From Anaerolineales bacterium UBA7227 (GTDB taxonomy: Bacteria; Chloroflexota; Anaerolineae; Anaerolineales; Villigracilaceae), in assembly GCA_002473085.1 (NCBI GenBank), contig DKTP01000032.1, forward strand, positions 1 through 53,605: a DNA stretch of 53,605 nt, in the 5' to 3' direction. The notes under the pieces are model-generated. The model was not told where the DNA came from, did no database searches, and saw nothing but the letters and a program-made list of their open reading frames with translations. The first letter of the stretch is position 1; every line of letters starts with the position of its first letter. The position numbers were made by a program, and so were the translations under genes. Below are positions 1-53,605 of this stretch, in pieces.

Positions 1-23
1 GACGGAGTTGCTCCGATTTTTCT

Positions 24-235
24 TTCCCCTTTTCTCTACCGTACATGGCAGGAATCGTTGGGCTTTTTTATCGCGAATGGCGCGAATAACGCGAATTTCT
101 CGGCTGAAAAAACAAAATTTCGCGTCACACCTGTCCTTGCGGGCGGGGCAAGGGTTCGCCCACACTTGCGCCTGGCGCAAGTGCAGGTGTTCGCGGCATT
201 CGCGATGGGGCTTGTACGGTAGAGAATTCCCCTTT
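24..235. mobile_element. MITE-like element with 14-bp terminal inverted repeats and flanking direct repeat
   Basis: Bases 32-45 (TTCTCTACCGTACA) are the exact reverse complement of bases 213-226. The sequence TTCCCCTT lies directly outside both ends (24-31 and 227-234), as expected for a target-site duplication; it can be read as 9 bp if one T is shared. The roughly 195-bp interior has no credible gene but is rich in hairpins, including a perfect 10-bp-arm palindrome at 163-183 centred on one T. It looks like a non-autonomous transposable element. No transposase is present in the window. Confidence 0.6.
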
Positions 236-378
236 GCAATTATTTCTTAAGTACACAGATTACACAGATTTCACAGATTTCACAGAAAAGTCAAAAAATC
301 CGTGTTTGTCCGTGCAATCCATGTCTCCAAAGAATGAAAACGTGATTGATGAAATGCTCTCTTAAACGAGACTCCGAA
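227..378. other. Intergenic region with degenerate acagatt repeats
   Basis: No gene seen. Bases 252-285 contain repeated units of the type ACAGATT, followed by a partly complementary stretch around 297-325 (CCGTGTTTGTCCGTG). This resembles the other low-complexity imperfect palindromes scattered through the window. The M1 peptidase gene on the minus strand ends at 379. Confidence 0.4.
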
Positions 379-1950
379 TCAGCGCTGGGTTTGGAAATAC
401 GCCGCGATCAGATCGGAGATGTCCTTCGACGTGTGCAGGCGGAGGATGCGGAAGAAATCGTCCGCGGTGGCGCGGCGGTGAGACATCTGTCCCGCGTAGT
501 CTTTGAGGAAAGCGTAGAAGGCCTGGTCGCCGATGCGGACGCGCAGGTCTTCGAGGAAGAGCGCGCCGTTGCGATAGACCCCGTTGACGTAGGCGTCGAA
601 GGAAGCGGGCTGGTAGATCGTCATGTCCACGTAGCCGTACGGCTTGAAGTAATTGACGCGCCATTGCCACCACCAATTTACGATTCCTGGATTGGTGTAT
701 TCAAAGAAGATGCGCTCGCTGTAAACCGACAGCGCTTCGTCGAGCCAGGGTTCCATCGCCTGGTCGCTGCCGACGAGTCCAAACCACCAGTTGTGCGTCA
801 TCTCGTGCATCCCCAGCACCACCAGATCGTTCTGCGATGTCCCGTCGTAGTCGGCGTAAAACGCGCTGCTCAAAAACGCCAGGCCGTCGTACTCCTGTCC
901 GTCGTTGTAGTCCGACTCGATCACGTTGATGACGGGATAGGGGTACGGCGCGAAGAGCGGATCGAACAGACCGACTACCTGCGTGGCGAGGTAGGATAGC
1001 TTCGCCCCCGCGTTTTCGTGTCCCGCGAAATAATACGAACGCGTCGTCACAGACCGAACGGCGGACTCGGTCACGAGGTAGTCGCGGCTCATCGAGAGGG
1101 CGAACGTGCGCGCGCCGTCGAGACGGTACCGCGTCCACTCGCCGTTGGACTCGGCCAGCGCGGGCGCGGCCACGACGGGCGCGGAGGCCGCGTCCGTGAA
1201 GCGGAGGTTCACTTCGAAATCCGCCGAATCGTAGACGAGATGCTCGCCCCACGGCATGAAGTCGTGCAGGACCCATCCGCTGGCCGCGTCGTACGGGACA
1301 ACGAAGGGATACCAGTCCGTGAGGTTGGTCTGGTAGGAAAGCCAGCCGAAGGTGTTGCCCTTCTGCTTGACGGGGACGTTGAGCTCGTATTGGATGACGA
1401 GGTTGGCCTGTCCGTTGGGCGGGAGAGGCGGGGAGAGCGGGATCGTCAGGCGGTGCGCCGCGAGCGCGTAATTGGTCACTGGCGCGCCGTTGACGGAAAT
1501 GGAAGCGAGAAGGAACGCGTTGTTGTACAGCATCGGCTCAACGGCGAGGACGAGTTCGTTCAACGTGACGCCCGTCTGATTCGGATAGGAGATGCCCTCG
1601 TCCACGGAGACGTGATGGTTGTCGTAGTCAACGGTGGCGTAGAGGACGTAAAACGGACGCGTGAGCGAGGAGGCGGGCTGCGGGGTGACGAGCGGCTCAC
1701 GCGTCGGGACGAAGGGAGTCGCCGTCGGCGCGGGCGGAGGCGTCTCGGAGGGTAGAATCGGCTCGGTCGCAGTGGCCGCTTCGAGCGGAGTCGGAATCGC
1801 CGCGTTCGGGTCGCGCGTCACGATGATGAACGGGGCGCTGTACGGCGCGGTGGGAGTCGCAGGGGAGGCGGAAGTCGAGCAGGCGGAAAGCAGAAGGCAG
1901 AAGGCGGCGAGCAGAAGGCGCGGGGGGCGCGCGCGTTGACTTGTGTGCAT
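379..1950 (-). CDS. M1-family-like zinc metallopeptidase, lipoprotein
   Basis: The 523-residue protein begins with a lipoprotein signal peptide whose lipobox LSAC places the modified cysteine at residue 24. A Pro/Thr-rich spacer follows to about residue 95, then an aminopeptidase-N-like beta domain and a thermolysin-like domain. The gluzincin motif HEMTH is at residues 382-386, and the third zinc ligand is E405 in WLDEA, exactly 19 residues after the second His as in M1 peptidases. It is probably anchored on the outer face of the membrane and cleaves peptides, but the substrate is unknown. It starts 6 nt after the end of the paralogous gene at 1957-3546, so the two are probably cotranscribed. 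The signal-peptide coding region contains cagaaggcag-type repeats. Confidence 0.85.
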   Translation of the reverse strand: MHTSQRARPPRLLLAAFCLLLSACSTSASPATPTAPYSAPFIIVTRDPNAAIPTPLEAATATEPILPSETPPPAPTATPFVPTREPLVTPQPASSLTRPFYVLYATVDYDNHHVSVDEGISYPNQTGVTLNELVLAVEPMLYNNAFLLASISVNGAPVTNYALAAHRLTIPLSPPLPPNGQANLVIQYELNVPVKQKGNTFGWLSYQTNLTDWYPFVVPYDAASGWVLHDFMPWGEHLVYDSADFEVNLRFTDAASAPVVAAPALAESNGEWTRYRLDGARTFALSMSRDYLVTESAVRSVTTRSYYFAGHENAGAKLSYLATQVVGLFDPLFAPYPYPVINVIESDYNDGQEYDGLAFLSSAFYADYDGTSQNDLVVLGMHEMTHNWWFGLVGSDQAMEPWLDEALSVYSERIFFEYTNPGIVNWWWQWRVNYFKPYGYVDMTIYQPASFDAYVNGVYRNGALFLEDLRVRIGDQAFYAFLKDYAGQMSHRRATADDFFRILRLHTSKDISDLIAAYFQTQR

Positions 1951-1956
1951 GTTTGC

Positions 1957-3546
1957 TCAATGCGGATTTTGGAAATATTGCGCGATGAGGTCGGAGAGGT
2001 CCGCGCTGGTGTGTTCGCGCAGGATGCGGAAGAAATCGTCGGTGGTCGCGATCTTGCCGCGCATCTGGGCGAGGTAATCCTGCAGGAAGGCGAAGAAGGC
2101 CTCGTCGCGGATGCGCGCGCGGAGGTCCTGCAAAAAGTGCGCGCCGTTGAGATAGACTTTGTTCCAGTATGGACGCTGGCCCTCGCCCTCGTAAATGCGC
2201 GCGTCCACCTGGTTGAGCGGCTTGTACGGGTCGAAGCGATAAATCCACCACCAGTCCTTGAGCGCGTCGGGTTGGACGGTTTCATAATAGACGATCTCGC
2301 TGTACGTGGCGAGCGCCTCGTCGAGCCACGGCTCAAATCCCTGATCGTTGCCGACCTGCTCGAACCACCATTGATGCGCGGTCTCATGGACGGACACCGC
2401 CGTGAGATGATTCTTCAACGTGCCGTCGTAATTATTGTAAATGCCCTTGCTGTGATAATACAGCGCGGAATATTCCATCCCGTCGTTGAAGTCGCCCTGC
2501 ACCACCGAAAGCGTCTTGTGGATGTACGACCCGAAGCGCTGGCTGTAAATCTCGAACGACTGCGCGGTGGCGTTCAGGACGGCGGCCGCGGCGGTCTCGT
2601 AGGGCGGGAAATAATAACTGTAGATGACGACGTCGCCGACGGTCTTCGTCAGGACGCGGTATTCGGGCGCGAACGACAGGGCGAAGTTCCGCCCCGCTTC
2701 CAACCTGAACCTTCGGCTGGCCGCGCCGTCCGACGCGACCTCCTCCCCGCTCGCCGCGATCACGGGATTCGACCCATCGGTGAACTCGACGCGCACGTCG
2801 AAGTCCGCCGCCTCGAAGGTGAGATGCTCGCCGTAATACCAGGGATTGTGCAACACCCAGCCCTTGCCCGTCACGTACGGGACGATGAACGGATACCAGT
2901 CCACGAGGTTGACCTGCTGCGCGGTGTAGCCGTAGATCTGCGAGCAGAGACTGGTCTCGTCGCTGAAATTACCGACGACGGGCAGGATCAGCCCGAAGTT
3001 GATCTGCACCGTCGCCTGTCCGTTGGGCGGAAGCGGCTGCGGGAGCGGGACTTCCAAACGATGGCGGATGTACGCCTGAACGTTTTGGTAGTCGAAGACG
3101 TAATCGGAAATCGGCGATTGGTTGATTGAAACGCTGTTGAGCGTGAAACTCTGAGAGCAGGTCGCTTCGACGCCGAAGACGAGACTGGTCAACGTGTCCG
3201 CGCTGTTGTTGACATAGACGATGGTCTCATCCACGATGGCGGTCTTGTTGGCGTAGTTGAACTGCACGTCCAGCGCGTATTGCGGGCGAATGTTCTGTGG
3301 AGGAGGCGTCGAGGAAGGTGTTGGAGTGTCGAGTGTCGGGGTGACGGGTGGCGGAGTGACGGGTGACGAGGCGACGGGTGGCGGAGTGATGGGTGGCGCG
3401 GGGGAGGGAGAGCAGGCCGCGAGCAGGAGGCAGAAGGCGAAAAGCAGGAGGCGAGAAGCAGAGGGCGGAAGACGGAAGGCAGAAGGCAGAAGACGGAAGG
3501 CAGAAGGCAGAAGGCGGGAGGCAGAAGACGGATTGCGTTTGAGCAT
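1957..3546 (-). CDS. M1-family-like zinc metallopeptidase, lipoprotein (paralogue)
   Basis: This 529-residue paralogue of the next gene carries HETAH at residues 387-391 and the zinc ligand E410 in WLDEA. Its lipobox LLAAC puts the lipidated cysteine at residue 45, so the signal region is unusually long. The extra length comes from tandem copies of an RLLPSAF-like unit encoded by gaaggcagaag repeats (about 3415-3535). A Pro/Thr linker of PPPVTP units follows the cysteine. A TAAAAT hexamer (minus strand, 3558-3553) lies only 6 nt before the ATG, so the mRNA may be leaderless. It is probably the first gene of a two-gene operon. An alternative downstream start inside the repeated signal region cannot be excluded. 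Confidence 0.83.
   Translation of the reverse strand: MLKRNPSSASRLLPSAFRLLPSAFRLPPSASRLLLFAFCLLLAACSPSPAPPITPPPVASSPVTPPPVTPTLDTPTPSSTPPPQNIRPQYALDVQFNYANKTAIVDETIVYVNNSADTLTSLVFGVEATCSQSFTLNSVSINQSPISDYVFDYQNVQAYIRHRLEVPLPQPLPPNGQATVQINFGLILPVVGNFSDETSLCSQIYGYTAQQVNLVDWYPFIVPYVTGKGWVLHNPWYYGEHLTFEAADFDVRVEFTDGSNPVIAASGEEVASDGAASRRFRLEAGRNFALSFAPEYRVLTKTVGDVVIYSYYFPPYETAAAAVLNATAQSFEIYSQRFGSYIHKTLSVVQGDFNDGMEYSALYYHSKGIYNNYDGTLKNHLTAVSVHETAHQWWFEQVGNDQGFEPWLDEALATYSEIVYYETVQPDALKDWWWIYRFDPYKPLNQVDARIYEGEGQRPYWNKVYLNGAHFLQDLRARIRDEAFFAFLQDYLAQMRGKIATTDDFFRILREHTSADLSDLIAQYFQNPH
3409..3540. repeat. Low-complexity gcagaaggc-type tandem tract inside a signal-peptide coding region
   Basis: Degenerate tandem units of the form GCAGAAGGC/GGAAGACG run through the start of the second M1 gene, and a shorter tract of the same kind lies at about 1875-1925. 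On the minus strand they encode repeated hydrophobic RLLPSAF-like peptides that function as signal-peptide residues. Confidence 0.7.
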
Positions 3547-3909
3547 GGGGATATTTTACCTGTTTCGGGGAAAGAAGGCTAAAGGGCAAATCTTTTTCGG
3601 TTTGGTTATGCTATACTTTTACCTGAGAAGCAGGAGACTTGCCAATGACCACAACCCAGGCAGGTCTCAAACTCCGACCAGCGGATATTAAACGGACACC
3701 TGCGCCGACCGCAGGTCGGTGTAAGCGGATTCCCCCGCCCTCAGACTCATCCGCTTTGCGAAGCATCCGCTGGTTACCCAGCCATCCTTCCATCAAGCAA
3801 ATCAAGGCACAGACAATGCGCGACCCAGCCTACCTCCTCGCAGAAAAGAATATCGAGGAAGCAGTAACTCAATTGGCGGTAAAATACCAGTAACAGAAGG
3901 AGCAACTCA
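3547..3909. repeat. Intergenic region with palindromic repeat R1
   Basis: A possible -10 box TATACT is at 3612-3617. From about 3674 the region contains a repeat bounded by CCAGCGGAT (678-686) and its reverse complement (3765-3773), with an inner hairpin ACACCTGCG/CGCAGGTCGGTGT at about 3696-3722. A conserved tail (about 3782-3846, including CATCAAGCAAATCAAGG) follows. The same arrangement recurs at 4478-4635. Bases 3643-3662 also resemble the start of the antitoxin gene at 3910, as though an older copy had been interrupted. No gene is called here. Confidence 0.6.
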
Positions 3910-4116
3910 ATGACCACAGCCCAAGCCACCGCAGAAGTGTTTTGGACCGCTTTCAAAGTTCTTCCTGCCGAAGAAAAACGCGCCGTGTTGCAATATATCA
4001 TTCTCGACGAAAATCTTCGCCGCGACCTGATGGACTTGTCCATCATTGAAGAGCGCCGCAAAGAACCTGGACGTCCTTTGCGTGAGTACTTGAAGGAAAA
4101 GGCGAAGAAGCAATGA
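3910..4116 (+). CDS. Probable antitoxin of a RelE/ParE-type module (module 1)
   Basis: The 68-residue acidic/basic protein has no motif I can name. It is called an antitoxin because it is small, lies directly upstream of a RelE-like toxin gene and overlaps it by 4 nt (ATGA), the typical arrangement of type II toxin-antitoxin pairs. An AAGGAG ribosome binding site at 3897-3902 supports the start. The C-terminus is strongly charged (KEPGRPLREYLKEKAKKQ), as expected for an antitoxin tail that wraps its toxin. By family behaviour it would neutralise the toxin and repress the operon. Confidence 0.65.
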   Translation: MTTAQATAEVFWTAFKVLPAEEKRAVLQYIILDENLRRDLMDLSIIEERRKEPGRPLREYLKEKAKKQ

Positions 4117-4367
4117 CCTATCAGGTCATCCTCCAACGTCCCGCCGAGAAAGAATTGGACGCGCTCGAAGCGTCCGTTCACAAGCGCATTGTGACGCGTT
4201 TGCTGGCGCTGGAGGAGAATCCCCGTCCAACAGGAGTGAAGAAACTACAAGGACAGGAAAGTTATCGTTTGCGCGTGGGGGACTATCGAGTTTTGTACAC
4301 CATTGACGACAAAACAAAAAAAGTATTCATCATGGCGATTGGACATCGCCGCGAAGTGTATCGTTGA
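4113..4367 (+). CDS. RelE/ParE-superfamily toxin (module 1)
   Basis: The 84-residue protein has the RelE fold signature: N-terminal YQVILQRPAEKELDAL, then a central LQGQESYRLRVGDYRVLYTID strand pair and a C-terminal VFIMAIGHRREVYR. The arrangement R-x-R-x-GDYRVLY followed by GHRxEVY is typical of RelE/mRNA-interferase toxins that cleave mRNA in the ribosome. The conserved basic residues and C-terminal His/Arg/Tyr are present, so it is probably active. It is translationally coupled to the preceding gene by ATGA overlap. Confidence 0.85.
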   Translation: MTYQVILQRPAEKELDALEASVHKRIVTRLLALEENPRPTGVKKLQGQESYRLRVGDYRVLYTIDDKTKKVFIMAIGHRREVYR

Positions 4368-4671
4368 AATTATGAACGCCAACCATCCACGAATTCAGAC
4401 CACGAATATCCGAACGCGCGCCGTCCCCATTCGAGTATTCGTTTCCCCATTCGTGGACGGTCTTCTCCCCACCAAACCGACCAGCGGATTTTAAGCGGAT
4501 AAACGGATTCCCCCGCCCGCCGATTCCTCCATCCGCTAATCCGCTCCCCATTCGCTGGTCGCCCTCCCATCCTTCCATCAAGCAAATCAAGGTACAGACA
4601 ATGCGCGACCCAGCCTGTCTCGAAGCAGAAAAGAATATGCTATACTGTCGCTTGCAGCAAGGAGTTTTTTT
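4368..4671. repeat. Intergenic region with palindromic repeat R2
   Basis: CGACCAGCG at 4478-4486 is the reverse complement of 4553-4561, and the interior contains AGCGGAT/ATCCGCT units, so the whole 84-bp block is an imperfect palindrome. A tail at about 4568-4635 is nearly identical to that after R1 (3782-3846). A second inverted pair, CCACGAAT at about 4386-4393 and ATTCGTGG at 4449-4456, lies just before it. A -10-like TATACT (about 4639-4645) precedes antitoxin 2. No gene is called. Confidence 0.6.
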
Positions 4672-4869
4672 ATGACTATCGCCGAAATCGAACAGGCCAT
4701 TGCCCAATTATCGCCCAAGGACTTTGAGCGTTTACGAGAGTGGTTCGAAGAATTTGCGGCCCTGCAATGGAACAAGCAAATCGAACGCGACGCGAAGACT
4801 GGTAAATTAGATAAGATTGCAGAACAGGCTCTCAATGATTATCACGCGGGCAAAGCCAGGGAACTATGA
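4672..4869 (+). CDS. Probable antitoxin of a RelE-like module (module 2)
   Basis: The 65-residue protein starts MTIAEIEQAIAQLSPKDFER and ends with a charged helix. The same style of N-terminus (an SPKDFERLREWFEEF-type helix) is common in antitoxins paired with RelE-like toxins. AAGGAG at about 4658-4663 gives a good ribosome binding site with 7-8 nt spacing. It overlaps the toxin gene by 4 nt (ATGA). It shares little sequence with antitoxin 1, so this is a different module rather than a simple duplication. Confidence 0.7.
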   Translation: MTIAEIEQAIAQLSPKDFERLREWFEEFAALQWNKQIERDAKTGKLDKIAEQALNDYHAGKAREL

Positions 4870-5120
4870 GGCATTTCGCCAGCCCGTCGTTTTGGGAACT
4901 GTATGGCAAACTGCCTCCTGAAATTCAGGAGGCGGCGGATAAAAACTTTGAACTTCTCAAAGTCAATCCAAAACATCCGTCGCTGCACTTTAAGAAGGTT
5001 GGAAGGTATTGGTCAGTTCGGGTAGGAAAGAAATACCGAGCTATTGGGACGGAAGTGGAGGAGGGATTTCTATGGTTCTGGATCGGCGCTCACTCCGAAT
5101 ATGACAAGATGATCGGATAA
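4866..5120 (+). CDS. RelE-like toxin (module 2)
   Basis: The 84-residue protein has the compact layout of RelE/HigB-like toxins: SFWELYGKLPPEIQEAADKN as the N-terminal helices, then HPSLHFKKVGRYWSVRVGKKYRAIG, and a C-terminal WFWIGAHSEYDKMIG. The pattern HPSL-H-F-K followed by W-S-x-R-x-x-x-x-YRA and a final W-x-G-x-H-x-x-YD is recognisable in many plasmid-like TA toxins. It is coupled to the antitoxin by ATGA overlap. The catalytic residues cannot be assigned from sequence alone. Confidence 0.8.
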   Translation: MRHFASPSFWELYGKLPPEIQEAADKNFELLKVNPKHPSLHFKKVGRYWSVRVGKKYRAIGTEVEEGFLWFWIGAHSEYDKMIG

Positions 5121-5124
5121 ATTC

Positions 5125-5160
5125 AAATCGTCCTGGATAAACGCAGGGCGATTTTCTTTT
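5125..5160. terminator. Rho-independent terminator between convergent genes
   Basis: AAATCGTCCTG (5125-5135) pairs with CAGGGCGATTT (5144-5154) with one wobble, followed by TCTTTT. It sits between toxin 2 (plus) and mutS2 (minus). Confidence 0.7.
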
Positions 5161-5163
5161 ACC

Positions 5164-7662
5164 CTATTCCCCCATCAGCGCGATCGTCACGCCTTCGCCG
5201 CCCTCGTTGGACTGGGCCTCCTCGAACGAGCGCACGTACGAATGTCCGCGCAGGGCGGCGCGCACGGCGGCGCGCAGTTTCCCCGTCCCCTTGCCGTGGA
5301 CGATCCGCACGAACGGCAGCCCCGCGAGATACGCCTTTTCGAGATAACTCTCCAGCCTCTCCAGCGCGTCGTCCACCATCATGCCGCGCAGGTTGACCTC
5401 CAGGCCGGGGGAAGTGACGGGTGACGGGGGGCGGGTGACGGGGGACGATTTCCGTACTGCGTGCTGCGTATTGCGCAAAGGCTGATCGCTGATCACTGAT
5501 GACTGATGACTGATACGCTCCAAGTCAACGAGACGCGCCCGCACGCGCAGACTCCCGATCTGGACTTCCGCATCCGACTCACCCAAAGCGGTCACCACGC
5601 CTTCGGCATTCAACGTCCCCACGCGGACGCGCTCGCCCAGACGAATTGGAGATTGGAGATTCGAGATTTCCGATTGCGCCTCGACCTTCGACCTTTGACG
5701 TTCAACGGGAGCCTGCGCCTTCTCCTCCATCGCTTCCACTTTTTCTTCCAGCGACTTGAGCGCTTCGAGCGGTTGACGCGCCTTCCGCAACTGTGACTTC
5801 AGCGAGTCGATGTTTCTTTTTAGCACAGCCACTTCCAACTCACCCTCGGCGCGGGCTTTGGCAAGGACCTCGCGGCGTTCGTCCTCCATCTGGTCGAGTC
5901 TGGTTTCGAGCTCTTTCGTCTTCGCTTCGAGTTTGGCGCGCGCCTTCTCCATCTTTTCGCGTTCGCGGGAGGCACGGTTGCGTTCCTTGCGGATGTCGTC
6001 GAGCAGTTTGTCGGCGCGGAGGTCTTCGGGGGAGACTTCGCTCCGGGCGGCCGCGACAATTTCGGGGTCCAGGCCGAGGCGGGAGGCGATGGCGATGGCG
6101 TTGGAGCGGCCGGGGAGTCCGATCGTCAGTTGGTAGGTCGGGCGGAGAGTCTTCACGTCGAATTCCACCGAGGCGTTGACCACGCCCTCCGCGGCGTGCG
6201 CGAATTGTTTCAGTTCGGGGTGATGCGTGGTGACCAGGGTCGTCGCGCCGCGTTCGAGCAGCCGGGCCAGGATGGCGCGCGCCAGGGCCGCGCCCTCCTG
6301 CGGGTCGGTGCCTGCGCCGAGTTCGTCGAGGACGACAAGCGAGCGGTGGTCGGCTTTTTTCAAAACGTTGATGATGTTGGTGATGTGGCCGCTGAAGGTG
6401 CTGAGCGATTGCTGGATGGACTGCTCGTCGCCGATGTCGGCGTAGACCGCCTTGAAGAGACTCAACTCCGAGCCGCTCTGCGCGGGGATGTGGAGTCCGC
6501 TTTGCGCCATGAGGACGATGAGCCCGACGGTTTTCAGCGCGACGGTTTTTCCGCCCGTGTTGGGACCCGTGATGACGACGGCATGTTTGCCCTCGGGTAT
6601 GTCGAAGTCAATCGCGACGACGGCGGTTGGATCGAGGAGGGGATGGCGAGCATGAAAGAGACGGAGGACGGGAGACGGATGACGAGATTGGTCGGTCCTC
6701 GATCCTCGGTCCTCGGTCTGCATGAAGATCGGCTCGCTCGCGTGAATCTCCTCCGCGTATTTCGCTTTGGCGAAGGCGAGGTCGAGCAGCGCGAGGGACT
6801 CCACGCCCCAGATGATCTCGTCTCCGTGTTCGGCGACGAGGCGCGAGAGTTCGGCCAGGATGCGGCGTTCCTCGTCGCGTTCCTGCAACTCCAGTTCGCG
6901 CAATTCGTTGTTCGCCTCCACCACGTTGAGCGGTTCGACGAAGAGCGTCGCGCCGCTGGAACTTTGGTCGTGGACGATGGCCTTGATCTTGCCCTTGTTC
7001 TCGGCGCGCAGGGGGACGACGTAGCGTCCGTCGCGCTGGGTGATGAGATTTTCCTGCAACAGCGGCGCGGTGCGCGGGTCGGTGAGATAGCGCTGGAGGC
7101 GCGTCATCAGGCGGTCGTGCGCGACGCGGATCTCGCGGCGGAGCGAAGCGAGTTTGGGCGAGGCGGAATCCAGGACCTCGCCGCGCTCGGACAGAGTCCG
7201 CGAGATGGCGTCCACCAGTCCGTGCGTGTCGGGCAGGCCGCGGGCGATTTCAGAAAGATGAGGATACGAATGTTCTTTGACGGAGGTCGCGCCGCGTTTG
7301 GTCGGTTTGGATTCGGCGGCTTCGTCCCGTTCGATCCTGCCCACCCCAAACGTCTTCCGCAGCTCGCGCGCCGAGATGAGCGTGGACTTGACGTCGAGCA
7401 TCCCCTGCGGGTCAATCACGCCGCCGCGCCGCGCCAACTCCACCGAGGGACGCACATCGTGCGCGCCGCCCACCGACGCCCCGCTGACGGAGAGCAGCAG
7501 CCGCGCTTCGGTCGTCTCGGCGAGGAGACGCTGGATCTCTTCGAGGCGGGTGGACGGCTGCAACTTGCGCGCCAATTCCACCGAAGCGGAGAACGCGCAG
7601 TTTGCCGCGAGGCGGTCGAGGATCTTGGGATATTCGAGGACGGAGAGGGTCTTGGTGTCCAT
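5164..7662 (-). CDS. mutS2: Endonuclease MutS2
   Basis: The 832-residue protein has the MutS2 architecture: N-terminal core and clamp helices, an ABC-type ATPase with Walker A GPNTGGKT at residues 366-373 and Walker B VVLDELGAGTDP at about 443-454, a charged coiled coil at about 540-650, and a C-terminal Smr nuclease domain from about 753 containing HGKGTGKLR. MutS2 proteins suppress recombination or rescue collided ribosomes. The usual Smr LDLHG motif reads VNLRG here. Three segments look like captured repeats: TEDRGSRTDQSRHPSPV near 316-332, SEISNLQSPI before the last linker, and a 35-residue linker before Smr with VISDQ, RNTQHAVR and SPVT units. TATAAT lies 8 nt upstream of the ATG, suggesting a leaderless mRNA. 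Confidence 0.95.
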   Translation of the reverse strand: MDTKTLSVLEYPKILDRLAANCAFSASVELARKLQPSTRLEEIQRLLAETTEARLLLSVSGASVGGAHDVRPSVELARRGGVIDPQGMLDVKSTLISARELRKTFGVGRIERDEAAESKPTKRGATSVKEHSYPHLSEIARGLPDTHGLVDAISRTLSERGEVLDSASPKLASLRREIRVAHDRLMTRLQRYLTDPRTAPLLQENLITQRDGRYVVPLRAENKGKIKAIVHDQSSSGATLFVEPLNVVEANNELRELELQERDEERRILAELSRLVAEHGDEIIWGVESLALLDLAFAKAKYAEEIHASEPIFMQTEDRGSRTDQSRHPSPVLRLFHARHPLLDPTAVVAIDFDIPEGKHAVVITGPNTGGKTVALKTVGLIVLMAQSGLHIPAQSGSELSLFKAVYADIGDEQSIQQSLSTFSGHITNIINVLKKADHRSLVVLDELGAGTDPQEGAALARAILARLLERGATTLVTTHHPELKQFAHAAEGVVNASVEFDVKTLRPTYQLTIGLPGRSNAIAIASRLGLDPEIVAAARSEVSPEDLRADKLLDDIRKERNRASREREKMEKARAKLEAKTKELETRLDQMEDERREVLAKARAEGELEVAVLKRNIDSLKSQLRKARQPLEALKSLEEKVEAMEEKAQAPVERQRSKVEAQSEISNLQSPIRLGERVRVGTLNAEGVVTALGESDAEVQIGSLRVRARLVDLERISHQSSVISDQPLRNTQHAVRKSSPVTRPPSPVTSPGLEVNLRGMMVDDALERLESYLEKAYLAGLPFVRIVHGKGTGKLRAAVRAALRGHSYVRSFEEAQSNEGGEGVTIALMGE

Positions 7663-7670
7663 GATGGGGA

Positions 7671-7676
7671 ATTATA
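7671..7676 (-). promoter_or_regulatory. -10 box of mutS2, leaderless arrangement
   Basis: TATAAT on the minus strand is separated from the mutS2 ATG (7662) by 8 nt, too short for a Shine-Dalgarno leader. The same layout precedes the oxidoreductase gene that starts at 8176. Confidence 0.55.
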
Positions 7677-7717
7677 AACGAAGGATGAAGGCGGAAGGAT
7701 GAAGGATGAAATTCTTT

Positions 7718-7801
7718 AAACACAAAGGGACACAAAGGAGACAAAGGAAATTCAATTGCGCCTATAGGTTTTCCTTCGTTGCCTTCGCGCCCTTCGTGTT
7801 T
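7718..7801. repeat. Imperfect palindrome (acaaagg / ccttcg type)
   Basis: The stretch AAACACAAAGGGACACAAAGG at the left is matched on the opposite strand by the right end (ccttcgcgcccttcgtgttt) with a few transitions, enclosing CAATTGCGCC. The left flank (7680-7710) is a ggatgaag microrepeat. It lies between two minus-strand genes and looks like an intergenic repeat element, not a gene. Confidence 0.6.
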
Positions 7802-7819
7802 AGGCTCTTTTGCTCTACC

Positions 7820-8176
7820 TTAAGCCGTCAACTCAATTGCAACGGGCAATGCCGTTTTCACCCACTCGCTCAGTTTCCGTCCCTCGCGCCAGCCTTGATA
7901 TTTCCCCGCCAGCAGACGCCGCACACGAGACTCTTCGTCCGCGTCCAGGTCAAAGCGCGCCATCCCCGCGAAGTGACGTTTCCCGATCCGCACCTCCACC
8001 TGCGGCTGGACACGCATGTTCTTCACCCAGTCCGATTTCTCGCCGCCACCCGAGAGCAGGTAGATCGTGTCTCCGTCCATGCCGAACCAGATCTCGATCT
8101 CGTGTGGCTTGCCCGTGACGCGTCCCGTGGTGGCGAGGTAGCAGTAGGATTGGGTGGGGAGGGTTTTGGTGTCCAT
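7820..8176 (-). CDS. Nitroreductase/deazaflavin- or FMN-dependent oxidoreductase family (PPOX-like split barrel)
   Basis: The 118-residue protein reads MDTKTLPTQSYCYLATTGRV followed by TGKPHEIEIWF, LLSGGGEKSDWVKNMRVQPQV and EVRIGKRHFAGMAR. The T-x-GRVTGKPHxIEIWF, LLSGGG and DWVKN signatures match small split-barrel proteins that bind FMN or F420. The natural substrate is unknown. The start at 8176 is chosen because the family begins there and a TATAAT lies 9 nt upstream; the 26 extra codons upstream lack any family similarity. The first seven codons and the -10 region closely resemble those of mutS2. Confidence 0.8.
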   Translation of the reverse strand: MDTKTLPTQSYCYLATTGRVTGKPHEIEIWFGMDGDTIYLLSGGGEKSDWVKNMRVQPQVEVRIGKRHFAGMARFDLDADEESRVRRLLAGKYQGWREGRKLSEWVKTALPVAIELTA

Positions 8177-8185
8177 GGCGGAGGA

Positions 8186-8191
8186 ATTATA
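8186..8191 (-). promoter_or_regulatory. -10 box for the 7820-8176 gene
   Basis: TATAAT on the minus strand ends 9 nt before the ATG. The intervening TTCCTCCGCC lacks a Shine-Dalgarno sequence on the sense strand. Confidence 0.5.
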
Positions 8192-8287
8192 ACCACAGAG
8201 GCGTTTGGGTTTATAGAACACTTGCGCTAGTTTGTTTTGTCTGGTATTATACAAGTGCTATCAATTTTTCCCAGAGAAGAGGAAATC

Positions 8288-9460
8288 ATGGGTGACAATA
8301 TACTGGTAAGAAACATCCCGTCCGAACTTCGCAATTGGATTGATGATGAACGCCAGCAAAATAAAATGAGCCAACAGGAATTTGTTTTATCAGTTCTTAG
8401 AGAAGCACAAAGCGTTTATCAACCAACATTATCATTGTTTCCTCCTGTTGCTGATGAAACGGAATCAGATTCTATTCCATTCAAGTTTATTGATTTATTT
8501 GCAGGAATAGGCGGATTTCGTATTGCACTTACAAAACTTGGTGGGAAGTGCGTTTTTTCATCTGAATGGGATAGGTATTCCCAAAAAACCTATAAAACCT
8601 GGTTTGACGAAATCCCTCATGGCGATATTAGAAAAATTGAGCCATTCGAAATACCTGACCACGATATTCTCGCTGCTGGTTTTCCATGTCAGCCGTTTTC
8701 AATTGCTGGTGTATCTAAGAAAAACAGTTTAGGTAAGGCTCATGGTTTCAATGATGTGAATCAGGGAAATTTATTCTTCAATTTAGCCACAATCATTGAA
8801 ATAAAACGTCCCCCCGTATTATTCTTGGAGAACGTGAAAAATTTACAATCCCATGACCAAGGAAGAACATGGAAAGTAATTCGAGAGACTCTTGAAGGTT
8901 TGGATTATTGGGTGAACGCGAAAGTTATTGACGCTGCTGGATGGGTTCCACAGCACCGAGAGCGTATTTACATTGTTTGTTTTGATAAAAAGGTGTTCAA
9001 GACTGAGCCAAACTTTAACTTTCCCGAACCACCCGAAGGCGAGAGTCCAAAACTGGCTGATATTCTTGACCCAAAACCCGACTCAAAATATACATTAACC
9101 GACCATTTGTGGAACTACTTACAGAATTATGCAGAACGTCATCGAGCGAAAGGAAACGGCTTTGGTTTTGGTTTGGCATATCCAAAAGGCATTACCCGCA
9201 CCTTAAGTGCCAGATATTATAAAGACGGTTCAGAAATTTTGATTCCACAAAAAGGGAAAAACCCCAGACGATTAACTCCGCAAGAATGTGCTCGCCTGAT
9301 GGGATTTGATGATGTTAAAATTGTGGTATCAGATACCCAGGCTTATAGGCAGTTTGGGAATGCCGTTGTTCCTAAAGTCGTTGAGGCTGTCGGACGCGAG
9401 ATTACGAAAGTCTTAGCGTGGCAAATCCGAAACGGCGATAACTGTCTTCTAAAGAAATAA
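8288..9460 (+). CDS. C5-cytosine DNA methyltransferase with N-terminal RHH-like segment
   Basis: The 390-residue protein carries the C5-methyltransferase motifs in order: motif I FIDLFAGIGGFR (67-78), motif IV FPCQPFSIAG with catalytic C134, motif VI ENV (181-183), motif VIII QHRERIYIV (about 222-230), a C-terminal RRLTPQECARLMGF and motif X YRQFGNAVVP. Residues 1-45 (ILVRNIPSELRNWID, then an S-x-x-EFVLSVLREA helix) resemble a FitA/Arc-type ribbon-helix-helix DNA-binding unit, which may allow autoregulation. The start at 8288 is preferred because of AGAGGAA upstream and because the fold begins there. Its partners are an EcoRII-type endonuclease and Vsr, so the target is plausibly CCWGG by analogy. 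The gene is clearly more AT-rich than its surroundings. Confidence 0.93.
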   Translation: MGDNILVRNIPSELRNWIDDERQQNKMSQQEFVLSVLREAQSVYQPTLSLFPPVADETESDSIPFKFIDLFAGIGGFRIALTKLGGKCVFSSEWDRYSQKTYKTWFDEIPHGDIRKIEPFEIPDHDILAAGFPCQPFSIAGVSKKNSLGKAHGFNDVNQGNLFFNLATIIEIKRPPVLFLENVKNLQSHDQGRTWKVIRETLEGLDYWVNAKVIDAAGWVPQHRERIYIVCFDKKVFKTEPNFNFPEPPEGESPKLADILDPKPDSKYTLTDHLWNYLQNYAERHRAKGNGFGFGLAYPKGITRTLSARYYKDGSEILIPQKGKNPRRLTPQECARLMGFDDVKIVVSDTQAYRQFGNAVVPKVVEAVGREITKVLAWQIRNGDNCLLKK

Positions 9461-9478
9461 CCCTTCTCAGGAGGATAT

Positions 9479-10651
9479 ATGCAGTCACTATTTTGTGAAA
9501 AAGCAATTGAAGATTCTCTGAAATATAAGAGGGCAATTCTAAAAATAATTTCACCTAATGATGTTGGCGTTACTGGCGGACACCAAAGTGGTTATTATTT
9601 GCCAAAGGAAGTTTGGCATTTGTTCACTCCTCAAAGACCAGAAAAAGGTATAAATCATCATCACCCAGTCACGGTTATTTGGCAGGACGGGAATACAACC
9701 AATTCAAATGTGATTTGGTATGGACAAGGAACACGGAGCGAATACAGACTTACAAGATTCGGGCGGAATTTTCCATTTCTGGAGAATGATAATGTTGGTG
9801 GTTTGCTGGTTTTGATTCCTAAAACACTATCAGAGTTTTATGCCTATGTTCTTGACCTAGATGAAGATATTGAAGAAATCCAAGCAGCACTTGGCGTTGA
9901 ATTAATCAGAAATTGGGTTGCTTACGAAGAGGGTGTAGCAATTGCGGAGACAGAAGACGTTTGTTTGAATCGAAAGTTTAGAGAATTTGTTGCAACTGTT
10001 AGAGTATTGCCTTCGGGAGCAGTTTTTTCAAATACAACCAGAGAAGCGTTAATAGAATGCGTTCATGAATTTATTAGATTTACTCCCGACGAACAATTGA
10101 TTCGTTTAGTTAATCAGGAATATACTCTTTACAAGATGGCTGAAAGAAAAGTCTTTGAGCCAGAAGTGACGCGGTTGTTTAGGGATATAGATGATTTTAT
10201 AGAGACGGCAATGCATATTTTACAGAGGCGCAAAGCCAGAGCGGGACGATCACTTGAAAATCATGTTGATTTTTTGTTAAGGCAAGCAGGAATTCCACAT
10301 GAGATGCGGCCTTCCGTTGATAAAACAGAACCAGATATTATCATTCCCAACAAGTTGTCTTACGATGACCCTGAGTTTCCTGAGAGAAAACTTTTTATGG
10401 TCGCCATAAAAACAACTTGTAAGGATAGATGGCGGCAGGTCACAAGAGAAGCGCCTCGCGTTAAGCACAAACATATCATAACAATGCAAAAAGGAATTTC
10501 AACCAAACAACTCGACGAAATGAATCATTTAGATGTTTCTCTTATTGTTCCAGAAAAACTACATAGGGATTATCCTAAAGATGGAAGAGGATCATTGTTA
10601 ACTATTGAGTTATTTTTGGATTTGTTGAAAACCACATATCATTTAGCATGA
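9479..10651 (+). CDS. Type II restriction endonuclease, EcoRII family
   Basis: The 390-residue protein is close in length to EcoRII. The N-terminal half contains HQSGYYLPKEVW, HHHPV and WYGQGTRSEYRLTRFGR, which match the EcoRII effector-binding domain. The C-terminal half contains GRSLENHVDFLL (E260), EPDIIIP (PD at 285-286) and IKTTCKDRWRQV (K311, K315), the EcoRII-type catalytic region. The family binds two or more CCWGG sites and cuts before the first C; this specificity is inferred here. An AGGAGG ribosome binding site lies at about 9470-9475. It sits 18 nt after the methyltransferase and overlaps vsr by 4 nt. Confidence 0.92.
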   Translation: MQSLFCEKAIEDSLKYKRAILKIISPNDVGVTGGHQSGYYLPKEVWHLFTPQRPEKGINHHHPVTVIWQDGNTTNSNVIWYGQGTRSEYRLTRFGRNFPFLENDNVGGLLVLIPKTLSEFYAYVLDLDEDIEEIQAALGVELIRNWVAYEEGVAIAETEDVCLNRKFREFVATVRVLPSGAVFSNTTREALIECVHEFIRFTPDEQLIRLVNQEYTLYKMAERKVFEPEVTRLFRDIDDFIETAMHILQRRKARAGRSLENHVDFLLRQAGIPHEMRPSVDKTEPDIIIPNKLSYDDPEFPERKLFMVAIKTTCKDRWRQVTREAPRVKHKHIITMQKGISTKQLDEMNHLDVSLIVPEKLHRDYPKDGRGSLLTIELFLDLLKTTYHLA

Positions 10652-11058
10652 TGGACGTCTTAACTCCCGAACAAAGAAAATTGAATATGTCGAGAATCCG
10701 AAATAAAGATACTCGACCAGAAATAGTTGTTCGGTCTCTGATTCATAGGATGGGATACAGATACAGATTGCATGTCAAAAACCTGTCTGGGAAACCCGAC
10801 TTGGTATTTCCCCGTCGAAGAAAAATAATTTTCGTTCACGGCTGTTTCTGGCATATGCATAATTGCAAATACGGCAGAGTAAAGCCGCAAACCAATGCAG
10901 AGTTTTGGGAAAATAAGAGACTCGGAAATATCGAGCGTGACAGGAAAAACTTATCTTTGCTCAAAAAGGATGGCTGGAAAGTATTAGTGGTTTGGGAGTG
11001 CTGGATTAGAAACCCGCAATCACTAGCAGATCGAATTTTAATATTCCTCGAAAAATAA
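10648..11058 (+). CDS. vsr: Very short patch repair endonuclease
   Basis: The 136-residue protein has the Vsr layout: MSRIRNKDTRPEIVVRSLIH, a YRLHVKNLSGKPDLVF block with D51, and FVHGCFWHMHNCKYGR with H64 and H69, then the WxxKxxxNxxRD and VxWEC blocks. D51, H64 and H69 occupy the positions of the metal and catalytic residues in E. coli Vsr. Vsr nicks 5' to the T of T:G mismatches formed by deamination of 5-methylcytosine, so it limits the mutagenic cost of the neighbouring cytosine methyltransferase. It is coupled to the endonuclease gene through ATGA overlap. Confidence 0.96.
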   Translation: MMDVLTPEQRKLNMSRIRNKDTRPEIVVRSLIHRMGYRYRLHVKNLSGKPDLVFPRRRKIIFVHGCFWHMHNCKYGRVKPQTNAEFWENKRLGNIERDRKNLSLLKKDGWKVLVVWECWIRNPQSLADRILIFLEK

Positions 11059-11138
11059 ATGTTTTCCATGATATACTCCCGCCGCTCCCCAACGGAGCGC
11101 ACGCTTCTGGGAAATTGTTTTGATGTACTCTAAATAAA

Positions 11139-11166
11139 GCCCCGACGAACGCGGTCGGGCTTTTTT
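11139..11166 (+). terminator. Rho-independent terminator after the restriction-modification cassette
   Basis: CCCGAC (11141-11146) pairs with GTCGGG (11154-11159), followed by CTTTTTTG. It closes the methyltransferase-endonuclease-vsr unit. Confidence 0.85.
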
Positions 11167-11233
11167 GTTGGGCGGGCCAATCTGCAAAGAAAGGCTTTGT
11201 TGGCAAGAAGGAGTTAGGCGGAGTTCATCGCTT

Positions 11234-11327
11234 TTAGTCTATTAGTCGGCTAGTCACCTAGTCCGCTGGTCAAGACTAGCAGACTAATAAACTAGAAGAC
11301 TAGCAAACCAGAAAACTAGTAGACTAC
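11234..11327. repeat. TAGTC/GACTA pentamer array forming a large inverted repeat before the helicase gene
   Basis: The left half (11234-11272) repeats TAGTC/GGTC units and the right half (11273-11327) repeats GACTAG/AACTAG units, so the halves can pair, for example GTCTATTAGTC with GACTAATAAAC. It ends 11 nt before the helicase start codon, just before AAAGGA. If transcribed, it would form a long imperfect hairpin in the 5' untranslated region. Confidence 0.75.
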
Positions 11328-11338
11328 AAAGGACTCCA

Positions 11339-13003
11339 ATGACCACCGACTTCTCTTCATTAAATCTCCGCGAGGAGATTCTCCAGGCCATCACCGAACT
11401 GGGCTACACCGAACCGACGCCCATCCAGGCGGGCATGATCCCCCTCATGCTCACCGGCGCCGACGTCATCGGCCAGGCGCAGACCGGCACCGGCAAGACC
11501 GCCGCCTTCGCCCTCCCCATCCTCCACAACTTCACCCCGCAAAAAAATCCGCAGGCGCTCATCCTCGCGCCCACGCGCGAACTCGCCCTGCAGGTCGCCA
11601 ACTCGATCACCGAATACGGCAAAGGCATGCGCGTGCGCGTCCTCGCCGTCTACGGCGGCCAGCCCTACAGCCCGCAGATCAACGCCCTGCGCCGCGGCGT
11701 GGACATCGTCGTCGGCGCCCCCGGCCGCCTCAACGACCTGCTCGAGCGCGGCGCGCTCCGCCTCAACGAGATCAAAACCCTCGTCCTCGACGAAGCCGAC
11801 GAAATGCTCAACATGGGCTTCATCGAAGACGTGGAAAAGATCCTCTCGACGACTCCCCCCGGGCGGCAGACGGCCCTCTTCAGCGCGACTTTGCCCGCGC
11901 GCATCCGCGCCCTCGCAGACCGCTTCATGCGCGACCCGCAAGCGGTCACCATCAAACGGGCGACTCTGACCCTCGCCTCCACCGAACAGCGCTGCTACCT
12001 CGTCCACGAATCGGACAAACTCAGCGCCCTCACGCGTCTCTTCGAGACCGAACCGATCCACTCCGCCCTCATCTTCGCCCGCACCCGCGCCGAGACCGCC
12101 GCCCTCGCCAACGAACTCGTCCTCCGCGGCATCCCCGCCGAAGCCATCCACGGCGACCTCGATCAACACGCCCGCGAGCGCGTGCTGGGACGCTTCCGCT
12201 CCAACCAACTGAAAGTCCTCGTCGCGACGGACGTCGCCGCGCGCGGACTCGACATCGAAAACATCTCGCACGTCTTCAACTATCACCTGCCCGACGACGC
12301 CGAAGTCTACGTCCACCGCATCGGGCGCACGGGACGCGCGGGCAGATCGGGCGTGGCCATCACGCTGCTCTCGCCGCGCGAGAGACGCCGCATGCGCGAG
12401 GTCGAAGCGCTGACGAAGCAGCCCGTCACCAGGATGGAACTCCCGACCAGGGAAGACATCCTCAAACACCGCGAGGGCAAACTGGTCGAGACTCTCAAAG
12501 TCTGGCTGGGACGCGCCCGCTACAAGCGCGAACTGGAGATCGTCAACCAACTCGTCGCCGAGGGATTCGATCCCGTCGCCATCGCGGGCGCGGCCTTGAA
12601 GATGGCGCGCGGCGACGAGAAGCAGCGTCCCATCGCGGAAGTCGCCGAAGTAACGGATGAAAGAAGAAAGAAAAAAGATGAAGGGGAGAGACGCGAAAAG
12701 CCGGAGCGACGCGAACGCTCGGACGGCGCGGCCCGCTCAAAGCGAGTCCGAGGCGAAGCGTCGCATGAGGCGGGCATGGTTCGGCTGCGCGCCAAAGTCG
12801 GCAAAGTCCACGGCGTCCGCCCGAACGATGTGGTCGGCACGATCGCCTATCACGCCGACATCCCCGGCTACACCATCGGCAAGATCCGCATCGAACCGAA
12901 GGTGACGTTCGTGGACATCCCCGAAGAGTCGCTCGACAAAGCGCTGGCGAAGAACGAAGAATATCGCATCGGCAAACACAAGTTCATTTTGGAGAAGGCG
13001 TAG
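11339..13003 (+). CDS. deaD: DEAD-box ATP-dependent RNA helicase (CsdA/DeaD type)
   Basis: The 554-residue protein contains the Q motif (F-x-x-LNL and EPTPIQ), motif I AQTGTGKT (47-54), Ia PTRELALQ, II DEAD (151-154), III SAT (182-184), V ATDVAARGLD and VI HRIGRTGRAG. A charged Arg/Lys/Glu linker near residues 435-475 is followed by a DbpA-type RNA-binding domain (MVRLRAKVGKVHGVRPNDVVG onward), as in CsdA/DeaD and other ribosome-assembly helicases. AAAGGA at 11328-11333 gives the ribosome binding site. The 5' region is the TAGTC/GACTA array. The linker DNA (12657-12700) is a purine-rich microrepeat, so the linker may have grown by repeat expansion. Confidence 0.93.
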   Translation: MTTDFSSLNLREEILQAITELGYTEPTPIQAGMIPLMLTGADVIGQAQTGTGKTAAFALPILHNFTPQKNPQALILAPTRELALQVANSITEYGKGMRVRVLAVYGGQPYSPQINALRRGVDIVVGAPGRLNDLLERGALRLNEIKTLVLDEADEMLNMGFIEDVEKILSTTPPGRQTALFSATLPARIRALADRFMRDPQAVTIKRATLTLASTEQRCYLVHESDKLSALTRLFETEPIHSALIFARTRAETAALANELVLRGIPAEAIHGDLDQHARERVLGRFRSNQLKVLVATDVAARGLDIENISHVFNYHLPDDAEVYVHRIGRTGRAGRSGVAITLLSPRERRRMREVEALTKQPVTRMELPTREDILKHREGKLVETLKVWLGRARYKRELEIVNQLVAEGFDPVAIAGAALKMARGDEKQRPIAEVAEVTDERRKKKDEGERREKPERRERSDGAARSKRVRGEASHEAGMVRLRAKVGKVHGVRPNDVVGTIAYHADIPGYTIGKIRIEPKVTFVDIPEESLDKALAKNEEYRIGKHKFILEKA

Positions 13004-13062
13004 TTGCGCTCACCCAATCTGGCATCGGTCGTTGCGCTGAAAAGGCGGGTAAAATCAATGCC

Positions 13063-14259
13063 ATGTTCAATCTAAAGACCACCCCCTTCCATGAGCGGAC
13101 GTCCGCTTTGTGCCAGCCGCAGAACTGGCGCAAATGGGCGGGCTACTTCGCCGCCGGTTCGTACGAACACACGCTCGACCGCGAGTATTGGGCCATCCGC
13201 AACGCGGCCGCGCTGATAGACGTCACGCCGCTGATCAAGTACCTCGTCAAAGGCCGGGACGCGGCCGCGCTGCTGCACCGCGTCACCACGCGCGACATCC
13301 ACAAGATGAAAGTGGGACAGGTGGCCTACACGGGCTGGTGCGACGAAGACGGGAAGATGATTGACGACGGGACCGTCTCCCGCCTCGACGATTCGACCTT
13401 CCGCCTGACCGCGGCCGAACCGAACCTCCGCTGGCTGACGCTGAACGCGGTCGGCATGGACATGGAGATCGTCGAGATCACCGACGAGGTCGCGGCGCTC
13501 AGTCTGCAGGGACCCCATTCGAGGTCCGTGCTGAAGCGGGTCTGCGAGGCGGACGTGGACGGGTTGAAATACTTCCGTCTGATGGAAAACAAGATTGGCG
13601 GGGCCGACGTCACGATCTCGCGGACGGGTTACACGGGCGATCTCGGCTACGAGGTCTGGATGGCGAACAAGGACGCGCTCCCCGTCTGGGACGCGTTGAT
13701 GGACGCGGGCGCGGACTACGGCATCACGCCCGTCGGGATTTTGGCGATGGACATGGCGCGCGTCGAAGCGGGGCTGTTCATGCTCGACGTGGATTACACC
13801 TCCGCCTCGCACGCGTGGATCGAGCGGCAGAAGTCCTCGCCGTTCGAGTTGGGCCTCGATTGGACCGTCGCGCTCGACAAGCCCGGCTACTTCGTCGGAC
13901 GCCGCGCGCTGGAGAAAGAGAAGCGCGAAGGCTCCGAGTGGAAGATGGTCGGCCTGGAAGTGGACTGGGAGGGGATGGAGAAATTATTCAAAAAAATGGG
14001 ACTGCCTCCGCAGATCCCCGGCATGGCGATTCGGGCGAGCCTGCCCGTGATGGCGGGAGGCAAACAAGTGGGATACGCGTCCACTTCGAGTTGGTCGCCG
14101 CTGTTGAAAAAATACATCGCGCTGGCGCACTTGCAGAGGCCGCATTACGAGATCGGGACGAACGTGACGATGGAGGTCACGGTGGAACATCAACGCCGGC
14201 ACGCGCCCGCCCGCGTGGTGAAACTTCCCTTTTACGAACCCGAATGGAAAAAGAAATAA
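13063..14259 (+). CDS. GcvT-like aminomethyltransferase family protein
   Basis: The 398-residue protein has the folate-binding T-protein fold: AAALIDVTPLIKYLVKGRDA, then LHRVTTRDI, GQVAYTGWCDEDGKMIDDGTV, SLQGPHSR, ISRTGYTGDLGYEVW and a C-terminal barrel with GYASTSSWSPLLKKYIALA. Because no glycine cleavage partner (P, H or L protein) is adjacent, it may act in another one-carbon demethylation. A TAAAAT hexamer lies 7 nt before the ATG. It is followed after 2 nt by the DsbA/FrnE-family gene, so the two are probably cotranscribed. Confidence 0.85.
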   Translation: MFNLKTTPFHERTSALCQPQNWRKWAGYFAAGSYEHTLDREYWAIRNAAALIDVTPLIKYLVKGRDAAALLHRVTTRDIHKMKVGQVAYTGWCDEDGKMIDDGTVSRLDDSTFRLTAAEPNLRWLTLNAVGMDMEIVEITDEVAALSLQGPHSRSVLKRVCEADVDGLKYFRLMENKIGGADVTISRTGYTGDLGYEVWMANKDALPVWDALMDAGADYGITPVGILAMDMARVEAGLFMLDVDYTSASHAWIERQKSSPFELGLDWTVALDKPGYFVGRRALEKEKREGSEWKMVGLEVDWEGMEKLFKKMGLPPQIPGMAIRASLPVMAGGKQVGYASTSSWSPLLKKYIALAHLQRPHYEIGTNVTMEVTVEHQRRHAPARVVKLPFYEPEWKKK

Positions 14260-14261
14260 TC

Positions 14262-14873
14262 ATGGACTTCAAACTGACCATCTACTCCGATTACATCTGA
14301 CCGTGGTGCTATGTCGGCCAGGGTGTGGTCGAGCGGCTGAAAGAAAAATACAACGTGGACGTGGACTGGCGTCCGTTCTACCTGCGTCCCGACACGCCGC
14401 CCGAGGGACTGGACCTGCCCGATTACGTCCTGCGCGGACGGGAAAACGGGTCGGAGGAACGCCTGTATCAGATCGCGGAATCGTACGGGATGAAGTTCGT
14501 CTCCGCCCGGCGACTTTACAGCACGCGTCTCGCTCACGAAGCGACGGAGTTCGCGCGTGAACGAGGACGGGGAAACGAGTTCCATCGGATCGTCTTCCGC
14601 AAAGTCTACGCCGAGGGAGAGGACCCAGCCAGATGGGAAACGCTCCGCGCCGCGGCCGAGGAGGCGGGTCTCGACGCCGAGTCCATGCAGCGCGAGGTGG
14701 AGGCGGGCAAGTACGCCGAATCCGTCGCGGCCCAGGTTCAAAACGCCTACCAGATCGGCGTCCAAAGCGTCCCGACATACGTGATCAACGACCGCTACGC
14801 CATCGTCGGCGCGCAGCCGTATGAAGTGTTCGCGCGGACGTTGGAGAAGTTGAAGAAGGATGGGGAGATATAG
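14262..14873 (+). CDS. DsbA/FrnE-family oxidoreductase with in-frame TGA at the active site (probable selenoprotein)
   Basis: Reading through one TGA at 14298-14300 gives 203 residues starting MDFKLTIYSDYI, then TGA, then PWCYVGQGVVERL. FrnE/DsbA-like proteins normally have CPWC here, so TGA replaces exactly the first active-site cysteine (residue 13), leaving U-P-W-C with C16. The rest is a full FrnE-like thioredoxin-fold protein: YNVDVDWRPFYLRPDTPPEG, the helical insert, then VQSVPTYVINDRYAIVGAQP with the cis-Pro loop. The frame is intact on both sides. A hairpin at 14314-14332 meets bacterial SECIS expectations. A conventional caller would start at the GTG at 14325 and lose the active site. 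The alternatives are a point mutation of TGC to TGA or a sequencing error. Confidence 0.8.
14298..14336 (+). promoter_or_regulatory. Candidate bacterial SECIS element with Sec codon
   Basis: After the TGA (14298-14300), TCGGCC (14314-14319) pairs with GGTCGA (14327-14332), including one G-U pair, and leaves the 7-nt loop AGGGTGT. The loop begins 20 nt after the TGA and has G at its second position. Bases 14301-14303 can also pair with 14334-14336. Known bacterial SECIS elements have a short upper stem and a G near the start of the apical loop at about this distance. This is a hand-fold and has not been energy-checked. Confidence 0.6.
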
Positions 14874-14902
14874 ATTGCATTGCCAACCATAAAAACTGCT
14901 CC

Positions 14903-14959
14903 TTGCACAAAATCTGTTTATATCGGATAATTATCAAGAAACGATAATTATCCGATATA
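14903..14959 (+). promoter_or_regulatory. AbiE-type promoter with perfect 17-bp inverted-repeat operator
   Basis: TTGCAC (14903-14908) and GATAAT (14926-14931), spaced by 17 bp, form a good sigma70-type promoter. A perfect inverted repeat spans it: arm TATATCGGATAATTATC at 14919-14935, a 7-nt spacer, and the complementary arm at 14943-14959. Each arm contains the 10-bp palindrome GATAATTATC. The second arm ends one base before the start codon at 14961. AbiEi antitoxins are known to bind inverted repeats and repress their own operon, so this is probably the operator. Confidence 0.8.
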
Positions 14960-14960
14960 G

Positions 14961-15635
14961 ATGAAAACCACCCTTCTCCAGCCATTTGAGCGAATCCCCT
15001 ACTTTACGATCGAAGGATTCAAACAGGCCGCCGACATTTCGAAGGCGGAGCAGGCGCGCCTGTTGCTTCACCGCTGGGTCAATGCGGGGCATCTTATCCA
15101 GTTGAAGAACGGCCTGTATATGACCCGCCGTTTTTACGAACAGCGCCGCAATGATGCGGCATTCTCCGCGGCCGTCAGCGCCATCATTCTGCCGCAGTCG
15201 TATCTCTCCCTCGAATACATTTTGCAGAAATACAATATCCTCACCGATGTAACCTACCCCGTCACGGCAATCACCGCCAAGAACACGCGGCGGATCGTAA
15301 ACTCTCTCGGCACATTCTGGTATCGAAACCTGCGCGCGGACTTGTATCACGGCTTCACGATCTCCGACTATTTTGGAGTCAAATACGCCGAAGCAACATT
15401 AGCAAAAGCCCTCTTCGACTTTCTCTACCTTCGTCCGCTCTCGAACGTTCTACGCGCTCCCAACCTCGATCTGGCCGAGGAACTACGCCTCAATCTCGAC
15501 GATGTGGCGGGCGAGGCCGTCTCGGAGTTTTTCTCCCATGTCGAGCGGAGCGGCGTCCGCAAGATGAAAATGGCCGCGGAAAATTTCAGGAGGCATGTGT
15601 GGCAAACCTGGTGCAAACCCTCCAGCATGTTCTGA
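14961..15635 (+). CDS. AbiEi-type antitoxin/transcriptional regulator
   Basis: The 224-residue protein begins with a winged-helix-like region (YFTIEGFKQAADISKAEQARLL, LHRWVNAGHLIQLKNGLYM) typical of AbiEi antitoxins. A larger C-terminal domain contains SYLSLEYILQKYNI and AEATLAKALFDFLYLRP. By family it neutralises the AbiEii nucleotidyltransferase by an indirect type IV mechanism and represses the promoter. The perfect inverted repeat immediately upstream fits autoregulation. No Shine-Dalgarno sequence is visible between the palindrome arm and the ATG. It overlaps the toxin gene by 37 nt. Confidence 0.85.
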   Translation: MKTTLLQPFERIPYFTIEGFKQAADISKAEQARLLLHRWVNAGHLIQLKNGLYMTRRFYEQRRNDAAFSAAVSAIILPQSYLSLEYILQKYNILTDVTYPVTAITAKNTRRIVNSLGTFWYRNLRADLYHGFTISDYFGVKYAEATLAKALFDFLYLRPLSNVLRAPNLDLAEELRLNLDDVAGEAVSEFFSHVERSGVRKMKMAAENFRRHVWQTWCKPSSMF

Positions 15636-16435
15636 CAGAAAAAGACCCCGCGTTGGCAAACGAGACCAAACGGATTCTTTTAAAGTCTGCTTTGCAGGCA
15701 TTCACGTTGGATTTCCTCTACAACCATCCCATCTACCGCGGCTTGAACTTCTACGGCGGGACATGCCTGCATGTCGTTTACGGATTGAATCGTTTATCGG
15801 AAGATCTCGACCTGGATAACGGACACGGCATTGACCTTGCCAGCCTGTCCAGCGATGTGCTTGCTTTCTTTCAAAAAACACACAGCTATTCCGAAGCGGC
15901 GGTCAAAACCCAGAAAGCCGCCAACGGGATTTTGCGAATTACGCTCAAATTCCCCGTTTTGAACGCGCTCGGACTATCCAACACGCCCAACGAGGCGCTT
16001 CACCTAAAAATGGAAGTGACTCATCACAAGCAGGCAGCCGTGATCAAGAAGACGCCCGTGTTATATTATGGAAGAAGCATTGTCCCCGCGCATTTTTCCC
16101 TCGAAACGATGATGGCTGGAAAAATGATCGCCTGCCTCGAACGTAACTTTCAGCGCGGACGCGCTGACGCGACCCTCAAAGGCAGAGACTTTTATGACCT
16201 GCTCTGGTTCATGCAAAAACGCATCGAACCCTTGAAAGAGAAACTGGCAAAAGATGGCAAAAAGGAATATACGCCCGAATCAGCAATGGCCGAATTGAAA
16301 GCAAAAATTCAGCATATCCGTAAAGAAGACCTTGCCATTGACCTGCTTCCCTTGTTTGAGTCGCGCGTCTTCATCGAGGCCTGGCTGGATGGTTTCCACG
16401 AAAATTTTGACGATCTGATGGCCGCTTATCTATAA
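15599..16435 (+). CDS. AbiEii-type nucleotidyltransferase toxin
   Basis: The 278-residue protein has the AbiEii/DUF1814 nucleotidyltransferase core: NFYGGTCLHVVYGLNRLSEDLDLD, with GGT at 53-55, R65 and the S67-x-D69-x-D71 metal-binding triad. A downstream K-x-E-VTHH strand and a GRDFYDLLWF helix are also typical. AbiEii/MenT-type toxins transfer nucleotides onto tRNA acceptor ends or other targets, causing reversible growth arrest or phage abortive infection. The start is GTG at 15599, preceded by AGGAGG at 15588-15593 inside the antitoxin gene. An ATG at 15595 is in another frame. Confidence 0.87.
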   Translation: MANLVQTLQHVLTEKDPALANETKRILLKSALQAFTLDFLYNHPIYRGLNFYGGTCLHVVYGLNRLSEDLDLDNGHGIDLASLSSDVLAFFQKTHSYSEAAVKTQKAANGILRITLKFPVLNALGLSNTPNEALHLKMEVTHHKQAAVIKKTPVLYYGRSIVPAHFSLETMMAGKMIACLERNFQRGRADATLKGRDFYDLLWFMQKRIEPLKEKLAKDGKKEYTPESAMAELKAKIQHIRKEDLAIDLLPLFESRVFIEAWLDGFHENFDDLMAAYL

Positions 16436-16476
16436 ACGTTTGCTTTTTTTCTGATGTGCCAAAAGGAGGCATTTCC

Positions 16477-18381
16477 ATGCGCGTCCCCGTCCCTGAAAAA
16501 TATGAACGAAACGGCTGGCCGTCTGTTGACCGCCCCGACCTGGCGCCGCCCGAAGGCTGGAGCCTGCCGCTCATCGCCTCGGTCAACCGCGTCTACCAAA
16601 GCCGCCTCTCGCCCGACGGCGGCCGCATCGCGTTCGTTTGGAACCGCGAAGAACAGGCCGACATCTACGTCATGCCCGCGAAAGGCGGATGGCCGAGCCG
16701 CGTATCGTTCACGCGTCCCAGCACGCCGTATTGGTGGGACCGCGCCCCGCAGTGGTCGCCCGACGGCAAATGGCTGGCCTTCCGCATGAAGGGACACGTC
16801 CACATCGTGGACTCGCGCGGCGGCATTCCCGAAAAACTGCCCGCCCCGCTCGACGCCTCCGCCTCGCCCATCTGGATGCCCGACAGCAATCAACTCATCG
16901 TCACGATCCGCCCCGACGAGATCCCGCATCTCGCGCTGACCGACCGCGAGGGGACCTTCGTACGCGTCCTCACACGGGACGCGGGCGAGGACTCCGACCC
17001 GCGTCCCTCGCCCGACGGGACGATGGTCGCGTACGTCCACTGGCCCGACGACGACCGCAACCGCCGCGACATTCGGCTGGTTGACCTCGCCTCGGGCGCG
17101 ACGCGCGTCCTGGTCGGCGCGCCGAAGATGAAGGACTGGTTCCCGCGCTGGTCGCCCGACGGGAAGTGGCTCGCGTTCCTCTCGCAGCGCTCGGACTTCA
17201 ACCAGGTCTGGCTCGTCCGCCCCGACGGGAGCGACCTGCATCCGTTCACGGATCTCGGCACGAACGTGGAGGAGTTCTCGTGGTCGCCCGACGGGACGCG
17301 GCTGGCGCTCGTCGTCAACCGACGCGGCAGGCTCGATTTGGCCTCAGCCGCTTTGGGGTCGGGGAGAATCGAGGAGGTCAAAACGGGACGCGGAGTCTAT
17401 TCGCGTCCGCAGTGGAGTCCCGACGGCGCGTACCTCTACGTCGAGTATGAAGACCCGCTGGCGCCGCCCGACATCCAGCGCATTGACGTGGCGACGGGGC
17501 GCGTGAAGCAGTTGACGTTTTCGAATCCGCCCGCGCTCGCGACCCGTCCGATGGTCATGCCCGAGGAGGCGGTCTATAAAAGTTACGACGGGCTGGAGAT
17601 CGCGGGCCTGCTTTACAAACCGAAGCATCCCAACGGCGCGGCGCTGGTGCATCCGCACGGCGGGCCGACCGAGCAGTTTGGGTACACGTGGGAGATTTTG
17701 ATCCAGTATCTGGCGGCAAAGGGGTACACGGTTTTGTGTCCGAACTATCGCGGCTCGACGGGATACGGACTCGCGTTCGAACACGCCAACTATAACAACT
17801 GGGGCATGGGCGACGTGCAGGACTGCCTGCACGCCGCGAAATTTTTGGCGGAGATGCCAGAGATCGATCCCGCGCGGCTCGGCATTTACGGTTCGAGTTA
17901 CGGCGGCTATTTAACGGTGGCGTGCCTGGCGCGCGATCCCGAATTTCTTTTCGCGTGCGGCATCAGCCAATACGGCGACGCGTCGCTGGTCAGTTCGTGG
18001 GCGCAGTGCGACCGCAACACGCGTCTCTACACCGAAATGCAGATCGGACATCCTTCGGACAATTGGGAGGTCTTCGTGGACGCTTCGTCCATCCACCAGG
18101 TGGCGAACATCCAGGCGCCGCTGCTGCTCCTGCACGGACTGGAGGACGAAGTGGTCGCGCCGCAAGCCTCGGAGGAACTGGCCGAAGCCCTGCGCCGTCA
18201 CAACAAGACGTTCGAGTATAAGACCTACGCGGGCGAACCGCACGGTTTCCAGAAACGCGAGACAGTGCTGGACGCGTCCGCGCGGCTGGAACGGTTTTTG
18301 GACTGGTATCTGCTGCCGCCGTCGGTACCGAGTCCGATGCGGATGGAGTTGCCGAATGTGGTGGAGGAGGATGAGGAGTAG
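16477..18381 (+). CDS. S9-family prolyl oligopeptidase-like serine peptidase
   Basis: The 634-residue protein has an N-terminal beta propeller with at least five PD40/TolB-type blades (RLSPDGG, PQWSPDGKWLAF, PRWSPDGKWLAF and similar) and a C-terminal alpha/beta-hydrolase domain. The catalytic triad is visible as GSSYGGY with S474, LEDEVV with D557 and EPHGF with H589. No signal peptide is seen, so it is probably cytoplasmic and degrades short peptides as acylaminoacyl or dipeptidyl peptidases do. The start at 16477 is chosen because AAGGAGG at 16463-16469 lies 7 nt upstream. Confidence 0.92.
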   Translation: MRVPVPEKYERNGWPSVDRPDLAPPEGWSLPLIASVNRVYQSRLSPDGGRIAFVWNREEQADIYVMPAKGGWPSRVSFTRPSTPYWWDRAPQWSPDGKWLAFRMKGHVHIVDSRGGIPEKLPAPLDASASPIWMPDSNQLIVTIRPDEIPHLALTDREGTFVRVLTRDAGEDSDPRPSPDGTMVAYVHWPDDDRNRRDIRLVDLASGATRVLVGAPKMKDWFPRWSPDGKWLAFLSQRSDFNQVWLVRPDGSDLHPFTDLGTNVEEFSWSPDGTRLALVVNRRGRLDLASAALGSGRIEEVKTGRGVYSRPQWSPDGAYLYVEYEDPLAPPDIQRIDVATGRVKQLTFSNPPALATRPMVMPEEAVYKSYDGLEIAGLLYKPKHPNGAALVHPHGGPTEQFGYTWEILIQYLAAKGYTVLCPNYRGSTGYGLAFEHANYNNWGMGDVQDCLHAAKFLAEMPEIDPARLGIYGSSYGGYLTVACLARDPEFLFACGISQYGDASLVSSWAQCDRNTRLYTEMQIGHPSDNWEVFVDASSIHQVANIQAPLLLLHGLEDEVVAPQASEELAEALRRHNKTFEYKTYAGEPHGFQKRETVLDASARLERFLDWYLLPPSVPSPMRMELPNVVEEDEE

Positions 18382-18420
18382 GGCGTGACGCGGACGCTTC
18401 GCGCACGGATTACACGGATG

Positions 18421-18450
18421 GACGCGGAGAGGTTTTAATTTCTCCGCGTT
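18421..18450. repeat. Palindromic repeat / terminator, copy A
   Basis: ACGCGGAGA (18422-18430) pairs with TCTCCGCGT (18441-18449). The same palindrome with similar flanks recurs at 19511-19545, so the two copies bracket the DUF3800 gene. This copy probably also terminates the S9 peptidase transcript. Confidence 0.7.
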
Positions 18451-18545
18451 CGTTTCAAATATCCCACCGACCCCACCAAATGCGAAGTAGAATCAAATTA
18501 GGCTGAAATAGCCAATGCAAGTATAATCGCCCAAAAGGTGACAAC

Positions 18546-19379
18546 ATGCGGGATAAGGAATTCATCCTCTTCTGCGACGAATCGGACAGACACGGCAAGT
18601 ATTACTCCAACTTTTATGGCGGGGTGATTGTTGGTTCCTCGCAATACCAGCGAATTACTGACCGTTTGAACAATACCAAAGCCGATCTCAATCTTTATCA
18701 GGAAGTCAAGTGGGAAAAAGTAACTGAACTCTATTTGCCAAAATACGAAGAACTGATCCGCGTCTTTTTCGAGGAAATCTCTCGTAGTAATCTCCGCGTC
18801 AGGATCATGTTTCGCCAAAACGCCCACCTGCCGCGCGGATTGAGTCGTGAGCAGGTGGATTGGGAATATTATTTGCTGTACTACCAGTTCGTTAAGCACG
18901 GATTTGGGTTGGAGCATGTTCTAGAAAATATCCGCCTGCGTTTGTATTTCGATACTTTCCCCGACACTGCCGAAAAGAGCGAGCAATTCAAAGGTTTTCT
19001 GCTTGGGTTGACCAAAACCAAAAAATGGCAATCCATCGACATCAATAGAGAAGACATTACCGAAGTTCATTCCCACAATCATGTCATTTTGCAGTGTCTC
19101 GATATCGTTCTCGGTGCAATGTCTTTTCGTTTGAATGACAAACACAAGGAAATTCCCAAAGGGGCAAGGCGGCGAGGGAAAAGAACCGTTGCCAAAGAGA
19201 AACTTTACAAGACAATTCTCTCTGAAATTCGCAAAATACGCCCCAACTTCAATATCGGCGTAAGCACGAGAACGGAAACGCCTGCCGACAGATGGAGGCT
19301 GCCATACATGCATTGGGCATTTATCCCGTCGGACGAAACTTTTGATTCCTCCCTGATCAAACCGCGCCGCAGGAAATAA
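18546..19379 (+). CDS. DUF3800 domain protein
   Basis: The 277-residue protein begins EFILFCDESDRHGKYYSNFYGG, the DES motif and glycine turn that open DUF3800 proteins. It continues with YLPKYEELIRVFFEEI, YYQFVKHGF and the late HNHVILQCLDIVLGAMSFRLN motif, where an aspartate (LD in the LDIVLGAM stretch) and preceding polar residues fit the family's likely metal-dependent active site. The biochemical function of DUF3800 is not established; the genes are often found among defence genes. TATAAT at 18522-18527 and AAGGTG before the ATG give expression signals. It is bracketed by two copies of the same palindrome. Confidence 0.8.
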   Translation: MRDKEFILFCDESDRHGKYYSNFYGGVIVGSSQYQRITDRLNNTKADLNLYQEVKWEKVTELYLPKYEELIRVFFEEISRSNLRVRIMFRQNAHLPRGLSREQVDWEYYLLYYQFVKHGFGLEHVLENIRLRLYFDTFPDTAEKSEQFKGFLLGLTKTKKWQSIDINREDITEVHSHNHVILQCLDIVLGAMSFRLNDKHKEIPKGARRRGKRTVAKEKLYKTILSEIRKIRPNFNIGVSTRTETPADRWRLPYMHWAFIPSDETFDSSLIKPRRRK

Positions 19380-19389
19380 AAAGACCCCA

Positions 19390-19436
19390 CCTGACCTACA
19401 TCAGTATCTGACGCATAACGTCAGACTTCGGTCAGG
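19390..19436. repeat. Nested double hairpin downstream of the DUF3800 gene
   Basis: An outer stem CCTGACC (19390-19396) with GGTCAGG (19430-19436) encloses an inner stem TCTGACG (19407-19413) with CGTCAGA (19419-19425), loop CATAA. No T-tract follows directly, so this could be a structured RNA, an operator or a weak terminator. Confidence 0.6.
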
Positions 19437-19510
19437 CAGGGGGGCTACGCTTATTATACAACTTTGTAGAACTTTGTCAAAACGAGTTTTTCGCGTCGGC
19501 GGATCGGATG

Positions 19511-19545
19511 AACGCGGAGAGTTTAATTCTCCGCGTCCGTTTTAT
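19511..19545. repeat. Palindromic repeat / terminator, copy B
   Basis: ACGCGGAGA (19512-19520) pairs with TCTCCGCGT (19528-19536), followed by CCGTTTTA. It matches copy A at 18421-18450. A -10-like TATAAT follows at 19555-19560 and probably drives the next gene. Confidence 0.7.
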
Positions 19546-19610
19546 CTTGGCGGGTATAATCGTTACATATCTATTCCAAACATCGAAATTTTCTATTTTG
19601 GAGGATTGCA

Positions 19611-21668
19611 ATGAAAGCAGATAGTTTGAAAATTGCAAGAGTATTTGCCAATGGAGGAGACGTTCATTACGTTCTGCCTCACTTTCAGCGTGAATATGCT
19701 TGGGATAAAGAAAACTGGCAAACACTTCTGAATGATGTAATTGGGCTGTATGAATCTTATACGTCAGACAAAGAACCAGAGCACTTTATGGGGGCATTAG
19801 TAGTTATAAACGATGGTACGCGCAACGGGGTCATTCCAGCCTTTAAACTTGTTGATGGGCAGCAACGGTTAACCTCAATCTCGTTGTTGCTGTGTGCGTT
19901 AGGCCAAATCATTGAGAATACTCATGCTTCTTTACACAAACGTATCCGACGTTTATTGACCAACCCAGACGAAACGGATATTTTATTTTACAAACTTGTT
20001 CCCACCAAGAAATATGGTGATCGAGACGCTTATCTTGCTTTACTTAAAGGCGATGAATTTCCAGAGGGAATCGATTCAAAAATTCCAGAAGCATATCGAT
20101 TCTTCTTCAAAGAACTTGACAACAGAATTAAGGCTCAAGCGGTAGACCCTGATCGTCTATTTCTTGTATTGGCAAATAGCCTACAAGTTGTTTTTATCGA
20201 TCTTGATCAAGGAGAACGCCCATATGAAATATTTGAAAGTTTGAACGCAAAAAACAAACCTCTCACACAAGCAGACTTGGCAAGAAACTATATCGCAATG
20301 AAATTGCCTGAAAAACGGCAGACCGATGTGTTTGAAAAATCCTGGTCAAAGATTGAAAACCTGCTTCAAGACAAAAGAACGGTCGGACGATCAAATCTTG
20401 GCGAGTTGACTGGATTTTTGCGCCATTATTTGACGATGAGAAATGGGGTGTTATGTAATGAAAGGCATGTCTACGAAAGATTTCGAGATCGAATAGAAAA
20501 TGAAACATCCAATGTGAATGAATTTGAGGAGGAGATTGGTACTCTAAAGAAGTTTGCGGAATATTATGATCGTTTGCTTCGCCCCGAACATGAACCCGAT
20601 TTAGGCATAAAGACAAAATTGCGCCGCCTGAATGTTTTGGAGATTTCAACGGCTTATCCTTTCCTGTTGCAGGTTTACGAAGCATATGGCAATAAAAGTA
20701 TTTCTCGCGCTGAGTTTGAGGAAATATTAGACATACTTGAAAACTATATTGTTCGTCGTTATCTGACCAACGAGCCAACCAATTACTTGAATAAGATGTT
20801 CCCTGTATTATGGCGAGAGATTAATCCATCCAAACTGATCGAGTCGCTGAAAAGAGTAATTGTTTCCAAGAAATATCCTTCGGATATAAATGTCCGTCGC
20901 GAAGTGTTGACTGAGCAAGTTTATGACAAACGCAGTCAAACGCGCGAAAAGATAGTTCTTATTCTGGAAACAATCAACAGACATCTTTCAATAAAGAATC
21001 ACTCTGGCGGATACACGATTCTTGATAAGCCTGCAACAATTGAACACATCATGCCTCAAACCTTGAGTGATGAATGGAAAACCCATCTTGGAAAGGCATG
21101 GGAGCAAACTTATAAAGATTATCTGGATACTTTAGGCAATCTAACTTTAGTTACCCAAGAATGGAACTCGGAACTTTCGAATTCTCCATTCCCGAACAAG
21201 AAGAATAAACTTGAACGACATGCGTTGACTTTGAACAATGAATATTTCTCACAAAGAATCTCCAAGTGGGATGACAAAGCGATTCAGAATCGCGCGAAAT
21301 TCTTGATCGAAGCAATATTGGAAATATGGACGGAGCTTGGAACACCACCTGTAGTTCAGAAATCTTCAGGCACAAAACCTAGATCCCTGACGATCCTAGG
21401 CCAGGCGTTTGTTGTAAATACATGGCGAGACGTTGCATATTACACCTCGCAAATCGTCAGCGAGTTAGTTGATGATTTTGAAACCAGGATTGCAGCACAA
21501 ATGCCCGCTTATTTTGATAAACATGAATTCCAAAATGCTTGCAAACAACTTCCAAATGGTTGGTGGCTGTATTTGAATCTGTCAGCCGCTAGTGTTAAAA
21601 GCCTATGTCGCAATTTGCTGACACTTGCTGGTATTTCAGAAGATGATTGGCAATTGGAAGAAGATTAG
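19611..21668 (+). CDS. GmrSD-like DUF262/DUF1524 protein (probable type IV restriction factor)
   Basis: The 685-residue protein opens with a DUF262 domain (PHFQREYAWDKENWQ, FMGALVVIND, KLVDGQQRLTSISLLLCALG), a ParB-like NTPase seen in GmrS. Its central part carries FESLNAKNKPLTQADLARNYI. The C-terminal half has a DUF1524 HNH-type nuclease motif IEHIMPQ with H479 and a later LDTLGNLTLVTQEWNSELSN block. GmrSD-type enzymes cut modified phage DNA. A further C-terminal module (about 600-685) has no assignment. GGAGG at about 19600-19604 supports the start. The gene is AT-rich relative to the housekeeping genes, suggesting transfer. Confidence 0.88.
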   Translation: MKADSLKIARVFANGGDVHYVLPHFQREYAWDKENWQTLLNDVIGLYESYTSDKEPEHFMGALVVINDGTRNGVIPAFKLVDGQQRLTSISLLLCALGQIIENTHASLHKRIRRLLTNPDETDILFYKLVPTKKYGDRDAYLALLKGDEFPEGIDSKIPEAYRFFFKELDNRIKAQAVDPDRLFLVLANSLQVVFIDLDQGERPYEIFESLNAKNKPLTQADLARNYIAMKLPEKRQTDVFEKSWSKIENLLQDKRTVGRSNLGELTGFLRHYLTMRNGVLCNERHVYERFRDRIENETSNVNEFEEEIGTLKKFAEYYDRLLRPEHEPDLGIKTKLRRLNVLEISTAYPFLLQVYEAYGNKSISRAEFEEILDILENYIVRRYLTNEPTNYLNKMFPVLWREINPSKLIESLKRVIVSKKYPSDINVRREVLTEQVYDKRSQTREKIVLILETINRHLSIKNHSGGYTILDKPATIEHIMPQTLSDEWKTHLGKAWEQTYKDYLDTLGNLTLVTQEWNSELSNSPFPNKKNKLERHALTLNNEYFSQRISKWDDKAIQNRAKFLIEAILEIWTELGTPPVVQKSSGTKPRSLTILGQAFVVNTWRDVAYYTSQIVSELVDDFETRIAAQMPAYFDKHEFQNACKQLPNGWWLYLNLSAASVKSLCRNLLTLAGISEDDWQLEED

Positions 21669-21706
21669 AAATCTACGCTTGCCCCGTATATTTGAAAATT
21701 TTCCAA

Positions 21707-21888
21707 TGACCGAATTCTTCCCCTACGACAACCTCACCTGGCCTGAAGTCGCTGACCTGCCGCGCGACGTTCCCCTCGTCCTGCCGCTTGGTTCCTCTTT
21801 CGATTCCGAGAAACTCGCCGCGCAACTGGGGAACCCCAACCGCGTCGGGATTCTCCCGTCCATTCCCTTCGGCTGGCGTGGGGGTTAG
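21707..21888 (+). pseudogene. Remnant resembling the N-terminus of a creatininase-family amidohydrolase
   Basis: An open frame of 60 codons reads MTEFFPYDNLTWPEVADLPR then DVPLVLPLGS and SEKLAAQLG and RVGILPSIPFGW before stopping. LTWPEV and the VLPLGS strand followed by an ILP-x-IPFG strand match the start of creatininase-type proteins. The metal-binding EQHGPHLP segment that should follow PLGS is missing, so it looks internally deleted and inactive. A second, shorter copy of the same start is at 22619. Family assignment rests on short motifs only. Confidence 0.45.
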
Positions 21889-21915
21889 GTTTATAATTGG
21901 GCAAGAGAGAGTTCC

Positions 21916-22236
21916 ATGACTACCCATGTCAAAAACATCTTGAAAGAAATCAAAAAGGGACTTTCCCAACTGTACGGAAAACGCCTTCGCGGGCTGGTTC
22001 TTTACGGTTCCTATGCGCGCGGGGATAATCGGGAAGGCTCCGACCTCGACATCCTTGTAATACTCAACGAGTTCGAGCGTTCTCCCATTGAACTGGATCG
22101 CACCGAAGATTTGATGAGTGAATTGTCGCTGAAATACCTAATCACCATCAGTCCGCTGTTCATGCGCGAAAAAGACTGGCTGACCGCAGACAAACCCCTG
22201 CTTCGTAATGTGCGGGCGGAGGGTGTGCCTATATGA
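21916..22236 (+). CDS. MNT-type minimal nucleotidyltransferase (antitoxin of an MNT-HEPN pair)
   Basis: The 106-residue protein has the minimal nucleotidyltransferase motif GSYARGDNREGSDLDILV (31-48), with G31-S32 and the D43-x-D45 metal ligands intact. In type VII toxin-antitoxin systems the MNT protein AMPylates the HEPN ribonuclease and so inactivates it. A TATAAT at 21892-21897 gives a promoter. The gene overlaps the HEPN gene by 4 nt (ATGA). It sits between two creatininase-like remnants. Confidence 0.88.
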   Translation: MTTHVKNILKEIKKGLSQLYGKRLRGLVLYGSYARGDNREGSDLDILVILNEFERSPIELDRTEDLMSELSLKYLITISPLFMREKDWLTADKPLLRNVRAEGVPI

Positions 22237-22616
22237 AAGAGTCCACCCAGCAGTTACTCGTCAACGCCGAAGAGACGTTGAACGCGGCAGAAGTTCTTCA
22301 CAAAGAGGAATATCTGCGCGACGCCGTCAATCGCGCTTACTACTCTGTTTTCTATATCGCGGAAGCTCTGCTCAATGAAAAGGACTTGCGCTTCAGCAAA
22401 CATGGGACGGTGCATGGAGCATTCGCCCTGCACTACATCAAAACAAAGATTTTCAACGAGAAATATCACAAATTATTGACAGGCGCTTTTCGCCGCCGTA
22501 TGTTGGGGGATTACGATGAAATAGCGCGGTTCACATCCGATGAGGTAAAACAGGTAATTGAACAAGCTTGGGACTTCCTGAGCGCGGCAAAGAACTATCT
22601 TGCCAGCCAGCCTTGA
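22233..22616 (+). CDS. HEPN-domain protein (UPF0332-like), toxin partner of MNT
   Basis: The 127-residue helical protein contains NRAYYSVFYIAEALLNEKDL, KHGTVHGAF and a late RRRMLGDYDE segment, the layout of UPF0332/HEPN proteins. The R-x-x-YY-x-x-F motif is clear. The canonical R-x4-6-H ribonuclease motif is not obvious, so RNase activity is uncertain. With the overlapping MNT gene it forms a two-gene MNT-HEPN module, which by family acts as a toxin-antitoxin or phage-defence pair. Confidence 0.85.
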   Translation: MKESTQQLLVNAEETLNAAEVLHKEEYLRDAVNRAYYSVFYIAEALLNEKDLRFSKHGTVHGAFALHYIKTKIFNEKYHKLLTGAFRRRMLGDYDEIARFTSDEVKQVIEQAWDFLSAAKNYLASQP

Positions 22617-22812
22617 AAATGACCTCCTTCTTCCCCTCCGACAACCTCACCTGGCCTGAGAGATCGCGGGGGAACCATCCACGAATAGATCACGAACACC
22701 AGCGCTGCACCGAACGCAGCGCGGTGCAAGCGTAATCGAATATGCGCTCATCGTCGCGTCGAAGACGTTTGTCAAAATAGCCCCCGCGTCGGGCCCGAGC
22801 CGCTCCGATTGC
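22617..22812. pseudogene. Intergenic region with a second creatininase-like start fragment
   Basis: Bases 22619-22662 read ATGACCTCCTTCTTCCCCTC and so on, encoding MTSFFPSDNLTWPE, nearly the same start as at 21707. The frame diverges at once and stops within about 40 codons. The rest (to 22812) contains a CCACGAAT-type repeat fragment and no gene. Confidence 0.5.
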
Positions 22813-22840
22813 TTGACAAGCGCTCGAACGCGCATATAAT
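22813..22840 (+). promoter_or_regulatory. Consensus promoter of the thrS T-box leader
   Basis: TTGACA (22813-22818) and TATAAT (22835-22840) match consensus exactly, with a 16-bp spacer. Transcription should start near 22847, just ahead of the T-box leader. Confidence 0.85.
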
Positions 22841-22846
22841 AACGTC

Positions 22847-23119
22847 AACATCTGAAAACGCTTTGACCGGGACAAGTAGGCGGTCCCCTGTTTCTGACAG
22901 AGAGTCGACGCTGAGAGTTGAGAGCCGAGACCAGAAACGCCCGCCGAAAACCCCCCGCGAGCGGCGAACAGAACAGTGACCAGTTCACGGTCAGTCAGTA
23001 TGGGAAACGGATTGCTCCGTTACAGGCTGAAGAGATGTAAAGCGGAATGTCGTCCGCTCTACAAATCGGGTGGAACCGCGTGAGCAAAACTCTCGCCCCG
23101 TGTCGGGCGAGAGTTTTTT
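22847..23119 (+). promoter_or_regulatory. T-box riboswitch (threonine type) controlling thrS
   Basis: The T-box signature GGGTGGAACCGCG lies at 23068-23080 and is followed by a strong terminator (23089-23119). Upstream, GGCGG near 22879 can pair with CCGCC near 22941, and TTTCT (22891-22895) with AGAAA (22933-22937). Just before the latter strand lies GAG-ACC-A (22927-22933), placing the Thr codon ACC (22930-22932) where the specifier is expected. Uncharged tRNA-Thr would bind ACC and the T-box loop, favouring the antiterminator and thrS expression. The full stem I fold was not computed. Confidence 0.9.
23089..23119 (+). terminator. Regulatory terminator of the T-box
   Basis: ACTCTCGCCC (23089-23098) pairs perfectly with GGGCGAGAGT (23105-23114), followed by TTTTT. 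It competes with the antiterminator that uses the T-box sequence. Confidence 0.92.
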
Positions 23120-23191
23120 GTTAATCGAAGCGGAGAGTCCCGCGTTCTCCAAAAAGAACGGGAACCCTGCAAGTCAAGAAAGGAAGCGAAA

Positions 23192-25003
23192 ATGGCTCAA
23201 CAAGTTCAGGAAAAGTACGAAGAGTCCCACCTTTACAAGGTCCGTCATTCGGCGGCGCACGTCATGGCGCAGGCTGTGGTCGAGATGTTCCCGGAGGCCA
23301 AGTACACCATCGGGCCGCCGGTCGAAAACGGTTTCTATTACGACTTCGACCTGCCGCGCAACCTGACGCCCGAAGATTTGGAAGCCATCGAAAAACGGAT
23401 GCGCCAGATCGTGCAGGGTAAATACGATTTCAAAAAGACGGTCATCTCGGCGGACGAGGCGCGGCAGATCTTCAAAAACCAGCCCTACAAACTCGAATTG
23501 ATTCACGGTCTCGAACAGGGCGGGTTCGACGAGTACGGGAATCCGCTCAACGCCAAGCCGGAGATCTCCATCTACCAGCACGATTCGTTCACGGACCTCT
23601 GCCGCGGTCCGCACGTGGCGAACACGAAGGAGATCAAGCCCGACGCCTTCAAGTTGATGTCCATCGCGGGCGCGTATTGGCGCGGCGACGAGAAGAACAA
23701 GCAGCTGCAGCGCGTCTACGGGACGGCGTGGGAGAGCAAAAAGGAGCTCGACGACTATCTCCATCAACTGGAAGAGGCGAAGAAGCGCGACCACCGCAAA
23801 CTGGGACGGGAACTGGAGATCTTCATCTTCGAGGACGAAGTCGGCCCCGGCCTGCCGCTGTGGCTCCCGAACGGCGGCGTGTTGATCGAGGAGCTGGAGA
23901 AACTCGCCAAAGAGATGGAAGAGCAAGCCGGCTACGACCGCGTCCGCACGCCGAGCCTGACGAAGGAAGATTTGTTCATCCGCTCCGGCCACCTTCCCTA
24001 CTACGCGGAGAGCATGTATCCGCCGATGGAACTCGAAGGCGTGAAGTATTACGTCAAGCCGATGAACTGCCCGATGCACCATAAGATCTTCGGCTCGAAG
24101 CAGCGCTCCTACCGCGACCTGCCCGTGCGTCTCGCCGAATACGGGACGTGCTATCGCTACGAGAAGTCGGGCGAACTGTTCGGGCTGATGCGCGTCCGCT
24201 CGATGCAGATGAACGACGCCCACATCTATTGCAGCGAGGACCAGTTCGAGCAGGAATTCCTGAACGTGGTGGACCTGTATCGCAGGTACTTCGACCTGTT
24301 CGGCATCGAGAAATATGTGATGCGTCTCTCGCTACACGGCAAGGCGGGACTCGGCAAGAAGTACGTGGACAACGAACGTCTGTGGCTGAAGACCGAGGAA
24401 ATGGTGCGCCGCGCTATGGACAACGGCGGAGTCCCCTACGTGGAGGCCGAAGACGAGGCCGCTTTCTACGGTCCCAAAATTGACGTTCAGGTTTGGTCCG
24501 CCATCGGCCGTGAGTTCTCGCTGATGACGAACCAGGTGGACTTTGCCGTGCCGGAGCGCTTCGACCTGCACTTCACGAACCGCGAAGGCAACGAGGAGAT
24601 TCCGCTCTGCATCCACCGCGCGCCGCTGTCCACGCACGAGCGGATGATCGGCTTCCTACTCGAACACTACGCGGGCAGTTTCCCCGCCTGGCTTTCGCCC
24701 GAACACGCGCGCGTCATCCCGATCACAGACAACCAGAACGAGTACGCGCAGGGGATCGTACGGCAGCTGCGCGCGCAGGGAATCCGCGCCAGCGCGGACG
24801 TCAGCGCGCAGCGCATGAACGCCAAGATCCGCAACGCGCAGGTGATGAAAGTCCCGTACATGCTCGTCGTCGGCGAGAACGAGATGAACGCGGGACAGGT
24901 CTCGCTGCGCGTCCGCGACGGCTCGCGCCAGGACAACATCCCGTTGGGCGATTTCGTCGCGCGCGCGAAGGATCGGATCGCGAGACGGGCGAAGGAGTTG
25001 TAG
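23192..25003 (+). CDS. thrS: Threonyl-tRNA synthetase, lacking the TGS domain
   Basis: The 603-residue enzyme attaches threonine to tRNA-Thr. It starts almost directly with the editing domain: HSAAHVMAQAV with H19 and H23, then DLCRGPHV. The class II core (MEEQAGYDRVRTPSLTKEDL, YYVKPMNCPMHHKIF, ATYR-like ECGTCYRYEKSGELFGLMRVR) and an anticodon-binding domain (ARVIPITDNQNEYAQGI) follow. The usual N-terminal TGS domain of about 60 residues is missing; AAGGAAG before the ATG and the T-box terminator just upstream leave no room for it. Regulation is by the T-box. The gene is single in the window. Confidence 0.96.
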   Translation: MAQQVQEKYEESHLYKVRHSAAHVMAQAVVEMFPEAKYTIGPPVENGFYYDFDLPRNLTPEDLEAIEKRMRQIVQGKYDFKKTVISADEARQIFKNQPYKLELIHGLEQGGFDEYGNPLNAKPEISIYQHDSFTDLCRGPHVANTKEIKPDAFKLMSIAGAYWRGDEKNKQLQRVYGTAWESKKELDDYLHQLEEAKKRDHRKLGRELEIFIFEDEVGPGLPLWLPNGGVLIEELEKLAKEMEEQAGYDRVRTPSLTKEDLFIRSGHLPYYAESMYPPMELEGVKYYVKPMNCPMHHKIFGSKQRSYRDLPVRLAEYGTCYRYEKSGELFGLMRVRSMQMNDAHIYCSEDQFEQEFLNVVDLYRRYFDLFGIEKYVMRLSLHGKAGLGKKYVDNERLWLKTEEMVRRAMDNGGVPYVEAEDEAAFYGPKIDVQVWSAIGREFSLMTNQVDFAVPERFDLHFTNREGNEEIPLCIHRAPLSTHERMIGFLLEHYAGSFPAWLSPEHARVIPITDNQNEYAQGIVRQLRAQGIRASADVSAQRMNAKIRNAQVMKVPYMLVVGENEMNAGQVSLRVRDGSRQDNIPLGDFVARAKDRIARRAKEL

Positions 25004-25041
25004 GGGAGAGAGAACAGAGAGGAGAGTAGAGAGTAGAGAAC

Positions 25042-25070
25042 AGGCGGAGGAACTTCCTCCGCCTGATATT
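25042..25070 (+). terminator. Terminator-like hairpin after thrS
   Basis: AGGCGGAGG (25042-25050) pairs with CCTCCGCCT (25056-25064), followed by GATATTTATT. The preceding 25004-25040 is a gagagta microrepeat. The hairpin lies between thrS and the convergent membrane-protein gene. Confidence 0.65.
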
Positions 25071-25086
25071 TATTGGCTAGTTGATT

Positions 25087-25596
25087 TTACGGAAACACTT
25101 CCTCGGCCTTGTCTTTTTTGCGTCGCGTCAACCAGTAACCCAGGCCAATGGTAAACAGGAAAACAAGCGCAAATACGTTATATCCATTGCTTACATTGAC
25201 AGGGTCTTGCGCGCCGAGCGAGAGTAGCATTATCCATCCAGCGAGAAGATAGCCGAATATCAAATCGTATCGGTTGGCAAGGCGGACTTTGCGCCAGGTC
25301 GAATGGAAGGAGAGAATTGCAGCGGGTGTTAAAGTTAACAACTCGAGGAACAACCAAAACAGAATGCGCGCGGGGGAGATCAAGCCTGTTGATAATTCTG
25401 CGTAGTGTTGATCGAAAACAGGATATTTCTCCTGGACGGAAAAAAGTACGTTGACGAGCAATTGGTTTTCGTAGGCTTTGAGAAACGCTTGAGCCAGCAT
25501 AATGACAGCCATGCCAAAGCAGGCATACAGCCACTTCTCCCAACCCAAAAGTTTCCGTTCGAGTTGCTCCGTCGTCGGGATATTTTTACTTTCCAT
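25087..25596 (-). CDS. Hypothetical integral membrane protein
   Basis: The 169-residue protein has about four hydrophobic segments (around 25-45, 75-100, 110-130 and 138-158) and a charged C-terminus RRKKDKAEEVFP. I do not recognise the family. It overlaps the end of the padR-like gene by 11 nt on the same strand, so it is almost certainly cotranscribed with it and is a plausible target or partner of that regulator. Confidence 0.7.
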   Translation of the reverse strand: MESKNIPTTEQLERKLLGWEKWLYACFGMAVIMLAQAFLKAYENQLLVNVLFSVQEKYPVFDQHYAELSTGLISPARILFWLFLELLTLTPAAILSFHSTWRKVRLANRYDLIFGYLLAGWIMLLSLGAQDPVNVSNGYNVFALVFLFTIGLGYWLTRRKKDKAEEVFP

Positions 25597-25969
25597 CGCT
25601 TTCTCCGTTCATCACATGTTGAATCCGTTCCGCCACTGCGGGATGTTTAAAGATGAAGATGTTCCGTTCGATGAACATCCGCAATAAGCCGCGCCCCTCG
25701 TCGGTGAGACTGTAATATTTGCGCGGCGGACCCAATTTGGATTCCCCGCTTTCGCTGGCGACGAGTCCCATTTCCTCGAAGCGGCTGACGGCGCGGTAGA
25801 TGCTGTTACCGTCGGCGGAGATCATCCCTTCGCTGAGACGCGTCACCTCAGCGCTCATTTCGTACGGGTAGGCCGGCTTCTCGTCCAGGAGCAGAAGCAG
25901 CCAGAAGGTGAGCAGTCCCTTTTTATAGACGCTCTCCCAGTTTTCGAGCATGGAATCAAGATTGGGCAC
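25586..25969 (-). CDS. PadR-family transcriptional regulator
   Basis: The 127-residue protein has the PadR winged helix: KGLLTFWLLLLLDEKPAYPYEM (helix 1 and turn), ISADGNSIYRAVSRFEEMGLV (recognition helix) and ESGESKLGPPRKYYSLTDEGRGLL (wing with the PPRKYYSLT motif). A short C-terminal helix follows. PadR proteins are usually ligand-responsive repressors of adjacent membrane or detoxification genes. The overlapping downstream membrane protein gene is a probable target. An AT-rich inverted repeat lies at 26000-26020, just upstream of its promoter region. Confidence 0.88.
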   Translation of the reverse strand: MPNLDSMLENWESVYKKGLLTFWLLLLLDEKPAYPYEMSAEVTRLSEGMISADGNSIYRAVSRFEEMGLVASESGESKLGPPRKYYSLTDEGRGLLRMFIERNIFIFKHPAVAERIQHVMNGESDGK

Positions 25970-25999
25970 TGATGTCTCCTTTGGGTATTATTCTATAGG

Positions 26000-26020
26000 T
26001 ATAATACTGAAGATATTATA
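26000..26020. promoter_or_regulatory. Candidate PadR operator
   Basis: TATAATA (26000-26006) and TATTATA (26014-26020) form an inverted repeat with a 7-bp spacer, about 30 bp upstream of the padR-like start. PadR proteins commonly bind such AT-rich palindromes. On the minus strand one arm also provides a -10 box. Confidence 0.5.
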
Positions 26021-26081
26021 GTGAACGAGTTGGATTTTGTCAAGCCGCGTCAACGGATAATTGCCCGGCGCGAACCTTTCG

Positions 26082-26111
26082 TTGACGGCTCTCCGCCGCC
26101 CGTAGTATCAT
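26082..26111 (+). promoter_or_regulatory. Promoter of the 26142 oxidoreductase gene
   Basis: TTGACG (26082-26087) and TATCAT (26106-26111) are spaced by 18 bp. The whole block is nearly identical to the infC promoter at 28826-28855, including the GCCGCC-rich spacer and the CGCTCAAA that follows. Confidence 0.7.
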
Positions 26112-26141
26112 ACGTCCGCTCAAAGAGCAAAGGAGACATCC

Positions 26142-26567
26142 ATGAACGGAAACGATTTTGTCGGTTGGATTTTACGCTCGCCGTTCCACAAAATGATGAG
26201 CCGCGTCACCATGCTCATCATGGTGACAGGGAAAAAATCGGGCAGGGGATACACCCTCCCGGTCTCGTATTACGAGGACGGCGGTTATCTCTGGATCATC
26301 ACAAGACGGGACAGAACCTGGTGGAAGAACCTGCAAGACGGCGGCGCGGACGTCAACCTGCTGGTGAAGCGGACGCCCCTGCGCGGTTTTGCCAGCGTGG
26401 AGTCAGACCCGAAGGCGACAGAAGCGCGGCTGGTCCAATACTTTCAGCGCTTCCCGCGAGCGGCGCGGGCGATGAAGGTCCGCATGGAAAACGGCGCGCC
26501 GCATCCCGAAGATGTGGCGCGCGTCCTGAAAGAGCGTATGTTTGTGAAGGTGAAAGTCGCGGAGTGA
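26142..26567 (+). CDS. Nitroreductase/deazaflavin-dependent oxidoreductase family (DUF385-like)
   Basis: The 141-residue protein has MLIMVTGKKSGRGYTLPVSYYEDGGYLWIITRRDRTWWKNLQDG, matching the split-barrel Ddn-like proteins that bind F420 or FMN through T-G-x-x-SGR and the W-x-x-NL-x-x-G strand. It is a different branch from the protein at 7820. Cofactor and substrate are unknown. AAAGGAGA lies at a good distance before the ATG. Its promoter resembles that of infC. Confidence 0.82.
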   Translation: MNGNDFVGWILRSPFHKMMSRVTMLIMVTGKKSGRGYTLPVSYYEDGGYLWIITRRDRTWWKNLQDGGADVNLLVKRTPLRGFASVESDPKATEARLVQYFQRFPRAARAMKVRMENGAPHPEDVARVLKERMFVKVKVAE

Positions 26568-26612
26568 CCGGGCGGAGACGTCTCTACCTTTGCTCGGCCG
26601 CGTCCCAGAGAA

Positions 26613-26660
26613 GAAAACAAGACTGGCGGAGGATTTTCCTCCGCCAGTCTTTATTTTTCA
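26613..26660. terminator. Bidirectional terminator between convergent genes
   Basis: AAGACTGGCGGAGGA (26619-26633) pairs perfectly with TCCTCCGCCAGTCTT (26637-26651). T-tracts follow on the plus strand (TTATTTTTC) and, read in reverse, on the minus strand (GTTTTCTT). Confidence 0.9.
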
Positions 26661-28765
26661 AAGAGACCGCCTTCAAATTGCAGCGTGATCCCGCCCATGT
26701 CCAGATCCCAGAAACGGATGACTGTTTTTTCCTCCTCTCCCCCGAAGTTCCTTTCCAAAGAGACCAGGGTGCGAGGGGTGGGCCAGGCGAGTTGGACGTA
26801 ACGAAGCGCCGGTTTCTCGCCGAAAGATATGACGAGTTTTCCCGTCTGCGAATCCCATACGCGGATTATGCCGCCGCCCGTCGCAAGGCGACTCCCGTCG
26901 GGCGACCAGGCGAGACCTTCCGCCCAACTGTTATGGGCGTAAATGAGGCCGTCGCATTGATTGGTCGCTGCCGTCCAAAAACAAACTGTTCCGTTTTGGT
27001 GCGTCGAGGCAATTCGCTGTCCGTCGGGAGACCAGGCAAGCCCCAGGGCGGCATCGCTTCGTTGATCGTACAATCGGATGGCTTGGTCCGGTTTCACCCA
27101 CCAGCGGCGAATCCCAAAACCCAAATCGCCTGTGGCGACCAACCGCGAGCCGTCTGGCGACCACGACACTTTATTGGGGGGAAATAGGAAATCGGATCGC
27201 TGCGCAATGACGTTCTCCGCGTCAACGTCGAAAACCGCCAAACCCCGATCGGCCAGACCAGCGGCAAGATATTTCCCGTCGGGCGACCACGCGATCGCGC
27301 CGAAGAAACTATACGACCCCATGGAGGTTTGAGGCTCAAAAACGACTTCCCAGGTGGATGTATCCCAAACCGCCAAATGTTGTCTGCCGCCATCGCTCGT
27401 TTCCATGATGACGCCGCCCGCGGCCAATTTTTTGCCGTCGGGCGACCAATCCACGCTGAAGAAGCTCTCTCCCTCGTTCAGTATGCTCATCTTGCGGTCG
27501 CTGAGGTCATAGACGACGATTCCCTGCGAAGTAGCGATGGCGATAAACTTCCCGTCGGGGCTGAGGTCGAAGGCGCGGATCCAGCCCGAAAGTTTGACGA
27601 TCTGCGAGGCGTCTTCCGGCACGGGCAGCGGGATCGGCGTTGCCGCGCCGTAATGGGAAGTGGAAAAAACAGGCTGGGAATTGTCGCGCGGTTCGAGGCG
27701 AATATCGAAGATCCACGGGCCTGAGAAAGTATATCCAAGAGCTTCCATGAATTTCTGCATGGCTTCCTGCTCGCTCATGCCTGCGGGAAGGCTCTTCCAT
27801 TCGGGGTACGCACCGCCCTCGAGAAAGCGCCATTCCATGTCAATGCCCTGCGCGCGGAGTTTGGGATAGGCCGCGTCCAGGTCTGTTTGCGGGACGACTT
27901 CGGGCATGGACTGTTCGAGCGTGGGAATGGACAGGCGCAGTTCCGTCGCGGACTGGATCTCGGAGCCGATGGGGAATCCGATCTTGACACAGCGCGGGTA
28001 ATTGCCGACGGGAGTCCAGCCGGGCTCGCCGCCTTTTGTCCCGCCACCCGTGGAGGAGTCGTATAAGAGGTTGTAAGTTGTCATGCTGGCGGTCTGACGG
28101 TTGACGGTCAGCGCGGCGTCGCCTCCGATCATCCAATCGGCTTTGGTGGGTTTTGTGTAGCAGAGATAGAACCAGGTGAACGAGGGCGAGACGACGGCGC
28201 GCTCCACGTAGATCGGGTGGAGGTAATCCGCTTCGTTCGCGACGGAGATAATGCGAGCGGACGGGTTGTTGTTGAACACAGCCACCCGCGCGGGGAGGAT
28301 GGGGAGATCGAGATCGAAATGGAGGCGCGCGACTTCGCTTCCGTCGGAGGATATGACGGAGAAGGACAGCCCGTCGAGACGGTCATCCGTCAACGCGTAG
28401 GCGGGGATCGCTTCGAGCAGGATCACGGACGGATCGTCGCCGGGCAGGATGTTGCTGTAGCCGGAGTTGATCTCCTCGCCGCGGGAGTTGGTCAGCGAGA
28501 AGTTCTCGAGCGCGTAGGCCTCGGTTTGTCTCTCGAAGCGGATCTTGAAGACGAGACGCAAAGCGTCGGCGTAGTAGGAGTCGAGGGTGACGGTGATCCC
28601 GTTGGCGGATTGGGGAGGCAGGCGGAGGCGCGAGAGTGGAGGCAGGTCGGGAGACGCGCCCGCTCCAACGTCGGGAAGGAGGCGGGCGAGCGCGTAGCCT
28701 CCGAAGGTCAACGCGAGGAGTCCGACGAGGAGTCCAAGTCTGGTCAACGTGGGTTTGTTCGGCAT
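26651..28765 (-). CDS. Membrane-anchored WD40-like beta-propeller protein
   Basis: The 704-residue protein has one N-terminal transmembrane segment (LTRLGLLVGLLALTFGGYALARLL), then about 340 residues of beta-rich extracellular sequence that I cannot assign. From about residue 395 it has repeated blades with the motif WSPDGKKLAAGG/AIAWSPDGKYLAAG/LAWSPDGQRIAST, a WD40-type propeller of about seven blades. It is probably a surface protein mediating interactions. It has no catalytic motif that I can see. A strong bidirectional terminator follows it. Confidence 0.75.
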   Translation of the reverse strand: MPNKPTLTRLGLLVGLLALTFGGYALARLLPDVGAGASPDLPPLSRLRLPPQSANGITVTLDSYYADALRLVFKIRFERQTEAYALENFSLTNSRGEEINSGYSNILPGDDPSVILLEAIPAYALTDDRLDGLSFSVISSDGSEVARLHFDLDLPILPARVAVFNNNPSARIISVANEADYLHPIYVERAVVSPSFTWFYLCYTKPTKADWMIGGDAALTVNRQTASMTTYNLLYDSSTGGGTKGGEPGWTPVGNYPRCVKIGFPIGSEIQSATELRLSIPTLEQSMPEVVPQTDLDAAYPKLRAQGIDMEWRFLEGGAYPEWKSLPAGMSEQEAMQKFMEALGYTFSGPWIFDIRLEPRDNSQPVFSTSHYGAATPIPLPVPEDASQIVKLSGWIRAFDLSPDGKFIAIATSQGIVVYDLSDRKMSILNEGESFFSVDWSPDGKKLAAGGVIMETSDGGRQHLAVWDTSTWEVVFEPQTSMGSYSFFGAIAWSPDGKYLAAGLADRGLAVFDVDAENVIAQRSDFLFPPNKVSWSPDGSRLVATGDLGFGIRRWWVKPDQAIRLYDQRSDAALGLAWSPDGQRIASTHQNGTVCFWTAATNQCDGLIYAHNSWAEGLAWSPDGSRLATGGGIIRVWDSQTGKLVISFGEKPALRYVQLAWPTPRTLVSLERNFGGEEEKTVIRFWDLDMGGITLQFEGGLFEK

Positions 28766-28825
28766 TCGTTCTCCTTCCGGGCGGGGATTCTATCCGATAT
28801 TTCGCGATGCCAACCCGCCGTTTCA

Positions 28826-28855
28826 TTGACGATTCCCCGCCGCGCGTGGTATCAT
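28826..28855 (+). promoter_or_regulatory. Promoter of the infC operon
   Basis: TTGACG (28826-28831) and TATCAT (28850-28855), 18-bp spacer. It is a near copy of the promoter at 26082-26111. Confidence 0.75.
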
Positions 28856-28915
28856 TCGCCCGCTCAAAACCAGCCGCTGGCTGGTTGTCCGTTATTTGAA
28901 ACGAGGAGATGATTT

Positions 28916-29485
28916 ATCAGCGCCAACGATTTTCGAGTTAATGAAGGCATCCGCGTCCCCGAAGTGCGTTTGATCGGGGCGGACGGCGGCAACGTCGGTG
29001 TGGTTTCGATCAAGCAGGCTTTGCAGATCGCCCGCGACGCCGACCTGGACCTGGTGGAGGTTTCGCCGAACGCGACCCCGCCCGTCTGCCGGGTGATGGA
29101 TTTCGGCAAGTTCATCTACGAGCGCGCCAAGAAGGAACGCGAGGCGCGCAAGGCGCAGACCAAGATCGAGGTCAAGGAGATCCGCCTGCGCCCGAAGACG
29201 AACGAAGCCCACCGCGGTTTCAAGGTGGACGACGCCCGCCGCTGGCTGTTGCAGGGACACAAGGTCCGCGTGACGGTCAAGTTCCGCGGCCGCGAGATGG
29301 ATTATCCCGAGATCGCGCTCGAAGACCTGAAAGAAGTCGCGCAGACGCTTTCCGATGTGGGCGTGATCGAGCAGGCGCCGATGATGGAAGGGCGCACGAT
29401 GCTGGTGGTGCTGGCGCCGGGAAAACCGTCCGCCAAGAAAAAGGAAAAAGCGGAGAGTCCGGTCGAAGTCCCGGCTGAAGCGTAA
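28916..29485 (+). CDS. infC: Translation initiation factor IF-3, probable AUC start
   Basis: Continuous IF-3 similarity begins ISANDFRVNEGIRVPEVRLIG, upstream of the first GTG in the frame. A stop (TGA, 28910-28912) lies just before, so translation must start at 28913 (TTT) or 28916 (ATC). AGGAG at 28904-28908 lies 7 nt before the ATC, so AUC is the best start, giving 189 residues. IF-3 rejects non-AUG initiation, and E. coli infC uses AUU for autoregulation, so the same control is likely here. The body has the expected N domain, the RRWLLQGHKVRVTVKFRGRE linker/C domain and an extra KKKEKAESPVEV tail. It heads the infC-rpmI-rplT operon. Confidence 0.93.
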   Translation: MSANDFRVNEGIRVPEVRLIGADGGNVGVVSIKQALQIARDADLDLVEVSPNATPPVCRVMDFGKFIYERAKKEREARKAQTKIEVKEIRLRPKTNEAHRGFKVDDARRWLLQGHKVRVTVKFRGREMDYPEIALEDLKEVAQTLSDVGVIEQAPMMEGRTMLVVLAPGKPSAKKKEKAESPVEVPAEA

Positions 29486-29511
29486 GTGTAAGTCCCCAAC
29501 GATGTTCAAGT

Positions 29512-29535
29512 CCGCGGGAGGAAGTTCGCCCGCGG
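29512..29535 (+). promoter_or_regulatory. Hairpin between infC and rpmI
   Basis: CCGCGGG (29512-29518) pairs with CCCGCGG (29529-29535), followed by TGTATTTTG. It could be a weak terminator, a processing signal or part of L20-type control. Confidence 0.5.
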
Positions 29536-29563
29536 TGTATTTTGTCTGAAAGGAGAAAGTGTC

Positions 29564-29800
29564 ATGCCCCGCAAAGCAAAGGCTGGCAAGGTCAAAATGA
29601 AGACCCACAAGGCGACCTCGAAGCGGTTCCGCCTGACTGGAGCCGGCAAACTGGTGCGCACGAAGGGCGGCAAGAGCCATCTGCGCCGCCGCACGTCCGA
29701 CCGCACGAAAGCGTTATTCACGGAAATGGTCGCCGTGGAAGGCGATGGGTACGTCAAGAAGATCAATCGCCTGGCGCCGTACATGAAGAAGAAAAAATAA
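29564..29800 (+). CDS. rpmI: Ribosomal protein bL35
   Basis: The 78-residue protein contains MKTHKATSKRFRLTGAGKLV, GKSHLRRRTSDRTKA and LAPYMKKKK, the bL35 pattern. It is longer than the usual 64-66 residues because of a MPRKAKAGKVK extension. The extended start is supported by AAAGGAG about 8 nt upstream of the ATG at 29564. bL35 binds 23S rRNA in the large subunit. It is the middle gene of the infC operon. Confidence 0.95.
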   Translation: MPRKAKAGKVKMKTHKATSKRFRLTGAGKLVRTKGGKSHLRRRTSDRTKALFTEMVAVEGDGYVKKINRLAPYMKKKK

Positions 29801-29817
29801 TTCGTTATTTGCGGCTT

Positions 29818-29868
29818 TCGGGCGTAAGCAACTGGCGTAACCCGCCGACGCCCGAGGGTTGCAGGAGG
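29818..29868 (+). promoter_or_regulatory. Candidate pseudoknot in the rplT leader (possible L20 autoregulatory site)
   Basis: TCGGGCGT (29818-29825) pairs with ACGCCCGA (29848-29855); inside the loop GGCG (29834-29837) pairs with CGCC (29843-29846). Loop bases GCAAC (29828-29832) are complementary to GTTGC (29858-29862), immediately before the AGGAGG (29863-29868) of rplT, which would make a pseudoknot next to the ribosome binding site. L20 is known to autoregulate its operon through such structures in other bacteria. The link here is inferred. Confidence 0.5.
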
Positions 29869-29876
29869 TTTTGAAA

Positions 29877-30221
29877 ATGGCTCGTGTAAAAAGCGGTCCC
29901 TACGGGAATCGCCGTCACAAGAAAGTTTTGAAGTTCACCAAGGGACAGCGCGGCACCAAACACCTGCTGTTCCGACGCGCGAACGAAGCCATGCTGAAGA
30001 GCATGTGGTACGCGTACCGCGACCGCCGCATCCGCAAGCGCGACCTGCGCAAGTTGTGGATCGCCCGCATCAACGCCGCGGCGCGTCTCAACGGCACCAC
30101 GTACAGCCGGTTGACGGCCGCGCTCAGGAAGGCGAACATCGGTCTCAACCGCAAGATGCTGGCCGATCTCGCCATCCGCGACCCGCAGGCATTTGCCGCG
30201 GTGGTGGCGCAGGCGAAGTAG
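29877..30221 (+). CDS. rplT: Ribosomal protein bL20
   Basis: The 114-residue protein begins MARVKSGPYGNRRHKKVLKF and contains GQRGTKHLLFRRANEAMLKS, RDRRIRKRDLRKLWIARINAA and GLNRKMLADLAIRDP, matching bL20 throughout. It is an early-assembly 23S rRNA-binding protein. The start at 29877 is set by the conserved MARVK and the AGGAGG 9 nt upstream; the six upstream codons belong to the leader. It is the last gene of the infC-rpmI-rplT operon and is followed by hairpin copy 1. Confidence 0.97.
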   Translation: MARVKSGPYGNRRHKKVLKFTKGQRGTKHLLFRRANEAMLKSMWYAYRDRRIRKRDLRKLWIARINAAARLNGTTYSRLTAALRKANIGLNRKMLADLAIRDPQAFAAVVAQAK

Positions 30222-30229
30222 CGTAAACC

Positions 30230-30267
30230 AGAAACCAGGTTTCTCCAGAAACCTGGTTTCTTTTTTT
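30230..30267 (+). terminator. AGAAACCAGGTTTC hairpin, copy 1 (terminator of rplT)
   Basis: GAAACCAGGTTTC (30231-30243) pairs with GAAACCTGGTTTC (30248-30260) and T7 follows, so it should terminate the rplT operon. Near-identical hairpins occur at 38541 and 53546. A -10-like TAGAAT (30272-30277) for the next gene follows directly. Confidence 0.88.
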
Positions 30268-30283
30268 GTTGTAGAATGGACGC

Positions 30284-30883
30284 ATGAGCAAAATTCTGGT
30301 TGAAAAAACTTTGCCGACGGGCCAGACCGTCCAGATCGCGCGGGGCGACATCACGCTCGAGAAGACGGACGCCATCGTCAACGCGGCCAACGAATATCTC
30401 CAGCACGGAGGCGGGGTGGCGTGGGCGATCGTCCGCCGCGGCGGGGACTCGATTCAGGACGAAAGCGACGCGTGGATCGAGAAGCACGGACTCGTCTCCC
30501 ACTCGCGTCCCGCCTGGACCTCGGGCGGGACCCTGCCTGCGAGATTCGTGATCCACGCGGTCGGCCCCGTGTGGGACGCCCCCCAAAGCGCGGGGGCAGG
30601 CGGCGACGAGGATCAAAAACTGGCGGACGCGGTCACCGGCTCCCTGCGCGTCGCCGACGAGTTGAAGTGCGAGTCCATCGCCTTTCCCGCCATCTCGACG
30701 GGGATCTTCGGTTTTCCAAAAGAGCGCGCCGCGAAGGTCATCTTCAAGGCGATGGATGATTATTTTTCGAGCAATGTTTCTGGATTGAAATTGGCGAGAA
30801 TGGTGTTGTGGGACGACGAGACGGTGAAGGCGTTTTTGGCGAATTGGGCGGGGGATGGGCAGGCTGGCGGCGTCGAGCGATGA
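30284..30883 (+). CDS. Macro-domain protein (ADP-ribose binding)
   Basis: The 199-residue protein has the macro-domain motifs IARGDITLEKTDAIVNAANEYLQHGGGVAWAI, FVIHAVGPVW and AFPAISTGIFGFPKERAAKV. These form the ADP-ribose pocket; NAANEYLQHGGGVA is the classic catalytic or binding loop of MacroD-like deacetylases. It probably removes or binds ADP-ribose or O-acetyl-ADP-ribose. TAGAAT lies 6 nt before the ATG with no ribosome binding site, suggesting a leaderless transcript. It overlaps the downstream RNA methyltransferase gene by 4 nt. Confidence 0.93.
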   Translation: MSKILVEKTLPTGQTVQIARGDITLEKTDAIVNAANEYLQHGGGVAWAIVRRGGDSIQDESDAWIEKHGLVSHSRPAWTSGGTLPARFVIHAVGPVWDAPQSAGAGGDEDQKLADAVTGSLRVADELKCESIAFPAISTGIFGFPKERAAKVIFKAMDDYFSSNVSGLKLARMVLWDDETVKAFLANWAGDGQAGGVER

Positions 30884-31659
30884 TCGTTTCAGCGCAGAAT
30901 TCCAAGATCAAATTTGTCCGCGCGCTGCTGGGAGGCGCGAAGGCGCGCCGCGCCGAGTCCGCTTTTGTGGCGGAAGGCGTGCGGCTCGTCGAGGAAGCGG
31001 CGAACAGTCGTTGGGGATTCCGATTCGTTTTGTACGATGAAACTTTGAGCGAGCGCGGAAAGTCGGACGTCGAAAATTTACGGTCGCGGGGGATCGAGTG
31101 CGAGGAAATATCGCCCAGCCTGATGAAGTCCCTGAGCGACACCGAAACCTCGCAGGGCATTCTCGCCGTCCTCGACCATTCTCTGCTCCCTTTTCCCCGT
31201 TCTCCGAATTTCGTTCTCGTCCCCGACCAGATCCGCGACCCGGGCAACCTCGGGACGTTGATCCGCTCGGCGGACGCGGCGGGCGTGGACGCGGCGTTGA
31301 TCCCGCCTGAGACGACCGATCCGTTCGCGCCGAAGGTCGTCCGCGCGGGGATGGGCGCGCATTTTCGGCTGCCGATTCTTTCGATGGGCTGGGAGGAGAT
31401 CGCCCGCAGGCTGGACGGCTTGCAGGTCTATTTGGCAGACATGGAGGGGGAATCCTGCTGGCATGCAGACTTGCGCGTCCCGCTGGCGCTGATCGTCGGC
31501 GGCGAAGCGGAGGGCGCAAGCGCCGCGGCGCGGAGACTGGCGACGCGGCGGGTCAAAATCCCGATGGCGGAAAAAGCGGAGTCGCTCAACGCGGCGGTGG
31601 CGGGGTCTGTGCTGATGTTCGAGGCGATGAGGCAGAAGACAGTAATCAGTGATCAGTGA
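30880..31659 (+). CDS. TrmH/SpoU-family RNA methyltransferase
   Basis: The 259-residue protein has an N-terminal substrate-binding region (SKIKFVRALLGG, ESAFVAEGVRLVEEA) and a SPOUT domain with VPDQIRDPGNLGTLIRSADAAG, LALIVGGEAEG and VKIPMAEKAESLNAAVAGSVLMFEA. These are the three SpoU motifs of SAM-dependent 2'-O-ribose methyltransferases. The target nucleotide, in rRNA or tRNA, is unknown. The start at 30880 gives ATGA overlap with the macro-domain gene. The last codons (KTVISDQ) come from a dispersed repeat that runs on past the stop codon. Confidence 0.92.
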   Translation: MIVSAQNSKIKFVRALLGGAKARRAESAFVAEGVRLVEEAANSRWGFRFVLYDETLSERGKSDVENLRSRGIECEEISPSLMKSLSDTETSQGILAVLDHSLLPFPRSPNFVLVPDQIRDPGNLGTLIRSADAAGVDAALIPPETTDPFAPKVVRAGMGAHFRLPILSMGWEEIARRLDGLQVYLADMEGESCWHADLRVPLALIVGGEAEGASAAARRLATRRVKIPMAEKAESLNAAVAGSVLMFEAMRQKTVISDQ

Positions 31660-31703
31660 GCGGTGAGCAGGGGGCAGTAATCAGTGAGCGGTGAGCAGGG
31701 GGC
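31641..31703. repeat. Tandem AGTAATCAGTGAGCGGTGAGC repeat across the end of the methyltransferase gene
   Basis: Two copies of a 28-35 bp unit lie head to tail (31641-31675 and 31676-31703). The first copy contributes the last codons and the stop of the methyltransferase gene. A related VISDQ-coding unit occurs inside mutS2. Confidence 0.8.
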
Positions 31704-31707
31704 GAGG

Positions 31708-32583
31708 TCACGCCCGCTTTAATTCCTTAAATCCCTCTCCCAGCGCTTCGTGCGCCACGCCGACGACCATGAAGGCCCTCGGGTCCGTCTCCTGGACGAT
31801 GGCTTTGATCTGCGCGATCTCGGCGCGGCTGACGACGCAATACAATACGGGACGTTCCTCGCCCGTGTACGCGCCGGTCCCGGCGAGGGTCGTCACGCCG
31901 CGCTCCAACTCGACGAGGATCGCGGACGCGATCTCGCGCGGCTTTGCGGTGACGATCATCGCCGTGCGGACGGTGCCTCCGCCCTCGAGGACCGTCTCGG
32001 CGGCCAGGCCGCTGACGTAAAGCGTGACGATGGCGTACAACGCCTCTTTCCAGCCGAAGGCGAATCCCGCGGCGAGGATGACGACCGAATCCACCATCAG
32101 GTAACTCTGCGTCATCGGGACGCCGCGCCAGTGGTTGAGGATGCGCGCCAGGATGTCCGATCCGCCCGAAGTCCCGCGCGCCCGGTAGACGAGTCCGTAG
32201 CCGATCCCGCTGATGACCGCGCCGTAGAGCGAGTTCAGGAAGATGTCGTCGGTCAGTCCATTTTTGGGGAAGAAGGGAAGCAGGAGGAGCAGGTCCACCG
32301 CGAGGGAGTAGGCGACGATGGCGAGCGCGGTGCGGACCGCGAAGCGGCGTCCGCCGAGGAAGCGCCAGCCCAACAGGAAGAGGGGGATGTTGCCGATAAG
32401 CACCATGACGCCGATGGGCCAGTCGGTGTAATGGTGGATGATCTGCGCGATGCCGCTCACGCCGCCCGAGGCGAGTTTCGCGGGGACAAGGAAAATGCGC
32501 AGCGCGACCGCCTGTATCAGCGAGCCGACGACAATGAGGGAGTAATCGCGCAAACGCGCCCAGAGTTTTTCTGAAGATTTCAT
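31708..32583 (-). CDS. YitT-family membrane protein
   Basis: The 291-residue protein has about six membrane segments and the YitT signatures ALRIFLVPAKLASGGVSGIAQI and RARGTSGGSDILARILNHWRG. The C-terminal cytosolic DUF2179 domain runs from about residue 205 to 285, ending GEGFKELKRA. The function of YitT proteins is unknown. TATAAT lies 6 nt before the ATG (32595-32590), so it is probably leaderless. Confidence 0.9.
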   Translation of the reverse strand: MKSSEKLWARLRDYSLIVVGSLIQAVALRIFLVPAKLASGGVSGIAQIIHHYTDWPIGVMVLIGNIPLFLLGWRFLGGRRFAVRTALAIVAYSLAVDLLLLLPFFPKNGLTDDIFLNSLYGAVISGIGYGLVYRARGTSGGSDILARILNHWRGVPMTQSYLMVDSVVILAAGFAFGWKEALYAIVTLYVSGLAAETVLEGGGTVRTAMIVTAKPREIASAILVELERGVTTLAGTGAYTGEERPVLYCVVSRAEIAQIKAIVQETDPRAFMVVGVAHEALGEGFKELKRA

Positions 32584-32589
32584 GCGCCG

Positions 32590-32595
32590 ATTATA
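32590..32595 (-). promoter_or_regulatory. -10 box of the yitT-like gene, leaderless arrangement
   Basis: TATAAT on the minus strand, 6 nt from the ATG at 32583, with no Shine-Dalgarno sequence between. Confidence 0.55.
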
Positions 32596-32613
32596 ACCGC
32601 CCCCGTCAACCGG

Positions 32614-34032
32614 CTATGGATCGCAGCGGATCCAGGCCCGCTCCAGATATTCCACGAAGCACGCGGGACGGCCGGGGTTTTCGGCGGCGACGGTTTCCGG
32701 GAACGGGGCGTTGACGATCAATGAAGGATAGGCCGACTTCAATGTTTGTTGATACCAATCGAAGGCGAGCAAATCCTCGGCGATGACGGCGAGGTCGGGA
32801 CGCTCCTTCACCGCGTAATGGAAATACCACAGGGCGAAGACGGCCTCGTCGCCTTTGGCAAAGACGATGGCGTTGTCTGGCATTTGCGCCATGACCATCT
32901 GCCCGAACTGTTCGGCGCGCGCGTCGCGGGAGGCGTCCATGCGCGGGAAGCGGGACGCGGCCAGCGCGAAGATGTAGACGAGCGCGAGGAGACCGAACGC
33001 CCACGCCATCTTTTTATTGCGCGGCGGCAACGGTTCTTTCCGCGGACCTGAAAGCGCGTCCATCAACCCGTCCACGCCGAGGCCGAGCCAGACCGCGAAA
33101 GACAACACCAGCGGGAGGAGATACAGATACGAATCGTCGGTGGAGTAGACCGTCGCGAAAACAAAAAACACGGCCGCGATCCAGATCGTGTTTCGATGCA
33201 GCCGCGAGCGGCGGAAGTAGAAGATCAATCCGAGCAGGGACAGGGCCAGCCCGGCGAGTCCAAATTGATCGCGAAGCAGGGCCGCGGCGGATTGGAGCCG
33301 CGCCGCCAGAGCGGAGCGCGTCAACGCGAGAAGCTCGTCCCGGTAAAGCTGCCCTGTCGCCAGCCAGAGGAAGTTCTTCAGCGTGACGGGATTCCCCCAG
33401 TTGACGGGCGGGTTGGTCAACGCGCGCAGCGGGAGGGCGAGGTAGGTCAGCAGGCCCGCGCCCGTCCACGCGAGGCGGCGGAGAAGCGACGATCTGTTCG
33501 GGGCGGCGAAGACCAACGGCAGGAGAAAAATGGACGTGACGTGATTCCCCATGGCGAGGCCGAACGACAATCCAAGCGCGGGATCAGGTCCCGGCTCGCG
33601 GAGGGAAAGGTATAGGATCAGCGCGACGAAGAAGGCGTGCAGGGCGTACACTTCCGTGATGACGGCCTGCGACCAGAGCAGGGGGGAAAGTCCGAAGGCC
33701 AGCCCCGAGAGAACGGCCGCGAGGGTATTTTGCGAGGCGCGCTTCACCAGTCCATAGACCAGCGCGGCGGCGAGCGCGGCCGCCAGCGCGGAGAGCAGGT
33801 TCGTGCGGAAGGCGAGCGTACCGACCGGCAAAAATTGGAAGAGCCGCGCCAGCAGCAGGTAGGTGGGATACCCCGTCGGGTGGGGAACGCCGCCGGTGGC
33901 CGCGGCCGCGATGAGGTCCCCGCCGTCCGCGCCGCGGTGAGCCCACGTCAGGCCGGGCGCGAGGGTCAGCCCGTAGACGGTCAACAGGCCGACGGTCAGG
34001 AGGAGAGGCGGAAGGCGTCCCGGGAATTTCAT
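32614..34032 (-). CDS. DUF2723 multi-pass membrane protein (GT-C-like)
   Basis: About 472 residues with 8-10 membrane segments. Near the N-terminus it carries APGLTWAHRGADGGDLIAAAATGGVPHPTGYP, the DUF2723/TMEM260 signature of a GT-C-type, lipid-linked sugar-dependent O-glycosyltransferase family. The D-G-GDL loop lies on the external side as in such enzymes. The start at 34032 (MKFPG) is chosen over 34068 because the latter would lie inside the terminator of the preceding gene. Substrate and donor are unknown. Confidence 0.82.
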   Translation of the reverse strand: MKFPGRLPPLLLTVGLLTVYGLTLAPGLTWAHRGADGGDLIAAAATGGVPHPTGYPTYLLLARLFQFLPVGTLAFRTNLLSALAAALAAALVYGLVKRASQNTLAAVLSGLAFGLSPLLWSQAVITEVYALHAFFVALILYLSLREPGPDPALGLSFGLAMGNHVTSIFLLPLVFAAPNRSSLLRRLAWTGAGLLTYLALPLRALTNPPVNWGNPVTLKNFLWLATGQLYRDELLALTRSALAARLQSAAALLRDQFGLAGLALSLLGLIFYFRRSRLHRNTIWIAAVFFVFATVYSTDDSYLYLLPLVLSFAVWLGLGVDGLMDALSGPRKEPLPPRNKKMAWAFGLLALVYIFALAASRFPRMDASRDARAEQFGQMVMAQMPDNAIVFAKGDEAVFALWYFHYAVKERPDLAVIAEDLLAFDWYQQTLKSAYPSLIVNAPFPETVAAENPGRPACFVEYLERAWIRCDP

Positions 34033-34035
34033 GTC

Positions 34036-34073
34036 GGAAAAGAAAAGGATGGAGTTGAGAGACTCCATCCTTT
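34036..34073 (-). terminator. Terminator of the secreted Cys/His repeat protein gene
   Basis: On the minus strand AAGGATGGAGT pairs with ACTCCATCCTT (11 bp), followed by TTCTTTTCC. It separates the gene ending at 34096 from the DUF2723 gene. Confidence 0.85.
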
Positions 34074-34095
34074 CGATCTGCGGCTGCGGAACAGC

Positions 34096-35157
34096 CTATT
34101 GTCCAGCCGGGACGTACACGCCCGTCCCCATGGCGGGAGCGCAGGCCAGACCGTTTTCAACGGTTGTGGGCAAAGCCAGCCACGACGCGGCGATCTGTTC
34201 GGAACTGTCTTCATGGACCAGACTTTCGTAGAAGTAGATCGTCACCTTTTTGGTCGGCGGGGCGGCAAAACAGATCTGCCATTTGCCTTTTTTGTCGGTC
34301 ACATTCTTTTGCGTCTCCGCCCATTGGTAGTGAAGCACGTGACAGCCGGGGAAGAACAGCAGGTCGCCGTTGTCGGGGAAGGCGACGAGGGCGGTATCCT
34401 CCACCGGGAATTCGACATAGAAGCGATTCATCAGGCCGCTGGTTTTGTAGACGACCTTCAAGGTGCAGACGCCTCCCATTGCATACGTGCCGGAAGCGCG
34501 GATCACGTTCGGGGAGGAGGGCGGCCGGACGGTTCCAGGTCCGGGCGGAGGCGTGGGTCCGACCGGGCCTGTCTTCGGGATCGGCCCGCCGGGGATTACT
34601 TTGCCGGCCGGCATGTAAACGCCCGTGTACAGCGCCGGCGCGCAGGCATAGTCGCCTTCCACGCTGGTCGGCAGCGGAATCCAGACGCGCGAGCCGCCGG
34701 GCGGGTTGTCGAGGTAGTAGTAGATCGTCAGTTCCATGTCGGAGCGTTTGCCAAAGCAGACTTTCCAGTCGCCGTCCTCCGCGTTGGCCTGTTCAACCGC
34801 CTGATCCTGCTTGAAGTGGACTACGTGACAGCCCGGATAGTAGAGTTGATCGGGATACCCGAAGGGGACCTTCCGCGAGTCTTTGACTGGAACCTCGGCG
34901 TCCACATTGACTTTGATGTCGGTCGCTTTGAATTCCGCGTCGAACATGCAGACGCCGCCGACAAGGTAACTTCCCGAGCCGGTCACGACGATGCTCAGGG
35001 GTTGGGCGGCGGTGTTGCTCACGGCTTCGAAACCGGTCATCGGCTGGGATTGCGCCGCGCCGTTCCAGCGCTCGGCGAGGGTGGGGTTGGTCCGCGCCAC
35101 GCCGACGACGATCAAAACCAGCGCAGCCACAACAAGAACTTGAAAGAATCGTTTCAT
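34096..35157 (-). CDS. Secreted protein with two copies of a Cys/His module, unknown function
   Basis: The 353-residue protein has an N-terminal signal or anchor (MKRFFQVLVVAALVLIVVGV). Two homologous modules follow, at about 55-187 and 217-352, joined by a Gly/Pro linker. Each has four Cys and two His at matching spacing: C70, C110-H111-x-x-H114, C134, C172 and C231, C272-H273-x-x-H276, C296, C339. The PGCHVxH, W-x-x-CF and ACAPA-x-x-TGVY-x-PAG motifs are repeated in each. I do not recognise the family. The cysteines may form two disulfides per module, or the CHxxH may bind a metal. CGGAGG precedes the ATG. Confidence 0.8.
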   Translation of the reverse strand: MKRFFQVLVVAALVLIVVGVARTNPTLAERWNGAAQSQPMTGFEAVSNTAAQPLSIVVTGSGSYLVGGVCMFDAEFKATDIKVNVDAEVPVKDSRKVPFGYPDQLYYPGCHVVHFKQDQAVEQANAEDGDWKVCFGKRSDMELTIYYYLDNPPGGSRVWIPLPTSVEGDYACAPALYTGVYMPAGKVIPGGPIPKTGPVGPTPPPGPGTVRPPSSPNVIRASGTYAMGGVCTLKVVYKTSGLMNRFYVEFPVEDTALVAFPDNGDLLFFPGCHVLHYQWAETQKNVTDKKGKWQICFAAPPTKKVTIYFYESLVHEDSSEQIAASWLALPTTVENGLACAPAMGTGVYVPAGQ

Positions 35158-35193
35158 GGGAACCTCCGATTTATTGGGGCTATTTTACCCGCT

Positions 35194-35226
35194 GGGGCTT
35201 TTCCAGCCCCTCGGATTTCGTCCGAG
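35194..35226 (-). terminator. Two tandem hairpins between minus-strand genes
   Basis: GGGGCT/AGCCCC (35194-35199 and 35205-35210) and CTCGGA/TCCGAG (35210-35215 and 35221-35226). They lie just after the nucleotidyltransferase gene and may terminate it. The T-tract is weak. Confidence 0.5.
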
Positions 35227-35239
35227 TTGCAAAAGCGGC

Positions 35240-36391
35240 TCAAGACCGCTCGCGGAAACAGGGCAGCGCGCGGAGAAACCTCCGCGCGTACAACCACGGC
35301 CAGAATCCGAACGGCGCGCGGCCATAGCGCCATTCCATGTACGCGCGGCCGGGAAAGACATCCTGCAAGGCGATGAGGGGACGCTGCCGCCAATCGGGGA
35401 ACGTCAGCCAGGTAAGCAGGTGCGCCAGGGCAGGATATTTGACCGTGAGACCATTCCAGGCGTGGACGAATCGCTCGCCCCGCGCCGGACTCAACCCCGC
35501 CAACGCCTCCCGCGCGGACCTCGGGACGGTCCCAGGCCATAAACGTTCCACCCGCTCCAGCCCCTCGCGGACGGGGATCGTCAGCCGCCACTCCCGCGCC
35601 CGCGCGGCCGCGACCTCCCAGCGCAGGGACTCTCCCGCGCGCGCGATCTGCGCGGCGATCTCGTAATAGCGGAAGAGCGCGGGATCGAAACGATGGTGCA
35701 GTCCCCAATGCGCGCAGGCGTAGACGACCTCGTCCTCCGCGCCGAGTTCCAGCGCGTCCACGCCCGCCACGTTCAGCGGACGCGTCCGCGCGAAGAGCTT
35801 GTCCATGTCCACCCGGCGCGCGTCGTAGGATGGGATGTGGATCAGTCCCCAATGCAGTCCGATCGAGAAAGTATTGGCGGGATTTCCCGGCCGGCTCGGA
35901 AAGAAAAGTCTTTCGCCGTTCGTATATCGGCGATGGTAGCCGGGCCAGCTTTCCCGTTCGGGTTCGCAGCCGAGACGCGCCAGCGCGGCCGCGGCCGCGT
36001 CCACGCGGCGGGGATGGACGAGCAGGTCCACGTCCTCGCACAGCCGCTGGCTGGCGTCGCCGCCGTAGATCGTCTGGATGTAGGCCCAGCCTTTCAGGAC
36101 GATGACGGAGACGCGCGCCTCCTTCAGCGCGGCGAGGGACTGGCGCACGCGCAGTCCGCATTGCTCGCCATACATTCCCTGCGCGGCGCGGAACAGGCGC
36201 AGGCGTTCGCGGAAGGATTCGGGCCAGCGCGCCTGCCGCGGCTTGATAAGCGCGTGGAAGCGCGCCGCGAGACGGTGACGGACCAGGAGCGAGTACAGCG
36301 CGTCCCAGTCGGCGTCCGCGGGCGGGTCGGGGAGGGGACGCGCCGCGAGACAGTCGAGCAGGTAGCGGAATGCGGAGGATTCGTCTGCCAT
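35240..36391 (-). CDS. Nucleotidyltransferase-fold family protein (PF14907-like)
   Basis: The 383-residue protein contains VIVLKGWAYIQTIYGGDASQRLCEDVDLLVHPRRVDAA, the nucleotidyltransferase-like R-x-x-x-D-x-DLLV strand, and later DEVVYACAHWGLHHRFD. This matches the uncharacterised nucleotidyltransferase family often found near glycan or peptide biosynthesis genes. It starts at 36391 with no strong ribosome binding site visible. No substrate can be assigned. Confidence 0.8.
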   Translation of the reverse strand: MADESSAFRYLLDCLAARPLPDPPADADWDALYSLLVRHRLAARFHALIKPRQARWPESFRERLRLFRAAQGMYGEQCGLRVRQSLAALKEARVSVIVLKGWAYIQTIYGGDASQRLCEDVDLLVHPRRVDAAAAALARLGCEPERESWPGYHRRYTNGERLFFPSRPGNPANTFSIGLHWGLIHIPSYDARRVDMDKLFARTRPLNVAGVDALELGAEDEVVYACAHWGLHHRFDPALFRYYEIAAQIARAGESLRWEVAAARAREWRLTIPVREGLERVERLWPGTVPRSAREALAGLSPARGERFVHAWNGLTVKYPALAHLLTWLTFPDWRQRPLIALQDVFPGRAYMEWRYGRAPFGFWPWLYARRFLRALPCFRERS

Positions 36392-36475
36392 GATTTGCGT
36401 AATGGTCCCGCGCGAGGCAGGGCGGAGAGATTATAGCCTGAAGAGGAAAATATCATTTTAATAACAAAAAATTCC

Positions 36476-36503
36476 TTGACAAACTCCATTATTAAATTAG
36501 AAT
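36476..36503 (+). promoter_or_regulatory. Promoter of the metzincin-like peptidase gene
   Basis: TTGACA (36476-36481) and TAGAAT (36498-36503) with a 16-bp spacer lie in an AT-rich block (36440-36510). The expected leader is about 130 nt and contains no obvious gene. Confidence 0.75.
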
Positions 36504-36642
36504 TAATCATCTTCGAGCGGCGAACAGGTTGCAGGATTTTCGGTTCGTCCCGGCCGGTGAATTTTCTGATTTAAGGAGGCGCCTCGGAAACAATCCAGCT
36601 CGATCCCGACGTTGCTTTGCCAATTCAACAAAGGAGAAAAAC

Positions 36643-38520
36643 GTGAAAAAGAAACTTATCGCGCTGTTAAGCATTGCCATGGTCATTTCCCTGGCTCTGC
36701 CGGGTACGGTCTCTGCCACCAGGCAGGACGCTCCTGCTGCCGGCCCGTTCACTCCCGGGCAGATAACGACGTTCAAGCAGACGATCCCGATCAATTTTGT
36801 GTTCATCGGGTACAAACCCTCCGATATCAACACAACGGATTTCTCGCAATGGCTGCCCGCCGCTTATAAACCCATAGTCCGCTATCCGACATTCTACGGC
36901 CTGCCTGGGCGCGACATGGGGCTGCAATACAATTTCTCGTATCGCTACATCTACAAAGATAATACCTTCGCCAGAAATTTCTTTTTCTACCTGCGATCCA
37001 TCGGGCGGCAGGGCGATCTTACCTACCATCAGGAAGCGTATAACGCCATGGCCAATAACTATGTCGATGTGAACGGCCCGGTGCTGTACATTGACGGACC
37101 GTCGGTGGAGAAGTGGCTGGCTAATCAATTGAAGCTGGGCGAGAGAGGCTACACGCTCGTGTTCATCAACTGGTATAACCGCCCGGACTTTAAATTCCAC
37201 GTTTACACTAAAACCAACGAACCCGATTTTGATACCCTCTTCAATTTCGGCGATGAACTTTCTTCCCGCAAGACGATTGCCTGGGGCGGCGGCGACAAGC
37301 GCCTCTGGTTCTACGATCTCTCCGCGGGACCGGAAGCCTGGTCTGGCAATTACGATGTGGACAACGCAGACTTGGACGGCGATTCCATCCCCGATTATCG
37401 CATGCCTCCGATTTGGGAGTATGCCGCTGGCGGGTATCGCGCCCCGTCCGAACTCAGCAGCGACCTGGGCATGATTTCCCGTTTCGTCGCCATCAACCTG
37501 CTCTTTACCGGTTCGCCGCTCTACGATCCGATGAATACCGTTCCAAAACTTCACGGCCGCAAAGTGGTGCATATTAATATGATGGAGGATGATCCGGCCA
37601 GCCTCGGCGTGAACTATGCCAAGCCTTCCTTTGTCTTCAATCGTTTTAAACAGTTCCAGCCCTACTACAACTGGGTGGCGAAAATGGCGGACAAGAAGCC
37701 GATCGATGCCAACGCCCGCAGGGCCTTCCGCATCTGGACCGGGTTGGATTCGTCCAATGATTGCTGGAATGGCTACGGCGATCCGTTCGCGGAACTCTTC
37801 TGCTTCTTCAAAGCCAACCGCGCCGCCTATGTCCCATCCTACGTGCCAGGCGATTATGTGGCTCCCATCCATGTCTTTAACACCACGGCCGCCAATATGG
37901 GCAGCCAATTTGGCCTGCTCGGTTTTGCGGACGACAACTGGGTGAATGGCAGGCAGAGTTACGTCTTTGTATTCGGCGGCGACTTGTACCGCGCCATGGG
38001 CTACGGTTTCACCTCCACCATCATCCACGAGGGAGGCCATCATTTCGGCTTGTCGCACCCGCATGACGGATACGACTACGAATATGATATTAACTACGGC
38101 AGCGAGGGCTCTCTGTACTTTGCCTGGTCTGGCGATGAAAGCGCCACCGTCATGAGCTACATGGATCTGACCACCGAGTTTGGCCGTTTCAACAAGGACA
38201 ACCTTTATCGTTGGGAGACGGCCGGCTACCTGAACTGGAGCAACATGCTGCTCGCCGACCTGATGGCGCACCCCAAATATGCTTCCGTCAAGAAGTACGT
38301 TGCTAAAGCGGAGAGCCACGCCTCCATCGCGTTGAGGGCTTTCCGAGGCTGGAATTACGAGATGTCCGCTTCGCAGGCCAGACAGGCTTACAGGCAGCTT
38401 GTCATTGCCGCTCGCGCGTTGCGCACGCCGACCCCGGATGTCATGCCGGCCGCTGAAATGCAAATCGGCAACGCCAACTTCCCGCGCGAAGGCGACCCGA
38501 TCCGCTTCCCGGATAACTAA
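36643..38520 (+). CDS. Secreted metzincin-like zinc metallopeptidase
   Basis: The 625-residue protein has a signal peptide (VKKKLIALLSIAMVISLALP, cleavage near TVSA). A large N-terminal region of about 430 residues without assignment follows. The metzincin motif HEGGHHFGLSH is at H462-E463-x-x-H466-x-x-G469-x-x-H472 and a Met-turn VMSYM has M504. It should be an extracellular endopeptidase. The start is GTG at 36643, preceded by AAGGAG (36631-36636); an upstream extension to 36529 would put extra residues before the signal peptide and is rejected. The gene has its own promoter and is followed by hairpin copy 2. Confidence 0.85.
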   Translation: MKKKLIALLSIAMVISLALPGTVSATRQDAPAAGPFTPGQITTFKQTIPINFVFIGYKPSDINTTDFSQWLPAAYKPIVRYPTFYGLPGRDMGLQYNFSYRYIYKDNTFARNFFFYLRSIGRQGDLTYHQEAYNAMANNYVDVNGPVLYIDGPSVEKWLANQLKLGERGYTLVFINWYNRPDFKFHVYTKTNEPDFDTLFNFGDELSSRKTIAWGGGDKRLWFYDLSAGPEAWSGNYDVDNADLDGDSIPDYRMPPIWEYAAGGYRAPSELSSDLGMISRFVAINLLFTGSPLYDPMNTVPKLHGRKVVHINMMEDDPASLGVNYAKPSFVFNRFKQFQPYYNWVAKMADKKPIDANARRAFRIWTGLDSSNDCWNGYGDPFAELFCFFKANRAAYVPSYVPGDYVAPIHVFNTTAANMGSQFGLLGFADDNWVNGRQSYVFVFGGDLYRAMGYGFTSTIIHEGGHHFGLSHPHDGYDYEYDINYGSEGSLYFAWSGDESATVMSYMDLTTEFGRFNKDNLYRWETAGYLNWSNMLLADLMAHPKYASVKKYVAKAESHASIALRAFRGWNYEMSASQARQAYRQLVIAARALRTPTPDVMPAAEMQIGNANFPREGDPIRFPDN

Positions 38521-38540
38521 CCTGATCCCCGCTCGTTTTT

Positions 38541-38574
38541 CAGAAACCAGGTTTCGCCAGAAACCTGGTTTCTG
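38541..38574 (+). terminator. AGAAACCAGGTTTC hairpin, copy 2
   Basis: CAGAAACCAGGTTTC (38541-38555) pairs with GAAACCTGGTTTCTG (38560-38574), a 15-bp stem. A TATAAT for the next gene begins at 38577, so the hairpin also occupies the -35 region of that promoter. Confidence 0.85.
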
Positions 38575-38576
38575 CT

Positions 38577-38582
38577 TATAAT
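38577..38582 (+). promoter_or_regulatory. -10 box of the TIGR03960 gene, leaderless arrangement
   Basis: TATAAT ends 6 nt before the ATG at 38589, with CCGCAC between and no Shine-Dalgarno sequence. Confidence 0.6.
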
Positions 38583-38588
38583 CCGCAC

Positions 38589-40514
38589 ATGCTCACCCCA
38601 GAACAGATCGAAACCAAACTCGACCGCATTCTCTTAAAGGTGCAGAAACCCGGCCGATACGTGGGCGGCGAACTCAACAGCGTCGTCAAGGATTGGGATT
38701 CCGCCGACGTCCGCGTCGCGCTCGTCTTCCCCGACATCTACGACATCGGCGTTTCCAATGTGGGACTCAAGATCCTCTACGACCAGGTCAACCAGCGCGG
38801 CGACGCGCTGGCCGAGCGCGCCTACGCTCCGTGGACCGACATGGAAGCGCTCATGCGCGCCGAGGGGATTCCCCTCTACGCGCTCGAATCCAAACGACCT
38901 TTGAGCGGGTTCGACCTCGTCGGCTTTTCCTTACCCTATGAGACGCTCTACACCAACGCGCTGAACCTCCTCGACCTGGCGGGCATCCCCCTGCGCGCGG
39001 GCGAACGCGGCGCGGAGCATCCCATCGTCATCGCGGGCGGACATTCCACGATCAACCCCGAGCCCATGCACGCCTTCATGGACGCGTTCGTGATCGGCGA
39101 AGGCGAGGAAGTCATCCACGACATTATCAACGTCCTCAAATTACGCAATACGCAATACGCAGTACGAGACGATCTTCTCCTTGCCCTCGCCAAAATCCCC
39201 GGCGTGTACGTCCCGCGCTTCTACCAGCCGCATTACATGGACGATGGGACCATCGCGCGCGTGGAGACTCTCGCCGAGGGGATCGCCAACCCCGTCGTCA
39301 AGCGCATCGTCGCCAAACTGCCCCCGCCGCCGACGAAGTTCATCGTGCCGAGCATCGAAGTCGTCCATAACCGCGCCTCGGTGGAGATCACGCGCGGCTG
39401 CACGCGCGGGTGTCGGTACTGCCACGCGGGCATGATCACGCGTCCCGTCCGCGAACGACGCGTGGACGAGATCGTCGCCGCGGCGCGCGAAGCCGTCCGA
39501 TCCACAGGGTTCAAGGAACTCGCCCTCCTGTCGCTGTCGTCGTCCGATTACACCCACATTGAGGAACTGGTCGCCGCCATCGGCGAGGAGTTCAAGGACG
39601 AGAAACTCACGGTCTCCCTGCCGTCCCTGCGGATCGAATCCGTCTCGATTGATTTGGTGGACAAACTGCGCGGCCGCCGCGGTTCGGGCTTTACGCTCGC
39701 GCCCGAAGCCGCCACGGAGCGGATGCGCCGCATCATCAACAAATTCATCCCCGACGAGGACATCATCAACACCACGCGCGAAATCTACCGCCGCGGCTGG
39801 ACGAACATCAAACTGTATTTCATGATCGGCCATCCCAGCGAGACGCTCGAAGACGTGCAGGCCATCGCCGACCTGTGCAAGCGCGTCATTGCCGAGGGGC
39901 GCAAGGTCGCGGGGATGAAAGTGAAACTGCACGCGGGCGTCAGCACGTTCGTGCCGAAACCGCAGACGCCGTTCCAGTGGGTGTCGTGCGACACGCGCGA
40001 GAACATCCTCGCCAAACAGGCGCTGCTCAAACGCGAACTGCGCGACCGCAATATCAAACTGTCCTGGACGAAGCCCGAAGACACCCTGCTCGAATCCTTT
40101 TTGTCGCGCGGCGACAGGAGACTCGCGGAGGTGATTTACGCCGCGTGGAAGAACGGCGCGAAATTCGACGCCTGGGAGGAACACCGCCGCTTCGAGACGT
40201 GGATGTCTGCCCTCGCCGAACACGGGCTCGATCCCGCTTTCTATACCCACCGTCCGCGCCGCGCCGACGAGATCTTCGCCTGGGACCACATCACCGCCGC
40301 GGTCCGAAAAAAATATCTCTTCCAGGATTTCCGTCGTTCGCTCGAGGGACACATCCGCGTGGACTGCCGCCTCAACTGCTACGCCTGCGGAATCCTGCCG
40401 ACCTTCGCCGACCTGCGCCGCGACAACCCAGGCGAGGGCTGGAAGTGTCCCGACGTGAAAAGCCCGCGGAAAGCGGACGTTAGCGACCGCGGACAACCGC
40501 TCGCCATCCGATGA
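38589..40514 (+). CDS. TIGR03960-family B12-binding-like/radical SAM protein
   Basis: The 641-residue protein has an N-terminal B12-binding-like region (RYVGGELNSVVKDW, VALVFPDIYDIGVSNVGLKILY, PIVIAGGHSTINPEP, DAFVIGEGEE). A radical SAM domain follows with the [4Fe-4S] motif RGCTRGCRYCHAG (CxxxCxxC), and a C-terminal CRLNCYACGI forms another cysteine cluster. The family occurs next to TIGR03936, as here, and its reaction is not established. The segment LRNTQYAVRDDL matches repeat-encoded peptides (RNTQHAVR) in mutS2. It overlaps the next gene by 4 nt. Confidence 0.93.
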   Translation: MLTPEQIETKLDRILLKVQKPGRYVGGELNSVVKDWDSADVRVALVFPDIYDIGVSNVGLKILYDQVNQRGDALAERAYAPWTDMEALMRAEGIPLYALESKRPLSGFDLVGFSLPYETLYTNALNLLDLAGIPLRAGERGAEHPIVIAGGHSTINPEPMHAFMDAFVIGEGEEVIHDIINVLKLRNTQYAVRDDLLLALAKIPGVYVPRFYQPHYMDDGTIARVETLAEGIANPVVKRIVAKLPPPPTKFIVPSIEVVHNRASVEITRGCTRGCRYCHAGMITRPVRERRVDEIVAAAREAVRSTGFKELALLSLSSSDYTHIEELVAAIGEEFKDEKLTVSLPSLRIESVSIDLVDKLRGRRGSGFTLAPEAATERMRRIINKFIPDEDIINTTREIYRRGWTNIKLYFMIGHPSETLEDVQAIADLCKRVIAEGRKVAGMKVKLHAGVSTFVPKPQTPFQWVSCDTRENILAKQALLKRELRDRNIKLSWTKPEDTLLESFLSRGDRRLAEVIYAAWKNGAKFDAWEEHRRFETWMSALAEHGLDPAFYTHRPRRADEIFAWDHITAAVRKKYLFQDFRRSLEGHIRVDCRLNCYACGILPTFADLRRDNPGEGWKCPDVKSPRKADVSDRGQPLAIR

Positions 40515-41140
40515 GACTCCGCGTCGCTTTCTCCAAACAGGGCGCGCTGCGCTATATCGGTCACCTCGACCTGCACACCCTGCTCGAACGCGCCGCCCGC
40601 CGCGCCGCGCTGCCCCTCGTCTACTCGCAGGGTTTCCATCCCGCGCCGAAGATCCAGATCGCGGCCGCGCTCCCGCTTGGATTTTCCAGCCGCGCCGAGA
40701 TGGCGGACCTCTGGCTGAGCGAAGACCGCGACCTCGTCTCGCTGCGCGCCGACCTGCAATCGGCCCTCCCGCGCGACATTCAAATCCTCGACGTTCAGCA
40801 GGCGGACGACCGCGCCCCCGCGTTGCAGACGCTCGTCGTCGCCGCCGAATACGAAGCGGTCATCCCCGACGAATTCGCCTCCGACCTGACCTCGCGGCTG
40901 GCCGCGCTCATGGAGGCGGAATCCCTCCCCCGCGTCCGCCGCGGGAAGACGTACGATCTCAGGCCGTTGATCGAGTCGCTCGAAGCCGCGCCCGCCGAAG
41001 GTTCAGGAGAGACGCGGGTGTTGCTGCGCCTCGCCGCTCGCGAGGGCGCGACCGGCCGTCCCGACGAAGTCCTGGCCGCGCTGGGCATCCCGCCCGAGTC
41101 GGCCCGCGTGGAGAGAATCCGCCTGATCTTTCGGGATTAA
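40511..41140 (+). CDS. TIGR03936/DUF2344 protein
   Basis: The 209-residue protein begins MRLRVAFSKQGALRYIGHLD and carries the family's LHTLLERAARRAALPLVYSQGFHPAPKIQIAAALPLGFSS block, which is very conserved. It always accompanies TIGR03960 radical SAM proteins and is probably their partner. The pair is often near ribosome or RNase E/G genes, so an RNA-related role is possible but unproven. ATGA overlap with the preceding gene indicates translational coupling. Confidence 0.92.
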   Translation: MRLRVAFSKQGALRYIGHLDLHTLLERAARRAALPLVYSQGFHPAPKIQIAAALPLGFSSRAEMADLWLSEDRDLVSLRADLQSALPRDIQILDVQQADDRAPALQTLVVAAEYEAVIPDEFASDLTSRLAALMEAESLPRVRRGKTYDLRPLIESLEAAPAEGSGETRVLLRLAAREGATGRPDEVLAALGIPPESARVERIRLIFRD

Positions 41141-41155
41141 TCGGCGCAATGGTTT

Positions 41156-41184
41156 TATAATGCTCCCAACTCATTTGCGAGGAG
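41156..41184 (+). promoter_or_regulatory. -10 box and ribosome binding site of the prsW gene
   Basis: TATAAT (41156-41161) is followed by an ordinary leader with AGGAG (41180-41184) 7 nt before the ATG at 41192. This contrasts with the leaderless genes in this window. Confidence 0.6.
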
Positions 41185-41191
41185 AATAATC

Positions 41192-42181
41192 ATGGCATTC
41201 ATCGGCGCGCTGTTTTTTGGATTTGTCCCGACCTTCCTTTTCGCGGTATTCCTGTATTGGCTGGACCGTTACGAGAAAGAGCCAAAATTACTGCTCGGCG
41301 CGGCTTTTATGTGGGGCGCCGTGGTCGCCGCGGGAAGCGCGTTTGTCATCAACACTGTGCTGGGAATCGGCGTTTATATTTTCACCGGCTCGGAGGTCGC
41401 CACCGACCTGACGACCGGCTCGATCATCGCCCCTGTGGTGGAGGAAATCTTAAAGGGATTGGCGATTTTGTTCATTTTCCTGATCTTCCGCAAGGAGTTC
41501 GACTCGATCCTGGACGGGATGATCTACGGGGGCGTGACCGCGCTCGGCTTTGCCGCCACGGAAAACGCCTTTTACATCTACGACCGCGGCTTCTCCGTGT
41601 CGGGCTGGAGCGGATTCTGGTTCCTGGTCTTCGTACGGGTCGTCCTGGTCGGCTGGCAGCATCCGTTTTACACGGCTTTCACGGGGATCGGTTTCGCCGT
41701 TTCCCGCTTGAGCCGCAACCTGGCTGCAAAATACCTCGCGCCGTTGGCCGGTCTGGCTATGGCAATCATCGCCCACTCCTTCCATAATACGCTCGCAAGC
41801 CTCACCCGCGGATGGGGCGGCCTGGCCTTGGGCGCCCTGATTGATTGGGGCGGCTGGCTTTTCATGTTCCTGTTTGCCGTCTGGATGATCCGCCGCGAGG
41901 GGAGACTGCTTCCAAAACATCTCCAGCAGGAAGTCGCCGAGGGACGCATCACCGCCGCGCAACTGCGGACGGCGGCCTCTCCCTTTGGGGCGAGTCTGGC
42001 GAGCCTCGGCGCGCTGGGGCGCGGCAAGTTCAGGGCGACGACGCGCTTTTATCAGGTTTTGGGCGAGCTGGCGCACAAGATGGAAGAAGTGTCCATCCTG
42101 GGAGACGAGGGCGGCTATGCGGCCATCATCGAGCGGTTGCGCGGCGAGATGGCGAATCTCAGCCCGCAGGTGAGCGCGTAA
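41192..42181 (+). CDS. PrsW-family intramembrane metallopeptidase
   Basis: The 329-residue protein has about eight membrane segments and the PrsW motifs PVVEEILKG (EExxK), LDGMIYGGVTALGFAATENAFY, QHPFYTAFTGIGF and AHSFHNTLA. The glutamates and histidines are likely zinc ligands or catalytic. In Bacillus PrsW starts cleavage of an anti-sigma factor; here the substrate is unknown. Residues from about 245 are a soluble cytoplasmic tail. The neighbouring FHA-domain gene suggests signalling context only. Confidence 0.9.
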   Translation: MAFIGALFFGFVPTFLFAVFLYWLDRYEKEPKLLLGAAFMWGAVVAAGSAFVINTVLGIGVYIFTGSEVATDLTTGSIIAPVVEEILKGLAILFIFLIFRKEFDSILDGMIYGGVTALGFAATENAFYIYDRGFSVSGWSGFWFLVFVRVVLVGWQHPFYTAFTGIGFAVSRLSRNLAAKYLAPLAGLAMAIIAHSFHNTLASLTRGWGGLALGALIDWGGWLFMFLFAVWMIRREGRLLPKHLQQEVAEGRITAAQLRTAASPFGASLASLGALGRGKFRATTRFYQVLGELAHKMEEVSILGDEGGYAAIIERLRGEMANLSPQVSA

Positions 42182-42223
42182 GACGCTCTCCGCAGGAAAC
42201 GCCGGGCCTAAACCGTTGGCGAA

Positions 42224-42252
42224 TTGACTTTTTTGCCTGAACCTTGTACACT
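42224..42252 (+). promoter_or_regulatory. Promoter of the FHA-domain gene
   Basis: TTGACT (42224-42229) and TACACT (42247-42252) with a 17-bp spacer. Transcription should begin near 42259. Confidence 0.75.
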
Positions 42253-42288
42253 AGACGCAAGTTATTCTTTATTTTTTTGGAGGCAGAG

Positions 42289-42879
42289 ATGGCAGGAAAA
42301 TATCAGTTGGTCATGCGTTCCGGTCCAACGATTGGCGCCCTGTATTCGCTGGAGGGCGAGTCGATCAGCATCGGGCGGGACGCTTCTAACACGATCCAGA
42401 TCAATGACGCCGAGGTGTCGCGCCGCCACGCCCGCCTGCAATTCCAGGGCGGAAAATACGTGATCGAGGATGTCGGCTCCACCAACGGGACGCACGTCAA
42501 CGGGCAGCGGATCATGTCTGCCTACGTGCTGCGTCCCGGCGACGTGGTCTCGTTTGGCGAGGGGATCGTGCTGGCTTACGAGGTTTTGGATTTCGACGCG
42601 GCCGCCACGCTGGCTGTGCCGCGCTCTTCGGGGCAGGCGCGGCAGTACGCGCCGCCGCCCGCTCCCGCCCCAGCCCCGGCCTATGCGGGACAGGTCGCGC
42701 CCGGGCCGGGGGCTGCTCCCGCGGCGCGCAAGACCAATCCCCTGCCCATTGTCATCGGCGTGGGCGTGCTGGTGTTCCTCTGCGCCTGCGGGTTCGCGCT
42801 GTACCTGGTCGACGCGACCAATCAGTGGTGTAACCTGTTTCCCGGCTTGATGAAGATGTTCGGATTGTATTGCCCGTAA
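42289..42879 (+). CDS. FHA-domain protein with C-terminal membrane anchor
   Basis: The 196-residue protein has an N-terminal FHA domain: YSLEGESISIGRDASNTIQI, INDAEVSRRHARL and DVGSTNGTHVNGQRI, containing the G-R, S-R-R-H and N-G-T-x-x-N-G signatures that bind phosphothreonine. A Pro/Ala-rich linker (about 122-150) leads to one transmembrane segment (IVIGVGVLVFLCACGFALYLV). GGAGG upstream of the ATG at 42289 and the promoter just before support this start. It may tether a phosphoprotein complex to the membrane. Confidence 0.9.
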   Translation: MAGKYQLVMRSGPTIGALYSLEGESISIGRDASNTIQINDAEVSRRHARLQFQGGKYVIEDVGSTNGTHVNGQRIMSAYVLRPGDVVSFGEGIVLAYEVLDFDAAATLAVPRSSGQARQYAPPPAPAPAPAYAGQVAPGPGAAPAARKTNPLPIVIGVGVLVFLCACGFALYLVDATNQWCNLFPGLMKMFGLYCP

Positions 42880-42884
42880 AACGG

Positions 42885-42915
42885 CGGCCCCCGCGATGGC
42901 GGGGGCTGTTTGATT
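42885..42915 (+). terminator. Terminator of the FHA-domain gene
   Basis: GCCCCCGC (42887-42894) pairs with GCGGGGGC (42899-42906), followed by TGTTTGATT. Confidence 0.8.
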
Positions 42916-43082
42916 AAAGACGGCTGCCATACGACCGTCTCACGCGCTCGTGAAATTCGCTTTTTGGCTTTCTGGCCGGCGCAAAGCGAATTTTCCCTCC
43001 ATCCTTTTCGATTATCCTGCGAAAGTTTTCAGGCGACGCGTGATCTTCCAGCATGTGCGGGGCAGCTCTGCGGAGAATTCGT

Positions 43083-44192
43083 TTACTCCGGCTGCTTATC
43101 GAAGAGTCCCTTCTCCACGCGGTAGCGTTGACGGATCTCGTCCAAAACGACCAGACGGCTGTTTTCCTGCAAGTACCAATGCTCCCACCCGTTGCACGGA
43201 GCGCCGTCCATGTAGCGACTGCCCGCCTTATGGATGCTTCCTTCGAAGCCGTCCGCCGTGCGAATCCGCGCGTCGGGTTTGATGGTCGCAAAGCGGGATT
43301 TGTCCCTGGAGAAAAATAATTTTTGTCCCGCCCGCAGGAAACCGTCCTCCACCAGCGCGGAGAATTTCACCTTTGGCGCGGACTTGCGTTTGCCGGTCAC
43401 GTCGAAAGTCTGCGGATCGAACTCACCCGGTCGGACAGCGGCAATGCGTTTTTTGGCGGCTTTGATATATTTGTCCTCCCGCTCGATCCCGATCCAGTTG
43501 CGATGAAGGCGTTTGGCGACCGCGCCCGTCGTCCCGCTGCCAAAGAACGGATCAAGGACCACGTCGCCCGCGTTGCTCGAAGCGAGAATCACACGATACA
43601 ACAGCGACTCGGGCTTCTGCGTGGAGTGAACCTTATCGCCGTTTTCGTCCTTCACGCGCTCCGCGCCCGTCGCCAGCGACAGCAGCCACCAATCGGAACG
43701 CATCTGTTTTTCATCGTTCAAGCCTTTCATGGCTTGATGATTGAACGTGTACTTCGCGCCCTTCCCCGAACTTGCCCAGATCAGCGTTTCGTGGGCGTTC
43801 GTAAAACGGACGCCGCGAAAATTGGGCATCGGGTTGGTCTTGACCCAAATCACGTCGTTCAACATCCAAAATCCCAGATTCTGCATGATCGTCCCGACGC
43901 GGAAGATGTTGTGATATGAACCGATCACCCAAATTGAGCCTGTGGGTTTCAATACGCGCTTGCAGGCGGTCAACCAATTACGGGTGAACTCATCGTAGTC
44001 CGCGAACGAATCGAACCGGTCCCAGGAGTCGTTCACGGCGTTCACTTTGGTCATGTTCGGGCGGTGAAGTTCGTTTTGCAGTTGCAGGTTATAAGGCGGG
44101 TCGGCAAAGATCAGATCAATGGACCTCTCAGGCAGGGAGTTCAGAGTCTTGACGCAATCGCCTTTGAGAATTTGATTGAGGGGCAGGTTCAT
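43083..44192 (-). CDS. CcrM-like beta-class DNA adenine methyltransferase with C-terminal RAMA-like domain
   Basis: The 369-residue protein has motif [19 protein letters not shown] (31-34) and a C-terminal FxGxG loop [24 protein letters not shown], the beta-class order. The N-terminal sequence, with [11 protein letters not shown] and a [14 protein letters not shown] block, closely resembles CcrM, which methylates GANTC. The last 90 residues ([18 protein letters not shown], [12 protein letters not shown]) form the DNA-binding RAMA domain of CcrM-type enzymes. No restriction enzyme is adjacent, so it is probably an orphan. TATAAT lies 8 nt before the ATG. Target specificity is inferred. Confidence 0.9.
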
Positions 44193-44467
44193 ACGCCGCG
44201 ATTATAGCAGAAGGAGTCTTTTAAATCGCGCTCTCCATTCTTCCGCCCGTTGGCCCTCCCCAAACCGCGCCGCCGGTCGTGACGCCGCGAGCGCGTTTCC
44301 CCATCCCGCCTCCCAAACAAAAAGGCGGCTGACGCCGCCAATTTGCCGTTATGCTTCCTGTCCGCTTAACTGATCGCCTGCGAGTCGATTCAAACTGACT
44401 CCAGTCTCTGCCGCTTCGATCGCCTTCGCCATGCCTCGATCGTTATATTGACGCGTGGATCGCCATG
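44193..44467. other. Intergenic region between the hydrolase lipoprotein and CcrM-like genes
   Basis: It contains the -10 box (44201-44206) of the methyltransferase and a terminator-like hairpin at 44324-44339. No gene was found; the remaining bases are GC-rich without clear structure. Confidence 0.5.
44312..44340 (-). terminator. Terminator of the alpha/beta-hydrolase lipoprotein gene
   Basis: On the minus strand GGCGGC (44339-44334 complement) pairs with GCCGCC, loop GTCA, followed by TTTTTG. It lies about 130 nt after the stop at 44468. Confidence 0.65.
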
Positions 44468-46630
44468 TCAGGGCGTCTTGTAGAAGCGCGGATCGCCCAG
44501 TAACGACACATCGAGCAGTAACAAATCGCCGCTTTCCTGCGGAAATTCCAACGTCACCATCGTCAACTGTGTCAGATCAATGCCGTCCAAACTGCCAAGT
44601 TGAAAGCGGTCAGCGCCCGCCAAAATCGGCATACCGCCAAACCCATAAAAATCATCTGGTTTGGTGTAAAGCAAAGGTGTGGTACTGGCAGTAAATGTTC
44701 CGCTATTGCCTGCCGCATCCACAAGGCGGACTGTGAAACTGATGGTCGCCGAACCGCCATTCAGGTCGCTGGTTGGATCGAGAACGGTACGGATATTGAG
44801 CGCGTCGTAGGCGGTCGCGTCAATTGGCGAAAAGGTCAGCGTGTAATTCGCAGCGGGCTGTTTCCAAGTCAGCCGTTTGATGATCGGCTCACCAGGCACT
44901 CCAAACTGGTCGAGGTTAACGAAGGTTGGATGGCAAATCTCTTTGACTTCACACGAGGTGACAGACAGTCCCTCACCCGCTTCCTCACTGACTTCTTCAT
45001 TGTTCAGCAAAATTTGTTTGTCGGCTGTCGTCAAATTGGCGACAATGGGCTGACCGTAGAGTTGAGTCGGGGCGGGTCGCTCAACCGAAAAGGGGAGAGA
45101 ACCGTGAAGCATCGCCACAAAGTCGCGTACGTAGGCGACCATAAACGCCTGTTGCGCTTCTTGCGATAATCCGCCATCTTCCGCGAAACAGTCTGGGTTG
45201 CCGATCTTGTTGCCGCCATCGTCGTTCATGCCGATCAATCCATTGAAGAAATTATGATTTGCCTTGTCCAGCATGATCGCCGACGCGAACGCCGAGCGAT
45301 TGGGATCGTTTTCCGCTTCTTCAAAATATCGCTGGCTGTCCCAATAATAGACGTCGCCGTCACACTCCCCATACAGGATGCCCAGCGGCACGTCGGACGG
45401 CGCGGACAAGCCGCCGTCTCCTGGCGCGCCAAGCAACACCAATCCAGAGACAGGCATCTTCTTCGCGAGATCGAGAATCAACTCGCCGCCGCGCGAATGA
45501 CCGAGCAGTAACGGCGGCTGATTCAGATCGACGCGACCCGTCAGGTCAATGGGCAGTTCGTTATTTGCCAATGCGTCAAGGTGGAGTTGAACAAGTTGTG
45601 GAATAAAGTAGTCGCCAATGTTGTTGAGATCGATCCCGCCAGCAGTGCCTTCAACGCTGAAAATATCATACGTGTCATTGAGGTTGATTGCGAGGGCGAC
45701 ATATCCCTCCTCAGCCAACGCGCCAACGAGATTGGCTTCACCGACATCAAAACGTGACTCTGCCCCGCCTGGCAGACAAAACGTCACAACGGCTTGGGCG
45801 GGCGAACTAATGGAACCCGCCATCGGGCGACAAATTTCCTGCCCGAACCGTCCGTGCAATACCAGCGCGACGGGATGCGCCCCGTCATCCTCTGGCACCG
45901 CAATGATGCCCTCGACCTTTGCAGGACGACTCCACAGCGACTTATCCACTAAAGCCGCGACCTCATCAGGCAGGGTCAAGGTCGTCCAGCCCAGCGAGTA
46001 AGCCTGTGGGATGATCGAAGTTTCGCTCACCAACGCAGTCGTGGCTACATCGGGGATGATGGGCTGAACTTCGATGAATTTGATGGAGTCGGTCAGCGCG
46101 GCGACTTCGCCTGAGAACTTCCCACCCCACGCCTCGTTATTGGCAATCGCCACCAGCGTCACAAACTGATCGGCGTCCGATAGGATCGTCACCTGACCTG
46201 TACCGTCCTCAACGCCGAGCGCCATGGCAAAGGTGAATTGGACGCCGCTCAGGTCATTGGCTGTGACGAGCGATTTCGTTTTGCTGAGCTCGAGACCGTA
46301 CTGGTTGCCGTAGTAGTCGCGGTAGGCGTCGAGCAGCGCTTCAGACGTGAACGGCTTTTGCAACACGCCTCCCCCAACGCGCACCAACGGACCTAAATCC
46401 GTTACGCCTTCCTTGCCCAGCAAAATCGAACGCTCGTCGCCCGCGTTCTCGCCCTCCGGGCCAACGGACGGATTGAGCAAATAACCGTCGGGCAGCACAT
46501 AGGTGAAACCGCCGCCGGGCAACTCGCTTACAACCTGCGCTGGCATTGCGGCCGGCGACGCTGGCGACTTCACACAGGCTGCCAGAGCAACTATCAGGAT
46601 CAAAGAAAAAGAGAATTTAGTTGTCTTCAT
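44468..46630 (-). CDS. Lipoprotein with alpha/beta-hydrolase domain
   Basis: The 720-residue protein has a lipobox LAAC (modified cysteine near residue 19). After a roughly 200-residue N-terminal domain it has an alpha/beta-hydrolase region: VALVLHGRFG, VGALAEEGYVALAINL, the nucleophile elbow LLLGHSRGGEL, an acid candidate in GECDGDV and KANHNFFN with the likely catalytic His. The C-terminal 180 residues are beta-rich. It is probably an esterase or lipase-like enzyme on the cell surface, but the substrate is unknown. A terminator follows. Confidence 0.78.
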   Translation of the reverse strand: MKTTKFSFSLILIVALAACVKSPASPAAMPAQVVSELPGGGFTYVLPDGYLLNPSVGPEGENAGDERSILLGKEGVTDLGPLVRVGGGVLQKPFTSEALLDAYRDYYGNQYGLELSKTKSLVTANDLSGVQFTFAMALGVEDGTGQVTILSDADQFVTLVAIANNEAWGGKFSGEVAALTDSIKFIEVQPIIPDVATTALVSETSIIPQAYSLGWTTLTLPDEVAALVDKSLWSRPAKVEGIIAVPEDDGAHPVALVLHGRFGQEICRPMAGSISSPAQAVVTFCLPGGAESRFDVGEANLVGALAEEGYVALAINLNDTYDIFSVEGTAGGIDLNNIGDYFIPQLVQLHLDALANNELPIDLTGRVDLNQPPLLLGHSRGGELILDLAKKMPVSGLVLLGAPGDGGLSAPSDVPLGILYGECDGDVYYWDSQRYFEEAENDPNRSAFASAIMLDKANHNFFNGLIGMNDDGGNKIGNPDCFAEDGGLSQEAQQAFMVAYVRDFVAMLHGSLPFSVERPAPTQLYGQPIVANLTTADKQILLNNEEVSEEAGEGLSVTSCEVKEICHPTFVNLDQFGVPGEPIIKRLTWKQPAANYTLTFSPIDATAYDALNIRTVLDPTSDLNGGSATISFTVRLVDAAGNSGTFTASTTPLLYTKPDDFYGFGGMPILAGADRFQLGSLDGIDLTQLTMVTLEFPQESGDLLLLDVSLLGDPRFYKTP

Positions 46631-46708
46631 CGTATGTGTCCTATCAAGCCCCGCATGATACTTGAAGGCAGGAAGTTTGTAAACTGGGGCTCAAGGAACG
46701 CTAAAACC

Positions 46709-48385
46709 TCACACCTCCCCCTCCATCTTCTCCTCTTCCTCCTCCGACTCTGCACTGCGCGCGACCTTCTCCTTCAAATGCCCCGCCCACGCGGACGTGT
46801 CCTCCGCCTGCAAAAATAGCGGGCCGCTCCCACCCCTCCCCGTCAGAATGTCCCGCGCGCGGCAGTTCAGCGCCGCCTTCACCGCGTCTATCCCCGACGC
46901 CGTGACCCCCGCCACGCCGTGGCTGATCGTGCTTGCCCCGCACAGGAACAGCCCCTCGAACTCGGTCCGCGCCGAGAACCCGAGCGGACCGACCTGCGAA
47001 GGACGCTTGTCGATGCCGTACAAGTTGCCGCGCGTCGCGTTGAGATAATGCTCGTTCGACAGCGGCGTGCCGAGGCTGTAATACGTGATGTGCTTGCTCA
47101 GCCCGGGGATGCGCTTCTCCAATCCGCGCACTATGCGCCACGCCAGGTCTTCCTTCATCGCGTCGTAGTCGGCGGGGCGTGCGCCATAGCGCGTGTGAGC
47201 CCACTGTTCGAAGGCGTCGTAACTCACGAACGCAAACGACTCGCAGGTGTGATGCCCCGCAGACGGTCCCGTCGCATGCACCTTCGACGGGTCTTTCAAC
47301 GTCGTCACCGTCAGGAACATGCCGGGCGGCGTCTCCTCGCGCAGCAGCGCGTCGGTCAGCCCGTCCGTGTAAATCTTGTCCACGTCGGCGTGGTCGTAAT
47401 ACCACATGTTGCCCGAGTCGAGCCCCGCGCCGCGCAGGTCCATGTCGGTGGCGAAGAACAGGCTGAGGCACGAGGTCGAATATCGGACGGAATCCACTTT
47501 CCGTCGGAGTCGAGCCGAGAGCCTGTCCCTCCCGATCATCTTTCCGAACGTCGCTTCGGGATCGGCATTGGAGACGACGACGCCCGCGCGGATCTCCTCC
47601 CCCGATTCCAATTCGACGCCCAAAACTTTTTTGCCTTCGAGGAGAATCCGCCTCACTCTGGACTTCAGCCTGATCGTCCCCCCAGACCGCCTCAACGCCC
47701 GCACAAACGCGCGCGGAATCGTGAACGCGCCGCCCAGCGGATAGTAACCGCCGTCGATGTAATGATGAGTGACGCTCGCGTGCACGAACGCGCTGACCTG
47801 CGACGGCGGCATGCCGTGGTCGCCCGATTGCCCCGCCAGCACGCCGCGCAGCGCGGGGTCGTTGATGTGCGCGTTGATCAGGTCTGCGCCCGTCGCGCGC
47901 GCCCACTTGAGAATGTTTCCCGCGCTCTTCGCCACTCCCAGCGGATTCGACAGATCGCCGATGCGTCGCAAACTCCCGACCATGACGGTTAGGTCGTTGA
48001 AATAGCCGTCAATCCCCTGCGCCTCGTGTGGAAAATGACTCTTCAATCGCTCGATGAGATTCTCCTTGCCCTTCGGGAAATCCACCCGCTTCTCGCCGAC
48101 GAAGATGTGATCGTACCCATCGGGATTCAACTCGACGAACGCCAAATCCTGCGACACGTCCAGTCCGTCGTAGATGCGGCGCAGGTTTCCGCCCTCCTGC
48201 AAGTCGCCGATGTAATGCACCCCAGGGCTGAAGCGATAGCGGTTCAGCGTGAACGAATGCGTCCAGCCGCCGGGGCGGTCATGCTGTTCAAGGACGAGAA
48301 CTTTCTTCCCCGCGCGCGCCAGCGCGACGGCGGCGGTCAACCCGCCCGCGCCCGAACCGATCACGATCACATCATAGTCTGTCAT
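46709..48385 (-). CDS. FAD-dependent oxidoreductase of the CrtI/retinol-saturase type
   Basis: The 558-residue protein begins DYDVIVIGSGAGGLTAAVALARAGKKVLVLEQHDRPGGWTHSF, the FAD-binding Rossmann motif with GxGxxG, E and PGG. Later sequence, including GVHYIGDLQEGG and the C-terminal GLFLCGASTISHGVAGVTASGIDA, matches phytoene desaturase, carotenoid isomerase and RetSat-like enzymes. It may saturate or isomerise a polyene or related lipid. AGAGGAGG before the ATG gives a strong ribosome binding site. The last 40 residues are acidic, with EEEEEKMEGEV. Confidence 0.88.
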   Translation of the reverse strand: MTDYDVIVIGSGAGGLTAAVALARAGKKVLVLEQHDRPGGWTHSFTLNRYRFSPGVHYIGDLQEGGNLRRIYDGLDVSQDLAFVELNPDGYDHIFVGEKRVDFPKGKENLIERLKSHFPHEAQGIDGYFNDLTVMVGSLRRIGDLSNPLGVAKSAGNILKWARATGADLINAHINDPALRGVLAGQSGDHGMPPSQVSAFVHASVTHHYIDGGYYPLGGAFTIPRAFVRALRRSGGTIRLKSRVRRILLEGKKVLGVELESGEEIRAGVVVSNADPEATFGKMIGRDRLSARLRRKVDSVRYSTSCLSLFFATDMDLRGAGLDSGNMWYYDHADVDKIYTDGLTDALLREETPPGMFLTVTTLKDPSKVHATGPSAGHHTCESFAFVSYDAFEQWAHTRYGARPADYDAMKEDLAWRIVRGLEKRIPGLSKHITYYSLGTPLSNEHYLNATRGNLYGIDKRPSQVGPLGFSARTEFEGLFLCGASTISHGVAGVTASGIDAVKAALNCRARDILTGRGGSGPLFLQAEDTSAWAGHLKEKVARSAESEEEEEKMEGEV

Positions 48386-48513
48386 GGCAGCCTCCTCTGC
48401 GAGTCATGGTCTTCATCATCTTCGTCCCGGCTTTTACGGGATAAGGATATATATAGTGGCGGATAATTTTTGCGGCGCAAGCATACGCGCTGGGGACGTC
48501 AGCCTGGGGTTGC

Positions 48514-49650
48514 TTAAGACGAGGCGCCTTTGTCGGCGTTCGATTTCAACGGGAAGTATTTGTCCTTCAAATCCAGGATCGGTTTCTCGAAGTATTTATA
48601 ACTGAGCGAGGCAACGAAGTAAAGCAGGACCGCGGAGATGACCAGCGTGAGTGGTTTGGCGATTGGCACGGGGATGCTCAGGTCGCGGATGCGCGCCACG
48701 AACCAGACGAGGGCGAAGTGGTAGACGTAGAGTCCGTAGGAGATTTTGCCGAGGTAACTGATGAAGGGTTTGTCGAGGAAGCCGACGAGAAATTTTTCCT
48801 TGACGACGATATAGATGAACAACGCGCAGACGTAATCGAGGTAGGTATATCCCCAAATCTGCTTCATACCTTTGGCAAGCGGCCAGGAGAAACCCAGCGC
48901 GGTGAGATCGCCCCAACTTCCTGTGAAATAATAAGTGGTGACGAAGCCGATGACGGGCAGCAGCAGGAGCAGCGCGAAGAACTGCCAGCGCGCTTTGGGA
49001 ATCTCGAAGCGCGAGATGAACGCGCCCAGCCCGAACGCGTCGAGGTGCGAGAACGGCAGAACGTAGATCGCGACCGAGTAATCCGAATACATGAAGGGGA
49101 GTTGGTAATACTTGTAGAGGAAGGAAAGTCCCGCGCGGAAGAGCGGCCCCGCGATGATGGCGGCGACGAATAATTTTTTGATGTGTTTTTTCGGTGTGAG
49201 GAGGATCAACAGCGGCCAGACGAGGTAGAACTGTTCCTCCACCGAAAGCGACCAGAGATGACCGATCAACCACGACTCGCCGCCGTAGGCGCGGCTGGCG
49301 TTGAAAAAATTGTACACATACGCGAGCGCGTAGGGCAGCTGCGCCTGTGAGCGTTCCATATATGCGGTGCGATACTCGTAATGAATGAGGATCGCGGTCA
49401 CGATCAGGATGATAAGAATATATAAATAATAGAGCGGGAAAATCCGCAGGAAGCGGCGCCCGTAAAATTTCTTGAAGTAATCGCCCGCGCCGAATTTTTC
49501 TTTCATCCGCAAAAGAATGTCGGTGATGAGGAAACCCGAAAGCACAAAGAACAACTGCACGCCCACCCAGCCGAAATAAAAATAATCGGTGTGCAGGGCG
49601 AAGACCATTAAGAACGCGATGGCGCGCACGCCGTCGAGGCCGGGGATCAT
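48514..49650 (-). CDS. Acyltransferase 3 family protein (OafA/YrhL-like)
   Basis: The 378-residue protein has about ten membrane segments and the family signatures GLDGVRAIAFLMVFALHTDYF, VGVQLFFVLSGFLITDIL, FYGRRFLRIFPLYYL and HLWSLSVEEQFYLVWPLL. It transfers acyl groups onto sugars of glycans or lipids. The start at 49650 gives ATGA overlap with the upstream GT-C-like gene, so the pair is probably an operon acting on the same surface glycan. The longer frame from 49860 only extends into the upstream gene. Confidence 0.92.
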   Translation of the reverse strand: MIPGLDGVRAIAFLMVFALHTDYFYFGWVGVQLFFVLSGFLITDILLRMKEKFGAGDYFKKFYGRRFLRIFPLYYLYILIILIVTAILIHYEYRTAYMERSQAQLPYALAYVYNFFNASRAYGGESWLIGHLWSLSVEEQFYLVWPLLILLTPKKHIKKLFVAAIIAGPLFRAGLSFLYKYYQLPFMYSDYSVAIYVLPFSHLDAFGLGAFISRFEIPKARWQFFALLLLLPVIGFVTTYYFTGSWGDLTALGFSWPLAKGMKQIWGYTYLDYVCALFIYIVVKEKFLVGFLDKPFISYLGKISYGLYVYHFALVWFVARIRDLSIPVPIAKPLTLVISAVLLYFVASLSYKYFEKPILDLKDKYFPLKSNADKGASS

Positions 49651-51194
49651 CGCGCGGCCTCCAGCAAATCGTCGAATTGCCCCGTGTTCATCTTCCAAAT
49701 GGCGGCGAGGCGTTCGCGGCTCAGGAGCGGTCCGCGCGTGATGAGCGCCAGCGCGTCGTAGAATTTCGCGAGATTCGGATCCTGGATTTGATTGACTCCC
49801 GTCCGCAGGGTTTGGACGTAGCCCGCGGGGACGTCCCTCTCGAAATGGCCGATGCGCCACCCTCCCGACGTTTGGGCGGGGAGGCGGGCGAGGAGCGGGT
49901 CCGCCAACGCGTACCGGTCCACGATGAAGACGCGCTGTCCCGCAAAATAGCCGATGAACCCGACATTTTTCTCGACGACCACAGCCTTTCCGCTTTCGCG
50001 CAGGGCGTATCCATGCTCCACCCAGCCTTCGCCCGAAAATGGGATTTGTTTACCTGGGCGGTAATTCATCAATCCCGAAATGGGATAGTAGAACGCGCGC
50101 TCGTCGTTGATGCCCGTGACGAGGTCGCGCTCGGTGAAACGCGGCTGGTCCGTCGGGAGGATGAGATTCGGCGGCGCGGCGAACAGCCCGAGGATGACCG
50201 TCACTGCGAGCGCGGCGGTCTTCCCGCGCGGGGACAGGCCGCGCAGGAGGCGGATGAGGAGAAGAACGGAGACGAGCAGCGAGGCGGTGAAAAACCGTCC
50301 GCTCATGAAGTCGCCGCCGATGGAGAGGACGTAGGCGAGGTAGAGGACGCTTCCGAGCGCGAGCAGGCGTTCGCGGGTTTGTCCGCGCCAGAGGGCGAGG
50401 AGGATTCCCGCCGCGATGACGGCGAGTGTCAACGGGTCGCGTTGGAGGGAGTCGAGGAAGTAGACCCATCCCTGCGCGAAGAGCGCGGCTTTGGGAATCC
50501 CCGCGCCGAGTTTGGCGTAGAACGTGTTGGGGACGGGGAAGCCATAATAGAAGACGGAGAAGACTTCCCAGAGGAGGAGGGGGAGGAAGCCGAGGAGGAG
50601 GTTTCCCAGCGCCGCAAGATTTATCTTGCGATTGGCGGCGCAAAATAAATTTTGCGGTACTAACCAGGCGAGCGCGGGCAGGACAAACAGAATCGCGTCC
50701 TGACGGTTGAGCGCGATGAGCGAGGCGATCAGCGCGAGACGAAACGTGGAGGCGGGCTTTTCAATGAAGGCGATGAAAAACAGAACCAGCAACAGATGCG
50801 TGAGCGGATTTTCCAAACCAGAGGCGGAGTAGTCCACGAAGGCTTTGGAGAAGAGGAGGGTCAAAACTCCGAGGGCCGCGAAACCGTCTCGGCGGGCAAC
50901 CAGCCAGAAGGTCAGGAGGGAGGCGGCGAAGGAGGCGAGCAGGGCCGCGAGGTAGGCGTCCCGAGTCGGGAGGTAGAGCGCGGTCAGGAGGAACATCCAG
51001 AGCGGATGCGTGTATGGCTGGACGCGCTCGGCCACGTTCCACGTCAGCCCGTAGCCGTTGACGAAATTGTCCACGGCGCGGAGGGTGATGTAGACATCGT
51101 CGCCGACCCACGCGGTGCGGAGGAAGAGGAGCAGAAAGGCGGCGAGGGCGATGAGGATGGAGCGTCGGTTCATGGGCGCGGGAAAGTTTATCAT
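49647..51194 (-). CDS. GT-C-fold membrane glycosyltransferase-like protein (AftB-like)
   Basis: The 515-residue protein has about nine membrane segments and a C-terminal soluble domain. An early loop, WVGDDVYITLRAVDNFVNGYGLTWNVAERVQPYTHPLW, resembles the catalytic DD-x-YI and GxGLxWN-x-ERV-x-x-YTHPLW motifs of AftB-type arabinofuranosyltransferases, and SIGGDFMSGRFF is also shared. It may add a sugar to a surface glycan using a lipid-phosphate donor. The start may be 51194 or, seven codons later, 51173. The similarity is motif-based, so the donor and acceptor are not claimed. Confidence 0.78.
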   Translation of the reverse strand: MINFPAPMNRRSILIALAAFLLLFLRTAWVGDDVYITLRAVDNFVNGYGLTWNVAERVQPYTHPLWMFLLTALYLPTRDAYLAALLASFAASLLTFWLVARRDGFAALGVLTLLFSKAFVDYSASGLENPLTHLLLVLFFIAFIEKPASTFRLALIASLIALNRQDAILFVLPALAWLVPQNLFCAANRKINLAALGNLLLGFLPLLLWEVFSVFYYGFPVPNTFYAKLGAGIPKAALFAQGWVYFLDSLQRDPLTLAVIAAGILLALWRGQTRERLLALGSVLYLAYVLSIGGDFMSGRFFTASLLVSVLLLIRLLRGLSPRGKTAALAVTVILGLFAAPPNLILPTDQPRFTERDLVTGINDERAFYYPISGLMNYRPGKQIPFSGEGWVEHGYALRESGKAVVVEKNVGFIGYFAGQRVFIVDRYALADPLLARLPAQTSGGWRIGHFERDVPAGYVQTLRTGVNQIQDPNLAKFYDALALITRGPLLSRERLAAIWKMNTGQFDDLLEAAR

Positions 51195-51229
51195 AGAGTA
51201 TAGTAAAATAAATTCATCAGCACACTATG

Positions 51230-51260
51230 GACTTCGGAAGTCTAGGAGGCTTCCGAAGTC
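51230..51260. repeat. Perfect 11-bp inverted repeat upstream of lpd
   Basis: GACTTCGGAAG (51230-51240) is the reverse complement of 51250-51260. The 9-nt loop TCTAGGAGG contains a Shine-Dalgarno-like AGGAGG. The preferred lpd start is 51279 with its own GGAG, so this one may be a decoy or regulated site, or the repeat may be an operator between divergent genes. Confidence 0.75.
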
Positions 51261-51278
51261 TGGATAATGGAGAAAATC

Positions 51279-52679
51279 ATGCCTGAAAATTTTGACGTTG
51301 TTGTGATCGGCGCGGGGCCTGCGGGCTACGTGGCCGCCATTCGCGCCGCGCAGTTGAAACAGAAAGTCGCCATTGTGGACAAGCAGTGGCTGGGCGGCGT
51401 TTGTCTTAATGTCGGTTGTATCCCGTCCAAGTCGCTGTTGAAGAACGCGGAAGTGGCGCACACTTTGCGCGAGCGCGGCAAGGAATTTGGCTTCTCGTTC
51501 GAGAACCTGAAATTGGATTACGGCGTGGCGGTGAAACGCTCGCGCTCGAATTCGGACAGATTGACGAAGGGCGTCGGCTTCCTGATGAAGAAGAACGGCA
51601 TCGCCGTCTTCATGGGCGAAGCGCGTCTTTCCGGACCTTCGGCGGTCACTGTCACCGACAAGGACGGCAAGCGGACGGAGATCGCGGCGAAGAACATCAT
51701 CGTCGCCACGGGCGCGAGCGCGGCTGTGCCTGGCGCGTGGAAAGCGGACGGCGAGAAAGTCGTCACGTATCTCGAGGCGATCGTGCAGGACAAACTGCCC
51801 AAGTCGGTCGTCGTCATCGGCTCGGGCGCGATCGGCGTGGAATTTTCCACCGTGTGGAGTTCCTACGGCGTGGACGTGACCATCGTCGAAATGCTGCCGC
51901 GTCTCGTCCCGCTGGAGGACGAGGAGATCTCGAAGGAACTCGAAAAGGAATTCAAGAAGCGCGGCGTCAAAGCGCTGACGGGTCACAAGGTCGAATCCGT
52001 CGAGGCGACGAAGACGGGCGTGAAGGTCAAGGTGAGCGCCGACGGGAAGGAAACGACTCTCGAAGCGGACCAGGCTCTGGTGGCGATTGGGTTCCGTCCC
52101 AACTCGAAGGGGCTCGGACTCGAGGAGGTCGGCGTCAAGATCAGCGAGCGCGGCTTTGTGGAAGTCAACGAGAAGATGCAGACGAACGTCCCGAACATCT
52201 ACGCCATCGGCGACGTGACGGGCAAGTTGATGCTGGCGCACGTCGGCTCGGCGATGGGAATCGTCGCGGCGGAAGTCATCGCGGGCGCGGAGACGGTCAC
52301 GCTCGATTACGAGATGATGCCGCGCGCCACCTACTGTCAGCCGCAGATCGCCTCGTTTGGGATCACCGAAGCGCAGGCCAAAGAACGCGGCTACAGCGTG
52401 AAGGTCGGCAGGTTCCCCTTCCAGGCGAACGGCAAGGCGCTCGGTCTCGGCGACTACGCGGGCTTTGTCAAGATCGTAATGGACGAGAAATACGGCGAGA
52501 TTTTGGGCGCGCACATGATCGGTCCGGAAGTGACCGAGTTGCTGCCCGAACTGACTCTCGCGCACATGATGGAACTCACCCCGCACGAGATCGCCCGCAA
52601 CGTCCACGCGCACCCGACCATCTCCGAGGCGATCATGGAGGCCGCGCACGGCGCGAGCGGACAGGCGATCCATATTTAG
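51279..52679 (+). CDS. lpdA: Dihydrolipoyl dehydrogenase
   Basis: The 466-residue flavoenzyme begins MPENFDVVVIGAGPAGYVAA (FAD Rossmann motif). The redox disulfide is in GGVCLNVGCIPSK (C42, C47), the NAD domain motif is VVVIGSGAIGVEF, and the C-terminal active-site His is in HAHPTISEA. It reoxidises lipoamide in 2-oxoacid dehydrogenase or glycine cleavage complexes, but no E1/E2 genes are adjacent. The start at 51279 is preferred because TGGAG at 51268-51272 lies 6 nt upstream; 51267 is also open. An inverted repeat lies just ahead. Confidence 0.95.
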   Translation: MPENFDVVVIGAGPAGYVAAIRAAQLKQKVAIVDKQWLGGVCLNVGCIPSKSLLKNAEVAHTLRERGKEFGFSFENLKLDYGVAVKRSRSNSDRLTKGVGFLMKKNGIAVFMGEARLSGPSAVTVTDKDGKRTEIAAKNIIVATGASAAVPGAWKADGEKVVTYLEAIVQDKLPKSVVVIGSGAIGVEFSTVWSSYGVDVTIVEMLPRLVPLEDEEISKELEKEFKKRGVKALTGHKVESVEATKTGVKVKVSADGKETTLEADQALVAIGFRPNSKGLGLEEVGVKISERGFVEVNEKMQTNVPNIYAIGDVTGKLMLAHVGSAMGIVAAEVIAGAETVTLDYEMMPRATYCQPQIASFGITEAQAKERGYSVKVGRFPFQANGKALGLGDYAGFVKIVMDEKYGEILGAHMIGPEVTELLPELTLAHMMELTPHEIARNVHAHPTISEAIMEAAHGASGQAIHI

Positions 52680-52708
52680 AGAGCGGCGAACAGAGAATGG
52701 AAAGTAGT

Positions 52709-52741
52709 CAGCCCCGCGAATCCGCGGGGCTGTTTGATTTT
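52709..52741. terminator. Terminator between convergent lpdA and coaX
   Basis: CAGCCCCGCG (52709-52718) pairs perfectly with CGCGGGGCTG (52723-52732), followed by TTTGATTTT. It may act on both strands. Confidence 0.85.
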
Positions 52742-52754
52742 GATTGGGCTTCCG

Positions 52755-53525
52755 TCAACGGGTCTGGTTCATTTCCCAGATGATCCTCAGTCCATCGAGA
52801 GTGAGCCACGGGGCGATGACGTCAATCACATTCGTCTCTTTCGCGACAGTTTCGGCGAGTCCGCCCGTGGCGATGACTTTCATCTCCTTGCCGAGTTCGG
52901 CGCGGAAGCGGGACACCATCCCTTCGACCATCGAAACGTAGCCGAACAACAATCCCGATTGCATGGCGTGGACGGTGTTACGTCCGATGACCGAGGGCGG
53001 GCGTTGGATGTCAATGCGGGCGAGTTTGGCGGTGTGTGTGAAAAGCGCGTCGGCGGCGAGGTTGATCCCCGCGGTGATGGCGCCGCCGAGGTATTGACCG
53101 TCCGCGGTGACGGCGTTGAACGTTGTCGCGGTGCCGAAGTCCACCACGCAGGCGGGGCCGCCGTAGAGCGCGTGGACGGCGACCGCGTCCGCCACACGGT
53201 CCGCGCCGACCGCTTTGGGATCGTCGTAGCGGATCCTGATTCCCGTGCGGACGCCCGCGTCCACGATGAGCGGTTCACGCTTGAGATATTCGCGGCAGGC
53301 CTGCGCGATGCGCGTCGTCAGCGGCGGGACGACCGAGGCGAGGCAGATCCCCGCCAGGTCGGCGGGCGTCTTATCCGCGTGGGTGAGCAGGCCGAGCAGC
53401 TGCAGCCCGTACTCGTCGGGCATGCGCGCGTCCTCGGTGGCGAGCCGCCAGTGATGGACGAGCGTCTTGCCTTCGTAGAGGCCGATGGTCAGGTTGGTGT
53501 TGCCGAGGTCAATGGCGAGGAGCAT
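52755..53525 (-). CDS. coaX: Type III pantothenate kinase
   Basis: The 256-residue enzyme phosphorylates pantothenate in the first step of CoA synthesis. It begins MLLAIDLGNTNLTIGLYEGK (P-loop-like DxGN of the ASKHA fold). GADRVADAVAVHALYG, VVDFGTATTFNAV and YLGGAITAGINLAADALF also match CoaX, and GRNTVHAMQSGLLFG follows. The start at 53525 is set by family similarity; 13 extra upstream codons are not conserved. TATACT (minus strand, 53537-53532) lies 6 nt before the ATG, so it is probably leaderless. Hairpin copy 3 lies just upstream. Confidence 0.95.
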   Translation of the reverse strand: MLLAIDLGNTNLTIGLYEGKTLVHHWRLATEDARMPDEYGLQLLGLLTHADKTPADLAGICLASVVPPLTTRIAQACREYLKREPLIVDAGVRTGIRIRYDDPKAVGADRVADAVAVHALYGGPACVVDFGTATTFNAVTADGQYLGGAITAGINLAADALFTHTAKLARIDIQRPPSVIGRNTVHAMQSGLLFGYVSMVEGMVSRFRAELGKEMKVIATGGLAETVAKETNVIDVIAPWLTLDGLRIIWEMNQTR

Positions 53526-53545
53526 GAGGCAAGTATACACGGAAA

Positions 53546-53580
53546 CAGAAACCAGGTTTCTCAAAGAAACCTGGTTTCTG
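53546..53580. repeat. AGAAACCAGGTTTC hairpin, copy 3
   Basis: CAGAAACCAGGTTTC (53546-53560) pairs with GAAACCTGGTTTCTG (53566-53580), a 15-bp stem with loop TCAAA. It lies 20 nt upstream of the coaX start on that gene's strand. The rest of the window (53581-53605) shows nothing. Confidence 0.85.
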
Positions 53581-53605
53581 TCGTAGCGGGGAGGGAGGGA
53601 TTCGA

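Follow-up and report, generated by a model that had tools for sequence, protein, structure and literature searches.

We conclude with high confidence that positions 14262 to 14873 of the analysed window, a 53,605-nucleotide stretch of DNA from Anaerolineales bacterium UBA7227 (contig DKTP01000032.1), form a selenoprotein gene, which would encode a DsbA-fold oxidoreductase of the FrnE/COG2761 type with selenocysteine (Sec) predicted to be inserted at codon 13. The in-frame TGA at 14298-14300 is almost certainly the selenocysteine codon. The family of DsbA-like selenoproteins is already known; what is new here is a clade from the Anaerolineales whose SECIS signature is unusually clear and whose Sec and Cys forms make an informative series; it adds a well-supported Sec clade to a redox family that has been little studied, in a group that is mostly uncultured. 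The features of the gene are the following.

14262..14873, plus strand: frnE/dsbA-like gene, ATG at 14262 to TAG at 14871-14873, 203 codons plus stop, with TGA at codon 13
14298..14300, plus strand: TGA, predicted selenocysteine codon (U13 of the UPWC active site), based on the TGA/Cys pattern in relatives
14307..14309, plus strand: TGC, presumed resolving cysteine C16 of UPWC, an invariant column of the 37-row alignment and the single Cys
14314..14332, plus strand: bacterial SECIS-type hairpin UCGGCC-AGGGUGU-GGUCGA within the coding sequence, loop at 14320-14326, fitting the bSECIS model
14325..14873, plus strand: truncated ORF from a GTG, lacking the active site, present in the ORF list and the form that standard gene callers report
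14772..14774, plus strand: codon of Pro171 in a Val-Pro motif, invariant in the 37-row alignment

The reading frame and its predicted product

An earlier note on this DNA had proposed that the TGA replaces the first cysteine of a CPWC motif and that the frame is intact on either side of it. Both points are borne out. A single frame runs from the ATG to the TAG, remaining open downstream of the TGA as far as 14871-14873, and the TGA falls on the position of the first Cys of CPWC in DsbA/FrnE proteins, in agreement with the codons of homologues. The predicted product comprises 203 residues with one Sec (U13) and one Cys (C16); it starts with MDFKLTIYSDYI-U-PWC..., and the predicted tryptic peptide across residue 13 is LTIYSDYI-U-PWCYVGQGVVER. 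It contains a DSBA domain (PF01323) and has a predicted DsbA fold, in which the first long helix (residues 14-29, following a strand at residues 3-9) begins at the UxxC motif and the Val-Pro motif is conserved. Residue 13, P14, C16 and P171 are invariant in the alignment, where Sec is written as C, and we take Pro171 to be the cis-Pro of thioredoxin folds.

The predicted product is FrnE-like, and we do not claim the subtype of FrnE from Deinococcus radiodurans (DrFrnE; DR_0659; PDB 5cnw, 5co3, 5coh, 5cp1, 5xwh). The latter has Cys where the window's product has Sec, and near its C-terminus it carries a CXXXXC (residues 239-244) for which a role in regeneration has been proposed (PMC8945050), whereas this motif is absent from the 203-residue protein with its one Cys. 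A FrnE-like assignment is not excluded by this absence, because CXXXXC, found in many FrnE homologues, is also missing from some named ones according to the available text of that study, S. roseofulvus FrnE among them (PMC8945050). SCO1869 of Streptomyces coelicolor (PDB 3gl5) is further away in sequence than FrnE, and its entry title holds no Sec. No NCBIfam model exceeded its cut-off for the product. As a candidate family we rejected NF041057, the Rcas_1661 family thioredoxin-like (seleno)lipoprotein, a thioredoxin fold with Sec members whose accession is given for a 'DsbG-like protein' in the available text of a recent review (PMC13188914); the match reaches 44.1 bits, far under the cut-off of 190, and is confined to residues 91-196.

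DsbA-like selenoproteins (COG2761, UxxC) have been predicted since 2005, when nine sequences with SECIS-like stem-loops downstream were described from the Sargasso Sea selenoproteome (PMC1088965). By 2016 the count stood at 45 sequences in 41 organisms (PMC5029168), and the 2026 review names a 'DsbA-like protein form 1' with PF01323, UxxC and the example NIP15863.1 (PMC13188914). The replacement of a catalytic Cys by Sec had been put forward for our gene as established in other families; this is supported, but Sec in the DsbA-like COG2761 UxxC family had itself already been published (PMC1088965). Compared by description rather than by individual sequences, the published proteins belong to the same Pfam family and have the same UxxC motif with Sec first, and the available portions of these papers make no mention of an Anaerolineales clade or of Sec/Cys turnover. 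For the Chloroflexi as a whole, a 2006 survey gives three selenoproteins in three families (PMC1794560). No report of the Anaerolineales Sec clade was found in the literature at the level of titles and abstract openings.

Could the TGA be a true stop and the functional product a short protein, started at GTG 14325 or by re-initiation? The 182-codon ORF, to which the earlier note had drawn attention and whose start codon lies inside the hairpin, does exist, and the databases hold close relatives in the same truncated form (P0002, 182 aa, 97% identical). Such a protein, however, would be a thioredoxin fold without its first strand and active site. Moreover, relatives conserve the 12 codons ahead of the TGA, both in sequence and in position, and the Cys relatives encode the full-length protein. 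We therefore consider it very improbable that the short form is the functional product, and prefer the full-length selenoprotein.

Gene databases often shorten this enzyme and lose its active site. The best 120 of 2305 database homologues comprise 55 of the CPWC type, 59 without the active-site motif (172-187 aa), five with WPWC and one with CSWC (P0039). None of these 120 shows U, although the search tool may write U as C. The five entries with Trp at the Sec position (P0011, P0018, P0028, P0051 and P0068) most likely come from gene callers that use the UGA=Trp code (table 4), and they offer a handle for finding other mis-called selenoproteins.

Distribution of the TGA and the machinery to decode it

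Near-full-length matches to the gene number 15 among 41 own-and-related genomes, and all 15 have TGA at the codon. The nine nearest genomes are all of this kind, with the flanking protein intact at 62-79% identity. Two partial matches extend across the codon: the one in G034 has TGC, in a genome without selB over the cut-off, and the one in G038 has one TGA within the match as a whole. Among the best 80 of 254 relatives in named genomes, 79 loci could be typed (the contig of L134 starts past the codon), with TGA in 47 and Cys in 32. Homologues thus carry either TGA or Cys at exactly this position, as would be expected if the earlier note was right, and the enzyme is, judging from these genomes, common to many Chloroflexota (Anaerolineales) bacteria.

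The gene for SelB was sought for 50 of the 79 typed loci (30 of the 47 Sec and 20 of the 32 Cys). It exceeded the cut-off in 29 of the 30 TGA genomes and in 16 of the 20 Cys genomes; those without it are L148 (TGA) and L145, L146, L156 and L178 (Cys). In the first set of genomes it did so in 14 of the 15 TGA carriers, the exception being G026 with a best score of 168.1 bits.

The genome of the window itself encodes SelA (549.6 bits), SelB (336.7) and SelD (354.3), all above the curated cut-offs. Its selD contains one in-frame TGA, where the stretch reads ...ACAG-U-ASK... (L186 1501-2433, equal to G000:C35:33059-33991), and the 45 nt past this TGA fold at -22.4 kcal/mol; SelD of this genome is probably a selenoprotein as well. 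Of the components named for a check in the earlier note, selA, selB and selD are present, but selC was not found in the assembly, its expected place lying at a contig end.

A clear tRNA-Sec (59.7-76.4 bits) is found in 29 of the 41 own-and-related genomes, and the nine of these loci that were run in ARAGORN were all called tRNA-SeC with anticodon TCA. None was found in the window's genome (G000), in G003 or in G007, all three of which have the TGA gene. Seven matches to RF01852 in the window's genome, where 150 of 579 first-look candidates were scored, were read by ARAGORN as Ser, Leu, Gly and Met tRNAs, and the selC region of a sister genome, used as a DNA query, gave no tRNA match in G000 or G003. 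In the sister genome G006, selC directly precedes a peptidase gene, presumably of the M50 type. The homologue of this gene runs off the end of contig C54 in G000 (17567-17989 of 17994) and likewise off a contig end in G003 (5175-5864 of 5866), while in G007 the match to the tRNA-Sec region starts with a contig's first base. Because the neighbourhood of selC falls at contig ends in all three genomes, the missing tRNA-Sec would most simply be explained by an assembly gap. In L054 (700-1421, G004:C23), the DNA between tRNA-Pro(GGG) and tRNA-Sec is repetitive and includes a masked or unknown stretch, and repeats by selC may explain assembly breaks there.

Since TGA is the stop of 13 of the 36 long ORFs in the window, the codon is not reassigned genome-wide. 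This bears on the possibility that UGA has a meaning other than Sec, for example Trp under table 4, which would account for W at the position in five of the best 120 database homologues. Besides these stops, the alternative residue in typed relatives is always Cys and never Trp, and the machinery for Sec is present, which makes such a reading extremely improbable and leaves decoding as Sec as our interpretation.

The hairpin downstream of the TGA

The earlier note had described a hairpin at 14314-14332 with a 6-bp stem and a loop 20 nt past the TGA, and our analysis finds it in the same place: the DNA reads TCGGCC-AGGGTGT-GGTCGA, with six pairs and a loop that begins at the 20th base past the TGA. 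RNA folding of this 19-mer adds a seventh pair (A-U), leaves GGGUG as the loop and gives -9.1 kcal/mol. The bSECIS model, as set out in the available text of PMC13188914, asks for a loop of 3-9 nt, a stem of 4-16 bp, G in the first two loop bases, a spacing of 16-37 nt and an MFE of at most -7.5; the hairpin of the window fits it with a loop of 5 nt, 7 bp, a spacing of 20 nt and the above energy. Our scan with this model took unbroken stems only. In Rfam, no family reached its gathering score, and the two weak matches, both far below it, do not lie over the hairpin.

Although the hairpin forms, its energy is ordinary. The z-score of the 48-nt fold is -0.11, with 85 of 200 shuffles folding equally well, and for this reason single-sequence folding was rejected as SECIS evidence. 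A single match to the bSECIS model is also weak, because the model is satisfied at 605 of 12551 other codons of these genes (4.8%). By itself, the hairpin of the window is not beyond chance; the contrast between Sec and Cys relatives, on the other hand, is strong.

For this contrast, rows with identical protein past residue 12 were merged (94 to 86), and L168, which contains Ns, was left out of the hairpin counts. At an energy cut-off of -7.5 the bSECIS model fits 43 of 54 Sec (TGA) rows and 0 of 31 Cys rows; at -6 kcal/mol it fits 50 of 54 and 1 of 31 (L137), respectively, so that 11 Sec rows fail the former cut-off and four the latter. All six stem pairs are present in 39 of 53 distinct Sec segments vs. 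3 of 30 distinct Cys segments (Mann-Whitney p 1.4e-8, kinship ignored). The Cys rows with all six pairs are four, namely L137 and the Myxococcus rows L149-L151, and the latter fail the loop rule.

Silent sites give the clearest view of the constraint. In 35 Sec genes of the window's clade, synonymous differences at the hairpin codons (+5 to +11) amount to 0.08 of expectation, the lowest value of any seven-codon stretch, vs. 0.875 in the rest of the gene, while the same codons in 10 Cys genes of this clade show 0.877 vs. 0.906 elsewhere (rows hand-chosen in both sets). Because the hairpin codons encode similar residues in the Sec and Cys sets, it is the RNA that is constrained. The contrast of 0.08 to 0.88 may serve as a simple, strong criterion for bacterial SECIS elements where single-sequence folding is uninformative. 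A lone TGA in an otherwise intact gene does resemble a fresh nonsense change or an error. A decaying pseudogene or a Cys codon missequenced as TGA is nevertheless refuted for the family and has a negligible probability here: 47 of the 79 typed loci, drawn from many independent assemblies, share the TGA at this position, the flanking protein is intact in the nine nearest genomes, all TGA, and silent sites beside the codon are constrained.

Covariation points in the same direction as the preferred reading of a Sec codon with its SECIS element. In a hand-chosen set of 24 of the 53 distinct Sec segments (A1), 97.2% of the cells are paired, a value favoured by the omission of L181 and L025-L029, which lack the hairpin or have it in a different register; two-sided changes occur at three pairs, and none of five measures was reached by any of 500 shuffles. 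The corresponding set of 17 of the 30 distinct Cys segments (A2), also hand-chosen and without Lokiarchaeota and L176, L178-L180, is 65.7% paired and shows no signal above shuffles. A phylogenetic contrast with seven independent pairs on starred branches has the hairpin tracking the TGA in 5.5 of them on average at -7.5 (5.2 at -6), and the opposite direction was never seen; with a median p of 0.031 and 0.0625, respectively, the direction is right and the power modest. The hairpin is retained alongside the TGA and mostly lost with Cys. Since both the TGA and the silent sites of the hairpin are conserved, the hairpin stands far above chance.

Three more distant Sec copies from the same order (L025, L026 and L028; 28-31% identity) have a hairpin in another register, GAGUCC-GGUCU-GGACUC, and here the SECIS element seems to have been re-sited.

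Sec/Cys exchange, proposed mechanism and surroundings

On a tree of 86 proteins, in which Sec was masked as X and Cys rows were left unmasked, the Sec and Cys states need 10 changes, at least seven of them forced by starred branches. The Anaerolineales rows fall into a clade of 46 rows (support 96/61) with 36 Sec and 10 Cys. Its Cys rows occupy five places, some of them with weak support: L107, L114, L123, L137 and a group of six rows that includes Mesolinea and Leptolinea. A single clade for the ten was nevertheless rejected (p 4.8e-6, the group having been named after the tree was seen). Because the next three rows outside the clade are Sec and the four beyond those are Cys, five Sec-to-Cys changes are the shortest reading inside it. 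Deep placements are unsure owing to long and composition-odd rows, and we use only the switches inside the window's clade. Binning of metagenome-assembled genomes could misplace single rows, e.g. L154, titled Ktedonobacter.

Of the clade's ten Cys genomes, eight (those of L107, L114, L123 and L137 among them) have a selB above the cut-off, and in the two Leptolinea genomes (L145, L146) none was found over it; the switch is therefore not merely a by-product of losing Sec. L137 (Anaerolineaceae UBA2260, 4037-4072) has a TGC codon, shares an identical hairpin with Sec row L111, and is probably a recent Sec-to-Cys switch with a relic hairpin. We lean towards an enzyme that was ancestrally Sec in the Anaerolineales and changed repeatedly to Cys in these five places, mostly in selB-keeping genomes, with the hairpin decaying afterwards and L137 caught as a Cys form whose hairpin is still intact. 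This direction is opposite to that of the majority in the 2006 survey, whose available text counts 33 Cys-to-Sec events in 17 families vs. 15 Sec-to-Cys in four (PMC1794560). The natural series, with the same fold, related hosts and selB often kept, provides matched pairs to test what Sec buys an enzyme.

In the mechanism that we propose, the ribosome would meet UGA at codon 13 and insert selenocysteine there, with SelB and its Sec-tRNA(UCA) bound to the hairpin that lies 14-32 nt further along the mRNA. The catalytic pair would be Sec13-Pro-Trp-Cys16, placed where the first long helix begins. By analogy, the selenolate of Sec13 may attack a substrate disulfide to give a mixed selenenyl-sulfide, which C16 would resolve as an Se-S bond, to be reduced in turn by a cellular thiol; since the product lacks the C-terminal CXXXXC of DrFrnE, re-reduction would have to come from another thiol. 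The enzyme is probably cytosolic, because the predicted fold starts at residue 3 and leaves no room for a signal peptide. FrnE proteins are predicted cytoplasmic thiol oxidoreductases, and for DrFrnE, whose mutant is sensitive to cadmium and diamide, a role as disulfide reductase has been proposed (available text of PMC8945050).

The gene lies two bases behind a GcvT-like gene (13063-14259), and an AbiEi/AbiEii-type toxin-antitoxin pair with overlapping ORFs (14961-16435) follows directly downstream. The GcvT-like neighbour pointed out in the earlier note is indeed directly upstream in the window but seems incidental: among 94 loci searched, with upstream DNA from 64 bases to about 4 kb, none of the 93 others has such a gene beside the homologue. 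A conserved operon with GcvT was rejected on this ground, and for the same reason we do not take the two genes as a functional unit. Clustering of 507 neighbouring ORFs from 78 loci gave a largest cluster of 12 loci, and the window is missing from all twelve clusters listed; single ORFs, each taken from one of six of them, correspond to DUF4153, a glyoxalase, an exonuclease with WYL, a luciferase domain, an adenosine deaminase and NUDIX. We read the Sec gene as having no fixed partner.

Further away, an EcoRII-type restriction-modification set occupies 8237-11058, with a C5 DNA methylase, an EcoRII endonuclease (N and C domains) and a Vsr mismatch endonuclease, and 18546-21668 encodes a DUF3800 protein (PADLOC PDC-M04A) and a GmrSD-type restriction protein. 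The region from 8.2 to 21.7 kb, in which the Sec gene lies, resembles a defence island.
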